Source: Tritrichomonas musculus
Lineage: Eukaryota > Parabasalia > Tritrichomonadida > Tritrichomonadidae
Length of the DNA: 64,000 nucleotides
Assembly: GCA_039105265.1 (NCBI GenBank)
Contig: JAPFFF010000017.1
Location: forward strand, 186,001-250,000
Direction of reading: 5' to 3'
The position numbers and the translations under genes are program-made. How positions within the stretch are numbered: the stretch's first letter is position 1; every line of letters starts with the position of its first letter. Shown here in pieces: positions 1 through 64,000 of this stretch. The notes under the pieces are model-generated. The model did not search any database. It had not been told where the DNA came from and was given only the letters and a program-made list of their open reading frames with translations.

Positions 1-1197
1 TATTCTTTTTGGATATCTGTACAAATCAATTAATTCTTCCTTAATATCTGTTGCTAATGAAGCACATCCTTCAACACAATCTTTACCAGCATATAAAAAA
101 TATTTTGGAATTGATATTATATCCAATGATGAACAATTTTTGAAAGCAAAGTCACCAATTCTTTTTAAATCGATTGGAAATTTCAATTTTGTCAAAGATT
201 TGCATCCAAAGAATGCGTAATTTCCGATTTCTTCCAACCATGTTTTTGATAATTCTATTTTTGATAATGAGGCACATTTGTAGAATGCATAATCTTCAAT
301 TTTTGCAATTGATGAATAAATTGTTATTTTTTTCAATGAAGTACAATTTGAAAAAGTTCCGTTTTTAATTAATACGACTAATTTTGGAATTTCTATTTCT
401 GTTAATGATGAACATCCACTGAATGCTTTTTCTCCAATAACTCCGACTGATTCTGGAATTTTTATTTCTTCTAAAGACAAGCAATTTTTGAATGTGTTCT
501 CTTCAATTATTTTGATTGAATTTGGAATTTCAATTTTTTTCAATGATGTACAATTTGAGAATGAACCAGCACCTATTCTTTTGATTATTGATGTTTTGAA
601 TGTGAATGTCTTTAAGGATGTGCATCTTTCAAATATATATTCTCCAATTGATAAGACAGTTGATGGTAATGTTATTGATTCTAATGATCTACATCCACTG
701 AATGCGTAATTTCCAATGTTATTTACTGAGTTTGGAATTTCAACATTGATTAATGATTTACAATTATAGAATGTATAGTCATCAATTTCATTTATATTTG
801 AATTAATTGATATTTCTAACAATGATGAGCAACAATTGAAAGCATATTTTCCAATTTTTTTGACAGAAGATGGGATTGATATTGATATTAAAGAATTGCA
901 TCTATTGAATGCATAATTACCAATTTCAGTAACCAAAGATGGAATTATTATGTTAATAATTGATGAACAACCGCTAAATGCATAATCATCTATACTTTTG
1001 ACAGAAGATGGAATTGTTATTTCTCTTAATGAACTGCACCCTTCAAAACAATTTGCTCTAATCTTATTGATTGATGATAATATTATAACTTCTTTTAATG
1101 ACATGAAATTCTTGAAAATAAAATCATCTATATTGTTTTCTTCTGATGAGATTGCAATTTTCTCAATATTATTATCAATATTTATTGTTTTTATCAT
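1..1197 (-). CDS. BspA-like leucine-rich repeat protein, 3' end beyond window
   Basis: Reading the minus strand from the ATG at 1197 gives an uninterrupted frame to position 1 (at least 399 codons). The frame was checked at four places. The product is a series of about 23-residue LRR_5 (BspA/TpLRR) units of the form IGxYAFxxCxSLxxIxIPSSV, for example NYAFSGCSSLTEIEIP. In trichomonads these proteins form one of the largest families and are proposed surface adhesins or immunodominant proteins; many have a C-terminal membrane segment, which would lie outside this window. The first about 35 residues are a less regular cap without an obvious signal peptide. No frameshift or stop was seen, so it looks intact as far as it goes. 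The short plus-strand ORFs across this stretch are shadows. Confidence 0.9.
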   Translation of the reverse strand, partial: MIKTINIDNNIEKIAISSEENNIDDFIFKNFMSLKEVIILSSINKIRANCFEGCSSLREITIPSSVKSIDDYAFSGCSSIINIIIPSLVTEIGNYAFNRCNSLISISIPSSVKKIGKYAFNCCSSLLEISINSNINEIDDYTFYNCKSLINVEIPNSVNNIGNYAFSGCRSLESITLPSTVLSIGEYIFERCTSLKTFTFKTSIIKRIGAGSFSNCTSLKKIEIPNSIKIIEENTFKNCLSLEEIKIPESVGVIGEKAFSGCSSLTEIEIPKLVVLIKNGTFSNCTSLKKITIYSSIAKIEDYAFYKCASLSKIELSKTWLEEIGNYAFFGCKSLTKLKFPIDLKRIGDFAFKNCSSLDIISIPKYFLYAGKDCVEGCASLATDIKEELIDLYRYPKRI

Positions 1198-1660
1198 ATC
1201 AATATAAGTTATTTAACTTTAGAACTTTTTTTAAAAATGAAATGATTAAGTGACTAAGGTCTATAAATCAATAAAATAATAGTTTGGTATTTTTATAATT
1301 CAATTTGAAAATTTTTTAGAAAAAAATTTTTTTTATTAAAAAGTTTATTAAAATTTGATAGAAAAACCAAGAGTAAATTCTACTTAAATTACCTTTAAAA
1401 ATGACTGCTAAAATTATGAACATTTTTCTGTTTAAAAAACATACCAAAAATTTTTTTTTTGGTTTATGTCAATATTGACCTAAACCGCTACGAGAAATTA
1501 CGATCATGGGCGATTACGATTTCCTTTTTTTTTTTTTTTTTTAAATATAAAAAAAATCAAGCAATTATTGAAATCTCTATTTGATATAAAATATTTACAC
1601 CAAAGAATGATTTACACCAAAAATCAATATTAGGATTGCCAATTTCAGTAAAATCAAAAT
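1198..1660. other. Intergenic, AT-rich, with a near-perfect palindrome
   Basis: No coding potential seen. It contains a poly-T tract near 1526-1541 and a 26-bp near-perfect palindrome at 1461-1486 centred on GTCAATATTGAC. It lies upstream of the BspA-like gene (which starts at 1197) and downstream of the kinase-Sel1 pseudogene, so promoter elements of the BspA gene should be here. No TTGAAAAAGTT motif was recognised. Confidence 0.5.
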
Positions 1661-3950
1661 TCACTTATTGCTCATTGGTTCTTTCTGTTGCATTCTTATT
1701 TGAAACAGTTTCGATATCATCATCAGATAAAATACAAATATGTTTTGGTGAATCATTTTTTTCTTTGAATAGACGCGATTGTTACTAAATACTATTTTAT
1801 ATAAATAATTGTTCCGTTGAATTGGACTTTCAATTGAGAGAACATTTGATTGGAAATCAAAAATTTTCTTTTGAATATCTTTAATTTTGTGTATGCTTTC
1901 TAAATATCGAATGAAAGCAGGCAATCCTTTTGAAGGTATCATTTTTTCATCAAAGTGCATATAAAGAGTGTTGCCAATTAAATTATCATCTTTATATTTG
2001 TTTTTCGTCATTATTTGATTAATATAATCTTTAAATTGGATAATTCCAAAATATGATTGAAATATAAAATACGTGCAAACATCGTTGGGATCATCTCTTT
2101 GAATAATATTATGTTTAATTTCAGCTTTCAACGCTCGTGATTTATTTTCAAAATCACTTTTGATTGATTTTGAAATATAGCCCTCTACAACAAAACAAAA
2201 TATTCGTTTTTCATCATATAAAAAAGACCGAAAAACATTGGCTTTAATTTCATCTATTTGACCAGCCTTATAAATTTGTTTTAAATGTAAAATCCTAGCT
2301 TGTATATCGATATTATTATTATTATCATCATTATCATTATTGTATTTGCTATTATTATCATTATCATTATTATCATTATTGTTGATAATATTACTATCAT
2401 CGACTTTATAAAAATATTCTGCATGTAAATTTGATGAGAGAATATGGGATGATTGATCATTAGTTGGAATTTGTGATTTTAATTGATTTAATAAAAATAG
2501 AAGAATAATTCTACTATATTGGCCATTTATTCTCTGAAATACTTCAATTACCATAGAACAAAAAACATTATTCTTTTTATTTTCACCGCATTTGTAGAGC
2601 CAATATTTTGCTTTATCAGGATTATATTCCCTCAATATTCATTATTCCTAAATACATCATTGCACCAGTATCCATTTGAAAAGCAGCCATATTAAAATAA
2701 ACTTCAGCCTTTTCAAAATCCTTTTCTATTCCATCTCCGATATAACACATCCTTGCATATTCATACATAGCATCTTTATTACCAAGATCAGCTGAAAGTT
2801 GAAAATATTCAGATGCTTTTTGCTTGTCAACTTTCGTTCCTCGTCCTCTATAATACATTGTTCCAAGGTTGAACATTCCTGTTGCATTTTTTCGTTTTGC
2901 TGCCATTTGATAATAATTGATTGCTTCTTCATAATCAATCTTACATCCCAAACCAAAAGTTAAATTAACACGAAAAATAACCATTGATGGCGCCATCCCT
3001 TCATCAGCCAACCTTTTGTATAATTCATTAGCTCTTCTCTTGTCGAGAAAATTTTCTGAATCTTGCAATAATGAAGCATAGTGATAAGTTGAAAGCTTAT
3101 CATTTTGTTCCATCCCTTTTTCATAGTAGTATAATCCTTTTCTATATCTTGATGCATATGTTCTAATTGCTTCTATATTTCCATTATCAGCATATTCTTT
3201 GATATTTTCTTTTGTGAAGGGATAATTATGATCTTTAAAATAATCACATCCGAATGATTCCTTTAGAATGAAGAAATTCCATTCCAATAACAATTCCAAT
3301 CAACATAATTTATTTTTTCGATCTTAATTGGTTTGATAAAGTATCTGATTTTTTTTTTTTTTTTTAAGAAAATAAGCAAGCGTTTTATTTGGCATTTAAT
3401 CGAGTATCATCGTTGGGAATGGACTCCAATTAAAACTATGAAGACTGTATCCATGAAGCTTTATTATGGCCGGATAATCAAATTTTGAATATAATTCAAT
3501 TTCATTGAAAAAGTCGTTTGTTTCTGTAAATGATTATTTTCCTTTTTTGAAACTTTGGCAGCAAATTGTTGATGAGTATGCTTGCTTTCTACCAGAAAAA
3601 CCATGCTGAATGAACCATTACCAAGTGATTTTATTAGATTAAAATCAGCTAAATCTATTAATATTTTGTTATCTTTCAATTTGTCATTGATATTAATTAC
3701 ATTACTATTGTCATCTATTTGCTGTACTTTATTGAATTCAATCTCTTTTTTTTAGATTTTTAACTTTTTTGATTTTTAAATGATCTTTCATGTCTTTATC
3801 ATTAAATTCGTTGTCCATGGTCATTATTTCTCCTTGATTTTGATTACAGTCCGCGTGGTTATCGTTTTGGTTAATTTGATTTTGATTGATGCTTATATTA
3901 ATTTGGCTTTGTATTTTTGGCTGTCATATTGATCAATCATTTTAAACCAA
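1661..3950 (-). pseudogene. Decayed protein kinase-Sel1 repeat gene
   Basis: Homologous in plan to the intact gene at 15679-20820 but broken in at least five places. From about 3945: a polar N-terminal tail (MIDQYDSQKYK...) that changes frame near 3910 and again in an A-run near 3750. Next a kinase N-lobe at 3464-3679 with glycine loop LGNGSFSMVFLVE and Lys in FAAKVSKK. A frame change in a T-run near 3505 leads to NEIELYSKFDYPAIIKLHGYS and MPNKTLAYFL, followed by a homopolymer. Then helix E (IGIVIGMEFLHSKGII) near 3285-3235, after which the HRD, DFG and C-lobe are missing and the sequence jumps into Sel1 repeats (3235-2630). A frameshift at 2622-2635 splits a Sel1 unit. A poly-Asn/Asp stretch lies at 2310-2400, and a last frame change in an A-run near 1770 precedes the C-terminus. 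No function is expected unless the frame changes are sequencing errors in homopolymers. Confidence 0.75.
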
Positions 3951-4719
3951 AATTTATTTTTTTTTTTGGCTTTATTAGATAAAAATTATTGCAAAAAATT
4001 TGTGAGAAAAAAAAAATTTGTCATTTGTATGGACAGAGAAAATGAAGCATAACTTTTTCAAAAGTTTAGATTATAAATTTTAGCATCTTTTGATATTTTT
4101 ACATAATTTTACCTAGACTTACAATTAAAAGGAAAGGATCGGTAAAAATTTTGAAACATAAATAACAAGAAGATTAACTTTTGAAATATTAATAATACCT
4201 TCATTTATATTAAAATTAATTGAATCTTGAGTCCCAAATAAAAGTTGAGCATCTTTAGACGGTGGTGCTCTGTATATAATGCAAATTCCTTCTACAAATT
4301 ATGGCATATTTGTTCAGTATAATAAATTCATTTGAAGTTTGTTACATAAGTTCTCTTGTGCAACATAAGCATATCGCTTGTAGTAAATGAACATCTTAAT
4401 CTACACGAAGAAGCATTTTGAACTAAGAAAGTAATTGCCTTTCCTGAGCTACTCAAAAATTTTTGTAATAAAATAAAATAAAAGAAAAAAAAACTGCTTT
4501 GGTTGTCTTTATACCTGTTTAACTTGTGGCTGACCTTGGTTATCAATCATTTTCCAGATTAAAAACGGTTATAATTTTAACAGTCTGACTTTATTTGAGG
4601 TCAAACGGTCAGTTTTCACCGATAAATAAAAATCAAAAGTTTAAATAAAATGAATTTTTTTTTAATAATTTGATCTCTAAAAAAAAAAATCAAAAGTCGA
4701 AATAAAAATCATATTTATT
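3951..4719. other. Intergenic, with a dispersed repeat copy
   Basis: No convincing gene. A 72-codon minus ORF at 4328-4546 has no recognisable features. A frame around 4150-4280 (minus) reads like protein (YRAPPSKDAQLLFGTQDSIN) but has no start and is short, so it may be a relic. Positions 4083-4162 match the 28028-28118 hairpin repeat. A GAAAAAGTT motif on the minus strand near 4050-4065 lies about 100 bp upstream of the decayed kinase-Sel1 gene and may be its old promoter. Confidence 0.4.
4083..4162 (+). repeat. Dispersed 80-bp repeat, copy 1
   Basis: Aligns by eye over about 80 bp with 28028-28118 in the same orientation. Shared blocks include ATTTTTACATAATTTT, GACTTA, AAAAGGAA and GGATCGGTAA. 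This copy has lost most of the terminal inverted symmetry seen in the second copy. Confidence 0.7.
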
Positions 4720-7220
4720 AAGATTTTTTAGATGTTAACAGTGAAACAATATCACTAAATTTTTCATCTTTTGCTCTATCAAGAGGAGTATGATGAATAT
4801 CGCTATTTATAGAAATACCATTAATATTCATTCTTTTGAAATATTATTAATTTTTATTATTTTTTTTGAAATTTTATTAAAACATACAAAAAAATGTCTT
4901 TTACGTTGATTTTGATATTATCTAATGAAATAAGATATTTAACAACATCTGTTCTACCTTTATAACATGCGTCATGTAATGCTGTTTCATAAAAAAAAAT
5001 ATTTTTTTTTAATCCCATGAAAATTATTAATTGTTCAAACATCATTTATAAATTTAATTTAAGAATATTATCAAATAGTAAAAATAAAAATATCTTTAAC
5101 ATTGATATTAACTTTTTTTGACTCAACAAAACATTCAATAATATCAATATTTCCAAGTTCACAAGCTTGAATAAATTGGGTATCATAAATATTGTTTGTT
5201 TGAAATTCCATTTCAAAATCTTAAACATGAAATATAATTAAATTATTGCAATTTGAAAATTTCATTTTTCGCATTGACATCAATTCTATCCAATGAAAGT
5301 AGATATCTAACAAGATCAATATTATTATCTTTACATGCTCTATAAAGTATTGTATCATCAATTTATTTACTTTTAAACATCATTTACATCTGCACCATAA
5401 AAATAAAAATAATAAAAATTTCTTTTGCATTTACATCAATTTTTTTTAATGTAGTAAGATATTTAACAAGTTCAACATTACCTGAACCATAAGCAACATG
5501 TAGTATTCTTTCATTAATTTTAATTTATTTGAAATATCATGAATGTTTTTTAAATGTTAAAATATCATAAAAATATTCATGCTTTTAGACATAATTAAAA
5601 CATCAGTATGAAACATGATTAAAAAACCAAAACTCAAAATATTTCTCTCGTTAATGTAAACTTTGTTCGATGAAATCAGATATTGTACAAGATCAAGATT
5701 ACCAGATTTACATGCTTTATAAAAGATTGTTTCATAAATTATAATTTGTTTGAAATTTTATTATTATTTTTTTTAAATGCCATTTAATTTTCAAAATTGT
5801 AATATCTTTAACATAAGCATCCATTTTATCCAATGAAATCAGATACTTAACAAGTTCAAAATAATTATTTTCATATACCATATGCAACAATGGTTTATAA
5901 AAAATAATCTTTATAAATGTTGTTAAAAAAAATCGTGATTTTGAATATGATAAACTTTTTCAATGATGAAATATTATTAATAAAACAAATTAAAATATCT
6001 TCTGTATTGATATCGACTTTTTTCAATGAAGTAAGATATTTAACAAGTTCAATATTATTTAATTCACATGTTCTAAATAATATTGTTTTATAAATAAATA
6101 ATTTTTGGGAATACCATGAATATAAATAATATTTTAATTTCATTAATTTAAAAAACTTTGAAAATATTATAAAAAACATAAAATTATTAAAAATGTTTTT
6201 CTGATTAACATTGATCTTTTTCAATGAAATTATATATTTAACAAGTTCAATATTACCATTTTCACATGCTTTATATAATATTGATTCATAAATAATGAAT
6301 TTTTTAAATCCCATTAATGTTTAGTTAATCGAAATTTTATAAAAAATCATTAATTGTTGAAATTTCATAAAAAAAAGTAATAAAAAAAATATCTTTCTGC
6401 TTTATATCGAATCTCTCTAATGAAACCAGATATTTGAAAAGATCAAGATTACCAAATGCACATGATTCATGCAATATTGTTTCATAAATAAAATTCTTTT
6501 GAAATTCCATGAATATTCATAAAATAGAAACATTATTAATTTATCAATGATTTTGAAATTTCATAAAAAAATAATGATTAAAATGTCTTCAACATTGAGA
6601 CTGATTTTGTTTAATGAGATAAGATATTTTACAAGTTCATTATTATTTGAAGCGATGGCATAATATAATATAGTACAATTAAATATATTAATTTTGAAAC
6701 ACCATAAAAGTTTATTTTTTTTTTTTTTGAAATATTATTAATATTTATTTTAAAATATTATTTTAAACAAAAAAGAAAAATTGTTCTCTCATTGAGATTG
6801 ATTTTATTCAATGAAATAATATATTTAACAAGATCAATATTCCCAGATACACATGCTGAATACAATACTGTTTCATAAAATTATATAAATTTTGAAATTC
6901 CTAGATTAAAATATATTTATTTTGAAATGTTATTAAAAAAAATTCATTTCTAAAATTGTTTTGACATTGATATCAATTTGATTCAATTCAATAAGGTATT
7001 TAACAAGTTCATAATTTCCGGAAGTAGAAGCAAAATGCAAAATTGTTTTATTAATATTGTTAATTTTAAAAATGCCATTATTATCAAAACCACATTGAAA
7101 TTACATTAAATCAAATGAAAAATGTCTTTTGCCATAATATCGATTTGATTTAACGAAATAATATATTTAACAATTGGTAAGTTTCCCACAGAGCAAGCAA
7201 AATGTAAGACTGTTTGATTA
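4720..7220 (-). other. Thirteen closely spaced ankyrin cassettes (KYLISL type) plus terminal unit
   Basis: Cassettes lie at about 7218-7120, 7050-6950, 6872-6775, 6684-6590, 6490-6395, 6295-6200, 6095-5995, 5900-5805, 5745-5635, 5520-5418, 5362-5265, 5190-5085 and 4992-4895. The terminal unit and stop are at about 4840-4720. They share the core GNxELVKYLISLxKIDVN and spacers of roughly 70-110 bp. Spacers carry a repeated block just before the cassette, with ATGG(A/G)ATTT, then A-rich, then TTTATGAAACA. In several cases that ATG is in frame with the cassette (MEFQKNFIYET, MEFQTNNIYDT, MGFKKFIIYES). The frame at 5895-6314 reads through two cassettes and one spacer. Confidence 0.7.
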
Positions 7221-7309
7221 ATATATATATTTTAAAATTGAATGAATATTTTCGATTTTTGAAATTTTATTTAAAAAATTAATCTCAAATCTTATAAAAA
7301 AAAATTATT

Positions 7310-10300
7310 TTAAAATGAATGGATTAAGGAGTATCTTTTTATTTGTTAATAAAAGTTCAACCATTTGAATGTTTCCATTTTCAACAGCCATATCTAATGC
7401 TACATAATAAAACATTAATGCGAAATTTCATTCAAAAACAGCATATAAAAATAATATTAGAATAATTATTTTTAAATTATATAAAATTATTTAATTTTAA
7501 AATGGAATGAAAATAGTTGGTTCTGAATGGAATTCAAAAAATATAGTTCATAATTTCATTAAAATATTTGATATATAAATATCATTTCAATTCGAAAATA
7601 AATTTTATTAATAAATAATATTTTTTGAAATGCTATTTAAACAAAATTATTTTAGGAATTGAATTGAAATTATAAATTAAAATTTTATTAAAATATGATT
7701 TTTGATATTTTATTGAAATGCTTGATTTTAAATTTCATTAAAATAATGATACGAACACAGTTTAAAAATTTAGTGCTAATTCTATAAGGAATATTAGGAT
7801 CAAGTTTCTTGTTTTCTAATAAAAGTTTAATTATATCTACATTTTGATTTTTAGCTGCAGATGTTAAAGCTGTTTTATAAAATATTGATGAAAATTGTAT
7901 TAAAAAATAATTTAAAATTTTATTAAATATTTTAATTATAAATTGAATTACAATTTTTGATTTAGAATTATATCAAAATATATTTTTTTGAATTGAATTC
8001 AAATATTTGATGTTGAAACTGAATAAACACATAAATATTATAATTATATTCAAAAATTAGATATAATTGAATTAAAATATTTATTGTTAATTACATTTAA
8101 ATATTTGATTTTCAACTGAATTTAAATTATATAAAAATTGTATTTAAATAATTTTTTTAAAATTTTATCAAAATTTTTTTTCTTGAATATCATTAAAACC
8201 TATATATTTAAATTTCATTAAAAAGATTTTTTATGAACTTCATCAAAATGTTAAATTTCGAATGTTGTTGAAAATTTAGACCAAATGTAATAGAAATATT
8301 TGATTTTAAACGTAATAAAAACATTTTTTGGTTTAAAACATAATTCAAATATTTAATTCGAATGTTATTAAAAAATACAAAATTCAATTGCATAAATTTT
8401 TTTTATATAAAATGTCATTAATTACTTTTAAGAAGAATGGAATAAAATTATTTGATTATTAATTTGATAAAAAAACATATTCAAATTTTGTTTAAATATT
8501 GAAATTTAAAATATGATTAAAAATTTTTATATATATTTCATTGAAATAATAAATTTAAAAACATAATTCAAATTTTTCATTATGAACTTCATTTAAATTA
8601 ATAAATATGAAAATATTATAAATATATAAATTATTGAATTATATTAATTTTTAGTGTCAAATTGTATTAAATTTTTTTCTTTGAATAGTATTAAATTATG
8701 TTAATCAGTAATTTCATTATAACATATTATTTTGAAATTTTATATAACAATTATATTTTTAAATTTTATTAATGCAATTATTTTGAATTTCATTAAAACT
8801 TATAATTTTGAAATTTTATTAACAAAATATTCAGTTTTAAAATTACTATAAAATTCACATTAATTTTTTTGTTTTTTAGTAAAAGTTTAATAATTTCAAT
8901 GTTTCCTACACCTGCAGCAAGATTAATTGGTGCTCTATTAATATATTAGAAGAAAATTTCATTTAAAAAATAAATTTAAACATAATTTGAATAATAGAAA
9001 TTGAAATTGAATTTATAAATATAATTTAGAATGTGATACAAATAATTGAATATAAAATGCAATTAAAACATTTCATTATGAATTTTATTGAAATATTTAA
9101 AATGAAATATAATTTAAAATCTTATTTTAGAAATTTCATTCAAACAATTAATGTGAAATTAGATTAATATAAAAAAATATTAATTTCATCCAAATAATCA
9201 ATTTTGAATGTAATTAAAATATTTTATTTTAAATCCAATTGAATTATATAATTTTGAACATCATTTAAAAAAGAAATTTTTAATGCGATTAAAATATATA
9301 ATTTTGAATATTAAAAAAATCTTTGACATCGAATTTTTTTCATCCAATTAAAAATATCATTTTAAATGCAATTAAAATAATTAATTTTGAATTCCATTTT
9401 AAAATATAATTATGAATTCTATAAATTTTTTGGAGAAAGAATACTATTAAAATATCAGATTACTAATATAATCGTAATTAAAAAATCAAATAATTTTGAA
9501 TTCTATTTAAAACAATACTAAAATTCCATCAAAATATCAAATTTTGAATTGCATCAAAAAATATGATACCAAATTTCATTCAAATACTTATTTTTTAAAT
9601 GTAATTTGAAAATTTAATTTTGAACATGATTGAATTTTGTGACTTTTAATTTCGTTAAAATATTTGATTTAAAATATAATTAAAATATTTTTTCTTAAAT
9701 TCTATTGAAATCGTTCAATTAGAAATATAATTAAAATATAGCATTTTGAATTCTATTCAAATATTTTGTTAGATATATCATACAAATAAAATTGTAAACA
9801 AGATTAAAATGTTATATGTTGAAATTGCATTGAATTCTTATAATGCAAATTTTATTAAAATATTAAGAATTAAAATATAATTTAAATATTTCAATATGAA
9901 TTACATGAAAATATAAAATTTTAAATAAATGGAATATTAACATCAATTTTTTTATTTGTTAACAGAAGCTTAACAATTTCTACATTTGCTTTTTCAATTG
10001 CTAAATATAATGGCGTTCTATGAAATAAAATGATATTTCATTAAAAAACAAATAAAAAATTTTATTAAAATGAAAAAAATAAAATTGAGTTTAAAAATTT
10101 ATTTATTGATTCTATAAAAATAGATTTTATAAATATCATTCAAATTTATTATTATAATTTCATAAACATATAAAAAGAAATATCATTAAATTAATTGATT
10201 CTGAATATGATCAAAAGATTTTATTTAGAATTAGATTGAAATATTTGAATTAAAATATAATTAAAAAAAAAGTTCTATTCCATAAAACATTATATTTATA

Positions 10301-11422
10301 AATTTCATTAGAAAAATTAAATTTAAATGATATTAATTTTTTATAAAAGAATATAATTAAAAAATAATTATAAATTGAATTGAATAATAATATTGATAAT
10401 TTCATTGAATAATTTCATTTAAAATTACATTGAAAAAATCTATGGTTAATTGTATTGAAAATTTTACACAGAAATTCTATATAAATTCAAAATGTTATTG
10501 TGTTAAATTATATAACTTTGAATTTTATTAAATTTTTATTTAAAATATATAGAAAATTAACATTTATTTTTTTGCTTGCCAATAAAAGCTTAATAATATC
10601 AATATTTTGGTTTTCAATTGCACTAATTAATGCTGTTTTATAAAATAAAATATTAAATTTCATCACAAAAATAAAATAAAATATAATAAACAATATACAA
10701 TGATAAATGTAATTAAAATTTTTAAAAATTAATCCAATTAAAATATTCAGCCTTAAATGTCATAAATTTTATTATGATTTAAAATACTATTAAAATACTA
10801 AATTAGGTATTTTATTTAATTTCATGATTATAAATATTATTAATACAATCAATGCGAATTTTATTAAAATATTTAATTTGTTACATAATTAATTTTATTT
10901 TTATTTTTGAATGATATTAAATTATTGAATACTAAAATTTCAATGCTATTAATATCAAGTTGCTCATTTCTTAACATAATCTCAACAATTTCAGCATTTT
11001 GCTCATCAACTGCAAAATGTAGTGCTGCTTTATAAAAATTTTTTTATATAACATCATTAAAAAATTAATTTAAAATTGAATTAAAATATTATGCTGTGAA
11101 TGCTATTGAATTATATATTTTTGAATTGTATATAAAAACTTGTTTTAAAACTGTATTTAAAATTTAAATTCTAAAATTGAATTAAAAAATTTGATTTGAA
11201 ATTCCATTAAATCATGAATCGTTAAATTTTATTTAAGATCATTTATTAGAATTCTATTGAAACATATAATTTGATATCAAATTAAATTATTCGATTTTTA
11301 ATTTTATAATTTTTTTTTAATAAAACAATTTGAAAATTAATATCAAGTTTTTTGTTAGATAATAAAAGTTCAACAATCTCAACATTTCCTTTTTTAATGG
11401 CAGCACATAATGGCGTTCTATA
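7310..11422 (-). other. Seven widely spaced ankyrin cassettes (KLLL type)
   Basis: Cassettes on the minus strand lie at about 11420-11335 (RTPLCAAIKKGNVEIVELLL), 11034-10940 (KAALHFAVDEQNAEIVEIML), 10640-10553 (KTALISAIENQNIDIIKLLL), 10022-9940 (RTPLYLAIEKANVEIVKLLL), 8942-8855 (RAPINLAAGVGNIEIIKLLL), 7880-7795 (KTALTSAAKNQNVDIIKLLL) and 7408-7315 (a diverged MALDMAVENGNIQMVELLLT-like unit). Each is one ankyrin repeat of helix-turn-helix length. Spacers are about 300-1000 bp of AT-rich degenerate minisatellite, apart from shorter ones near the 3' end of the block. The ORF at 10508-10693 is one of these cassettes with flanking spacer translated. Confidence 0.7.
7420..11330. repeat. Degenerate 25-27 bp minisatellite forming the ankyrin spacers
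   Basis: On the strand of the ankyrin gene the spacers are made of diverged copies of a unit containing ATGAAATTCAAAATCAAAT. On the plus strand this reads as repeated ATTTGATTTTGAAT and TTTCATTAAAA. The same unit in the same orientation relative to coding is found in the spacers at 57650-59120 and, cleanly tandem, at 14960-15070. Confidence 0.65.
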
Positions 11423-11556
11423 AAAACAAAAAGATAGGAAAAATCATATTAAAAAATTTTTTAGAATTTCATTTAAAAATTAATTTTGAAACATAATCAA
11501 AACTTTTTGAAAGCAAATTTTCTGATGAATAAAAACAAAGGTGAATTAGATAAAAA

Positions 11557-12645
11557 TCAAATTAATAAAACTTTTGTTTGATTTACATCTATATTTTTAT
11601 TTTCATTCAAAAACTTGTCAACCAAATCAAAATAATCATATTTGCATAAATTAAAAAACAATGAATCATTAATTAATTTTTCATCGATAAAATTGAAATT
11701 ATAATATTTCAAGCTTTGAAAGAGATAACTTTTTCTATTCAATTCTTTATAATACTTTTGAATAATATAATTTGTTAATTCAACATGATGACATTTAATT
11801 GATTCCCAAAGAACGCCTTTAAATGACTTTTTAGGTAGATTTACCTCATGATCGCCAAGTATTTTAATAATATCCAAATTGTTACTATGAATTGCGTACA
11901 ACCACAAAGATGAAGTCAATTCAACACCTTTTTCAATCAAACAATTGATTATTTTTTTTGATCCATAAAAAAATGCATATTCAATTAACGATGACTGATT
12001 TGTAATTAAAAGTGGATTGGTCTCAACGATCGATATTTCAGGGATATAATTAAAACTTAAATTTCGTTCATTAACGTACGAAACAAATTCATCAATTTTA
12101 TCTTCAATTATTAAATCAACTATTGTATAAAAACCTTCCCCAATTCTTCTATATTTTTCATATTCTTCAGGCATTTTGTACATTAGCGAATCTACGTAAT
12201 CATCATTGACAAATGGACGAATTTCGGTTAAAAAATATTCTGGATAATTCAATTTTGAATATTTGTTAGTTTTTATTATCGAAACAATCGTCTCGTTAAC
12301 AATTAATATTCGTTCATCAAAAAGGAATAAAAGGATTCGTTTGTTCTTCCTAAAAATGTTGAAAATTGTTAAATTTGAGAAAAAAATTTGCATTTCATTG
12401 CGAAGATCTCTCAAAATTTGAAATATTTTTGGGAAAAAACTGGGGAAACGGTGGTGGTGATTTGATATAACAGATATTAAATGAAGTAATGATTTAAGTT
12501 CATGTTTTTTTCTTCGAATATTAAGATCATCTAATAATTTATTAAAATTTGCATAGTTTGAACCAGAAACATCTTCTCCTTCAATATATGCTAGAAGAGT
12601 GTTTTGAATATTCTTCATTTTAGCTATATATTGATCAATTTCCAT
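11557..12645 (-). CDS. DUF3447-type ankyrin protein, N-terminal coding block
   Basis: The open frame encodes 362 aa. Residues 1-130 are a helical region shared with the gene at 56452 (for example the ISNNHHRxPxFF signature and FxxNKRILLFL). Residues about 150-350 carry irregular ankyrin-like repeats, including SLIEYAFFYGSKKIINCLIEKG and HSNNLDIIKILGDHEVNL (each within one repeat), followed by the conserved CHHVELTNYI and LCKYDYFDLVDKFL segments. The last credible residues are about NIDVNQTK (near 11590); the tail VLLI is spacer. The ATG at 12645 is the first in frame and matches the homologue's start. No membrane segment is visible. Likely a cytoplasmic protein-interaction module. It is the head of the cassette array below it on the same strand. 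Confidence 0.85.
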   Translation of the reverse strand: MEIDQYIAKMKNIQNTLLAYIEGEDVSGSNYANFNKLLDDLNIRRKKHELKSLLHLISVISNHHHRFPSFFPKIFQILRDLRNEMQIFFSNLTIFNIFRKNKRILLFLFDERILIVNETIVSIIKTNKYSKLNYPEYFLTEIRPFVNDDYVDSLMYKMPEEYEKYRRIGEGFYTIVDLIIEDKIDEFVSYVNERNLSFNYIPEISIVETNPLLITNQSSLIEYAFFYGSKKIINCLIEKGVELTSSLWLYAIHSNNLDIIKILGDHEVNLPKKSFKGVLWESIKCHHVELTNYIIQKYYKELNRKSYLFQSLKYYNFNFIDEKLINDSLFFNLCKYDYFDLVDKFLNENKNIDVNQTKVLLI

Positions 12646-14036
12646 TGTTTGATATCCTGATGAAATAAATTATTTACACTTCTGAAAATTCTGAGTCTTA
12701 TTGAAATAAATTCAATGATTTTTAAAAACCATTTTTCATCCATTTTTTTTTTTTTTTTTTCTCTCATTTAATTTTGGAGAATACTTATCTCCCTTTATAC
12801 TTATTGCCCTTTGATGTTGAAGTCAATATTAACCATATAAAACATGAAAAACTCCATTTTTCGTTTTTATTTGAATGCTCTTCGATCATTTCCGATCAAA
12901 ATGAATTCAAATAAAAAATAGAAAAGTTATGGAGGTGACTGTTTTGATTTTTTAGGTGTAAAATGGCATAGAAATATATAGTAAATATTAATAGTGCAAA
13001 ATGTCATAGCATTTTTTCTTTCTAATTATTTGAATAAAAATGGGAACCTAATTGAGCTTTTTATAAAATTTGGATTTGTGATTTTTAAATATGATAAATA
13101 ATTTTAATTTTCAAATCTGATAAAATGTTAATTAGTAATAAAAAAAATTTATCTTCGCAAAAAAAAAGATATGATAAAAAAAATGTTTTTCATCCAAAAA
13201 TTTAAACTTTTTGATACAAGTCTTAACTTATATGTAAGCCATCCAAGACTTTTTCCAGTTATTTTATATTTAGATAGATTTTTAATAGCTACATATAATT
13301 TACTATTTAAAAAATCAAAATCATCAAAGGTGAATTAGATAATCGCATTTTATTTTCCATAAAAAATAATTTGGGTAAAAAATGGTCATTTTGAATTTTT
13401 TGATTTTATAAATGGCGGAACCTCATTTTAAATAATATTCCCTATTCTTATAATATATTTTAAAGCAAAAATATTGAGTTTGATCGTTTAAAATTAATTT
13501 TCTAACCGCCGAAAATTGAATCATTCCGTTTATTAATTCAACTTTTTGAATTCATTTTTCAAACTAAACTTTATCTTTGAAGTTATGTTCAAACAAAATA
13601 TATCATTTTATTGAGCATTAAAAGAAGAAATCGAATATTACAAAATAAAAAGTTAGAAAAGATCATGTATCGAAAAAACTTAAAAATAATTATTATATTA
13701 ACTTTTTTGGACTAACTACAAAGTAATTATAAATATTTATGTTTTATAATGTATAATGCATATGTATAAAATCAAATAGTATTAGTAGTTTTGAAGGATA
13801 TCTCTTACGAAGAGAGATCTATTAGTATGTGAAGTCAAAAAAAACTCGATGAATATTAAGTTTTTTGATTGGTTTCAATGACCAATTTAAAGATTATTAA
13901 ATGGGTAAGAAAATTTATTAAAATCACCAAATAAAACCTAAAATTCGAAGAGATTTTGAAACTTTTTGAGGTCAAAAAAAGAGTGTCCCACCCATCTTAA
14001 CTTTTTATTCAATTTTTATTTTTTATTCTCAAATGA
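12646..14036. other. Intergenic, AT-rich, no gene seen
   Basis: Divergent region between the ankyrin gene starting at 12645 (-) and the truncated ankyrin copy at 14037 (+). It contains a poly-T tract at about 12742-12760 and a short hairpin (CTCTT-acg-AAGAG) near 13803. No homology to the missing N-terminal about 100 residues of the ankyrin copy was found here. Confidence 0.5.
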
Positions 14037-15068
14037 ATTCGAATAATATTTTTATATCTTTTGTTTCTCATTGAGCAGCAAATAATGGTTATTGATGAAT
14101 ATATAGCTAAAAAGATTATGATGACAGACAAATACATAATATCCAAATATCCACAGTTTTTTCAGCCTGAAATTCAACCATTCATCAATGAAAAATTGTT
14201 CACGAAATACGATCCGAAAGATTCAGATAAAAAGTTAAGGAAAGAATTGGTTGAAGAGATAAAGAAAGAATTGCCCGAAGATTTTTATGATAAACGAAAA
14301 GAAGGCGAAAATGACAGCCAAATCAGTGAATTGATTCGAAAGGACATGATCACAGAATTTATTGCATACATTACTCGAAATGATGTTTCAATTAACGCAA
14401 CAATTCAACCTTCAATTTATGAAACAAACTCTTTTTTACTTACAAAACAGGAAAGATCAAATATTTTTACAAATCAAAATTTGACATTGATTGAATATGC
14501 CGCTTTTTTTGGTTCAATTCAAATATTTAACTACTTGCAACTTGAAGGCGTTGAATTAACGCCATCGTTGTGGATTTTGGCTATTCATGGCCATAATTCA
14601 GAAATGATTCACTTTCTCGAAGACAATCATGTTGAATTGGAGGATAAGTCATACAGAAGAGTTTTTTATGAAGCAATCAAATGCCATCACAATGACATCG
14701 CAAATTACTTAATAAACAACTTTTTACAAAATGATGAAAAAAATTCACAGAATAAAATCAATCAATGCTTCCAATATCATAATTTTGCCTTTTTGAAAAA
14801 TGAATCGATTAAAAAATCATCATTTTATAACTTGTGCAAGTATGATTATTGCGTACTTGTTGATAAACTTTTGAAAGACAAAGTTATACATGTAAACAAA
14901 AAAAAAAATTTTTTTCAATATTTAATTAATATAATTTCAATTGATATTTATTTAATTATGTTGAAATCATATATTTCAATGAAATTAAAAATCATATCTT
15001 TCAATAAAATTCAAAATCATATCTTTCAATTCCATTCAAAATCATATCTTTCAATAGAATTCAAAATC
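14037..15068 (+). pseudogene. 5'-truncated DUF3447-type ankyrin gene copy
   Basis: The frame opens after a TGA at 14034-14036; the first ATG is at 14085 (MVIDEYIAKK). Homology to the ankyrin genes at 12645 and 56452 begins around RIIFLYLLFLIEQQ, so about 110 N-terminal residues are missing. Conserved landmarks are QFFQPEIQPFIN, LIEYAAFFGSIQIF, IKCHHNDIANYLI and LCKYDYCVLVDKLL. Coding ends near 14900 (HVNKKK). Then come tandem spacer repeats, and at 15066 the first bases of a cassette (AGAACG) are cut off by unrelated GC-richer sequence. No further cassettes follow. A shortened protein from ATG 14085 is possible, but truncation at both ends favours a pseudogene. Confidence 0.7.
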
Positions 15069-15072
15069 ATAG
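14955..15072 (+). repeat. Tandem spacer repeat, about 27 bp unit
   Basis: Four to five near-identical units with the core AATCATATCTTTCAAT followed by AAAATTCA. This is the cleanest example of the minisatellite that separates ankyrin cassettes elsewhere in the window. Confidence 0.8.
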
Positions 15073-15469
15073 AACGACGTTCGGCTGGCGCCGAATTTTA
15101 GTAGTAGCCTTAAGGCATCAAAGATCAAAATATATTTTTTCCAGATTTTTCGTGCATCCCTAGAGGGCTCTGAAGCCGAAATGTTATGTGTTCTGACTTT
15201 TTGCTCTTTCAATTTTGAATACTCGATGTGAAAAATAAAAAAAAGTGAACATTTTTCCGATCATGATGAAAATTTGTAGAAATTTTTTTTTAAAAAATTT
15301 AATTTATTAATATAATATTATAAACAAATATTATATAAAATTGCAAATTTAAATTTTATATAAAATTAAAAATTAATAGATATAACTTCGAGATACGAGC
15401 AATACAAATGTAAATTTTAAAAAGTGAGTTGATGTACCTATATCTATAATATCAATAGTTGAAAAGGTT
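15069..15469. other. GC-richer hairpin cluster and AT-rich remainder
   Basis: 15069-15200 differs sharply in composition from its surroundings. It holds several short inverted repeats in a row: TTCGGC-tggc-GCCGAA, GCCTTAAGGC, CCCTAGAGGG and GGCT-ctga-AGCC. It begins exactly where an ankyrin cassette should continue. No ORF or known RNA was recognised. 15215-15469 is AT-rich with nothing recognisable. Confidence 0.5.
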
Positions 15470-15506
15470 TTGGAAAAAAGTATCATTCTATCATCTTTAT
15501 TCTCAA

Positions 15507-15638
15507 TTGGGGAATATACTTTTGCTGAATGCTCATCATTAGCTCAAATTGAAATACCATCTTCAATAGATTCAATAGGATTTGAGGCATTTCAAGGAAT
15601 CAAACTAACCAAAGAATCATACAAATTTTATAAAGATA

Positions 15639-15640
<2 letters not shown>
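15507..15640 (+). pseudogene. BspA-like LRR fragment
   Basis: About 1.5 LRR_5 units are readable: IGEYTFAECSSLAQIEIPSS, then IDSIGFEAFQGIKLTKESY, and then a poly-T run at about 15642-15663. There is no proper start (an in-frame ATG lies at about 15470) and no other units, so this is the 3' stub of a BspA-like gene. It is convergent with the kinase-Sel1 gene; their 3' ends nearly touch. Confidence 0.65.
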
Positions 15641-15672
<32 letters not shown>

Positions 15673-15678
15673 CTGGTT

Positions 15679-18600
15679 TTATATAAACAAAATATCTTGA
15701 CCAATACCTTCATAGAATAAATTGTTTATGTTATTTAAATTTGAATGAATCTTTTCTTTCCTTGGAAATGCTTGCTTATGGATACTAATTATCATTCGGC
15801 CATATAAAATAGGAAATGGAGGCAAGTATAATATAGCTTCCATTGTTTGAATGATATCTTCAAGCTCTTCAATCAAAAACTTTTTCAAATCATCTTCTTC
15901 AATAACAAAATCAAACAAATTTTCTGGATTGGTAAAAAAGCTTGGGTTTTCATCAAATTCATTTCTATTATATTTTTGTTGGATTATAAATTCATCTTCT
16001 TTTATTTCATTAAATATCATTTGATTATTTATTTCATCAACTTCTCCTTCTTTTTTATATCTTTCTGTTTTAAAATCATATTTTTTGATTTGATTTAATT
16101 CATACAAATTGAAATGTTCATCGTTTTTAAAAAGCTTTTCATATTTTTGATATTTTGTTTCTTCTTCAGAGATTTGTTTTTGTGTTCTTAATTGATTCTC
16201 TTTATTTATTTCCACATCTGATTGATTATTTACCTCAAAAATGTTAACTTCTTTTACATTATCAGAAATGAAATTCCTAATGTTTGAAAAGTGATTGTTT
16301 TTCAGGTTAAAAACAGGTGAAAAAATTATAAAGATTTTGAGATATGAAAAAATGTCTTTTCCAACTCTTTTTTTCTTTTCAAGAAGAAAACGAAATGGGT
16401 TCTTAATACAATCACTGAGAAGTGATATTAATTTAGAGAATGCTTTGATGAAATATTTTTTTGAATCATCATTTCGTGATTTTTTTAGATAAAATAATGA
16501 TAGTTTTAAATTAGCCAGACATAATATGAATGTCTTTGATACTTCAAGCATGTGATCATCATGAATAGAATCATGAAAAATTAATTTTTCATCTTCATGT
16601 TCTGATGCTTTTTGATAATAATCAATTGCTTCATTGATTTTATTTTCTTTTTCTTTCATATATCCAAGGTTGTATTCGGCAAGAGGAAAATTGTGTTCAG
16701 ATGACCTTTTATAAAAATGCTCTGCTTTTTCCAATTCATTTAAATAAAACTGATTCAATAGTCCAAAATTGTTCTGGCCAAACGGATATTCGGCGAATGC
16801 TGATTCTTTTATATATTCTGTTGCTTTTTCAATGTCATCAAAAAATACCAGATATATTAAACCTAGATCATTAAATACTCTATAATAATAATTATTATAT
16901 TCAAAATAAACACAGTTGTTAATATCAAATAGTGAATTTACATTCATTTTCTGATTTTGAATTCTTGAACATTTCAAAAAATATTTCATTGCTTTTGAAA
17001 TATCAACATCAAAATAAAGACCACTAAAATAAAGATATCCCAGATTAAAAAGTGCTGTTGGATTATTTTCTTTTGCTGATAACTCAAAATAATCTTTTGC
17101 TTTTAAATAATCGTATTGAGATTTTCCATTTTCTAAATAGTAACATCCCAAATTCAAATGTGCGTCTATGTTATTCATTTTTGATGACAATTCATAATAT
17201 TCTTTAGCTTTCACAAAATCTTTTTTAACACCTTTTCCATTATAATATAATTTACCTAAAAATAAGAGAGCAAAAGATTCATTTTGATTAGCTGCCAATT
17301 TATAATATTCAATTGCTTTTGAATAATTTTTTTGATAAATTTCTCCATTTTCATAAAAAATCCCTAAATATAGAAAAGCTTTTGAATTATTCCTCTTTGC
17401 TGCTAATTCAAAATAATATTTGGCTCTAGGATAATCTTTTGGAAATCCTTCTCCGTAAAAGTATAAATATCCTAGATTTAACATTGCCCATGAATTATTC
17501 ATTTTAGCTGATAATTCATAATATTCTTTTGCTTTTTGATAACTTTGTTCAACGCCATATCCATTAAAATAAAGATACCCTAGATTTAAAAGAGCATTTG
17601 GATTATTTAGCTTGGCTGATAATTCGAAATAATTTTTAGCTTTTAAATAATCTTGTTTGACTCCTTTTCCATTCAAATAAATATTTCCTAAATTATAAAA
17701 AGCATTAGAATTATTTTGTTTAGCTGCTAATTCGTAATATTCAATTGCTTTTGAATAATCTTTTTCAATCCCTTCTCCACTCAAATAAATATTTCCTAAA
17801 TTCACAAGTGCACCTGGATTATTTTGTTTAGCAGCTAATTCATAACATTCTTTAGCTTTTAAATAACTTTGTTCAACTCCTTTTTGATTTCTATACCAAA
17901 CTCCTAGACATAAATATGCATGCGAATTTCCTTGTTTAATTGATAATTCGTAATATTCTTTAGCTTTCAAATAACTTTGTTTAACACCATATCCATTGGA
18001 ATACATATGCCCCAAATTTATGAAAGCATCTGGATTGTTTTGTTTAGCAGCTAATTCCAAATATTCTTTTGCTTTTGAATAGTTCAAATCAACTCCTTCT
18101 CCTTTTAAATACATATTTCCTAAATATCCAAGAGCACATGAGTTGTTTTGTTTAGCTGCTAATTCAAAATATTCTTTAGCTTTTGAATAACTTTGTTCAA
18201 CTCCAAGACCTACATAATATAGTGTTCCGATATTTACAATTGCATCTGAATAATTTTGTTTGGCAGAGAGTTCATAATATTTTTTAGCCATCAAAAAATC
18301 CTGTTTAACAATCAGACCAGAATAATAAAAATTCCCTAAAACATAAAGTGCCTCAGGATCATTTTGTCTAGCTGCCTGTTTACAATATTTCAATGATTGT
18401 AAATAATTCCGTTCAACACCAAATCCATTAAAATAAAGCAAACTTAATCTATTAAGTGCCATTGGATTATTTTGTTCTGCCAACAGTTCATAATAATGCT
18501 TTGCTTTTAAATAATCTTTTTCAATTTCTTCTCCATTCATATATAAATCACCTAGCTTAAAAAGAGCTTCACTATTTTTTTGTTCGGCTGATTTATTATA

Positions 18601-20820
18601 ATACTTCATTGCTTCCAAAAAGTTCTTTTCAACTCCTTCTCCTTTATAATACATATTACCTAGCATAAGAAAAGCAAACGAATTATTCAATTTAGCTGAT
18701 TTTTGAAAATATTTCTTTGCTTTCGAATAACTCTGATCAACTCCTTCTCCTTTATAATACATATCTCCTAGTAGTAGAAGTGCATATGAATTCTTAAGAC
18801 TAGATGCTAATTTAAAATATTTTTTAGCTTTTGAGTAATTTATTTCAACTCCATATCCATTATAATACAATTTTCCTAAATTACAAATAGAATCAGAATG
18901 GTTTTGTTTGGCTGATTTTTCAAAATATTCTTTTGCTTTTGAATAGTTTTGTTCAACACCTTCGCCATCATAATAAAGCTGCCCTAAAGTAAATAAAGCA
19001 TACATATTATCCATTCCAGCTGATAATTCATAATAAAACTTTGCTTTTAGAATATTTCTCTTAATTTCAGTTCCAAAATAAAAAAGCTGTCCTAAATAAA
19101 AAAGTGCATTAGAATAGATTTGTTTTTTTTGACTTTTCACTGATACTTTTTTATTTAATGGAACTAAAATGTCAAAAAAATACTTTTTATATACAATTTG
19201 AAAATCATTTATGATTTCATAAAATTGTTTAATTGCTTCATTATCATCAATGCAAATTAAAATTCTCTCAATAGCCATTAGCACAAGTTTAGCATTATTA
19301 CATTTGAACAATCCTTCATTCAAATGATTTCCAAACTCAAAAAAAGAGTTAATTTCATCAATTATAATCTTTTTAATTTCATGATTTTTGATTCTTTTAT
19401 CTGGATTAAATTGAATACATGATTGAAACAAACGTTGAAAATCATTTGAACACTTTTTTATTGTTGGAATTTCATCATCTTCTTTCTTTGAGTATTTTGA
19501 TGATACAAGATTTTTATTTTCATATAAAAAATAGAGAATAAGACCAAATGAGTAGACATCTGTTGCATAAGAAAGTGTCTCACCTCTCTCTTGTTCTGGT
19601 GATGCATACAATGTTGAACCAAGATCGCCTGTCATTTCCACCTGACTTGCTTGATTATCACATGTTTGACGAATTGTTTCAAAATCAGAAATATAAGGGA
19701 GATAATCATGGTCAAAAAGAATGTTTGATGGCTTGATATCACGATGAATAAGTGAATTCGAGTGAAGATAATCAATTCCTTGAAAGACTCGATTGATAAC
19801 CAACAATTTAAAAAAGTCGTCATTTTGAATTTGATTTTTTTCATAAATATTTTTAAGTGAACCATTGCACATGTATTCATAGATAAAACCAACTATTTTT
19901 TGCTTATTTTTCAGAAATCCATAAAATTTTGTCAGACATCGATGCGAGTGATTCTTGCAGAAATAAATTTCATGGCTCATTTCTGACGATTCTTCTGGAA
20001 TTGATGTTTTCTTCATCAAAAAAATATGCTGGCTTTCAATATGAATGACCAATTTATAAATAGTTCCAGGCTTTGAATATATCACTCGTAAATCAATGAA
20101 TTCTTTTTCTTGAAATTCATGATATTCAACTTTTTTGCTTTCTTGAACTGTTCTGATTTTTCTGACAATTTTTGTTAACTCATAAAAATTCATTTTTCTG
20201 TTAATTAAATTTTCAATTGAAAAAAAGTTATTGAACTCTCTTCTCAGTTCTTCTTCTTCCTTGCTATTTACCTGCCCAAATGTGAAAAACGACGGATCTT
20301 TAAAATAGTTTGTCGGACAAAAAAATCGTCGAATCAAAAATCCTGAAATTGGACGAATTGTCACATTGTAAAAATCATTGTTTTTATTTCTAAATTTGAA
20401 ATAGTTCATAAAATTTGCAATTTCTTCATTTATTGGGCATTCAGAGACATTCACTGATATTTTTTGTAACTTTTCTAACTTATCAAATAATTCTTTGATT
20501 AACAAAAAATCAATTTTTTCAATAATCAAGCACTGATTTTCAACGCATATAATTACGTTTACTGTTTGGTGGGATGAATTTGATCTGGAATCAATATAAT
20601 CTTTAATTTCATAATAATAATATGTTAAAAAATTGCAATTTTGTAAGTAATTTTTCAAATATTGCTTAATATTATTTTGTGTATGCATTTCTGAAGCGTT
20701 AATTGGAGAGAGATATAAAAAAGATATTTCAGAATAAATTTTTTGAAGAAGTTCATTATGGATTTTATTTTTTAAAGAAGCATAATATTCTGGAAGATCA
20801 GAAAAAGATATATTTTGCAT
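15679..20820 (-). CDS. Protein kinase with about 23 Sel1 repeats
   Basis: A 1713-aa intact frame. Residues 1-240: uncharacterised N-terminal region. About 250-480: kinase-like domain with YLHSNSLIHRDIKPSNIL (catalytic Asp present, near residue 360), SDFET in place of DFG (near 377), YASPEQ and DVYSFGLILY. Its nucleotide-binding Lys is probably in HIFLMKKT. About 578-1263: 20 consecutive 36-residue Sel1 units of the form ALxNLGxLYYxGxGVEQxYSKAKEYYELAAKQ (several residues variable). About three degenerate units follow to 1410, then a charged 300-residue tail. Sel1 repeats form alpha-solenoid scaffolds for protein assembly. The kinase is probably active, although the DFE variant leaves this open. 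The start at 20820 is the first ATG after upstream stops. No membrane segment is evident. Confidence 0.93.
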   Translation of the reverse strand: MQNISFSDLPEYYASLKNKIHNELLQKIYSEISFLYLSPINASEMHTQNNIKQYLKNYLQNCNFLTYYYYEIKDYIDSRSNSSHQTVNVIICVENQCLIIEKIDFLLIKELFDKLEKLQKISVNVSECPINEEIANFMNYFKFRNKNNDFYNVTIRPISGFLIRRFFCPTNYFKDPSFFTFGQVNSKEEEELRREFNNFFSIENLINRKMNFYELTKIVRKIRTVQESKKVEYHEFQEKEFIDLRVIYSKPGTIYKLVIHIESQHIFLMKKTSIPEESSEMSHEIYFCKNHSHRCLTKFYGFLKNKQKIVGFIYEYMCNGSLKNIYEKNQIQNDDFFKLLVINRVFQGIDYLHSNSLIHRDIKPSNILFDHDYLPYISDFETIRQTCDNQASQVEMTGDLGSTLYASPEQERGETLSYATDVYSFGLILYFLYENKNLVSSKYSKKEDDEIPTIKKCSNDFQRLFQSCIQFNPDKRIKNHEIKKIIIDEINSFFEFGNHLNEGLFKCNNAKLVLMAIERILICIDDNEAIKQFYEIINDFQIVYKKYFFDILVPLNKKVSVKSQKKQIYSNALFYLGQLFYFGTEIKRNILKAKFYYELSAGMDNMYALFTLGQLYYDGEGVEQNYSKAKEYFEKSAKQNHSDSICNLGKLYYNGYGVEINYSKAKKYFKLASSLKNSYALLLLGDMYYKGEGVDQSYSKAKKYFQKSAKLNNSFAFLMLGNMYYKGEGVEKNFLEAMKYYNKSAEQKNSEALFKLGDLYMNGEEIEKDYLKAKHYYELLAEQNNPMALNRLSLLYFNGFGVERNYLQSLKYCKQAARQNDPEALYVLGNFYYSGLIVKQDFLMAKKYYELSAKQNYSDAIVNIGTLYYVGLGVEQSYSKAKEYFELAAKQNNSCALGYLGNMYLKGEGVDLNYSKAKEYLELAAKQNNPDAFINLGHMYSNGYGVKQSYLKAKEYYELSIKQGNSHAYLCLGVWYRNQKGVEQSYLKAKECYELAAKQNNPGALVNLGNIYLSGEGIEKDYSKAIEYYELAAKQNNSNAFYNLGNIYLNGKGVKQDYLKAKNYFELSAKLNNPNALLNLGYLYFNGYGVEQSYQKAKEYYELSAKMNNSWAMLNLGYLYFYGEGFPKDYPRAKYYFELAAKRNNSKAFLYLGIFYENGEIYQKNYSKAIEYYKLAANQNESFALLFLGKLYYNGKGVKKDFVKAKEYYELSSKMNNIDAHLNLGCYYLENGKSQYDYLKAKDYFELSAKENNPTALFNLGYLYFSGLYFDVDISKAMKYFLKCSRIQNQKMNVNSLFDINNCVYFEYNNYYYRVFNDLGLIYLVFFDDIEKATEYIKESAFAEYPFGQNNFGLLNQFYLNELEKAEHFYKRSSEHNFPLAEYNLGYMKEKENKINEAIDYYQKASEHEDEKLIFHDSIHDDHMLEVSKTFILCLANLKLSLFYLKKSRNDDSKKYFIKAFSKLISLLSDCIKNPFRFLLEKKKRVGKDIFSYLKIFIIFSPVFNLKNNHFSNIRNFISDNVKEVNIFEVNNQSDVEINKENQLRTQKQISEEETKYQKYEKLFKNDEHFNLYELNQIKKYDFKTERYKKEGEVDEINNQMIFNEIKEDEFIIQQKYNRNEFDENPSFFTNPENLFDFVIEEDDLKKFLIEELEDIIQTMEAILYLPPFPILYGRMIISIHKQAFPRKEKIHSNLNNINNLFYEGIGQDILFI
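16590..19085 (-). repeat. 108-bp tandem repeat array encoding Sel1 units
   Basis: Coding tandem array within the kinase-Sel1 gene. The period is 108 bp (36 codons) and the recurring minus-strand product is KAKEYYELAAKQNN. Some adjacent units are close enough to suggest recent duplication or gene conversion; the last units (16590-16960) are irregular. Confidence 0.85.
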
Positions 20821-21656
20821 TCTATCTTCAACACTAATGGATCTATTTATAATTTTTTTGAAATGAAAAGCAATAAAAATTTTTTTTACAACATTTAATT
20901 TTGTGAAAACTTATAGAATTTGTTTCAAAAGATCTTTTGAAAATATATGAAAGCCAATTGGATTGAACAATTCATAAATCTCTACGTTTACAAATCATTT
21001 ATAAAAAATGTCTCAATCCACCAATAATTTTATATAACTTTGTAAATAGGAGATTTTTCAATTAAATAAATTAATCATTATTATTTTAATGTATTTCATT
21101 ATTAATTAATTATATACTATATCATTGAACTTGTATTGTGGGAAATTTTGGTTAATTAAAAATAAACTTAGTTTAAAAGTAGGTTAGTGATTTCTTCTTT
21201 AATTGACACCTATTCTTCTTTATTTCAAATCAATTTTTATAATTAAATTCTTATTCTTCATACAATTTTGACGAAGATACTCAATATTACAAAGAACATA
21301 AATTGCGAAGATATATCTTGATTGACAAGACTCTAAAAATACTTTTTCATTTAATAAAGTTATAATTTCATTAAAATAATCAATAATTTATTTTATTATG
21401 TATCCAATTTTGATTAAATTACTGAATATCATGTAAAATCTTTGAATTATTTCAAAAACTGGAATAATAAAAAAATAATCCAAATCCAAAATCAATGTTA
21501 GAAAGAGATAACAACGGTAATCAAATACATTAGAATGGATATCCTCTCTTCCTTAAACAGTTTAAAACGAAAAATTTAAAAATTTTTTTCCCACTTTTTG
21601 TTACAAATGTCAAATTGAAAAAGTTCGAAATTTGTTGGAGAAAAATTTTTCGTTAA
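20821..21656. other. Divergent intergenic region
   Basis: Separates the kinase-Sel1 gene (-) from the BspA-like gene (+) and must hold both promoters. AT-rich, no ORF. On the plus strand TTGAAAAAGTTCGA occurs at 21615-21628, about 30 bp before the next ATG. No convincing copy was found close to the minus-strand start. Confidence 0.5.
21615..21628 (+). promoter_or_regulatory. Candidate core promoter motif TTGAAAAAGTTCGA
   Basis: Located about 30 bp upstream of the BspA-like start codon. The same TTGAAAAAGTT core lies upstream of the two following plus-strand genes. Inference only; the documented trichomonad initiator (TCA followed by Y and W) is not exact here. Confidence 0.4.
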
Positions 21657-23519
21657 ATGGATGATAATCAGCCATCAACAAAAGAAAGCAAGCAAATTAA
21701 AAAAGATAATTTGATATATTCTTTAAACGAAACAGAAAAAACCGCATGTTTAATCGGTATTGAATCAGAGATAAGAGATGATAATTTAATGATCCCATCA
21801 TCAATCATTTATGAATCACAAATTTATATTATTACAGTTATTGGAAATTCCTCATTCAAAAAATCAAAAATCCAAACCATAAATTTTTCGCCAGATTCAC
21901 AACTTCAAATAATTGATTCATTAGCATTCTCATTTTCACAAATTGAAAGCATTTCAATTCCACCAAGTGTTACCAAAATTTGCCAACAAGCCTTTAGCAA
22001 CTGTTCAAAGCTTCGCCGAGTTGAAATTCCGCGTAATTCTCAACTTCAAATAATTGAAAGAGAAGCATTTTGTTTTTCTCCAATTGAAAGACTATTCATT
22101 CCACCGCAAATCAAAGAAATATGTGAAAAAACGTTTGGTTTTTGTCATGAACTTGTTACAATTGAAATTCCACCAAATTCGGAGCTACAAACGATACAAA
22201 AAGAAGCTTTTTTTTCATCGACAATCCGGGACATTTTCATTCCATCATCGCTGACTCGACTAGAGAGTCGCTGGTGTTATGACGCGCCTCAATTAGTGAA
22301 TGTTACTGTTGACAAAGACAACAAGAATTACAGAATGGTTGATAACATCTTCATTGAAGGAAAAAGTGACACAAAAAGTGACATTTTTGATGTTTTAGTT
22401 TATGTGAAAAAAGATCTCAAAAAGTTTGAGATTCCATCGTCTATTAAAGTCATCGGGCCTGATTCTTTTTCTGATTGTCAGTTTACAGAACTTTTTATTC
22501 CATTACAAATTGAAACAATTTGTGAAGGCGCTTTTAATGGAAGCAAACTTCGACGTATTGAAATTCCGCAAGATTCAATTATAACTAAAATCGGCGAGTC
22601 AGCGTTTGCAAATTCAATGATTGAGAGAATTTTTATTCCGAAACATGTCACTGTGATAAGTGAATTTACATTTAGCGAATGCATAAATCTTGTTTCTGTT
22701 GAATTTCATCCTGATTCTGAATTAGTAATAATTGAGACAAATGCTTTCAATGACTCAAATATTCGAATGATTTCGCTTCCTTCAAATCTCAAAATAATAA
22801 AGAAAGAATCGTTCAGAGATTGTTTTCAACTTGAGTCTATTGAAATTCCTCCAAATTCGAAACTTCAAACAATTGAAAGTCAAGCATTTTATAATTCATC
22901 AATTGAGAGACTTTTCATTCCATCAAGCGTTAAAAAGCTCGGTAAAAAGTGGTGCAGTTTTACCCCTTATTTAGTTGAAGTAATAATTGATAAAAAAAAT
23001 AAATTTTATTCAAATTTCCCGGTTTTGAATAGCGGTTGTGTTTTAGGAAAAAGTGATCCTAACAGTCTCATTTATGATGTTTTTATGTTTGCTGCTAGAA
23101 ATACAATTAATATCAATTTTCATCCATTGATAAAAATAATTTCTTCTTTTGCTTTCACTGATTCTCTACTTGTAAGTATTTTCATTTCTCCTCAGATTGA
23201 AAAAATACAAAATAGCGCTTTCTCTGACTGCTATCAACTTCATAAGGTTGAAATTCCTCCAGATTCAGAACTTAGAATTATCGAAAAAGACGCTTTCGCT
23301 GGATCTGCAATTCACTCTATTTATATTCCTCAAAAAGTGGAAAAAATTGGCAATGACGTCTTCATGGAATGCGAAAACCTCCAAATAATCGAGATTGGAG
23401 AAAATTCAGTCCTCCAAAATTTAAGTAAGGCCATTTTACCTAAGCGAGGCATGGTCATGATCCCACATGAATCTTCACTAGCAAAAAATTTAATGACATT
23501 ACATTTAAATGTAATATAG
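21657..23519 (+). CDS. BspA-like leucine-rich repeat protein
   Basis: A 620-aa intact protein. Residues 1-35 are polar without a signal peptide. From about 50 to 600 it consists of LRR_5 units such as SFSQIESISIPPSVTKICQQ and CYQLHKVEIPPDSEL. Two longer non-LRR insertions with a TPYLVEVIIDKKNKFYS-like sequence (at about 205-245 and 425-465) divide the array into three blocks, which suggests internal duplication of a block. The C-terminus (LAKNLMTLHLNVI) has no hydrophobic anchor, so it may be secreted unconventionally or be cytosolic. The family is associated with host or bacterial adhesion in trichomonads. The start is the first ATG after the promoter-like motif. Confidence 0.93.
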   Translation: MDDNQPSTKESKQIKKDNLIYSLNETEKTACLIGIESEIRDDNLMIPSSIIYESQIYIITVIGNSSFKKSKIQTINFSPDSQLQIIDSLAFSFSQIESISIPPSVTKICQQAFSNCSKLRRVEIPRNSQLQIIEREAFCFSPIERLFIPPQIKEICEKTFGFCHELVTIEIPPNSELQTIQKEAFFSSTIRDIFIPSSLTRLESRWCYDAPQLVNVTVDKDNKNYRMVDNIFIEGKSDTKSDIFDVLVYVKKDLKKFEIPSSIKVIGPDSFSDCQFTELFIPLQIETICEGAFNGSKLRRIEIPQDSIITKIGESAFANSMIERIFIPKHVTVISEFTFSECINLVSVEFHPDSELVIIETNAFNDSNIRMISLPSNLKIIKKESFRDCFQLESIEIPPNSKLQTIESQAFYNSSIERLFIPSSVKKLGKKWCSFTPYLVEVIIDKKNKFYSNFPVLNSGCVLGKSDPNSLIYDVFMFAARNTININFHPLIKIISSFAFTDSLLVSIFISPQIEKIQNSAFSDCYQLHKVEIPPDSELRIIEKDAFAGSAIHSIYIPQKVEKIGNDVFMECENLQIIEIGENSVLQNLSKAILPKRGMVMIPHESSLAKNLMTLHLNVI

Positions 23520-24285
23520 AAAAGAAATTTATTTATAAAAATACTTTTTTTAAAAAAAACTTTTATAATTTTTTTTTGTAAGCAGATGATTGATATCGTT
23601 TATAAATAAGAATTCATTATTATTATCTATTCATTTATTGAAGTGCATTGATCGAAGTTGAATATTTTCATTTGTGCATTTATTACATCACTTAAATCAT
23701 ATAAAGAAGACTCTTTATTCAATAATTGAAAACTATGAAAAAATAAATTGAATCATGATAATTCTATATTTTTCCATTTCCTTGCAATTCGTAGGGCTGA
23801 ATTTTTTGTTAATAAAATATGCCTCGCCAAAGCAATAGCAAAACCATTGATTTTTTATGGATAGCCATAAATGTCTGGAGTTACCTAATTTACTAAAATC
23901 AATAATAATGATTCAATATTTTCAATTATTTTTAAAAATTTATTAGCTATAAATAGTTAAGGTTTAATAATAGAAATGTTAACCATATTCGTTATTTAAA
24001 ACTAAACGTATAGCCATAATTTGAATACTAGAATTTGAGAAAAAAGCCATAAAATTGAAAGGAAAAAAGCAATAAATTGAATACTTTTATGGCTTATCCA
24101 TATCCTTAAAAAAAACCTTAGCAAATTTCTATCCCTCTCTTTATTTTTTTATTTCAGATGTGGTTGTATTGAATCATTTAAGTCTTCAACGTCAGTAATG
24201 GGTAATGTAAATTAATGAAAGCACAGAAAAGAAACCTAGACAGATATTCGATGATTAATCCTCAATGAATAGTTATAGTATTCAT

Positions 24286-24336
24286 AATATTATTTCATTA
24301 AAATCATTGTTAAATAGATTTTAATGAAATAATATT
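24286..24336. repeat. Perfect inverted repeat, 20-bp arms, 11-nt loop
   Basis: 24286-24305 is the exact reverse complement of 24317-24336, with 11 nt between. It is fully AT-rich apart from the central GATT/AATC. Possible transcript hairpin or miniature element remnant. Confidence 0.85.
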
Positions 24337-24526
24337 ACGTTGTTAGTATAAAATTTTTAAAATTTTGAATATCCCCATTTTTATATGTTATTTTATAGCA
24401 TTGAATTTCAATGATTACTACAACTAATAAAAGTAATTTACTTTTGATTAACTAATTAATAATAAAATTGATTTTTTTCTATTTTTACTTATGAATTTAT
24501 GAATGGCATAAAAGACCATTTAATAA

Positions 24527-24540
24527 TTGAAAAAGTTTCA
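24527..24540 (+). promoter_or_regulatory. Candidate core promoter motif TTGAAAAAGTTTCA
   Basis: About 84 bp before the likely start codon at 24624. It overlaps the upstream in-frame ATG at 24540, which argues against that ATG being used. The TTTCATGTT context includes a TCA-type initiator sequence. Confidence 0.45.
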
Positions 24541-24623
24541 TGTTATTCTTTCTTCGGCTTCACAATTTTTTGAATAAAAATTTTAAACTTTTTGAGAAAA
24601 ATATGGAAATTTTTATCTTTGTA

Positions 24624-26024
24624 ATGGATAAGAGAAACTTCAAAATCTCTGCTTCTGGTTTGAAAAACATAATTTTAAATAATTCATTTGATGATGAATT
24701 TACTTTTATTATTGGGAATGAAGAGATTCATATGAAAAAAATCTTTGCAGATTTCATATCCCCAAGAATTTCACGAATTCATCATGCAGACCCGACAATT
24801 GATTCATTTTGTTTCGACAATTACATTACCGAGAATCAAAAAGCCAAAATAACAGAAATATTTCCAACCAATTTACTTCACAAATTCGAAGAAATTTCAC
24901 GTGGAAATCCGATTGAAGTTGATCCAGAAACAAGTGTTAAATTACTCATTTTATCAGTTATTCTTGATAATTCAGAAATTTACGATGGGATGAACGATCT
25001 TTTTCCTAATGAAATAAACCAAACAAAAATCGAATTCATCCTTCAATTTTTTCAACTTTTTGAGACCACCAAAACAACATTTTCAATATTTAATCCAGCC
25101 AAATTTTACGATATCATTTCTAGTAATTTTCATTCAATAGATGAAAATCAACTTTTACAACTTCCAAAAACGGTTATTTATTCAATAATCAGTAACGAGC
25201 ATTTGAAGGTCAAAAGTGAAGATTCACTTTTTGACTTCATCAACAAACTTTTTGTGAATGACGAGGATGATGAAAATGATGAATTTGACATGATTTCGTT
25301 TTATGAAAAAATTGACATGATAAATCTCAGCAAAGAAAAATTGAATGAATTTCTCGATTGCATCAAAATTTCAAATATGACATCAAATCTTTGGCAAAAT
25401 GTGAAACATTTCATTTCCATTGCACGTCCAGAATCAAGAGAAAATGAAGCAAGTTACGTAAAACAGCATAAAGAAGAAAAAGTGTCATTCAGCGGCAGCC
25501 AAGACGACAGATTCAAAGGGATCATCAGCAGGCTTGGAAACGGAAATGCGAAAAGTGCCTACGAAAACAAAATTATTGACATCACAGCCGCTTCTTGCCA
25601 TAATGATTCTTTTCATCCATCAAAAGCTCTCGAAGACGGAAATAATGATTATTATCATTCTTTAAACACGGGCAATTATAGAAACGAAGGCCACACTGAG
25701 TGGCTCTGCGTTGACTTCAAAGAACGAAGAGTCAAGCCTTCTCATTATTCAATTCAATCATTCCCATGGGGCAGCGGCAATCTGCAAAATTGGGTTCTCG
25801 AAGGCTCGAACGATGGGGAATCATGGAAAGATTTGGACACCCAAAATGGAAACAAAAGCCTTGCTGGCTCCAATATATCAAACACTTTTGAAGTTCCAAA
25901 TGGCCAAAATAACCAATTCTATAGATACCTCAGAATTCGTCAAACAGGAGTCAATACTACAAATGATTATAGACTCATTATCGCATCTCTTGAGTATTTT
26001 GGATTAATCAAAGAAGCTTGTTGA
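24624..26024 (+). CDS. F5/8 type C (discoidin) domain protein with BTB/BACK-like N-terminus
   Basis: 466 aa from the ATG at 24624 (MDKRNFKISASGLKN), chosen because the family begins this way and the preceding 28 codons overlap the promoter motif; the frame is open from 24540. Residues 1-300 form a helical region beginning with a BTB-like part (FTFIIGNEEIHMKKIFADF) and continuing with a BACK-like part. Residues about 314-466 form a galactose-binding-like F5/8C domain: ALEDGNNDYYHSLNT, EWLCVDFKERRVKPSHYSI, NWVLEGSNDGESW and FRYLRIRQTG-type strands (here YRYLRIRQTG). This combination is common in Tritrichomonas. Likely an intracellular adaptor or carbohydrate-binding protein. The G+C content rises noticeably in the F5/8C part. 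Confidence 0.9.
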   Translation: MDKRNFKISASGLKNIILNNSFDDEFTFIIGNEEIHMKKIFADFISPRISRIHHADPTIDSFCFDNYITENQKAKITEIFPTNLLHKFEEISRGNPIEVDPETSVKLLILSVILDNSEIYDGMNDLFPNEINQTKIEFILQFFQLFETTKTTFSIFNPAKFYDIISSNFHSIDENQLLQLPKTVIYSIISNEHLKVKSEDSLFDFINKLFVNDEDDENDEFDMISFYEKIDMINLSKEKLNEFLDCIKISNMTSNLWQNVKHFISIARPESRENEASYVKQHKEEKVSFSGSQDDRFKGIISRLGNGNAKSAYENKIIDITAASCHNDSFHPSKALEDGNNDYYHSLNTGNYRNEGHTEWLCVDFKERRVKPSHYSIQSFPWGSGNLQNWVLEGSNDGESWKDLDTQNGNKSLAGSNISNTFEVPNGQNNQFYRYLRIRQTGVNTTNDYRLIIASLEYFGLIKEAC

Positions 26025-26363
26025 TTTGCATCCATTTTAAATATTTTAATTGATTTACATATGTAATTTAACCTTATTAAATAAATAAATAATTTTTTTA
26101 ACAAAACTCTGACATTTTGCTTATATTTCTCTCTATCTTATGAAATAAATAATTAAATATTCTTGAAAGAACATTTTGGCTTTTTCCATCATATTCTTGG
26201 TTATCATGTGATAAACAATATGTATGTCTATTTTTTTTTTTTCCAAAAATATAATTAATTCTTGGCAAGTTTGATCAAAAAATTTTGGTAATTAATTCAT
26301 TGAAAAAGTTCATTTGCCAGCTTTGACCTTTGTCTAAATAAAATTTTTAATCAAAATTTTAAA
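26025..26363 (+). other. Intergenic region with promoter-like motif
   Basis: Short AT-rich interval between two co-oriented genes. TTGAAAAAGTTCAT at 26300-26313 lies about 50 bp before the kinase ATG and contains a TTCATT initiator-like word. Nothing else recognised. Confidence 0.5.
26300..26313 (+). promoter_or_regulatory. Candidate core promoter motif TTGAAAAAGTTCAT
   Basis: About 50 bp upstream of the kinase ATG at 26364. Same core as upstream of the BspA-like and F5/8C genes. The TTCATT portion agrees with the trichomonad initiator consensus TCAYW. Confidence 0.45.
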
Positions 26364-27443
26364 ATGGATGAGGACGAATTTGAAAAAGATCAAGAGAAAA
26401 AAATAATCAGTTCTTTCAATGACCAACAAAAAATATACTATATTTCGAGCAAAATAGAGTTACAATCCAAAAATCCAGTATATATTGCATATAGACGTAC
26501 ATATCGTTCATCACACCATAATAACGAAGATCATTCAGAATCCAAAAATGATACCAAATACCATAATGATAGTCAAAATAAAGATTTGGAGGATGATGAA
26601 ATACATTATGATGAGAAAAAAACATATGCGCTCAAACTATTAAAATACCACACCAAAAAACAAACCAAAACATTTGATAAGGAGAAAGACATTATAGAAT
26701 TATTTGATGATGATTCACGAATCATAAAATATTTAGAAATAATCCCCGTAATCTTATACAATCGCAAGCACATATTAGTTTCAATGTACTTCTATCCCAA
26801 TGTAGATCTCCTTTTTTACCTTTGGCGTCCCACATTTCGCTTTGATGAGAATTTTGTCTGCTTAATTGCATTCAAAGCATTGAAAATTTTATCCCTTTTA
26901 AAAAGTCGAGGTGTTGTACATAATGACATAAAATTTGAGAACTTTATTGTATCGTCAGAAGATCCATTCGAAATCATTCTGACCGATTTCGAAAGCGCCC
27001 AAATGGTCGACATAAACGGTAATTCAAATTCAATGTCTGGAACGGCGGTTTTTAAGGCCCCCGAGGTCCTCAGAGGTGAAGAGCACGACTACGCAGCAGA
27101 TATGTGGAGCCTCGGCATGAACATTTATTTCCACCTTTATTTCGAGTATCCATTTGGAATTGATGAAGTGATCGATTCAAAAAGTGAAAAAGGTATTGAG
27201 AAGAAAATTAATTCTTCAAAGTTAACTAGACCTAGAAAGACCGAGGGTAAAAATGTGTCTGAAATCGCGTGGAACTGCGTGAGTGCAATGCTAGATAAAG
27301 ATCCAGAGAACAGAGTCAAAGTCGATGACGCTCTTGAGCATGAATGGTTCTCGTTCATCGAGTCCTCAGAAATGAAATATGCTGTTTCTAGATTCAATAT
27401 TGAAGAGAACTTGGATTTTGAAGACGAATCTCCTACTCTATAA
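26364..27443 (+). CDS. Serine/threonine protein kinase (CAMK-like), DFE variant
   Basis: 359 aa. A charged insert (residues about 48-80, His/Asp/Asn-rich) lies in the N-lobe before the ATP-binding Lys in YALKLLKY (about 90). The catalytic loop is VVHNDIKFEN (HRD is HND; catalytic Asp kept, about 190). The metal-binding motif is TDFES in place of DFG (about 211). TAVFKAPEVL and AADMWSLGMNIY follow, and the C-lobe ends with DKDPENRVKVDDALEHEWF. All three catalytic residues (K, D, D) are present, so it is probably active. Substrate unknown. Single-domain cytosolic enzyme. Its stop is followed by a T25 tract (27450-27474). Confidence 0.93.
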   Translation: MDEDEFEKDQEKKIISSFNDQQKIYYISSKIELQSKNPVYIAYRRTYRSSHHNNEDHSESKNDTKYHNDSQNKDLEDDEIHYDEKKTYALKLLKYHTKKQTKTFDKEKDIIELFDDDSRIIKYLEIIPVILYNRKHILVSMYFYPNVDLLFYLWRPTFRFDENFVCLIAFKALKILSLLKSRGVVHNDIKFENFIVSSEDPFEIILTDFESAQMVDINGNSNSMSGTAVFKAPEVLRGEEHDYAADMWSLGMNIYFHLYFEYPFGIDEVIDSKSEKGIEKKINSSKLTRPRKTEGKNVSEIAWNCVSAMLDKDPENRVKVDDALEHEWFSFIESSEMKYAVSRFNIEENLDFEDESPTL

Positions 27444-27449
27444 TAACTC

Positions 27450-27481
<32 letters not shown>

Positions 27482-28540
27482 GATGGAATAAATTAATAAT
27501 TTTGATATATCAAAAAAGTTGCACTTTTCAGACAATATGCTCTCAATTTTTTTCCAATCATTTCTATTCAATTCAAAAACTTTTTTATAATAAAAAAAGA
27601 GTTGATTTTTTTATGATTTAATTCCAAAAAACAAGTCAAAATAAGTTCATATATGAATATTAAAATAAATAAGATTGACAGGATTTTGTCCGAAAAGTGT
27701 AAAGTTTCTCAATATATCATTATTTTTTTTATCTTTATTTTATATATAGAATCGACTTTCCTCTCAATTTGAAAATCAACTTTTTAGTGAATGCTTTTTT
27801 ATGATTATAGTGTGTGCATATAATAACTAAGAGAACACATGATTTTTATTAAACTTTTTCAAAAACAGGTCCTCTCAATTTTGTTAAGTAGTATTGAATA
27901 TTTGAATACTATCACAAAAGTATTGAAAAAAAAAAAAAAAAAATAATATATAAGTTTTAATTGAAAGAAAAAATAGGAGAAAAATGGAGAATATTATTTT
28001 GAGAATATTTATGTAAATTGAAAAATTGATGCATCTTTTTATATTTTTACATAATTTTTACCGAGACTTATATCAAAAGGAAGGATCGGTAAGAATTTTG
28101 TAACATAAAAAGATGCATTTTTTTTAACATGAATAGTCTCAGTAAATATTATTCTACATTTTCTTCTTATTTTTTTCTATTAGTTCTCTCAAAAAGCTGA
28201 GGCACATTCTCTCTTACAATAAAAAAAATATTTCAAAAATGAAATTTAGCTTATTTTTATGATATTTTTGAATAATATTGAGGAAATATAATATATTAAA
28301 TATCAAAAATGGCAAGCACTGTATGAAAATGATGCTATTCAATCAATGAAGAAAGATTTACTTAAAGTTGTATTTTTCAGTTGGAATTTCATCAAATTTC
28401 AAAATAACAAATTAATCAAGAAATTAACAAGCAAAGACCACATTAACAGTGTGCTATTTATCATTTCTCTTTTTCAAAATATTTATTGAAAATTTGAATA
28501 GAAATAAAGATTTTTTTTTTCTTGTGTAAAAAATGAAAAA
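27444..28540. other. Convergent intergenic region with poly-T and a hairpin repeat
   Basis: Lies between the 3' ends of the kinase (+) and the pseudokinase-Sel1 gene (-). It holds a T25 tract (27450-27474), an A17-like tract near 27928 and the hairpin repeat at 28028-28118. No ORF of interest. Confidence 0.5.
28028..28118 (+). mobile_element. 91-bp hairpin repeat (MITE-like), copy 2
   Basis: Terminal inverted words ATGCATCTTTTTAT and ATAAAAAGATGCAT frame a long imperfect hairpin with inner TTACCGA and TCGGTAA. A second, less symmetric copy lies at 4083-4162. The structure fits a miniature inverted-repeat element or a small structured RNA; no target duplication was established. Confidence 0.55.
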
Positions 28541-31500
28541 TTATAATTCTTCATTTTTTTCGTAAGTAATTTCACCTTGTTTGCGATTAACTAAAGTTCC
28601 ATTATTTTGTTCTTTAATTTCATTCAATATTTTAGTGAGTCGTGAATGAGCATCTTCTTCGACGCTTGAATCACTGTCATCTTTTGTCTCTTTAAAAGAG
28701 ATAAGATGCAATAAACAAAACTGAATTGCCTTTTTGTATTTTTGATATGAAGCTTTTTGAATCAATTCAATTCCTTTTTCTTTATTTTGAGGAATTCCTG
28801 GATTTTTTCCAGTGAACAAAAGGTGACCATATTTGTAAAGAGCACGTTTATGACCAAAATCAGCGGCTATTTTAAGAAATTTAATACATTTATCATTTTT
28901 TTTGTTATAAATAACCGATATTTTAAATATGTAATAACCAGCACGTGGCACATCATTATTTTCAATAGCCAAATTGAAATATTTCAAAGCATTATCACAA
29001 TCTTGGTCAATATATCTGCCATAATAAAATTCTTTGGCAATGTAATAATAACCTAATGGACATTTATTTCGAGCTGAGCACTCAAAATACTTGATTGCTG
29101 TTTTTAAGTTTCTCATCATGTGTTTTCCTTGCTTATATGCCTTTCCTATCAATGCAATAGCAAAATAGTTTATTGCTTCTCCTTTAGAAATGCTTAATAG
29201 AGCTAAAAAATAATTATTAAATCTTGAATCCTTTATAATATGCTCCATGTAAAGATCATGACACACTTTAAAATCGTCATAATAAAAGTATGGCGGAATT
29301 AAAAAGTGATGTGCTAAATCAGGATCAAAGTTTTGATAAAATAAATGATATTCTTTTCGATGTTCAACATCTATTCTTTTTTGAAATTTCAATAGAAAAG
29401 CAAGTGCTCTGCCATGTTCATTGTTAATTGCATATGCTTGTAACATAAGATAAATGAATTTATCTGGAATATTTTCTATAAATTGGTCAGGTATTTCATT
29501 GTCATTAATTGAAGATCCTTGTAAAATATAATTTTGGTTTTCTCTAATTGTTAAAATCATTAAGTTTAAAGCTCTTTCAATATTCCTTTTTATTCCTTTC
29601 CCATATAAAAGATGATCGGCAAAATAACAATCGAATTTTTTCGGATTCAATTTAATTCCAATGTCAATTAAGATATTTGATTGTTTATATTTTTCTTGTT
29701 CATCTAAAAGCTCAATTAGTTTTATAAGTAAATTTTCATTCAATATTCCAACGGATAACAATAAATTTTCTTCAAATAATTCTTTTTTTGATTGATTTTC
29801 ATATAAATTAATTAATCGAAGAAATGAATCAAAATGACCTTCATCGGATGCTTTTTTATAAATTTCAATAACTTTTTCAAAGTCAATTTCATCTTCATCT
29901 TTTTTCTCAAGATGCATTCCATAATAGTACATTGCATCGAGATGTTTTTTATTAATACAATCTTTCATAATATCTTCATATTCATTAGATTTTAAAGCAA
30001 GAAATGAATAATGAAACTTTCCTTGTATATTATTTTGATTCATTGATTTAATTAAATATTGTTTTGCTGTTTCAACATCATATTTTACACCAATTGCATC
30101 AATGCATAACATTGCATACCGCCATTGCGCTTCAGCATTACCAGAATCTGCTGATATTTTAATATTTTTCGCTGCTTCGGTATAATTAACAGGATAACCA
30201 TTCATTCCATAATAGTAATTTTTACCAATGGACAAAGGATCTTTTTTTTCGGTAGGAAACAATAAAACATTTTCTGAAAAAGCAGGCTTTATTTTCTTTT
30301 CCCATCCATCATATGTATATAATGCTAATTTCATGCTATGATTCTCTTTATCTGAATTCAAATGTATGTCAGAATCTACTATTTTTGAGTCATAAAATTT
30401 GACATCTGAAATATGAGTATTCAAATAATAATTAATTCGTGCAAAACAATAAAAATCATTTTCTTCTTCCTTTTCTGGATGTTGAGGAAGAAAACTACTA
30501 AATAAATCATTGACATCATAATCAATTAAATAACTTCTCCAGACATGCTTTCGTAATATGCAATTAATAATCTCTGCTTTATAGCATCCTTTTTCTGATG
30601 CTCGTAGAAAACAATTTCGTGCTCTTTTTAAATTTTGAGGGAAGAAAATTCCATTATAATACAAATACCCTTGAAGCATCATAGCGTTTGGTGACAATTC
30701 TGCTGCTTTTCGATAATATTGAATTGATAATGATCGTCGAATTGGAAAACCATTGAATCCAGTATATAATGAAAAGGCAACAAATAACATTGATAAAATA
30801 TCATTTTTCTCTGCTTTGTTGAATATTTTGATTTGATCTGCTGGAATAGCATCTCTTATATTATCATTGTCAGATTGTTTGAGTGTATTTATCATTCCTT
30901 TGACCAATGTTTTCGTTGGTAAATAATCTGTAGATATCGATGTCAAAATTCTTAAAGCTTTTTTAACGTTATAAGGCAAAAGATCACCTTTAACGTATTG
31001 TACAGCTAATTCAATTTTAATATTCACATCTTCTGAATTTTTATAAGCATCTTTTAATAATTCTATGGCTTTAATTCTAATTGCTTCAATTTTGTATTCA
31101 TATTCTTTGGCTTTTTGGTGATAAAAATCAATTCTTTGCTTTTCTTTCACCAATTCTTGCATTTTAGACAACAATGCTTGATATAATTGAAATGGCTCCA
31201 ACTCAGCAAGTTTGTTCCAACCAGGAATAACTAACGAAATATCTTCGCTATATATATATCTTTTGAATTTTTCGGTTAAAGGTGAAAAACATTTGGCCAA
31301 TTGGATGATGTTGTGTTCCGGAAGTGAATTCAAAAGATTCTCGTCATTTTGATCCAGTTGCTTTATTTCTTTGTTATTACTTAAAAAGCAATGGCATATT
31401 TTTTCAATTGATTCAAACTGAACATAGCTATATACTTCTTCTTGCGATAATGACGAATCATAGATAATTTTATCTGCAAAATCGAGAATTTGACTGTATC

Positions 31501-32200
31501 TCGAAAATGAAGGATCTTTAAAAACGTTAAGATTATCACGATAAGATTTCTTTTTAAAGAAATTAATGAAATCTTCAAATGTTGGAATATTATCATTTGA
31601 ATTGCACCTTTCAATAAGTGCTTTCAATTCGTCATTAATCGAAATTGATGAATTTTCTTCGGTTTTTTTGTTCAGTATTTCTTGAATAAATTGAGAATAT
31701 TGGACAATTGAATCTTTCTTATGAGTTTCATTGATATCGGGTAAATTAATATAATCAATAAGTTTTGGATAAAATATTTTATCAAAAATAACGGATTTAA
31801 TTGAAAAATTTGAAATGTAATAACTTTTTGATAAGAGATATGAAAGACCTGATGCTATTCCAAGAAAAATTATTTGTACAGTGGTATCTGTTAAATCAAT
31901 ATCATTTATATACAATGGACTTTGTGAATATTTGTAATATAGGTATGGTTTGGTAATTGAATATCCTGATAAATTAATAATTGCAGGATGAATTAATTTA
32001 AAAGAATTTTCAATTTTAAATATGAATGAAGACTTTGTACTATAATTGAAATTTTCTCCTCTTTTTATAAGATAAAATTTTTTTTGAGTATCTTTATGTT
32101 TAACAACTTGAAAATGATCTGGGTTTGTGAGATTTTGCATTTCATACTCTTCTTCACTAAAAATATGAATGGGATCAATAACAATTCCTTCTAAATCCAT
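28541..32200 (-). CDS. Pseudokinase-like Sel1 repeat protein
   Basis: A 1219-aa intact protein. Residues about 1-200 resemble the kinase fold of the kinase-Sel1 family (FQVVKHKDTQKKFYLIKR in the N-lobe; TVQIIFLGIASGLSYLLSKS as helix E). The catalytic loop is replaced by YISNFSIKSVIF and there is no HRD or DFG, so it should be inactive. Residues about 200-470 are helical. Sel1-type repeats occupy about 470-1170 in several clusters, for example YRKAAELSPNAMMLQGYLYY and YFECSARNKCPLGYYYIAKE (partial units), and are far more diverged than those at 15679-20820. The C-terminus is charged. Likely a scaffold. No signal peptide or membrane segment. Confidence 0.88.
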   Translation of the reverse strand: MDLEGIVIDPIHIFSEEEYEMQNLTNPDHFQVVKHKDTQKKFYLIKRGENFNYSTKSSFIFKIENSFKLIHPAIINLSGYSITKPYLYYKYSQSPLYINDIDLTDTTVQIIFLGIASGLSYLLSKSYYISNFSIKSVIFDKIFYPKLIDYINLPDINETHKKDSIVQYSQFIQEILNKKTEENSSISINDELKALIERCNSNDNIPTFEDFINFFKKKSYRDNLNVFKDPSFSRYSQILDFADKIIYDSSLSQEEVYSYVQFESIEKICHCFLSNNKEIKQLDQNDENLLNSLPEHNIIQLAKCFSPLTEKFKRYIYSEDISLVIPGWNKLAELEPFQLYQALLSKMQELVKEKQRIDFYHQKAKEYEYKIEAIRIKAIELLKDAYKNSEDVNIKIELAVQYVKGDLLPYNVKKALRILTSISTDYLPTKTLVKGMINTLKQSDNDNIRDAIPADQIKIFNKAEKNDILSMLFVAFSLYTGFNGFPIRRSLSIQYYRKAAELSPNAMMLQGYLYYNGIFFPQNLKRARNCFLRASEKGCYKAEIINCILRKHVWRSYLIDYDVNDLFSSFLPQHPEKEEENDFYCFARINYYLNTHISDVKFYDSKIVDSDIHLNSDKENHSMKLALYTYDGWEKKIKPAFSENVLLFPTEKKDPLSIGKNYYYGMNGYPVNYTEAAKNIKISADSGNAEAQWRYAMLCIDAIGVKYDVETAKQYLIKSMNQNNIQGKFHYSFLALKSNEYEDIMKDCINKKHLDAMYYYGMHLEKKDEDEIDFEKVIEIYKKASDEGHFDSFLRLINLYENQSKKELFEENLLLSVGILNENLLIKLIELLDEQEKYKQSNILIDIGIKLNPKKFDCYFADHLLYGKGIKRNIERALNLMILTIRENQNYILQGSSINDNEIPDQFIENIPDKFIYLMLQAYAINNEHGRALAFLLKFQKRIDVEHRKEYHLFYQNFDPDLAHHFLIPPYFYYDDFKVCHDLYMEHIIKDSRFNNYFLALLSISKGEAINYFAIALIGKAYKQGKHMMRNLKTAIKYFECSARNKCPLGYYYIAKEFYYGRYIDQDCDNALKYFNLAIENNDVPRAGYYIFKISVIYNKKNDKCIKFLKIAADFGHKRALYKYGHLLFTGKNPGIPQNKEKGIELIQKASYQKYKKAIQFCLLHLISFKETKDDSDSSVEEDAHSRLTKILNEIKEQNNGTLVNRKQGEITYEKNEEL

Positions 32201-32967
32201 AAAAGAATTTGAAATAAATAATTAAACATATTGGTGAATTACTCTTCTCAATTTTTTCAAGTTAATAAAAATGATAATAAACCATAAATTTATCATCTAT
32301 ACACTATTCTAATATAATTTATTGTGAGAAAAATATGGGTTAAAAAAAAAACAAAATTCTCACAATTTTTTTTTACCCTCAATTAACCTTATTGAGTACT
32401 CTCAGAAATTCTCTCAAAACATAAATAAAAATATATGAAAAAGTTTTCATAAATAATGACCAAGAATTATCGTTTTTTAACGTATAATTATTTTTTGATT
32501 TTCTGAAGGTATTTTAAATGTAATTACTCAATAGAGTATAAGGTTTTTAAAATTAACAATCCTTTAATAAAAGAGAAATTACATTTAAAATAATTTATAA
32601 TAATATTTTTATATTGATATTACACTATTATTTATTTCTATAAAATTAAAAAAAAATTTCAATAAAAATTATCCTCCAATAGAAAAAATAATAAAAAACA
32701 ACTTTTTGATATTATATTTTTTTTTACAATATTGAAAATAATATCATAGAATATTTTGTTAAGAGATTTTTAATATCATTGAATATTCATAGATGATTAT
32801 TTTAATTTAATTCAATTATTTTCAATCATTATACTAGTTTTGAAAACTATAAAACAATCATTATGTGATTTATGATCTAAATATTTAAAAAAACAATGAA
32901 GTATAATGAAAAAAAAATTCAATATAATTTTATGACTTTGAATTAAAAATATTATTTTCAAAAAAAA
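32201..32967. other. Divergent intergenic region
   Basis: Between two divergent genes. On the minus strand, TTGAAAAAATTGA at about 32251-32263 is a near match to the promoter-like motif, about 55 bp before the ATG at 32200. The rest is low-complexity AT sequence. Confidence 0.4.
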
Positions 32968-35364
32968 ATGAGTAATAATCAATCAGATCCTGACAATTCA
33001 AGAGCTATTAATTCAAATTATACTCTAAATACTTTTGATTCCCTTTTAGAAGACATGAATCAAAGTTTTGATTTAAACCAAACCTATTTGAGTATTGATA
33101 AAAAAAATTTTACCTTGGAAAACACCTATCACAAAGACTATACCGAAAAGAAAACTTTTAAATGCAGACCCTGGCTAATTTTTTTTCGATTATATGATTT
33201 TATATTATTTTTATTATTTTTAACTTCAATTTTTTTATTTATTCTTGGACTAATTTTATACATTATAGAAATATCGTTCAGCTTTTATTCAATTATTTTG
33301 ATTAATTACGTTTTCTTCATGTCTTCAATTATTTCATATGGAATGGCACCAATATACAAAAGTTTGTCGCAAGATTGGTTAAATATGACTCTTTCATTCG
33401 CCCAAGTTATATTAGCATCGCCATTAATTGCGTTTTACATATTTTTTATATTAAAATCAGTCATTTCGCTTGTTGAATTTTTCACCAGTATTCCAAGTTT
33501 TGTCAAAAATATAATTTCATATATTTTAAAGAGTTTTAAAACCAGTTTTCAAGAAACATGTTCTATATTCTTTTCAAATAAAAATGAATTAGCATTTGAT
33601 TGCATATATACATTTATAGTAATAGTATTTTTACTTCTATCATCATTATTTTTTGGACTTTTTGCAGGAATTGCCTATGGAATCTTTTTCTTTGACAAAT
33701 CGATCATAGCTCTAGGAAGTACTCATTATATATTGATTGTAATTCAAATTTTTGCCTTTGCATTTCCAACATATGCTTATTTCTTTCAAACTTTATTTGG
33801 AATTAAATGCAAAAAATTTGAACTAATTGAAATATACATTGACTGGGGTGGAGATTGCGTTAAAGGTATGAATAAATCAGAAAAGTCAATTAACGAAGAT
33901 ACAAGTTCAGATCAAGAAGAGAAAGAAAAAAAGCCAAAAAGAATAATTAATGATCCATTGATAACAGAATTAGGGAAAGATGATGTTGAATCAGAAAACA
34001 AATTTACAAAAATTTTTTCATCAATTCTTTCATTAACAATTGCAGATGATTATTTTTCAATATATTATTATTCAAAGCAAATTGCACTTGATAGGCATAA
34101 GCAATCTCGTAAAAGGATTTGTATGCTCATTTTTTTCATATTAAATATGATTGTTATCGCATATGACGTATACAAATTGATTCTCGATTATTCGGATTAC
34201 TTATTATTTTCAATTATAATTCGTTTTGTAATTGTTCCATTCTTTTCATACTACAATATTATAACTGTATTTTATCATAAAGCCAAAGATAAAACATTAC
34301 AAATAGTTAATTATGTATCCATTGTATTTACTGTGCTAATTGTTATTGTTGTGGTTTTTGGCGCAATTTATTCAAAAGTATATCAAAATAAATTTCGAAT
34401 CAATGACTTAAATTATTACCCTCCATTTGATAACGTCACAATTGCCAATGAACAGTTGATTTCTCATCCAATTTGCAGCCAAAATATAAATAACGTTTCT
34501 GCATTCGAATCCTTTGGTTATTCACTTGGCGGATTTGACATTAAACGTGACAGAAAAGTGTTTGATAATCAAATGAAAATATTTTTTGGTGAAAACTATA
34601 AAAATCACATTTCATACAGTATTCATGACGTAGATGAACATTTCTTCTTTATTAAGTTCTACGATGCTTCTATTGACACGTATATATATGCATTCAGAGG
34701 ATACACTTCTGGACCAGAGATTGCGTTTCAATTTGAGCTATTTGTATCGTATTACATCATTCCTTTCTTTGATGATATCATCCCTTTGTATGAAATCATC
34801 AATGACAATTGGCTGAGTTTCTACACAAACTTCTTCCATTCGTTTGGAATAAGGTTCTTTGACAATAGAAACTTGATTGTGAAGTATGCGAATTCAATCA
34901 TTGACATTTATAAAAAACAAAACGATGATCTCAAAGAAAACGTCATTTTCACTGGAATAAACTGTGGAGGCGTCATTGCTAAAATTGTGGGCACTTTGAT
35001 GCATCGTAAATCAATCTCATTCCTTAGTTTCCCAATGGGAATGGACTTCTTGGAGCATTTGTTCCATTATTCTAGCACTTTCATGAGCTATGTTACTAAT
35101 GTTTTTAATATCGATGGCCTTTTCTCTCATCCAGATTCAGACCACACAATTAACATTGGAATCGATATGCCCGTGTTTTATAAGACGAAGTTTTGCACGT
35201 CTGGTTTTTGCGATTTGTTTTCAAAAACTGATAATATTTATCGAACTTTTTGTACTATGTCTGAAACTTGCGGAAAAGGAAATCAATTTAAATATTATTG
35301 TGAGAAAACTATTGGTGAAAAAAATCTTAACATCATTCGGGAGAGTTTACTTGAGAGCGATTAA
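32968..35364 (+). CDS. Multispanning membrane protein with degenerate class 3 lipase-like domain
   Basis: 798 aa. A polar N-terminus (1-70) is followed by several hydrophobic segments between about 75 and 285 (for example FILFLLFLTSIFLFILGLIL and FIVIVFLLLSSLFFGLFAG). An acidic cytosolic loop (about 300-345) and further membrane segments (about 385-475) follow. The C-terminal about 300 residues form an alpha/beta hydrolase-like domain: YIYAFRGYTSG, then NVIFTGINCGGVIAKIVG at the position of the lipase elbow, and a Cys-rich end. The elbow reads G-I-N-C-G-G instead of G-x-S-x-G, so the Ser nucleophile is absent. Possibly a non-catalytic lipid-binding or transport-related protein. I recognise the architecture from trichomonads but know no assigned function. 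Confidence 0.85.
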   Translation: MSNNQSDPDNSRAINSNYTLNTFDSLLEDMNQSFDLNQTYLSIDKKNFTLENTYHKDYTEKKTFKCRPWLIFFRLYDFILFLLFLTSIFLFILGLILYIIEISFSFYSIILINYVFFMSSIISYGMAPIYKSLSQDWLNMTLSFAQVILASPLIAFYIFFILKSVISLVEFFTSIPSFVKNIISYILKSFKTSFQETCSIFFSNKNELAFDCIYTFIVIVFLLLSSLFFGLFAGIAYGIFFFDKSIIALGSTHYILIVIQIFAFAFPTYAYFFQTLFGIKCKKFELIEIYIDWGGDCVKGMNKSEKSINEDTSSDQEEKEKKPKRIINDPLITELGKDDVESENKFTKIFSSILSLTIADDYFSIYYYSKQIALDRHKQSRKRICMLIFFILNMIVIAYDVYKLILDYSDYLLFSIIIRFVIVPFFSYYNIITVFYHKAKDKTLQIVNYVSIVFTVLIVIVVVFGAIYSKVYQNKFRINDLNYYPPFDNVTIANEQLISHPICSQNINNVSAFESFGYSLGGFDIKRDRKVFDNQMKIFFGENYKNHISYSIHDVDEHFFFIKFYDASIDTYIYAFRGYTSGPEIAFQFELFVSYYIIPFFDDIIPLYEIINDNWLSFYTNFFHSFGIRFFDNRNLIVKYANSIIDIYKKQNDDLKENVIFTGINCGGVIAKIVGTLMHRKSISFLSFPMGMDFLEHLFHYSSTFMSYVTNVFNIDGLFSHPDSDHTINIGIDMPVFYKTKFCTSGFCDLFSKTDNIYRTFCTMSETCGKGNQFKYYCEKTIGEKNLNIIRESLLESD

Positions 35365-36220
35365 TTAAATATAGAATTAAAATCATTTTTATTTTTTCCT
35401 AATATATTGCCTATAGATAAAGAATAAATCAAATAATAATATATTAAATTTATGAACATTTTTTGGTCATAGATTTTGTAATAAAAAAGTTGATTTTTAT
35501 TGACCATTTTTTTGCATTTATTTGGTGAATTGTGATCGTTTTATTAATTGTACGATTTATTTCAAAAAGTGGAAATTTTAAACTTTATAGTACCAAGAAA
35601 AAGTGGATTACTTCGCGAAAAACTGGGTGACGCATTCAATTTCTATAAATTTTGAATAAAAATAATGATCGTTCTAGTTAATAACATGAATTTGAATTTG
35701 AATTGATTTTTACAATTGTTTTTCTATAGATTGAGAAGATTCTATCAAAAAATTGAATTCGTCACCTAGTTTTTCGCTTTGTCACCTACTTTTTCCATTT
35801 ACTATAAATGTTGAAAACAGAATTTCCTAATAAAGAAAGGCACATATCAACAACCTTGCAAAATTATGTTTCAAATTTCATTTGCAATATCAGATCCAAT
35901 AACTTATTATTAAATATTTTATAAACGTACAAGATCCCATTGCACTTGTTATTGATTTTGTGTTTTCATGAATACTTGATACAGGTCAATATTGCAAATG
36001 ATCATTTTTTTCAACTGATATTTGGTCGCTGAGCAACTTTTTATGATATCGAAATTCTAATTCATCAAATCTAAAATTGCAACTTGAGTATTCAAACGAT
36101 ATTTGCAATCACGAAACTTTGAAAATTGTTTCCACCAAATTTACTATGAAAATAAATTCAAAATTGAGTTGCTAAGAAATCATTTATTAATTAAAATAGG
36201 ATTGATTTCGCTTTACTTGA
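35365..36220. other. Convergent intergenic region with a MITE-like element
   Basis: Between the 3' ends of the membrane lipase-like gene (+) and the repeat protein gene (-). It contains the inverted-repeat element at 35586-35806. No ORF. Confidence 0.5.
35586..35806. mobile_element. 221-bp inverted-repeat element (MITE-like)
   Basis: Imperfect terminal inverted repeats of about 55 bp: 35586-35640 against 35752-35806. They begin TATAGTA and end TACTATA, and share GCGAAAAACT and GGTGAC(G) blocks. There is no coding capacity in the 110-bp middle. The ends are compatible with insertion at TA, but no longer duplication is visible. Confidence 0.7.
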
Positions 36221-37549
36221 TTAATGATTGAAACCGTTTTTCTTTCGAAGATTTGCTACTCTGGCTTTATTTTTTGATTCCCTCACCATCGCGATGTGCT
36301 CTTGAGTAATATTTGCTAATAATATCTCCCTATATGGGTAAATATCGGCATAAAGCTTATTAAAGCAACGATATCGTGATCTGTCGATTTTGATAGGGAG
36401 CATTCCAGTTGTAGCAGAAATATCTTCGTAAATAGTGAAGAATCGTTTTTTTGATACATGGAAGCCAAACATTTTGTCAATATCTTTTTTGAGTTGCTGG
36501 CCTTGTACATTTGGAGTAAATTTTTTCCTAAATGGTGCTTGAGGGAGCTTGGAAACTTGATATCCTGATCCCTCATTAGCCATCTGCTGTACAGTAAGCG
36601 AGCTTGGGCCACTCCTCAGTTTGTCGTGAGGAAAATGGCTCATATTATTCTGGTTTGATGCTTGAGTTGGTAAATTAGAATTATGCGTGTGAATATTTAC
36701 ATTAACAGGTTCGGGTTGTTGATTTGGAACAAAGTGATGACTTGGAATGATATCATTATCAGATGGAGCAAAATTGGGGTATTGGCTTCTTTCAACAAAT
36801 TGAGATTCCGTCGGGCTTAATGCGAGAGATAAATCGTCAAATTGGCCACTGTCAGTAAATTGGGATTCCCTTGGACTTAATGTGGGAGATAAATCTCCAA
36901 ATTGGCCACTGTCAGTAAACTTGGATTCCCTTGGACTTAATGTGGGAGATAAATCTCCAAATTGGCCACTGTCAGTAAACTGGGATTCCCTTGGACTTAA
37001 TGTGGGAGATAAATCTCCAAATTGGCCACTGTCAGTAAATTGGGATTCCCTTGGACTTAATGTGGGAGATAAATCTCCAAATTGGCCACTGTCAGTAAAC
37101 TGGGATTCCCTTGGACTTAATGTGGGAGATAAATCTCCAAATTGGCCACTGTCAGTAAACTGGGATTCCCTTGGACTTAATGTGGGAGATAAATCTCCAA
37201 ATTGGCCACTGTCAGTAAATTGGGATTCCCTTGGACTTAATGTGGGAGATAAATCTCCAAATTGGCCACTGTCAGTAAACTGGGATTCCCTTGGACTTAA
37301 TGTGGGAGATAAATCGCCAAATTGGCCACTGTCAGTAAACTGGGATTCCCTTGGACTTAATGTGGGAGATAAATCGCCAAATTGGCCACTGTCAGTAAAC
37401 TGGGATCCCCTTTGGCTTAATGTGGGAGAGAAATTGAGACTACGACTATGGGTAGTTAAATTAGCAATTCCTGTGAATTGTATTTGACTAAGGATATCAG
37501 TGCTTTCTCCCAATTCAATATCCGAAGTCAAGGGTGAACAATCATTCAT
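36221..37549 (-). CDS. Protein with 20-residue SP-rich tandem repeats
   Basis: 442 aa. Residues about 1-40 are a unique N-terminus. About 40-255 contain roughly 11 copies of a 20-aa unit (SPTLSPRESQFTDSGQFGD), 10 of them nearly identical at DNA level. A Pro/His/Asn-rich linker follows, then a basic C-terminal region (about 345-442) with HVSKKRFFTIYEDISATTG, RSRYRCFNKLYADIYPY and KNKARVANLRKK. The repeats carry two Ser-Pro sites each, suggesting a heavily phosphorylated flexible tail. The C-terminal part may be a nucleic-acid or protein-binding domain, but I do not recognise it. Base composition is clearly higher in GC than the surroundings. Confidence 0.8.
   Translation of the reverse strand: MNDCSPLTSDIELGESTDILSQIQFTGIANLTTHSRSLNFSPTLSQRGSQFTDSGQFGDLSPTLSPRESQFTDSGQFGDLSPTLSPRESQFTDSGQFGDLSPTLSPRESQFTDSGQFGDLSPTLSPRESQFTDSGQFGDLSPTLSPRESQFTDSGQFGDLSPTLSPRESQFTDSGQFGDLSPTLSPRESQFTDSGQFGDLSPTLSPRESKFTDSGQFGDLSPTLSPRESQFTDSGQFDDLSLALSPTESQFVERSQYPNFAPSDNDIIPSHHFVPNQQPEPVNVNIHTHNSNLPTQASNQNNMSHFPHDKLRSGPSSLTVQQMANEGSGYQVSKLPQAPFRKKFTPNVQGQQLKKDIDKMFGFHVSKKRFFTIYEDISATTGMLPIKIDRSRYRCFNKLYADIYPYREILLANITQEHIAMVRESKNKARVANLRKKNGFNH
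36838..37437. repeat. 60-bp tandem repeat, about 10 copies
   Basis: Ten consecutive 60-bp units differ by only one to a few substitutions. A diverged eleventh unit precedes them (36778-36837), and the last unit is altered. Near-identity indicates recent expansion or active homogenisation. The complementary strand is also open for 201 codons because the period is a multiple of three. Confidence 0.95.
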
Positions 37550-39887
37550 TCTAACAAAAATAAAAAATGAATTGAAAAAAAAAATTCAATTCTTTTAATC
37601 GTTGTCTCATTTTGTTCAGAGTTGTAATATGATTTGAGAATATTTCTCAAAATTCAATGAAAATTGAGATATAGGTCCCAAATTTTTTGAATTAATTGAA
37701 ATTATTAAATAAATTTTTCAGATAAAAAACGATTAATTTTTTTTTATAGATTCTAATATTCAATAAAAATATTAATATTTTGAATATAAATGCAGATTCA
37801 TGTAATTATATATATTATTAAAATTATATTTTTATTTTAATAAGATATTTATTCAAATTTTATCAAAATAAAAATAGATTAATATAAAAAGAGAGATATG
37901 GTTATAAATTGACCTTATAATGTTATTTTTATGTATTTTAATATAATAACAAAGGATTACATTAGATTTATTTATTAATTTGTTATTTATTTTTATATAT
38001 ATAATTTATTTAAAAATTATATTAAATGTATATATATAATTGATCAAGAAATATATATAATAAATAATACATACTTTCAATGATATTCAATTTTCAATAA
38101 TTAGCATGAAAATAATTTATTGAAATTCTAATCGTCTAACGAGTAAATTGTGAGTTTTTCCTTCAAATAATTTGAAAGAATTGAATCTATCGTTCGAATT
38201 TTTTTGGCGAGGTTCGTTTTCTCGCCAAATACCTGATAAATAATATTTTTGATAAATAATTGTTAATATATAATACTATTTTTTTTTCCAATCTAAAATT
38301 TTGGAGTTGAAATTGAGTTCTATTTACGAATATTTCATTTTTAAAAAATACTTTATTTTTTGCTGAACAAATAACTGATTTGCTATTAATAAACATCAAA
38401 TGATTTATCTATTTAATTTATTTAATTACTATTAATTTTTTCAGAATGATTTAAATTTGATTTTTCATATACTGCTTTAATAGCACTTTTTATTATTATT
38501 ATATATTATAAAATAATGTTATTATTTATATTCAAATGTTTAATTGTTTATATATTGTTTTTTTTATGAGTTATATATAAATTATTGACTTCAAAAAAAT
38601 ATCTCAATTAATTTGAATAATCTCATAGAATCGGTCAGACTGTTTTGTTTATTTATATAGTTGAATACTTTCTGAAAAATTTTAAAGGAATGAATAGTTT
38701 ACAAATCTAAAATATTTTTAATAAAACAACAAAAAAGTGATTAATAATGCTGATTTGTGCATTTTTTTTATTTTATTTTTTTTTTTTTTTTTAAGGGTGT
38801 ACTTGATAATTCTGAAGAAAAAATTCAATGAGCTTTCTCAAAAGCAACAATTATTAATTTTAAAAATATAAATTTTATTTTAAATACAATACAATACAAT
38901 AAATAAATATAATAGTAATTATTTTTATATTTAGATCTCAAAAAAATCTGATTTTCAAAATAATTATTAAGAAAATCTCTTTATAAAAAGATTATATAAC
39001 TTATTTTTAAATTTATATATATTTATATTCATTTATTAATTTATATTTAAATATATATTTAATATTTTTCTAATATTTCATGAGATACAAAAAGAAATAA
39101 TAATATAAAACTTTTTATTTAATTTATTTTATTTTAAGAATTATATAACTTTTTGTGAAAGACATTATGATTTTATATCATATATAAACCTTCTTATTAA
39201 TAGTATGATTTGCATATATTATTCATTTTACTGTGTTTATATAAATTATATATTATATAAATTTCAATATTAAATTATTTAAGGAAATATTTACTGCAAT
39301 ATTAATTCTTTTAAAATTAAAAAAAATATATTTAATTTTTTTTTATGTTAAAAACTTTACTAGGAAAAATATTATAAAATTATTTTTATGAATATATTTA
39401 TATATTTATATTATAGATATATAAATAGAATAATATTATATATATAAATCAAAGAAAGATAGATATAATCTTATTATAATAAAAAAATAATTTATGAAAA
39501 AGTTTAAAAATATTTTTTCTATTTGAGAATATTTGAAAGGTCAATTCAATATATAATTTTTGTTTTTTTTAATTTTGATAATATTTATTGATGCATATAA
39601 TATTTAACATGTAACAATATTTAAATAATATATAGTTATAAATAAAATAATAAATAGAGATAAATATATAAAAATAAATGTTTACTGAATAAAATAAATT
39701 TAAATTAATTTAATCTATTATTAAAAATTGTTCATATATTTCAACTTTTTCTGAAATAATTATTTTATTCAATTTTTTGGTGAAATTATTTCCTTCCGGT
39801 AAAAATGAAATAAATAACATAAAACTAAGACCAATATTATAAAAAAATATTTCAATCATAAAAATATTTAATTTCTAAACTATCTAA

Positions 39888-40040
39888 ACTTTTTCCGAAA
39901 GAGCAACCATTGAATTTATTTTCTACAATAACGTATTAAATTGGATATTCGTCTTGATCGTTTAGGAGAAAAAATGCGCAAATTGACCTAAACTTTTTCC
40001 GAAAAAGCCACCATTGAATTTATTTTCTATAAGATTTTTG
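39888..40040 (+). repeat. Direct repeat pair, 105 bp apart
   Basis: CTAAACTTTTTCCGAAA, then AG(C)CA(A/C)CCATTGAATT and TATTTTCTA, occurs at 39888-39935 and again at 39993-40040 with only a few differences. The intervening DNA includes TCGTCTTGATCGTTTAGG. Confidence 0.7.
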
Positions 40041-40439
40041 TATTTTGAAAGGTTTATATATTTTACAGCAGTACACCCTTAACATTTGAAAAAACCGTTT
40101 TTGGGCAAAAATCAGATTTTGTATAAAATGATTCAAAAATTGATATGTATTTATCTTTAAATTTAATAAAAGAAAATTAAATTAAAGCAATATTTTAAGA
40201 TATATAACATGTACTTTTATCTATTATGAAAAAAATTATCGATTTAGCGGGACGATATTTGGTCATAGCACTTTTTAACTTTTTGTTAAAAATTGGTTAC
40301 AAATTAACCCAAAAAGATCTGATTTTACATTTACCATATTGATCGTTAACATCCCTGATATAAAATAAAAGAATGTTTTTCTTTTTGTTGGAAATGAAAA
40401 TCGGAAGTCATTTTTTGCGCCCCTATTTCAAAATATTTA

Positions 40440-40604
40440 ATTAGGGGGTTTTCGAAAAAAATACTTTTTGCTAAAAAAATAAAGTTTTTCCGAAAAAACA
40501 ACTTTTTGAATGATTTTTGATCGTCCAGCCAAATAAATTCACAAAAAAGTTTCCGAAAAATCAATTTTTTTCCAAAAAATTGTATTTTTCGAAAAACCCC
40601 TATT
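40440..40604. mobile_element. 165-bp inverted-repeat element (MITE-like)
   Basis: Ends are inverted: GGGGGTTTTCGAAAAAAATAC near 40444-40464 (one extra G and A relative to the other end) against GTATTTTTCGAAAAACCCC at 40582-40600. The inner sequence also has repeated TTTCCGAAAAA words. No coding capacity. Confidence 0.6.
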
Positions 40605-41219
40605 GTATGCAATCTCAAGAAAAGATCCAGCCTATTGAAATCACAATTGACAATGTACACATCATAATTCACCATCAATAGAGATACAGTAGAGTTTGTA
40701 TCTTCTCATTTTTAAAGAACTTTGTGGAAAGGAGATGAGTTCTCAAACTTTTCAATTGACATAATTGATATCAGAAGACTAGTTGTTTAAATTTATTAAT
40801 AATCTTTGCTAACAAAAAACAAAGTTCTCAATTCTGTCAGAAACCGTTTCATTTGTGAATGTTTCCAGTAGTATCAATGAGAGAGTTCACATCTTTAATA
40901 TTTTAATATTAAAAGTATTTTAATATTTTAATATTTTGATCTATAAAACTTTTAATCATATTATTAAATAAAATAAATATAGTTTTAAAATCGAAAGATA
41001 TTAATTATATCAGAAGATATAACACATTTAATTTTTTTCATCTGATCTTTAAGGTTCTCCTTCCCAAAAAAAATGTAAATCATTCAATATTGACTTAACT
41101 CATAGAATAAATATTTCAATAGAGTATTTTTCGGAAAAAGTTTTGGTGAAAAATAAAAAAATTGGCCTCAACGATTAAATCTTATTTTATTCAAAATTTT
41201 ATTGAATCTTTAATTCTAT

Positions 41220-41228
41220 GATTTCTAT
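41220..41228 (+). repeat. Target-site duplication, left copy (GATTTCTAT)
   Basis: Nine bases identical to 50636-50644. They immediately abut the terminal GGGATAG of the left arm of the foldback-like element. Confidence 0.9.
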
Positions 41229-42311
41229 GGGATAGTATCACTTTTAAAAACTTTTTTCACTTAAAGTATCACTTTTTGAGAGAGAAAAAAAAATCAGTAA
41301 CACTAATTTGCTTTTAAAAAAATATTCAGTAACACTTTTCCTCTGAAAAACATATCACTCTAAATTAAAAAAATGTTAAGTGCTGCAGCTTTGGTAGTAA
41401 GGAAACTTCAAAAAAAAATATATTGATTAGCATCAGACAAAGATTATTTCTGTGCAAGCTCGCCTCCAAACAAGGTTTTTATTTGACATATCAAATTACA
41501 ATTATCCAACACATCTTCAAAAAATGCTTATAAATTAGTGGTTATTATAGACAATCGTTTTTGTTTTTTATGTATTTAATCCTAGACGCGAATCTCTGTG
41601 TTTTCAAATCAGTGATTAATATCGAATAATCAGATTTCAGACTCCCACACTCAGATACGATTCCATATCTCTTTAAATATTATTCTCCATCGTTTTTTAC
41701 TTACGGTATATGTATTAGATGTTACATATACTAGTTTAAAAATATTGAATATTTCAATAATATTCAATAAAAAATGTAATAAATAAAAATGTAATTGCAA
41801 TAAAATTATTCTTTATAAAATGTTAATTTCAATTATGCTATTTTTATTTCTTTTTCTCTTTTTTTAAAGGAGAAATTAAAGTTTTTTGTTCCAAAAAATT
41901 ATAAACGTATTTTTTACGAATTTGTTAAAATGTAAACGTGCAACATTATTACAAATGTATCAATAAATGAATAAATATTTTTTAAATGCCAATATCCAAC
42001 TAATTGCTATTCTGTTTATTGTATTTCATCAAAATATTGCAATTTTAAAGTTTTTTTGATTTAAATATGTGGTTCAGATTATAATTTGAATTGTCTATGC
42101 CTAAAATTAGTTTATTTTACCTAATAAAATGCTTTATTACTACAATATTCAATTTTTTCAATAAATTTTAGGAGTTTTATAAAAATATCATATTGATATA
42201 TTAAAGATTCATAAAAAAGAAAAGTGATAAGGAAAATGAAATATATTGTGTGATCAAATTTAACAAGGTGAAAATGAAGAGAAATAAAAATAATGATTAT
42301 GAATAATGAAA

Positions 42312-44690
42312 TGATGGTGGAAAAAAATGATGTAATTTGCAAATTTATTATTATATTTGAGTAATATTTACAAATGAATCATTTTATTTGCACAAAAATT
42401 AAATATATTTGGAAAGAATAAAAAAATGATTATGGCAAAGAAGAAGAAGATGATGATGATGATGACAGAAAAGAAGAAGATGAAGAAGATGAAGAAGATG
42501 AAGATGACAGAGAAGAAGAAGAAGAAAATGATGAAGATGATGACATAAAAAAAGAAGAAGATGATGAAGATGATGATGACAGAGAAGAAGAAGATGATGA
42601 TGAAGATGATGATGACATAAAAGAAGGAGAAGATGATGACAGAGAAGAAGAAGAAATTGATGAAGAAGATGATGATGACAGAGAAGAAGAAGAAGAAAAT
42701 GATGATGATGATGACAGAGAAGAAGAAGAAATTGATGAAGAAGAAGATGATGATGACAGAGAAGAAGAAGAAGATGATGAAGATGATGATGACAGAGAAG
42801 AAGAAGAAGAAAATGATGATGATGATGACAGAGAAGAAGAAGAAATTGATGAATAAGATGATGATGATGACAGAGAAGAAGAAGAAATTGAAGAAGAAGA
42901 TGATGACATAGAAGAAGAAGAAATTGATGAAGAAGATGATGATGACAGAGAAGAAGAAGAAGAAAATGATGATGATGATGACAGAGAAGAAGAAGAAGAA
43001 AATGATGGTGGAAAAAAATGATGTAATTTGCAAATTTATTATTATATTTGAGTAATATTTACAAATGAATCATTTTATTTGCACAAAAATTAAATATATT
43101 TGGAAAGAATAAAAAAATGATTATGGCAAAGAAGAAGAAGAAGAAGATGATGATGATGATGACAGAAAAGAAGAAGATGAAGAAGATGAAGAAGACGAAG
43201 ATGACAGAGAAGAAGAAGAAGAAAATGATGAAGATGATGACATAAAAAAAGAAGAAGAAGATGAAGATGATGATGACAGAGAAGAAGAAGATGATGATGA
43301 AGATGATGATGACATAAAAGAAGGAGAAGATGATGACAGAGAAGAAGAAGAAATTGATGAAGAAGATGATGATGACAGAGAAGAAGAAGAAGAAAATGAT
43401 GATGATGATGACAGAGAAGAAGAAGAAATTGATGAAGAAGAAGATGATGATGACAGAGAAGAAGAAGATGATGATGAAGATGATGATGACAGAGAAGAAG
43501 AAGAAATTGATGAAGAAGATGATGATGACAGAGAAGAAGAAGAAGAAAATGATGATGATGATGACAGAGAAGAAGAAGAAGAAAATGATGGTGGAAAAAA
43601 ATGATGTAATTTGCAAATTTATTATTATATTTGAGTAATATTTACAAATGAATCATTTTATTTGCACAAAAATTAAATATATTTGGAAAGAATAAAAAAA
43701 TGATTATGGCAAAGAAGAAGAAGAAGATGATGATGATGACAGAAAAGAAGAAGAAGAAAATGATGAAGAAGAAGAAGATGATGATGACAGAGAAGAAGAA
43801 GAAATTGATGAAGAAGATGATGATGACAGAGAAGAAGATGAAGAAGATGATGGTGACAGAGAAGAAGAAGAAGATGATGATGACAGAAAAGAAGAAGAAA
43901 TTGATGAAGAAGATGATGATGACAGAGAAGAAGAAGAAGAAAATGATGAAGAAGATGATGATGACAGAGAAGAAGAAGAAATTGATGAAGAAGATGATGA
44001 TGACAGAGAAGAAGAAGAAGAAAATGATGAAGAAGATGATGATGACAGAGAAGAAGAAGAAATTGATGAAGAAGATGATGATGACAGAGAAGAAGAAGAA
44101 GAAAATGATGATGATGATGACAGAGAAGAAGAAGAAATTGATGAAGAAGATGATGATGACAGAGAAGAAGAAGAAATTGATGAAGAAGATGAAGATGATG
44201 ACAAAAAAAAGAAGAAGAAAATGATGATGATGACAGAGAAGAAGAAGAAGAAGATGATGATGACAGAGAAGAAGAAGAAGATGATGATGACAGAGAAGAA
44301 GAAGAAGATGATGATGACAGAGAAGAAGAAGATGATGATGCTGATGACAGAAAAGAAGAAGAAGATGATGATGATGACAGAAAAGAAGAAGAAGATGATG
44401 ATGACAGAAAAGAAGAAGAAGATGATGATGAAGATGATGATGAAGATGATGACAGAAAAGAAGAAGAAGAAGATGATGATGACAGAGAAGAAGAAGAAAT
44501 TGATGAAGAAGATGAAGATGATGACAGAAAAGAAGAAGAAGAAAATGATGATGACAGAAAAGAGAAGAAAATGATGATGATGATGACAGAAAAGAGAAGA
44601 AAATGATGAAGATGATGACAGAAAAGAAGAAGAAGAAGATGATGATGACAGAGAAGAAGAAGAAAATGATGATGATGATGGCAAATAAGA
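42312..44690 (+). repeat. Left-arm GAA/GAT triplet arrays with three copies of a 129-bp spacer unit
   Basis: Three arrays (about 42441-43002, 43132-43586 and 43715-44690) consist of GAAGAA(n), GATGAT(n) and GACAGA blocks. Each is preceded by the same 129-bp AT-rich unit (42312-42440, 43003-43131, 43587-43714). Every frame is open over long distances because of the triplet period: Ser/Phe on the minus strand; Lys/Met or Glu/Asp on the plus strand. One plus frame reads as an acidic Asp/Glu tail (for example REEEEIDEEDDDD) but has no credible start, so I treat all frames as non-coding. Confidence 0.85.
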
Positions 44691-45327
44691 TAATGGAGAA
44701 GATAAAGATAAAGATAAATATGTATTAAATGAGGATAATAATAATAATAAAGAATAATGATAAGATGATGATAAATTGGACGATAATAGTGATTATACAA
44801 TTATTTATACTACAATTTGAATGTGATTATGAGCGTTTGAGATTGATAACCGAGTTATTCGAGATAATGATCTGCAATTGTGTATTTTATTCAAACTAAG
44901 TATATAACTCTTATGGGACATATTGATTTAAATCGTCTGGCTTGTATTACTTAAATGCAGAACATGTGGATTTATAGAAGGTAATATTATTTTTGTGGAA
45001 ATGTGATGTGAAAAATCATGACTGGAAATGTAATAACTAATGTTTTATCATCATATTTTAAATAGATATAGTCATTCTTTAAGTTAATGGCCATTTTAAG
45101 TTGATAATAATTAATATTAACATATTTTTTTTTTTTTTTTTTTTTTAAAAAAAAATTCAAAATGACCAGTATCAATCAAAATGACAGTATATTTTCTTTT
45201 AAAAAGATCAAATGCAGAAAAATGGTCATTGAGCATTTAAAGCCTAGAAATATAGTAAAGCATAGTATTATATTGATGCATATGTTTCATATTTATCCCA
45301 CAAATGAATAAAAATCTTAATTTTTTT

Positions 45328-46441
45328 GTATTTTTTTTTTTTTTTACTCATCAAATATTTCAATAGATATAGAAAAAATAAAAACTTCTATACAAAAAAA
45401 ATCATAATATATCTTTTTCAACTCCTTAAATTCAAGTAGTTGGCAAATTTTTGAAAATATGTTTTTTAACAATATATTGCCAATTTCTTAAGTAGTTCCA
45501 ATTAAATTTGAGCGAATTGTAAGTAAATTGTAACTCTCTTGATCTTGATAGTTTTTTTGATGTGAACATGTTCATATGTTAGTTACTTCACACCTTTCAA
45601 CTCCCTGATATATTTAATTCTATTTTATCTCTTGATTATTTGACTTTGCTCATTGAAATAACATAATCATTTAAACTTCTTGACTAGACATGTTGCAGAA
45701 ACAATTTAATTTAAAGCTTTTCCAAAATTTCTAGGGCAAAAAACCACTACAAGACTCATATAATATTATTCACTAGAGTTTTTCTTGAGTCGTTTCCATG
45801 ATAATCATGTGTTTCAGTGGTTATGATTAGCAATTAGCTTGATATATGATGATATTACAATAGTTATCGTTATTTCTGATACTCTAAGTTCGTGGTTTAC
45901 ATTAGGCCAATGATATAAATTAAGAATAACTGCCGATTTCACTATCATTCATACTTTCTGTTGTTTTTAACTTTTGCTTAAACAATTCTTCATATAGCTT
46001 GGGCTTTTTATGTTGATTATTGGTTGCCATAGATTAGATATCCCAATAGATTTCCCTGTATAATAACAATCTAAATCTAACTTTCTACTTTTTCCTAACA
46101 TAATAATTCTACTAATACTTATCATTGATTCTCATATATATATAATGTACCCCATTATTGGGATAAATTAAAGTAATAACTGTATAGACTGATTTGAATC
46201 TTTATCGTCATCTTCATATAAGTTAGCATACATGCTTGTCCTTCTAGATTTAATTTTGAATATTTTTAAATCATAAAAATAATAAAAAAATGCTCTAATA
46301 TGATTAAGCTAACTGAAAAATCTTTTTTTTACTAAAAATCTTTGATATCATAACTTTTAAAAAGAGGTAAGGCGTTGGATTTCATGGAATAGCGCAAATC
46401 AGGTTAATTGAATATGCTTTTTGGATAATACAATGTTTTAG
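45328..46441. other. Unique central spacer of the foldback-like element
   Basis: About 1.1 kb, present once, between the inner ends of the arms. No ORF above 60 codons and no recognisable transposase fragment. Includes poly-T near 45330-45345. Confidence 0.7.
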
Positions 46442-47084
46442 AAAAAAATTAAGATTTTTATTCATTTGTGGGATAAATATGAAACATATGCATCAATATA
46501 ATACTATGCTTTACTATATTTCTAGGCTTTAAATGCTCAATGACCATTTTTCTGCATTTGATCTTTTTAAAAGAAAATATACTGTCATTTTGATTGATAC
46601 TGGTCATTTTGAATTTTTTTTTAAAAAAAAAAAAAAAAAAAAAAATATGTTAATATTAATTATTATCAACTTAAAATGGCCATTAACTTAAAGAATGACT
46701 ATATCTATTTAAAATATGATGATAAAACATTAGTTATTACATTTCCAGTCATGATTTTTCACATCACATTTCCACAAAAATAATATTACCTTCTATAAAT
46801 CCACATGTTCTGCATTTAAGTAATACAAGCCAGACGATTTAAATCAATATGTCCCATAAGAGTTATATACTTAGTTTGAATAAAATACACAATTGCAGAT
46901 CATTATCTCGAATAACTCGGTTATCAATCTCAAACGCTCATAATCACATTCAAATTGTAGTATAAATAATTGTATAATCACTATTATCGTCCAATTTATC
47001 ATCATCTTATCATTATTCTTTATTATTATTATTATCCTCATTTAATACATATTTATCTTTATCTTTATCTTCTCCATTATCTTA

Positions 47085-49560
47085 TTTGCCATCATCATCA
47101 TCATTTTCTTCTTCTTCTCTGTCATCATCATCTTCTTCTTCTTCTTCTCTGTCATCATCATCATCTTCTTCTTCTTTTCTGCCATCATCTTCATCATCTT
47201 CTTTTTCTTCTCTGTCATCATCATCATCTTCTTCTTCTTCATCAATTTCTTCTTTTTCTCTGTCATCATTTTCTTCTTCTTCTCTGTCATCATCATCATC
47301 GTTTTCTTCTTCTTCTTCTCTGTCATCATCATCGTTTTCTTCTTCTTCTTTTCTGTCATCATCATCATCATTTTCTTCTTCTTCTTCTCTGTCATCATCA
47401 TCATCTTCTTCTTCTTCTTTTCTGTCATCATCATCATCATCATCATCTTCTTCTTCTTTTCTGTCATCATCATCATCATCATCATCTTCTTCTTCTTCTT
47501 TTCTGTCATCATCATCATCATCATCTTCTTCTTCTTCTTCTTCTTCTTCTTTTCTGTCACCATCATCTTCTTCATCTTCTTCTCTGTCATCATCATCTTC
47601 TTCTTCTTCTTCTCTGTCATCATCATCATCTTCTTCTTCTTTTCTGCCATCATCTTCATCATCTTCTTTTTCTTCTCTGTCATCATCATCATCATCTTCT
47701 TCTTCATCAATTTCTTCTTTTTCTCTGTCATCATTTTCTTCTTCTTCTCTGTCATCATCATCATCGTTTTCTTCTTCTTCTTCTCTGTCATCATCATCGT
47801 TTTCTTCTTCTTCTTTTCTGTCATCATCATCATCATTTTCTTCTTCTTCTTCTCTGTCATCATCATCATCTTCTTCTTCTTCTTTTCTGTCATCATCATC
47901 ATCATCATCATCTTCTTCTTCTTCTTCTTTTCTGTCATCATCATCATCATCATCTTCTTCTTCTTCTTTTCTGTCATCATCATCATCATCTTCTTCTTCT
48001 TCTTCTTCTTCTTCTTCTTTTCTGTCACCATCATCTTCTTCATCTTCTTCTCTGTCATCATCATCTTCTTCATCAATTTCTTCTTCTTCTCTGTCATCAT
48101 CATCTTCTTCTTCTTCTTCTCTGTCATCATCATCATCTTCTTCTTCTTTTCTGCCATCATCTTCATCATCTTCTTTTTCTTCTCTGTCATCATCATCATC
48201 TTCTTCTTCTTCATCAATTTCTTCTTTTTCTCTGTCATCATTTTCTTCTTCTTCTCTGTCATCATCATCATCGTTTTCTTCTTCTTCTTCTCTGTCATCA
48301 TCATCGTTTTCTTCTTCTTCTTCTCTGTCATCATCATCGTTTTCTTCTTCTTCTTTTCTGTCATCATCATCATCATTTTCTTCTTCTTCTTCTCTGTCAC
48401 CATCATCTTCTTCATCTTCTTCTCTGTCATCATCATCATCATCTTCTTCTTCTTTTCTGTCATCATCATCATCATCATCTTCTTCTTCTTCTTTTCTGTC
48501 ATCATCATCATCATCATCTTCTTCTTCTTCTTCTTTTCTGTCATCATCATCATCATCATCTTCTTCTTCTTCTTCTTTTCTGTCATCATCATCTTCTTCA
48601 TCTTCTTCATCTTCTTCTCTGTCATCATCATCTTCTTCATCAATTTCTTCTTCTTCTCTGTCATCATCATCTTCTTCTTCTTCATCATTTTCTTCTTCTT
48701 CTTTTCTGTCATCATCATCTTCTTCTTCTTCTTCTTTGCCATAATCATTTTTTTATTCTTTCCAAATATATTTAATTTTTGTGCAAATAAAATGATTCAT
48801 TTGTAAATATTACTCAAATATAATAATAAATTTGCAAATTACATCATTTTTTTCCACCATCATTTTCTTCTTCTTCTTCTCTGTCATCATCATCATCATT
48901 TTCTTCTTCTTCTTCTCTGTCATCATCATCTTCTTCATCAATTTCTTCTTCTTCTATGTCATCATCTTCTTCTTCAATTTCTTCTTCTTCTCTGTCATCA
49001 TCATCATCTTATTCATCAATTTCTTCTTCTTCTCTGTCATCATCATCATCATTTTCTTCTTCTTCTTCTCTGTCATCATCATCTTCATCATCTTCTTCTT
49101 CTTCTCTGTCATCATCATCTTCTTCTTCATCAATTTCTTCTTCTTCTCTGTCATCATCATCATCATTTTCTTCTTCTTCTTCTCTGTCATCATCATCTTC
49201 TTCATCAATTTCTTCTTCTTCTCTGTCATCATCTTCTCCTTCTTTTATGTCATCATCATCTTCATCATCATCTTCTTCTTCTCTGTCATCATCATCTTCA
49301 TCATCTTCTTCTTTTTTTATGTCATCATCTTCATCATTTTCTTCTTCTTCTTCTCTGTCATCTTCATCTTCTTCATCTTCTTCATCTTCTTCTTTTCTGT
49401 CATCATCATCATCATCTTCTTCTTCTTTGCCATAATCATTTTTTTATTCTTTCCAAATATATTTAATTTTTGTGCAAATAAAATGATTCATTTGTAAATA
49501 TTACTCAAATATAATAATAAATTTGCAAATTACATCATTTTTTTCCACCATCATTTCATT
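47085..49560 (-). repeat. Right-arm triplet arrays with two copies of the 129-bp spacer unit
   Basis: Mirror of the left-arm arrays. One array of about 1.65 kb (47085-48735) contains recent internal duplications of several hundred bases, and one of about 0.56 kb (48870-49430) matches the outermost left array. There are only two 129-bp units (about 48736-48864 and 49427-49555). The right arm thus lacks the middle left-arm block but has a longer inner array. Confidence 0.85.
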
Positions 49561-50635
49561 ATTCATAATCATTATTTTTATTTCTCTTCATTTTCACCTT
49601 GTTAAATTTGATCACACAATATATTTCATTTTCCTTATCACTTTTCTTTTTTATGAATCTTTAATATATCAATATGATATTTTTATAAAACTCCTAAAAT
49701 TTATTGAAAAAATTGAATATTGTAGTAATAAAGCATTTTATTAGGTAAAATAAACTAATTTTAGGCATAGACAATTCAAATTATAATCTGAACCACATAT
49801 TTAAATCAAAAAAACTTTAAAATTGCAATATTTTGATGAAATACAATAAACAGAATAGCAATTAGTTGGATATTGGCATTTAAAAAATATTTATTCATTT
49901 ATTGATACATTTGTAATAATGTTGCACGTTTACATTTTAACAAATTCGTAAAAAATACGTTTATAATTTTTTGGAACAAAAAACTTTAATTTCTCCTTTA
50001 AAAAAAGAGAAAAAGAAATAAAAATAGCATAATTGAAATTAACATTTTATAAAGAATAATTTTATTGCAATTACATTTTTATTTATTACATTTTTTATTG
50101 AATATTATTGAAATATTCAATATTTTTAAACTAGTATATGTAACATCTAATACATATACCGTAAGTAAAAACGATGGAGAATAATATTTAAAGAGATATG
50201 GAATCGTATCTGAGTGTGGGAGTCTGAAATCTGATTATTCGATATTAATCACTGATTTGAAAACACAGAGATTTGCGTCTAGGATTAAATACATAAAAAA
50301 CAAAAACGATTGTCTATAATAACCACTAATTTATAAGCATTTTTTGAAGATGTGTTGGATAATTGTAATTTGATATGTCAAATAAAAACCTTGTTTGGAG
50401 GCGAGCTTGCACAGAAATAATCTTTGTCTGATGCCAATCAATATATTTTTTTTTGAAGTTTCCTTACTACCAAAGCTGCAGCACTTAACATTTTTTTAAT
50501 TTAGAGTGATATGTTTTTCAGAGGAAAAGTGTTACTGAATATTTTTTTAAAAGCAAATTAGTGTTACTGATTTTTTTTTCTCTCTCAAAAAGTGATACTT
50601 TAAGTGAAAAAAGTTTTTAAAAGTGATACTATCCC

Positions 50636-50644
50636 GATTTCTAT
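50636..50644 (+). repeat. Target-site duplication, right copy (GATTTCTAT)
   Basis: Immediately follows the terminal TATCCC of the right arm and is identical to 41220-41228. An A35 tract begins at 50649. Confidence 0.9.
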
Positions 50645-50645
50645 A

Positions 50646-50685
<40 letters not shown>

Positions 50686-51219
50686 GGTAAGATTTCATAA
50701 ATATATTTTAATTCAATCATTTGAAATATATATCTATATAAATTTTATATTTTAATTCATTTTTAAAAACGATATTTATGTCTATTTTATTTGTGAAAAA
50801 TCATTGAATTTGAAAGGAGAACCTTATGAATTTGAAAGGAGAACCTTAAATATTCAATCTGATCAACTCAAAAAGAAATAAATAGACAGATATTTGATGT
50901 AATAATATATCTATCTATTTAAATTTCAAATCATCAAATATTCATTGAGAAAAAGTTAAAAGTGAAGTGATCTCCCTTTTAAAAATGATATAAAAAGGTG
51001 ATATGAAAACTTTTTGATAAAACATAAAATAATTATAAATTGCTATATCCTAAAATAATTTAGTTCTTATTCTTATATTATATTACTTTAAAAATCTTTC
51101 TCTTTTTAATTGCCAATTCAACCATATTGGTGATGAAAGTATAAATGGAGGTCACATCTTTTTAAAAAGCGATTTACCCAATATTTTTTATAAATGTAAT
51201 TTCATAAATTGTTTTCCTC
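50645..51219. other. AT-rich flank of the mobile element
   Basis: Holds an uninterrupted A35 tract (50649-50683) and a 22-bp tandem duplication with the core GAATTTGAAAGGAGAACCTTA at 50808-50850. The core AAGGAGAACCTTAAA (50836-50850) occurs inverted on the other side of the element (41048-41062). No gene. Confidence 0.5.
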
Positions 51220-52838
51220 TATGTGGCAGAGCGATATTCATATCGACAGAAATAAAGACAGCTTCTTTTTTCGTGTATTGCAAAATTGTTTGTGAATTAT
51301 TCATGCAAAATTCATATGTAACTTTAAACCACTCCCAATTTAAAGGCAACAATACAAATAAGACAACAGACTCAAATACAGAAAAACCAGGTGGAGCAGT
51401 TTTTTGTGATAATGTAGAAACAATCTTTCAAATTTTTTTTTTTTTCATTTAAATTTCATTCATTCAATTAAAGGCCCAAATGGAATTAGCATTGGTGGAG
51501 GAGCAATCTATTTTTCTGAATCCAATTTCACACTAATAAATTGTTCATATGTAAACAATTCCTTATTTTGTATAGATTCAGGTGATTTCAAAGATGGTGG
51601 CGCAATTTCTTCTAATTTCTGAGCAAAAGCTGTAATTGATCAATGCCACTTCACAAACCATTCTATTTATTCTAGTAAATCATGCATAATAAATATTGGA
51701 GGAGCAATGTTCATGCTTTCATGTAATACAACAATAAGTAATTGCTTTTTTATTGAGAATTCATTATTTATCGAAAAAAAGATAATTTAAATGCTCAATA
51801 AAAAAAATGTCTCTATTAATCATTGCTTTTTCATGGATAATGAAGCTTTGGCTGGAGGTGATATATTATTTTGGACAGCTTCTTCATCAATTCAGATTAA
51901 TAATTGCATTTTCAAAATATTACAAGAACTTTGATCGCACTTCTTAGTTCATCTACTCTAAATTTGACATTCCAAAATAATCAAATCAAATTACTATATT
52001 CAGATGAAATATATGTATTTGGCCGCGAGCTGAAAATGGCATTACTATACTGCACATATAGCAATAATTGCCTTTTTCCTTTTAATAAACATTCAATTGT
52101 TGACCTAATGAATAATCACACAATTCCATCTGGTGAAAAAGAATTCGATTTTGAAATGATGTCTGAAGATGAATGTGATGAGATATTCACAATAAATTCA
52201 AAAAATTCTCCCTCTTATTTTACAAATCCATTTTCACGAATTCTGTCATTTAGTGATTCCAATCACTTTTCTCAAACCTCGTTATTTAGTGATTCCAATC
52301 ACTTTTCTCAAACCTCGTTATTTAGTGATTCCAATCACTTTTCTCAAACTTTGTTATTTGGTCAATCCAGACTTTTTTCTCAAACTTCATTATTTAGTGA
52401 CTCCTTTAAACGATCAATTGCTGAAATAACTAATATTTTTTCACTGTCAAAAAGCTTTACAAAAACTGATTCTTTAATGTCTCTTGTATCTTCGAACAAA
52501 AAACCCAAGAATTATGATTTCTCTTTTAATACAAAAGATGCACAAAGTATAGAATCAAATAATCAAAATTATTTAAAGATGAGTACTCAACTCTTCATGG
52601 TTTCATTTAATCATACAAATTTAATCATCAATGAAACTCGTGACAAAAAATGTCTTTCATTATAATTTTAGTCATAATTCTTTCTATATTAATTATAATT
52701 ACAATAATTATTTTTATTATTTTCAAAGCAAACAGAAAGAAAAATGTAGCTCCTTGCAGCTATGATGAAAGTGTACAATACTCAGCGGATTATATATATA
52801 ATGATGTTGAAAATGGAGTTACTGCTTGTCAATTATGA
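51220..52838 (+). pseudogene. Chlamydial-Pmp-like surface protein, degenerate 3' part
   Basis: Readable segments carry the GGAI and FxxN-type motifs of polymorphic membrane protein repeats (parallel beta-helix): KPGGAVFCDN, IGGGAIYFSESNFTLINCSY, FKDGGAISSNF and INIGGAMFMLSCNTTISNC. Stops occur after the poly-T near 51440, at about 51620 (TGA) and at about 51788 (TAA); a frame change follows near 51925. The frame 51904-52665 then continues, with three direct 36-bp repeats (LFSDSNHFSQTS) at 52250-52350. A one-base slip in an A-run near 52648 separates it from a membrane anchor (IIILVIILSILIIITIIIF) and a short cytoplasmic tail ending at 52838. The anchor plus extracellular repeats fit a former surface adhesin. 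No 5' end was found upstream. Confidence 0.75.
52650..52838 (+). pseudogene. Membrane anchor and cytoplasmic tail of the Pmp-like pseudogene
   Basis: The 62-codon frame starts within the end of the previous frame. It encodes one strong hydrophobic helix followed by KANRKKN (stop-transfer basic residues) and an acidic tail. The ATG is probably fortuitous; the segment belongs to the upstream frame, from which it is separated by a single-base frame change in a run of six A. Confidence 0.7.
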
Positions 52839-53077
52839 TGTTAGGAAATAAATACGCGTTTATTTTTTATTCATCATATTACAGTCACATTTTAAAATAT
52901 TGACACTTTTGTCTCTAATCAATGGTAAATTCAATATTATTTTTTGTAATTGATTTATTATTAAATAATACCTCTGTGTAACTTCTCCTTTAATATTTCA
53001 TGTTAAAATAAAATGAATATACGTATAAAAAAAATTTGTGGAAACTGTATTGATCTTTGTAAATGTAGAATAAATAT

Positions 53078-53995
53078 TTGAGAACAAAATTATCGTTTTT
53101 TATTCAAATGTTGAATCCAAAAGATTTTAAGATTGTTGAGACTTTTATAAGTAAATCAGATAATTTAGTTTTTTTAGTTGAAGACAATAATACGAAACAA
53201 AAGTGTGTAGGAAAGGTAATTTTCAAGAAATTTTTAAATAGTGAAGATCAAACAGCATTTCTAATAAAGGTACAAGAACTACAACAACTTGAAAATCCTT
53301 CGATTAGCAAAATCATAGGAATTAGTAATACAAACTTTTTTGATGAAAAATATCCAACAATTTTTACAGAATATCAAATAAATCAATCATTACGTCAACT
53401 TCTACCAAATAGATGGCATGAACTTTCTAATACCGGGAAATATATAAACTTGATTGGAATTGCTTTTGGAATTGAATACCTTCATTCACAACATATTATT
53501 CATGGACATTTAACCCCAGAAAAAGTTCTTTTAGATGAAAATTACTATCCACACATAAATGACTATGGTACATCAACTACATCAGAAGAAGTTAGCTCAT
53601 ATCTTTATATGTCACCTGAATTTTTAGAATCTGAGCAAATTACTCAGAAATCGGATATTTATTCATATTCATTAATTGCCTATTCAATTATTACAGGAAG
53701 AGAACCTTATGATGCTTCGGATTTTCCTTTATGTATTGATAAAATCATCAAAGGAAAGAGGCCAGAATTAAAATTTATTGAAAACTCAAAATTAAAACAA
53801 TTTCTTTCAAAATGTTGGTCAAAAGATCCGAATGATCGTCCTATACCAAAAGAAATCATTTCTACACTTCTAAGCGATGATTTCTATTCAATTTTTGATC
53901 CATGCCTTCCTTTATTAATGAATTTTTTGAATCTCTTTCCTGACCACAAGAAAGAGTTACAATTAAACAAAATTCAACCTTTTCTGGATTCTTGA
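53078..53995 (+). CDS. Kinase-like protein, probable pseudokinase
   Basis: 305 aa; the ATG at 53108 (MLNPKDFKIVETFISKSD) is an equally plausible start. The kinase fold is complete and short: N-lobe Lys in CVGKVIFKK (about 46), helix E GIAFGIEYLHSQ, catalytic loop IIHGHLTPEKVLL (about 141), NDYGTS in place of DFG (about 160), YMSPEFLESEQITQKSDIYS, and a C-lobe with CWSKDPNDRP. HRDxKPxN has become HGHxTPxK, so the catalytic Asp, the Lys and the Asn are all lost while the DFG Asp remains. The CWxxDPxxRP and PEF features resemble tyrosine-kinase-like family members. Expected to bind partners rather than phosphorylate. No other domain; the C-terminal 30 residues are helical. Confidence 0.9.
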   Translation: MRTKLSFFIQMLNPKDFKIVETFISKSDNLVFLVEDNNTKQKCVGKVIFKKFLNSEDQTAFLIKVQELQQLENPSISKIIGISNTNFFDEKYPTIFTEYQINQSLRQLLPNRWHELSNTGKYINLIGIAFGIEYLHSQHIIHGHLTPEKVLLDENYYPHINDYGTSTTSEEVSSYLYMSPEFLESEQITQKSDIYSYSLIAYSIITGREPYDASDFPLCIDKIIKGKRPELKFIENSKLKQFLSKCWSKDPNDRPIPKEIISTLLSDDFYSIFDPCLPLLMNFLNLFPDHKKELQLNKIQPFLDS

Positions 53996-54349
53996 TTGTA
54001 ATATTTCAATTTCAGGTTCAATAATCCACAAATATATTCATTTTATTTGTATTCTTGAATAATCATAGTAAACATTCATTGTTTTTTTTTTAAATAATTT
54101 CTAAATAAACCTGCTAAATGTCATTGATAAAATGGTAACCAAAAGTCAAATGAATGTTTTGAATTTGAAAATTTTAAACTTTTAAACCACCAAAAAATAA
54201 TCATTTCAAATTTGATTTAATATACAATTATTCAGAAGCTTTATTTAAAAAATTGAATCATTATTTTTAGTTTTCTATTATTTATTTTTATAAAAAAAAT
54301 GAAATAAAAAAATTTTTATTTTAATAAATAGCTTATATATAAAACATCA
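53996..54349. other. Intergenic, AT-rich, nothing recognised
   Basis: Separates two co-oriented genes. No ORF, no promoter-like TTGAAAAAGTT motif, and only short A and T runs. Confidence 0.5.
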
Positions 54350-56011
54350 ATGAAAAAAGAGAATGAAGAGAATGAGAGAAAAACAGTTTTATCACCAGAT
54401 TTACTTTTGCAATTATATAAATTATATCAAAAAAAGGATCCACTTCCATATTCATATATTCGAATTCCAGGAGAAAGAAGCTTAAACAAACGTCAGCATG
54501 CCAAATTCTTTGCTAATTGCGCTATTACATGTGTTGCAAGGGATGTTATGAAACATTCTGGGATTTATGAAGCGAACGAGAATGATACAACAAATAATTG
54601 GAATTGTTCATGGGGATTTCCATTTTTTATTGATGACTATAAAAAATTTGAACCCTGGCAAAAAATTAATCATTTTTGTGGTGATTTCTTATTAGGTAAA
54701 AAATCAGAATTAGATTATAGAATGGAAGAACTTTTCCCACATTATCCTGAACTTTCGAATTTTTATCCATTAACATTTTCACTTCCAAGGAATCAAAAAG
54801 AATTCAAATCTGCAATTTCGAGTCGAAGATATTGGATTTTCAAGCCAAATCATTCAGATTGTGGTAAATATGTTCAAATTTATGATACAAAAAAGCGATT
54901 ATCCTCACTTCACATCGATTTCAAAGAATTCAAAGGAGTAGTTCAAGAATATATTGATCGACCATTAACCATTTTCGGGAGGAAGTTTGATTTACGAATA
55001 TATGTTTTGGTTACATCATTAAGACCACTTAGGATATATATGAATACCCAAGGATTGGCCCGATTTTGCCCTAAACCATATTCTCTTGACAATTTAGACA
55101 ACGGTTCACATTTGACCAATTTCACCTTGCATAAAGACGATCCTGATTTTGTTTTTTCAAACAATTCGCGATCGGAAAACGTCAACAATTGTAAATGGAG
55201 TCTTCGATTCTTTCTATCTTTTCTATCGGAGCAGAAAAAGATTGATGTTTCGTACATAATCAAACAGATTGAAAAGATCATCGTCACCACGTTGATAACG
55301 GCAGGAACATCAATTCGAATTTGTCAGGAATCAATCACAAAGCATCGAAAATTGTGTTACGAATTGTTCGGCTTTGACATTCTCATTGACGAAAAATTTC
55401 ACTGCCATTTGTTAGAAGTAAACATGAAGCCAAACATGTCTGGTCTTTCATCACTTCTGGACTACTACATGAAGTACTCGGTCATTCTCGACATGCTCAG
55501 ACTTGCGAACATCATCGATTTTGACTTGGATTCATCCGATGAGAAAAAAATAAAACTGAAAAACGATATCGAAAATTATGAAAAAAAATTTGCCGAATCA
55601 ATTTCATCCGAAAGAAGAAAGGCTGTGGAATTGAATGAATTGAATCCATGGGATGATCCTGTTTTTGCTGATTTTGAAATTGTTAGAGATTTGATCGACG
55701 AGTTGGTCAGAAAAAGTTCAAGTTCTAAAAAAGCGGCTTCTGTTCCTGATTATTTTGATATAAATGATGAATTAAAGATTTCAAAATGCAAGAAAACAGA
55801 AAATGATGAAGATTTTAAAGGTACTTTTTCAGAAGAGGGACATTTTAGATTGATTTATCCTACTCCTAAAAATGCTGATAAATATTCATCTTGTTTCGAT
55901 GTTTTGAGATATGAAGATATAGTGCTTCACAAATGGATGTTGATGTCAGAAGAAGAAAAATTAAAGATAATTCAATCTCATTTTAACGGATGCGAAAGTA
56001 AATATTATTAA
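54350..56011 (+). CDS. Tubulin-tyrosine ligase-like (TTLL) enzyme
   Basis: 553 aa. An ATP-grasp-type TTL domain spans about 90-390: YWIFKPNHSDCGKYVQI (nucleotide-binding Lys and Ser-rich loop, about 161), GVVQEYIDRPLTIFGRKFDL, RIYVLVTSLRPLRIYMNTQG, and LFGFDILIDEKFHCHLLEVN (about 340-357) followed by MKPNMS, the metal-binding Glu-x-Asn element. The C-terminal 160 residues are charged and helical. Members add Glu, Gly or Tyr to tubulin tails. The RKFDLRIYVLVTS pattern fits polyglutamylase-like TTLLs, and a role on flagellar or axostyle microtubules is likely (inference). Single exon, intact. The start at 54350 is the first in-frame ATG. Confidence 0.93.
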   Translation: MKKENEENERKTVLSPDLLLQLYKLYQKKDPLPYSYIRIPGERSLNKRQHAKFFANCAITCVARDVMKHSGIYEANENDTTNNWNCSWGFPFFIDDYKKFEPWQKINHFCGDFLLGKKSELDYRMEELFPHYPELSNFYPLTFSLPRNQKEFKSAISSRRYWIFKPNHSDCGKYVQIYDTKKRLSSLHIDFKEFKGVVQEYIDRPLTIFGRKFDLRIYVLVTSLRPLRIYMNTQGLARFCPKPYSLDNLDNGSHLTNFTLHKDDPDFVFSNNSRSENVNNCKWSLRFFLSFLSEQKKIDVSYIIKQIEKIIVTTLITAGTSIRICQESITKHRKLCYELFGFDILIDEKFHCHLLEVNMKPNMSGLSSLLDYYMKYSVILDMLRLANIIDFDLDSSDEKKIKLKNDIENYEKKFAESISSERRKAVELNELNPWDDPVFADFEIVRDLIDELVRKSSSSKKAASVPDYFDINDELKISKCKKTENDEDFKGTFSEEGHFRLIYPTPKNADKYSSCFDVLRYEDIVLHKWMLMSEEEKLKIIQSHFNGCESKYY

Positions 56012-56451
56012 ATATGTAATATGTAATTATGTAAAATAAACATTGCAATTGAATATAAAAAAATTTATTATATTTTTTGGTTTTATTAAAATTTCAAACT
56101 AGTATTTTTTACATTAATTATATTTCAATTAGCACTCTTTCCTTTTGTTCAGAATTCTTATTGATTGCTTGGTCAGTTAGTAAATATAATGCTAAGGTAT
56201 TTAAAAAAAATGTATAATGAAACATTTCACTTTTAATAAAAATAAAATATACGATATTCTTTCAAAAAGTTTGAACTTATTATGATTAACGTCTGTCGAA
56301 AAAAGTAAAAATTTTTGATTTACCTATTTTATGAAATTTTGAATGAACAAATATGAAAATAAAGATTTAAAAGATTCAAAAAAAGTGAGAAAAATAAGAA
56401 AAAAAAATTAAGATATATATAAAGGGCAGGTTTTTAAGATTCAGTTGTTAA
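56012..56451. other. Intergenic, AT-rich
   Basis: No ORF. TTCAAAAAGTTTGAAC at about 56260-56275 is a variant of the promoter-like motif, but lies about 180 bp from the next ATG. Confidence 0.4.
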
Positions 56452-57600
56452 ATGAATCTTCAAAGTTTGCTAAATCAAAACAAAACAAATTACAGAAATC
56501 TACTAGATTTCCTTGAAGAAAATACAGATGAAATATATTCCCAAAGTATAAATACTTTTTTTGATGATTTGAGGATTAGAAATGATATACACGATATCAG
56601 ATTATTTTTGAAAACTCTATTAAAAATATCTAATAATCATCACCGAAATCCAAATTTTTTCAATAAGGTTGAGCAAATTTTGGTTTTTCTGAAAAACAAT
56701 ATCCATGAATTTTCGAATTCCGAAATATTCAATATTTTCCATAGTAACAAAAGAATTCTTCTATTTCTCATTAAAGAAGAAATGTTAACAATTGATGAGC
56801 ACATTTTTAATAAAATAATGACAACTAAAAAATATGTAGATGCTAAATTTCCTCAATATTTTTTACCAGAAATCAAACAGTTTCTCAATGAGAGCTGGAT
56901 TTCGGAATTTGAGTATAAATTCAAAGGTTGGAGATTAATTAAAGAATTAAAAATAGAAATACCAGAAACTTTTGAAGAAAATCGCATTAAAGGAGAAAAT
57001 GAGAGTTATATATGCCAATTAATTCGAAATGACTCAATAATAGAATTTATTAAATATGTCAATCAAAATAATTATTCTTTGAAATCAAGAATCAAACCAT
57101 CAATTTATGAAACAAATTTATTTTTAATTAAACAACAAATTTTCGTTCATAAAAATGATGATAAATTTATTGAAGAGTCAGAAAATTTGCCGACTTTAAT
57201 TGAATATGCAGCTTTCTATGGATCAATTCAAATTTTTCAATACTTAAGATTGAATGGAGTTTATATAGGAACAAATATAGAGTTTTATGCAATACATTCA
57301 AATAATCCTGAATTTATTCACATTCTCGAAGCAAATCACGTTCAATTCAATGAATATTGCTTTTATGAATCAATTAAATGTCATCACAATGATATTGCAA
57401 ATTACATTAAAGAGAACTATTTGAATGAGGGATGCGAAAACTCATATGATTTCATTTATTCTGTTTTTGAAAACTATAATTTTGTTTTCATTGAAAACAA
57501 TTGTTTTAATCAAGATTGCTTTTATCTTCTTTCTAGGTATGATTATTACCAATTTGTTAAGTTTTTAATGAATGATGAAAGAATTGATATAAATAGAAAA
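56452..57600 (+). CDS. DUF3447-type ankyrin protein, N-terminal coding block
   Basis: The open frame runs to a TAA at 57622-57624 (390 codons), but homology ends at about 57600 (RIDINRKYI). It is collinear with the block at 12645-11557: an N-terminal helical domain with ISNNHHRNPNFF and SNKRILLFLIKEE, then FPQYFLPEIKQF, SIYETNLFLI, LIEYAAFYGSIQIFQYL, IKCHHNDIANYI and LSRYDYYQFVKFLMNDERID. The block ends inside an ankyrin unit and is followed on the same strand by six isolated cassettes. If the spacers are not removed the protein would be this 390-aa form. Confidence 0.88.
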
Positions 57601-59370
57601 TATATTTTAAAATGTGAAAATTAATGAAATTTAATTGCCATATATTGCAATGACATTTAAAATTAAATTTGCCAATTGGATTCAAAATAAAATACTTTTT
57701 AACGGAATCAAAAATTATATTTCTGAATAAAATTTTATTAAATTATTATTTAATAAAAGTGCTCTATATTCTGCAGTTGGGAAACAAAATATTGAAATCA
57801 TCAAACTTTTATTAACGAATTATAAGCTTGATGTTAACATTTTGAATATTTAAAAATGATAATATTTTTGAAATTCAAAATCAAATATTTCAGTGATATT
57901 CAAGTTAAAATGTTCCAATGAAATTCCAAATAGATTTTTTTAATCTTATTAAATATCAAATAATTCAATTATATTGGCATTTAATATTTTAATAATATTC
58001 AAAATCTATTATTTTAAAACAGTTAGAATTCAATTATTTTGAATTTAAATGAAATTATTATTTTTCTTTCATGAAACAGCATTATTTCTAGCAGTCAAGG
58101 AAGGATGCATTGAAATAATCAAAATTCTACTGGCGAATGAAAAACTTGATGTCAATAAATTGAATATTTTTAATATATTTGTATTTTTAAAATTCACAAT
58201 ACTATATTTCAATGTAATTCGAATTCAATCATTACAATAATATTTTTAACCAGACTTTTCAATGAAATTCATCATAAAATATTTCAATTTTATTCATTGT
58301 GGACTATTTAAATGAAATTTATTTTATTTCTTTATTTTACAGCATTATTTTTAGCAGTTAAGAAAAACAATATTGACATCATAAAACTTTTATTAACAAA
58401 TGACAAGCTCGATATCAATAAATTTAGTGTTTATAAATGATTTTTATTTTTAAAATTCAAAATAAAATCTTCTAATGTAGTTTAAATTAAATATTACAAT
58501 GAAATTCCAAATCAAATGTTTCCATTCAATTTTTAAAAAAATATTTGTATGACATTCATATTTCAACAGTTCAATATAATTTAAAATCAGTTATCAAAAT
58601 TGTATTTAAAATATAATGTTTTGATACAATTCAAACTCAACATTATAATACAATTTGATTCAAGTCTTTCAATAAAATTCATAAATAAATATTTCAATTT
58701 GATTTTATATTAAAAAATTCAATTCAATTCAAATTGAAATTTTTGAATGAAATTTATTTTTTTATTTCATCAAACAGCATTATATGGAGCCATTGAAGAA
58801 AACAATATTGAAATAGTTAAACTTTTATTATCAAATGAAAAACTTAATATTAATATTTTAAACGTTTTATATTGTTTTATTAATAAAGTTAATATGAAAA
58901 TAATTGAACATAATTCAAGGTTATATATTTTAAATATGTTTGAAATGCGAGGTTTAATGAAATTCAAATTCAAATGTTTCAATAGAATTTCAATTTTTAT
59001 AATAAAATGGAATTGGAATCTAATATTTCAATGATGTTCAACAACAAATACTTTTTTACATTGTTTGAATATAATTGAATTTTCATGAAATTTAAAAAAA
59101 TAAAAGTTTTATCATATTTTATTATTATTTTTAAATAGAAAAACTTCATTACACCTTGCAGTTGAGATAGGAAACATTGGCATTATTAAACTTTTATTGA
59201 ATCACAAATGTATTAATACTAGAATTAGGAATGATATTTATAATAGAATTGAATCAAATTTCAAATATTATTTTGAATGATTCTTCTATAATTTATGCAG
59301 AAGACCTGTTGATTGTGCTGGTAGTCTTAAAGTAAAAAAATTATTCAAGGGCAGTTTATTTTATCTCTAA
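57601..59370 (+). other. Five ankyrin cassettes plus terminal unit, with minisatellite spacers
   Basis: Cassettes lie at about 57752-57850 (SALYSAVGKQNIEIIKLLL), 58065-58165 (ETALFLAVKEGCIEIIKILL), 58335-58425 (TALFLAVKKNNIDIIKLLL), 58768-58862 (QTALYGAIEENNIEIVKLLL) and 59142-59225 (KTSLHLAVEIGNIGIIKLLL). The terminal unit RRPVDCAGSLKVKKLF starts at 59298 and has its TAA at about 59369. Spacers of about 70-350 bp consist of the degenerate ATGAAATTCAAAATCAAAT-type unit in the same orientation as in the 4720-12645 locus. Several cassettes are preceded by ATGAAATT, then T-rich DNA, then TTTCAT, giving in-frame MKFIFLFHQT and MKLLFFFHET. The frames at 58049 and 58747 are such cassettes. Confidence 0.7.
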
Positions 59371-59999
59371 TAAAAACTTTTAATTAAATTAATATCCTTT
59401 TTTAAAACACTATCCTTAATTAATAAGTTTTTAGTTTCTCGAAGGATACAAAGAAGCAAAATGTAAAAATGTTATTGTAATATTTGTTCATAAATATTAC
59501 AACTATTTTTCTTTAAAATAACGGTTAAAAAACACTTTTTCAATTGCATTTGAAAAATCTTAAAAATTAGTTAACTTGGTTAATTTATTACAAAATGCAT
59601 TTCTATTATATATCAAACTATTAATATAGAGACTTAATGTATAAATCTAATATGTAAAAAAATATTTATATAAATACAACTAAAAAGATCATTCGACTTT
59701 GGCTAAATAAGTATTTATTTACATATTAGATTTATACATTAAGTCCCTATATTAATAGTTTGATATATAATAGAAATGCTCTTTATATAAGTATTTATTT
59801 GGCTAAATAAGTAGTGAAAAGATTTTCTTTAGTAAATTACTTTTAGATGTTTGCACTTCATTGGAATCAATAGGCGCATTATATTGATCATTTTGCCATG
59901 AATACCTGAAGTCATTTGATATTAATTCTCTTTTAATGTTTTTCATTTGATATTAATATTATTTCTTTTGATGAACAAAAAAATTTTTCATTTATAATT
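59371..59999. other. Intergenic with a 62-bp inverted repeat
   Basis: No gene. Holds the inverted repeat 59598-59779 and a duplicated TTTGGCTAAATAAGTA word (near 59700 and 59800). Confidence 0.5.
59598..59779. mobile_element. 182-bp inverted-repeat element (MITE-like)
   Basis: 59598-59660 and 59717-59779 are inverted copies of about 62 bp with one mismatch seen (GAGAC against GTCCC); the spacer is about 56 bp. The ends are GCATTTCTATTATATATC and its complement. No coding capacity, and target duplication not clear. Confidence 0.7.
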
Positions 60000-60600
60000 C
60001 TTCTTTAAGATTAAAATATTTTTCAACATGCCTAAATTTAGGTATTTGATTATTATATGTTAAATTGGAAATAAAATCCAAATCATTATTATTTGATACC
60101 AGTGAAGAATGTCTATAGTCATCTCCTGATTTCTTGAAATCAATGCATGTAATATTTTCCAATTTTTACAAACCCACTTGTATCCATATGCTGCCATAGT
60201 TCCATCACCGCCATCCAACATTTTAATTGGCTTTTTTTCAAATCCATTTGAGAAATTCAAGGATATTATAGTCTTTACACCACTATTCATTAATAAGGTT
60301 GTCTTCAAGCCAATATCATCAGGAGGGAAGCTAATAATTTTTTCTTTTTTTTTTTTTTTTTTTTGAAAATTTTCCTTGAATTTTCATTCATTGGCAAATG
60401 ATCTTTCAAAAAATTGTGGAGATCTTTCCCTTTAAATTTAAATTCTTCACAATCAGAGCCAAATGCAATTAAATGATTTTGATAAGAAACTTCATTTGGA
60501 AGATTTGCATAAATTCCTGGAATTTGTTCAAAGCAAAGAATCAAAGTGTCGACTTTTTGTAAAAAGCTGCCACTTTTTGTGGACATAAAATGTTGCAAAC
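60000..60600 (-). pseudogene. Probable LCAT-type acyltransferase/lipase, 3' fragment
   Basis: The minus frames 60598-60305 and 60308-60060, plus a further frame to about 60008, fit one protein broken by a poly-A run (about 60340-60363) and a frame change near 60165. Recognisable order: IYANLPNEVSYQNHLIAFG, then KDLHNFLKDHLP, then MLDGGDGTMAAYGY (a GDGT-type motif of lecithin:cholesterol acyltransferases, which holds the Asp), then DYRHSSLVSNNND (possible catalytic His) and a stop. The Ser-containing N-terminal half is missing. Family assignment is by motif order only. Confidence 0.45.
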
Positions 60601-60780
60601 TCGTTTGGACACAAAATCCTAGGTTTTATATATTTTTTCAGAAGTTTAAATGAAAAAAAAAAATCATAAAAGTGAAAAAAATGTGATAAAAAAGATTTCT
60701 CAGTCCAAATAAAAACAATTTCCATCAATATTTATACATTCCAAAAAAATTCATTAAAAATAGTATTCTAACTTATTAAA

Positions 60781-62136
60781 ACTGAAGAAAATCTTGAGGA
60801 ATGTCTTCGATACTTTAAAAATGCAGCATTAAAAGGGCACACTGAATCTAAAAAAATATATAGAAAAAATAATTATGGATTTATACATTGTTAGGGCAAA
60901 AAAAAGAGAAGAAAAATCTAAACGATATGATGATTCTGATACTAGTGATAGTGATAGTGATTCAAGTAAAAAAGATGACGATGATGATTATGATTCAAGT
61001 ACTAATGAATCAATTGACCATTTAAAAGTCGCTGCAGATGCAGGTAAAATACAATCTATTTTAGAATATGCATATTTATTATATGATGGTGAAAGAGTTG
61101 ACGAAAACAAAAAAGAAGTTGCACGTTTTTTCAAAATCGGTGCTGATGCTAACAATTCAGAATGTGCATATATGTATGCCAACATGGCATATAAAGGACA
61201 AGGAATAGAACAAAATTATTTTGATGCAGCTAAATACCTCCCCAAAGATCAGAACCAAAACAAGAAACACAAAGACCTCCCCAAAGATCAGAACCTGAAC
61301 CAAAACAAGAAGTACAGAAACCTCCTCAAAAATTAGAACAAGAACCAGAACCAGAATCAAAACCTTCAAAAATAATATATGAAGATGATGACGTTAATGA
61401 AGATGATGACGTTAATGAAGATGATAGCAAGTATTCAAGAATTAAAAGTGTTTATTATTGTAAATATTGAGGATCAAAATATTCTAAATTACGAGAGCTT
61501 TGCAAAAGTGGTTGCAGTCACAGTCCAACGTCTCATCATGTACCATATATAGGATGAGAAAAACCTTATTATAGATGCAAATTCTGTGGAGGAAGGGATG
61601 ATAAAATGCGAAGTCTATGCAAAGGTCGTTGTGGTAACAGTCCATCAAGATATCATATTGCATTTCCAGATAATAAATATTATTTGTATAGGTGCAAATA
61701 TTGTGGAGGAAAGTATTCATTAATGAAAGAACTTTGTAGAGGCAAGTGCAGCAACAGTCCATGTAATCATCATGTTCCTTTCACAAGTGAACAAAAAGAT
61801 ATTTATTATTGTAAATATTGTGGAACTTCAAATTCAGGATTACGTAGCCTATGCCGTGGAAAATGTAGCCATAGTCCAAATGATCACCATGTTCCTTTCT
61901 CTGGTAAAAGAATGTCAATTTACTATTGCAAGTATTGTGGATATTCTCACAGGAAATTGCATGATCTCGGCCGTGGAAGATGTAGCCACAGTCCAACTGG
62001 ATATCATGTTCCTTATGCTGGTGAATTAAGTGATATGTACAGTTACAAATATTGTGGATCAAAATACTCAACTCCTAGAGAACTCTGTGGTTTCAGATGT
62101 AGTATAAGTCCATCTGGATATCATGTTCCATACTAA
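60781..62136 (+). pseudogene. Sel1 repeats fused to a six-unit Cys/His repeat array, interrupted
   Basis: Three frames join into one architecture. 60781-60890: a Sel1 unit (CLRYFKNAALKGHTESKKIY). 60875-61230: an acidic Ser/Asp linker and Sel1 units (HLKVAADAGKIQSILEYAYL). After a frame change near 61235: a Pro/Gln/Glu-rich linker with PPQRSEP repeats and YEDDDVNEDDD. Then six units of about 38 residues of the form C-x2-C-x10-C-x3-C-x6-(H/Y)-H, for example YYCKYCGTSNSGLRSLCRGK. In-frame TGA codons lie at 61468-61470 (replacing the second Cys of unit 1) and 61555-61557. Units 5 and 6 have lost one Cys each. From 61558 the frame is open to the TAA at about 62134-62136. The array should bind zinc if expressed; function unknown. 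Confidence 0.7.
61454..62136 (+). repeat. Tandem repeat encoding Cys/His units, about 114 bp
   Basis: Six units start at about 61454, 61566, 61688, 61805, 61919 and 62036. The conserved product core is CKYCG, a LCRGKCSHSP-type core and HHVPF. Nucleotide divergence is moderate, so the array is older than the 60-bp repeat at 36838. Confidence 0.8.
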
Positions 62137-62185
62137 ATTACAACACTAAGTATATCATTAAAATAATTTTCATTTTATTTTTGCA

Positions 62186-62231
<46 letters not shown>

Positions 62232-64000
62232 GGAAAAAATATGAAAATAATTGATATCAAAAGCTATCATTTTATTTTGTATTCATGAATGAACTTGGGT
62301 CATCTATTTTCTTATAAGAAATATTTTTTTATCAAACAAGAATATGTAAAAATAAAATTTATCATTTCATATAAATAGAATTCTATTTATTATAAAAATA
62401 GGGTTGTGAAAAAGTTCGAGACTTTTTTATATCTCTGTCAATATAAAATAATATAGAAAATTTTTATAATAGAAATAAACTCTAACATGTATCACATGTA
62501 GTGTATAAAACAAAAAATGAATTATAAGAAATGTACAAATATTATGAAACTTTTTAAAAAAGCGTGCCAATTTTTTTTTAAAAAAAATTTAATTAGTTGA
62601 AAATCATGAGCATAAAGTAACTAATATATATTAAATTGAATTAATAAAATAATATTTAAGTATAATAAAGTTAATATAATATATAGAGTTATTTTTTGTT
62701 TTTCATTAAAGACCTTGCGAATGTACATTTGTACAAATGCAATTAATTCTAAATTTTTAAATGTTAAAAATTTTTGAAAATCCTTTTGAAATGAAATGAC
62801 AGAATCATTTTAATCTGTTTCAAATATAATATTGTATAATATATATTTCATAATTTATATAATAAAGTTTTTATATTTTATGGAAATGATATAAAAAAAT
62901 CAAATTGAATTATGTCAAATGGGAATTTTAAAATTGTTTTTTAAAAAAAATTCGAATTTTTTTAAATGTTTATCCAATTTCAACCGTAATAATTTTAATA
63001 TATGTTATTATACTCGATAATAAAAATGTCTGTAAACTTGTTTTTTTCTTTTTACATTTAAACGATTAGAAAAACCCTATTAAGTTTAGTTAATATTTCA
63101 AAAAAATTTTATGATGAAAAAAAAGGTTTGAATTGCCAATATCTCAAATTATGTATATTACGAAAATCATGGGATTGTTTTTCATTTTTATATATATTCT
63201 TATTGCTACTATCTTATTTGATCATATAATAATATAATTCAGTTATTGTATAATAAAATTTATATAATAAATTTCTTAAATATTTCTTTGTTACGAAAAA
63301 AATGCAAATTAAAAAATTTTGGTTGATCGTAAATAAAATAATTAATTCAAATTTTAAATAATTGAAAGAGAGCTTAGCTCAAAAAGTAGGTTCCACAAAC
63401 TGGTAATTTATACGTGAACTAAATTCTTACATTTTGTTATTTTTATAAAAATAAACTTAAAGTAAAAAGGCAGACCACTATTTTTTCCCTCAATTATTAT
63501 GACATAAAATATTTCTTCTCATTTTTAAAAATTTTTAAATTTTATCTCAAAATCTTATTTACCAATCTTTTTTTTTTACGAATTTCATCAATATCTCAGC
63601 AAAAACTCCAAGCAATCGCTAAATATGCATCAAAGAATTTTTTTACTCTTTAAACACTACAATTTGTTATATTATTTGATCTATTCTGATATAAAATTTT
63701 TAACCAATTTTCAATCAAAAACACCAAATTTCACGTAATACACTCAACAACAAGAAGCTGTCATTAAAAATTTTCAGTTATGCGCCAAAACAAGGTTTTT
63801 TACTCTTTTTATTTTTTGATCATATCTCATTGAACAGCACGACATAGCGCAGTACGTATCAACTGTTTTTTTACAATAAGAAAATTATTTTTATATTAAT
63901 TTTCATGAAAATAGAAAGCGATCCTAATGAAAAAAAGAGCAAAACTATTTTTTTAGTAAAACCCATTTTTATTCAATTTTAAATCATTAATCATTGAAAA
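62137..64000. other. AT-rich DNA without recognisable genes
   Basis: Holds a T11A29 tract (62186-62225) and an isolated GTGAAAAAGTTCGAGAC (about 62406-62422) that resembles the promoter-like motif but has no ORF behind it. From 63560 to the end the sequence is slightly less monotone (for example GAACAGCACGACATAGCGCAGTACG near 63833, partly repeated TTTTTTACTCTTT words) but is not coding in any frame I can follow. Confidence 0.45.

Follow-up and report, generated by a model that had tools for sequence, protein, structure and literature searches.

The element at 41229-50635 of the window, by which we mean the whole 64,000-nucleotide stretch of the Tritrichomonas musculus assembly that was analysed, is very probably a non-autonomous Mutator-like element (MULE) with foldback architecture, a member of family A that would have been moved in trans by a transposase of the type encoded by its relative C16. 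A sequence-only reading had proposed a non-autonomous element mobilised in trans by a MULE transposase, and that proposal is now supported by further copies, by their target-site duplications and by C16, whose ends match those of the window element.

Layout of the window element

The inverted arms, the 1.1-kb spacer, the termini and the perfect 9-bp duplication that the sequence-only reading had described were all found at the coordinates given beforehand (Table 1). With very long, internally repetitive inverted arms and a short spacer, the element has the architecture of a Foldback element. The arms had also been called near-identical, which holds for their outer and inner parts and fails for the middle. 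The left and right outer 1209 bp differ by two substitutions and one or two one-base indels, and the only difference between the inner 641 bp (44687-45327 versus 46442-47082) is one T in a T-run, whereas the GAA/GAT arrays have 42% of their 60-mers in common. Of 248 substitutions in the arm alignment, 233 fall in these arrays; of the remaining 15, the outer arm accounts for two, and 13 lie outside the arm, at position 45328 or later. An extra 129-bp unit on the left (three copies versus two) and a difference in array length (2249 versus 2344 bp) were present as claimed.

Table 1. Features of the foldback element, in window coordinates
Feature	Coordinates	Strand	Remarks
Target-site duplication GATTTCTAT, 9 bp	left 41220..41228, right 50636..50644		immediately outside element ends
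Left outer arm = family TIR, 1209 bp	41229..42437	+	common to 12 other two-ended copies, including transposase-bearing C16 (95.5%)
Right outer arm (TIR)	49427..50635	-	terminal-arm matches, arm comparison
Subterminal TAWCACT motif cluster, spacing ~30 bp	41229..41360	+	putative transposase-binding sites
TIR core box AAATGTTAAGTGCTGCA, left end	41371..41387	+	conserved in families A, B and C
TIR core box, right end	50477..50493	-	core-box search
Left GAA/GAT triplet array, 2249 bp	42438..44686	+	contains two further 129-bp unit copies
Right GAA/GAT triplet array, 2344 bp	47083..49426	-	repeat analysis
Left inner arm block, 641 bp	44687..45327	+	single in C16 and C13, mirrored in window element
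Right inner arm block	46442..47082	-	mirror of 44687..45327
Spacer, 1.1 kb	45328..46441		without an ORF of 150 aa

The spacer was considered as a captured host gene and this was rejected: no gene was found, and among the 42 matches listed (best 40 of 73 candidates scored) those that are long fall within family elements only, alongside a dispersed piece of 110-160 bp at 71-75% identity. An inversion of the spacer between copies was likewise rejected, as the spacer lies in plus or minus orientation relative to the contig and, with near-identical arms, this shows the direction of insertion only.

Family copies, target sites and transposase

At least 12 two-ended copies of the 1.2-kb terminal arm, the window element at C17:227229-236635 among them, are located at different sites; the terminal 472 bp of the window element gave 40 scored matches in the genome (the best 40 of 72 candidates). 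Other copies with 9-bp duplications, proposed as a check on the sequence-only reading, do exist. Among the 12 copies tested, eight have an exact 9-bp duplication, one has a duplication of 10 bp (C11), one matches at 8/9 positions (C1) and two have none (C71 and C13), while 132 mismatched left/right pairings of 9-mers reach at most 7/9, with a mean of 3.43, so the matches exceed what chance would give. The exact duplication of C16 is weak evidence because its site is a tandem repeat of 22-bp units that include the 9-mer. The 9-mer occurs many times in this repeat, and random breakpoints there give a 9/9 match in 3685 of 900000 cases; that of C15, TAAAAAAAA, was also counted as less telling. Duplications of about 9 bp are those of the Mutator (MULE) superfamily. 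Long TIRs, which are not universal in that superfamily, are present as well (1209 bp plus extensions in family A, about 1044 bp in family B and at least 843 bp in family C).

The near-perfect palindromic arms could point to a mirrored assembly artefact, the more so as the published T. musculus assembly used PacBio reads with a mean of 8.9 kb, shorter than the element, and ONT reads of >10 kb for scaffolding (PMC11978803). However, 12 sites show the same structure while differing in their flanks, target duplications and array lengths and in variants private to their arms, and we regard an artefact of this kind as exceedingly unlikely. The differences between the arms had been taken to argue against it. 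Homology of other copies running on into the flanks, which would have contradicted the reading of a moved element, is absent: no two elements share homology past their ends in the 26 flanks compared (20 of 1500 bp and six of 100 bp). A local mirrored artefact is therefore excluded.

The ends of C16 are those of the window element; its outer arms are 95.5% identical to the window's, and one base differs in the first 160 bp of the arm. C16 carries an intact frame of 1028 aa, and thus the autonomous relative with a MULE transposase that had been predicted is found in an element with matching ends and a MULE-like protein. Since the identity between its inner block and that of the window element is only about 80-86%, comparison of the two indicates that C16 is a relative and not the direct parent. 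The protein combines a sub-threshold MULE DDE domain and SWIM-type cysteines with a fused host-type ankyrin/DUF3447 domain. Matches to PF10551 (MULE) have E=0.018 for C16, 1.7e-4 for P0002 and 1.4e-5 for P0003, all below the Pfam cut-off, as is the SWIM match in P0003 (E=9.6e-4); none of the family A proteins by itself exceeds the Pfam cut-off for a transposase domain. An alignment of relatives shows invariant D692, D752, E846, C771/H774 and SWIM cysteines, and we read D692, D752 and E846 as putative catalytic residues. A family D relative matches PF00872 (Transposase_mut) above the cut-off (22.7 versus 21 bits). The sub-threshold PF10551 matches, the DDE-like invariants and the family D match point to a MULE/Transposase_mut DDE transposase in the autonomous relative. 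In the NCBIfam search the C16 and family E proteins had no match and family D matches were far below the cut-offs, and the C13 transposase fragment had no match to PDB sequences up to E=1.

The transposase that probably moved the window element includes part of a host ankyrin-type gene. The fusion is also seen in relatives 41-58% identical, and the ankyrin-type domains of five transposases form one clade, which suggests that the ankyrin/DUF3447 fusion descends from one old capture. An ankyrin-fused MULE was not found in the literature searched. It is conceivable, and we put it forward tentatively, that these elements are a distinct Tritrichomonas MULE lineage in which a singly captured N-terminal ankyrin/DUF3447-type domain of a huge host gene family has been kept under selection and functions in transposition, for example as a chromatin tether, dimer or regulatory module, with foldback partners arising by mirroring of one end, arms evolving in concert and arrays free to vary.

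A genuine Foldback-type element with no relation to Mutator, its 9-bp duplication being a coincidence, would account for the long, internally repetitive arms and for window-type copies being without a transposase match inside them, among the best 45 of 3587 candidates scored. We consider this very unlikely, as the ends are identical in kind to those of C16, which encodes the MULE-like transposase, and the related families B and C make 9-bp duplications too: TATTTTTCT is exact in one family C copy, and in the four family B copies examined the duplication is exact at C14 (CAATTATAA) and 8/9 at C43, with none at C9 and a truncated right end at C7.

Families B and C (transposases 59% and 48% identical) have the core box in common with family A, and likewise termini of GGGA or GGG. 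The 17-bp core has 92 matches in the genome and its reversed control 0; 72 of the 92 belong to 36 inverted pairs genome-wide, against a maximum of 18 pairs in 1000 strand shuffles. The TCAC motifs may resemble an Inr promoter, a reading that was not adopted. The terminal GGG, the TCAC motifs and the core box that the window element shares with families B and C, together with their more numerous transposase copies (at least nine and at least six), would allow the window element to be mobilised today by the transposase of one of these sister families and not by the single intact family A copy. Yet in the outermost 160 bp, where the window element and C16 differ by one base, families B and C differ strongly, and their outer arms match at only 74% over 177 bp (B) and 72% over 641 bp (C), which leaves this alternative improbable. 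Core-box pairs also occur in family H (10.05 kb, five pairs) and family I (7.95 kb, three pairs). Two middle stretches examined, of 2.5 kb and 2.0 kb, contain no transposase-like ORF; they hold two small ORFs that are nearly the same in both stretches.

For mobilisation by a C16-type transposase, the proposed mechanism is that the 1028-aa ankyrin-MULE protein of C16, or of a close relative, would bind the outer TIR at its repeated TAWCACT motifs, its core box or both, cut both ends and insert the element with a 9-bp stagger, so moving the window element in trans.

Homogenisation and mirroring of the arms

The two outer arms of one element are separated by 0-2 substitutions, those of different elements by up to 57, so the arms are copied from one another within an element. 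For the earlier proposal of a recently moved element combining both traits, the non-autonomous element with both traits stands, but near-identity of the arms is no clock for a recent jump because they are homogenised within each element. Arm identity might instead date from each jump, through birth from a source that is homogenised, with no ongoing conversion in place, and the outer left arms of C78, C71, C15 and C11 are indeed identical to each other. This is rather unlikely, though it deserves consideration: substitutions relative to C78 that are private to C63 (9), C2 (11) and C5 (6) occur on both arms, left and right differing by 0, 1 and 0, and the core-box variant of C57 is present in both of its arms. 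Private variants on both arms require some copying between arms, though this may take place only during transposition.

Twelve window-type copies have the inner arm block in mirrored form, whereas C16 and C13 have it once. The outer 1.2 kb is the family TIR and the array and inner 0.64 kb are an addition, with an inner block that seems to have been mirrored from one of the ends. Foldback copies could have formed if a copy of the left end of an autonomous element, comprising TIR, array and inner block, took the place of its right end, for instance by gap repair or template switching after excision. Because a more distant foldback family, F (C2:6087489/6089760, about 69% identity), is also mirrored, mirroring may be ancestral with loss in C16, or may have arisen more than once.

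Arm-to-arm copying would then preserve identity in the unique parts, and the arrays would be remodelled by slippage and unequal exchange. The arrays are hypervariable and span 0.8 to about 10.7 kb across elements, as measured in the assembly. Those of C11, C15 and C78 are closer to another element's than to each other, and the two arrays of C1 are hardly more alike than either is to another element's; for the C5 right array, about 6570 bp long, this comparison used 5200 bp. Coding in the arrays was considered and rejected. Ten of 14 arrays from seven elements have two sense frames of at most nine stops and a third full of stops, a pattern expected from the triplet repeat itself. The window right array has one frame with few stops, and no such frame exists in the left array of the window element or in either array of C57. 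With no frame-specific signal we therefore claim no protein.

Comparison with known systems

How foldback elements are born is an unsettled question. In T. musculus, a mouse-gut protist, a single genome contains members that encode a transposase as well as mirrored ones with matching ends, in numerous similar copies that have target duplications, so the mirroring of ends and the copying between arms can be tested directly there; a transposase fused to a domain of a large host gene family is now documented as well. Galileo and the P superfamily make 7-bp duplications, and the window family, with 9-bp duplications and no P-type domain among its Pfam hits, lies outside that group.

The likeness of the window family to Galileo and to Tm1 is one of architecture. 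The longest Galileo copy of Drosophila willistoni lacks a transposase, and its arms of 4.2/4.7 kb contain unequal tandem repeats; non-TIR segments have been recruited into the TIRs of Galileo, but its transposase is of the P superfamily (PMC4168063). TvMULE1-4 of Trichomonas vaginalis are likewise parabasalid MULEs. Their TIRs of 20-31 bp and lengths of 2.1-3.0 kb (both in three table rows) and duplications of 10-14 bp (likewise from table rows) set them apart from the window family, with its kilobase TIRs and 9-bp duplications, and parabasalid MULEs can therefore have kilobase TIRs, unlike TvMULEs; their authors hypothesised non-TIR MULEs, and the word ankyrin is absent from the main text of that paper (PMC2725143). 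Rehavkus is similarly MULE-like, with a minisatellite adjoining a TIR, but is described with a PHD finger and from insects and annelids (PMC6446971). Plant MULEs with multiple or extended TIRs have duplicated TIRs and acquired sequence incorporated into extended TIRs, but in plant hosts and with TIR gain that is mostly tandem, not mirrored (PMC3310237). The Mutator/Foldback element Tm1 of Meloidogyne differs from family A in its size (0.17-2.6 kb), its repeats of mostly 14 bp and its mean arm identity of 93.15%, and its 496-aa FLYWCH-MULE transposase differs from that of C16, no ankyrin domain being described in the available text (PMC3169594). Like family A, however, Tm1 has 9-bp duplications, composite TIRs with unequal ends lengthened by variable repeat number, and a non-autonomous majority beside one putative autonomous, Phantom-like element with a MULE domain (PMC3169594).

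Family A copies and their target-site duplications

The coordinates and termini that a sequence-only reading had assigned to the foldback-like window element, together with its target-site duplication GATTTCTAT, were all correct on checking. That reading also called the arms near-identical, which holds for the outer arm (1209 bp, two substitutions between left and right) and for the inner part (641 bp, one base differing) but not for the middle, where the GAA/GAT arrays of 2249 and 2344 bp have 42% of their 60-mers in common; the arms are thus alike outside and inside and unlike in between. A run of 35 A residues lies at window positions 50649-50683, 4 bp past the right duplication. Elsewhere in the window, about 10.6 near-perfect copies of a 60-bp tandem repeat (96% matches) occupy 36797-37434, within a 442-aa ORF at 36221-37549.

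The assembly searched comprises 193.4 Mb in 746 contigs, and at least 40 matches to the terminal 472 bp of the element were scored among 72 candidates. The element and its relatives with the same 1.2-kb ends are termed family A, and copies are named by contig, C17 being that of the window. Twelve copies with both ends were tested for duplications, C51 and C58 being one-sided there. An exact 9-bp duplication was found in eight of the 12 (C17, C78, C15, C57, C16, C63, C2 and C5), an exact 10-bp duplication in C11 and an 8/9 match in C1, while C71 and C13 showed none; the best match among 132 mismatched left/right flank pairings was 7/9. The C16 duplication is weak evidence, because both flanks of that copy consist of a 22-bp tandem repeat in which the 9-mer recurs (10 occurrences within 1500 bp on the left and seven on the right). 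The left flank is 99% like the right over 367 bp; even so, random breakpoints in the repeat gave a 9/9 match in no more than 3685 of 900000 trials. An all-versus-all comparison of 26 flanks, leaving aside this tandem repeat, yielded five short matches of 29-132 bp, none linking two elements at equal side and distance. The window element belongs to a real transposon family.

Location of the principal features (L numbers are extracted genomic stretches with their own coordinates)
Feature	Location	Remarks
Window	C17:186001-250000	
C16 copy	C16:580049-591459	family A, transposase-bearing
C16 flank tandem repeat	L016:582-1500 and L015:1985-2777	22-bp unit, long; transposase-bearing copy sits inside
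Family F, more distant foldback	L060 (C2:6084800-6092400)	GAA/GAT arrays in mirrored arms, 69% inner block

Transposase genes and related families

The C16 and C13 copies show about 95.5% outer-arm identity to the window element and have triplet arrays, and the spacer of the window element is absent from both. In C16 the transposase frame runs uninterrupted for 1053 codons (1028 aa from the first Met); in C13 that gene lies in two parts with a nested insertion between, and a degenerate copy at C5:2051507 has five stops. The C13 insertion is a palindrome of about 20 kb (L032:7495-9567 to L034:4678-6750), each arm of which encodes a 690-aa DEAD/ResIII-type helicase (PF00270, E=1.9e-13) with one residue differing between arms, and it is possibly virus-like.

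Pfam matches to MULE (PF10551) in the C16 protein (E=0.018) and in two relatives, P0002 (1.7e-4) and P0003 (1.4e-5), all fall under the curated cut-off, as does a SWIM match in P0003 (E=9.6e-4); a family D relative passed the cut-off for PF00872. Residues D692, D752, E846, C771/H774, C941, C943, C953 and H955 are invariant in a five-row alignment, and going by known MULE motifs we read them as putative catalytic or SWIM residues. The assembly holds further transposase families, B (59% identity, at least nine copies), C (48%, at least six), D (47%, at least six) and E (at least two), these counts being lower bounds since 45 of 3587 candidates were scored.

A transposase profile search matched 156 proteins. 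Among the best 120, which were listed, 116 span just 26-36% of the query, 12 of them being named 'DUF3447 domain-containing', and frames of about 1000 aa spanning the whole query were P0002, P0003, P0005 and P0008. In a tree of 125 rows, built by a quick method, of this putatively captured N-terminal ankyrin/DUF3447-type domain, these four and C16, the five transposases fused to it, form one branch (SH-aLRT 98). A separate upstream ORF of family E, with Ank_3 above the Pfam cut-off, falls elsewhere in that tree, among weakly resolved forks; the rows of the tree do not include P0001 and P0004 (without the domain), P0006 or this genome's own B and C proteins. Pfam DUF3447 was matched, below threshold, in P0012 alone among the proteins scanned. 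By eye, an ankyrin-like tail and a KRGRP/KPGRP stretch can be made out at the start of the D and E MULE frames; Pfam gave no ankyrin match in either frame. Window ORFs 11557-12645 and 56452-57624 (both placed in the tree) and 14085-15101 (judged by eye) resemble ankyrin/DUF3447-type host genes, in the superfamily of the transposase N-terminal domain.

Families A, B and C start with GGGA (B also with GGGT at one end), carry TCAC-type motifs within their first 130 bp (with a spacing of about 30 bp in families A and C), and have in common, about 150 bp from the end, the core box AAATGTTAAGYGCTGCA. Of this terminal inverted repeat (TIR) motif, a shorter form occurs exactly twice in the window, once per arm. 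Across the assembly the core 17-mer has 92 matches (reversed control, 0), of which 72 form 36 inverted pairs with a separation below 35 kb; 1000 strand shuffles gave a mean of 10.3 pairs and a maximum of 18. Of 23 pairs outside family A, 19 have one of four lengths (7.95, 10.05, 10.48 or 13.85 kb). The 13 family A pairs vary from 8.1 to 17.6 kb, with C13 at 30.6 kb, because of arrays and insertions. No GAA/GAT array was found within the stretches scanned of B (L044, L045, L048) or of C (L062, L063; partly covered). In family C, a copy on C1 shows an exact 9-bp duplication. For family B the duplication is exact on C14 and 8/9 on C43, and none was found on comparing the ends of the C9 copy; right ends are truncated on C7 and C34, and the left piece examined on C1 stops short of the element end. 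One family C copy, which exceeds its sisters in length by about 5.8 kb, contains 120-bp tandem repeats (L062:211-722, 1096-1368 and 4066-4458; C1:5775101-5779600), visibly higher in G+C than their surroundings and oppositely oriented on either side; these look like another nested element.

Mirrored inner blocks and concerted arms

Among the matches listed (40 of 70 candidates scored), 12 window-type copies (C17, C57, C51, C2, C1, C71, C63, C15, C11, C58, C5 and C78) have the inner block as an inverted pair; it is single in C16 and C13, and single and partial at C39:1041793 and C2:5626593. Direct comparison likewise found one block in C16 and one in the tested C13 pieces (L032, L034 and L017, with L033 left out). 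This single block adjoins the left array and lies 3' of the gene. On the simplest reading, foldback copies would have had their right end swapped for a copy of the left. Family F, at about 69% identity and with GAA/GAT arrays of its own, is mirrored as well, which counts against a simple end replacement. A second inverted pair lies near C2:1567620 among the matches listed. On C6, an ORF for an Ulp1/C48 protease (L061:1099-2127, within C6:5588500-5593500; PF02902, E=4.7e-17) has triplet-rich sequence next to it, as well as a stretch that matches the inner block at 77%; the 162-bp piece matched has at least four other genomic matches. Plant MULEs carrying Ulp1 exist, and this ORF recalls them.

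Within each of 13 elements the outer arms differ by 0-2 substitutions, versus up to 18 between left arms of the window-type group and 47-57 against C16/C13 (C58 compared without its first 84 bp). Private variants occur on both arms of an element, such as a GCG core box in C57, and together with the 0-2 differences they require copying between arms. Among 12 elements (C5 right array represented by 5200 bp), an element's two arrays share more 60-mers with each other than with any other element in eight (C17, C71, C57, C58, C63, C2, C5 and C16) and marginally more in C1 (0.04 versus 0.02); own-array sharing is lower than with another element in C11, C15 and C78. The shortest array, C16 left, measures 768 bp and the longest, C78 right, about 10.7 kb; a period-3 measure shows triplet repeat over the whole of the C78 and C5 stretches.

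Relation to known elements

The proposed explanation of this family is well supported, and we infer from anatomy how family A would transpose. No report of an ankyrin-bearing MULE transposase was found by title or abstract in the open-access literature searched, and the word 'ankyrin' is absent from PMC6446971, in which TIRs measure 14-500 bp across the MULE set. TvMULEs, in the table rows of PMC2725143 considered here, have short TIRs and longer duplications, unlike family A. Architectures of the same kind as that of the window element are described for Tm1 (PMC3169594) and Galileo (PMC4168063).
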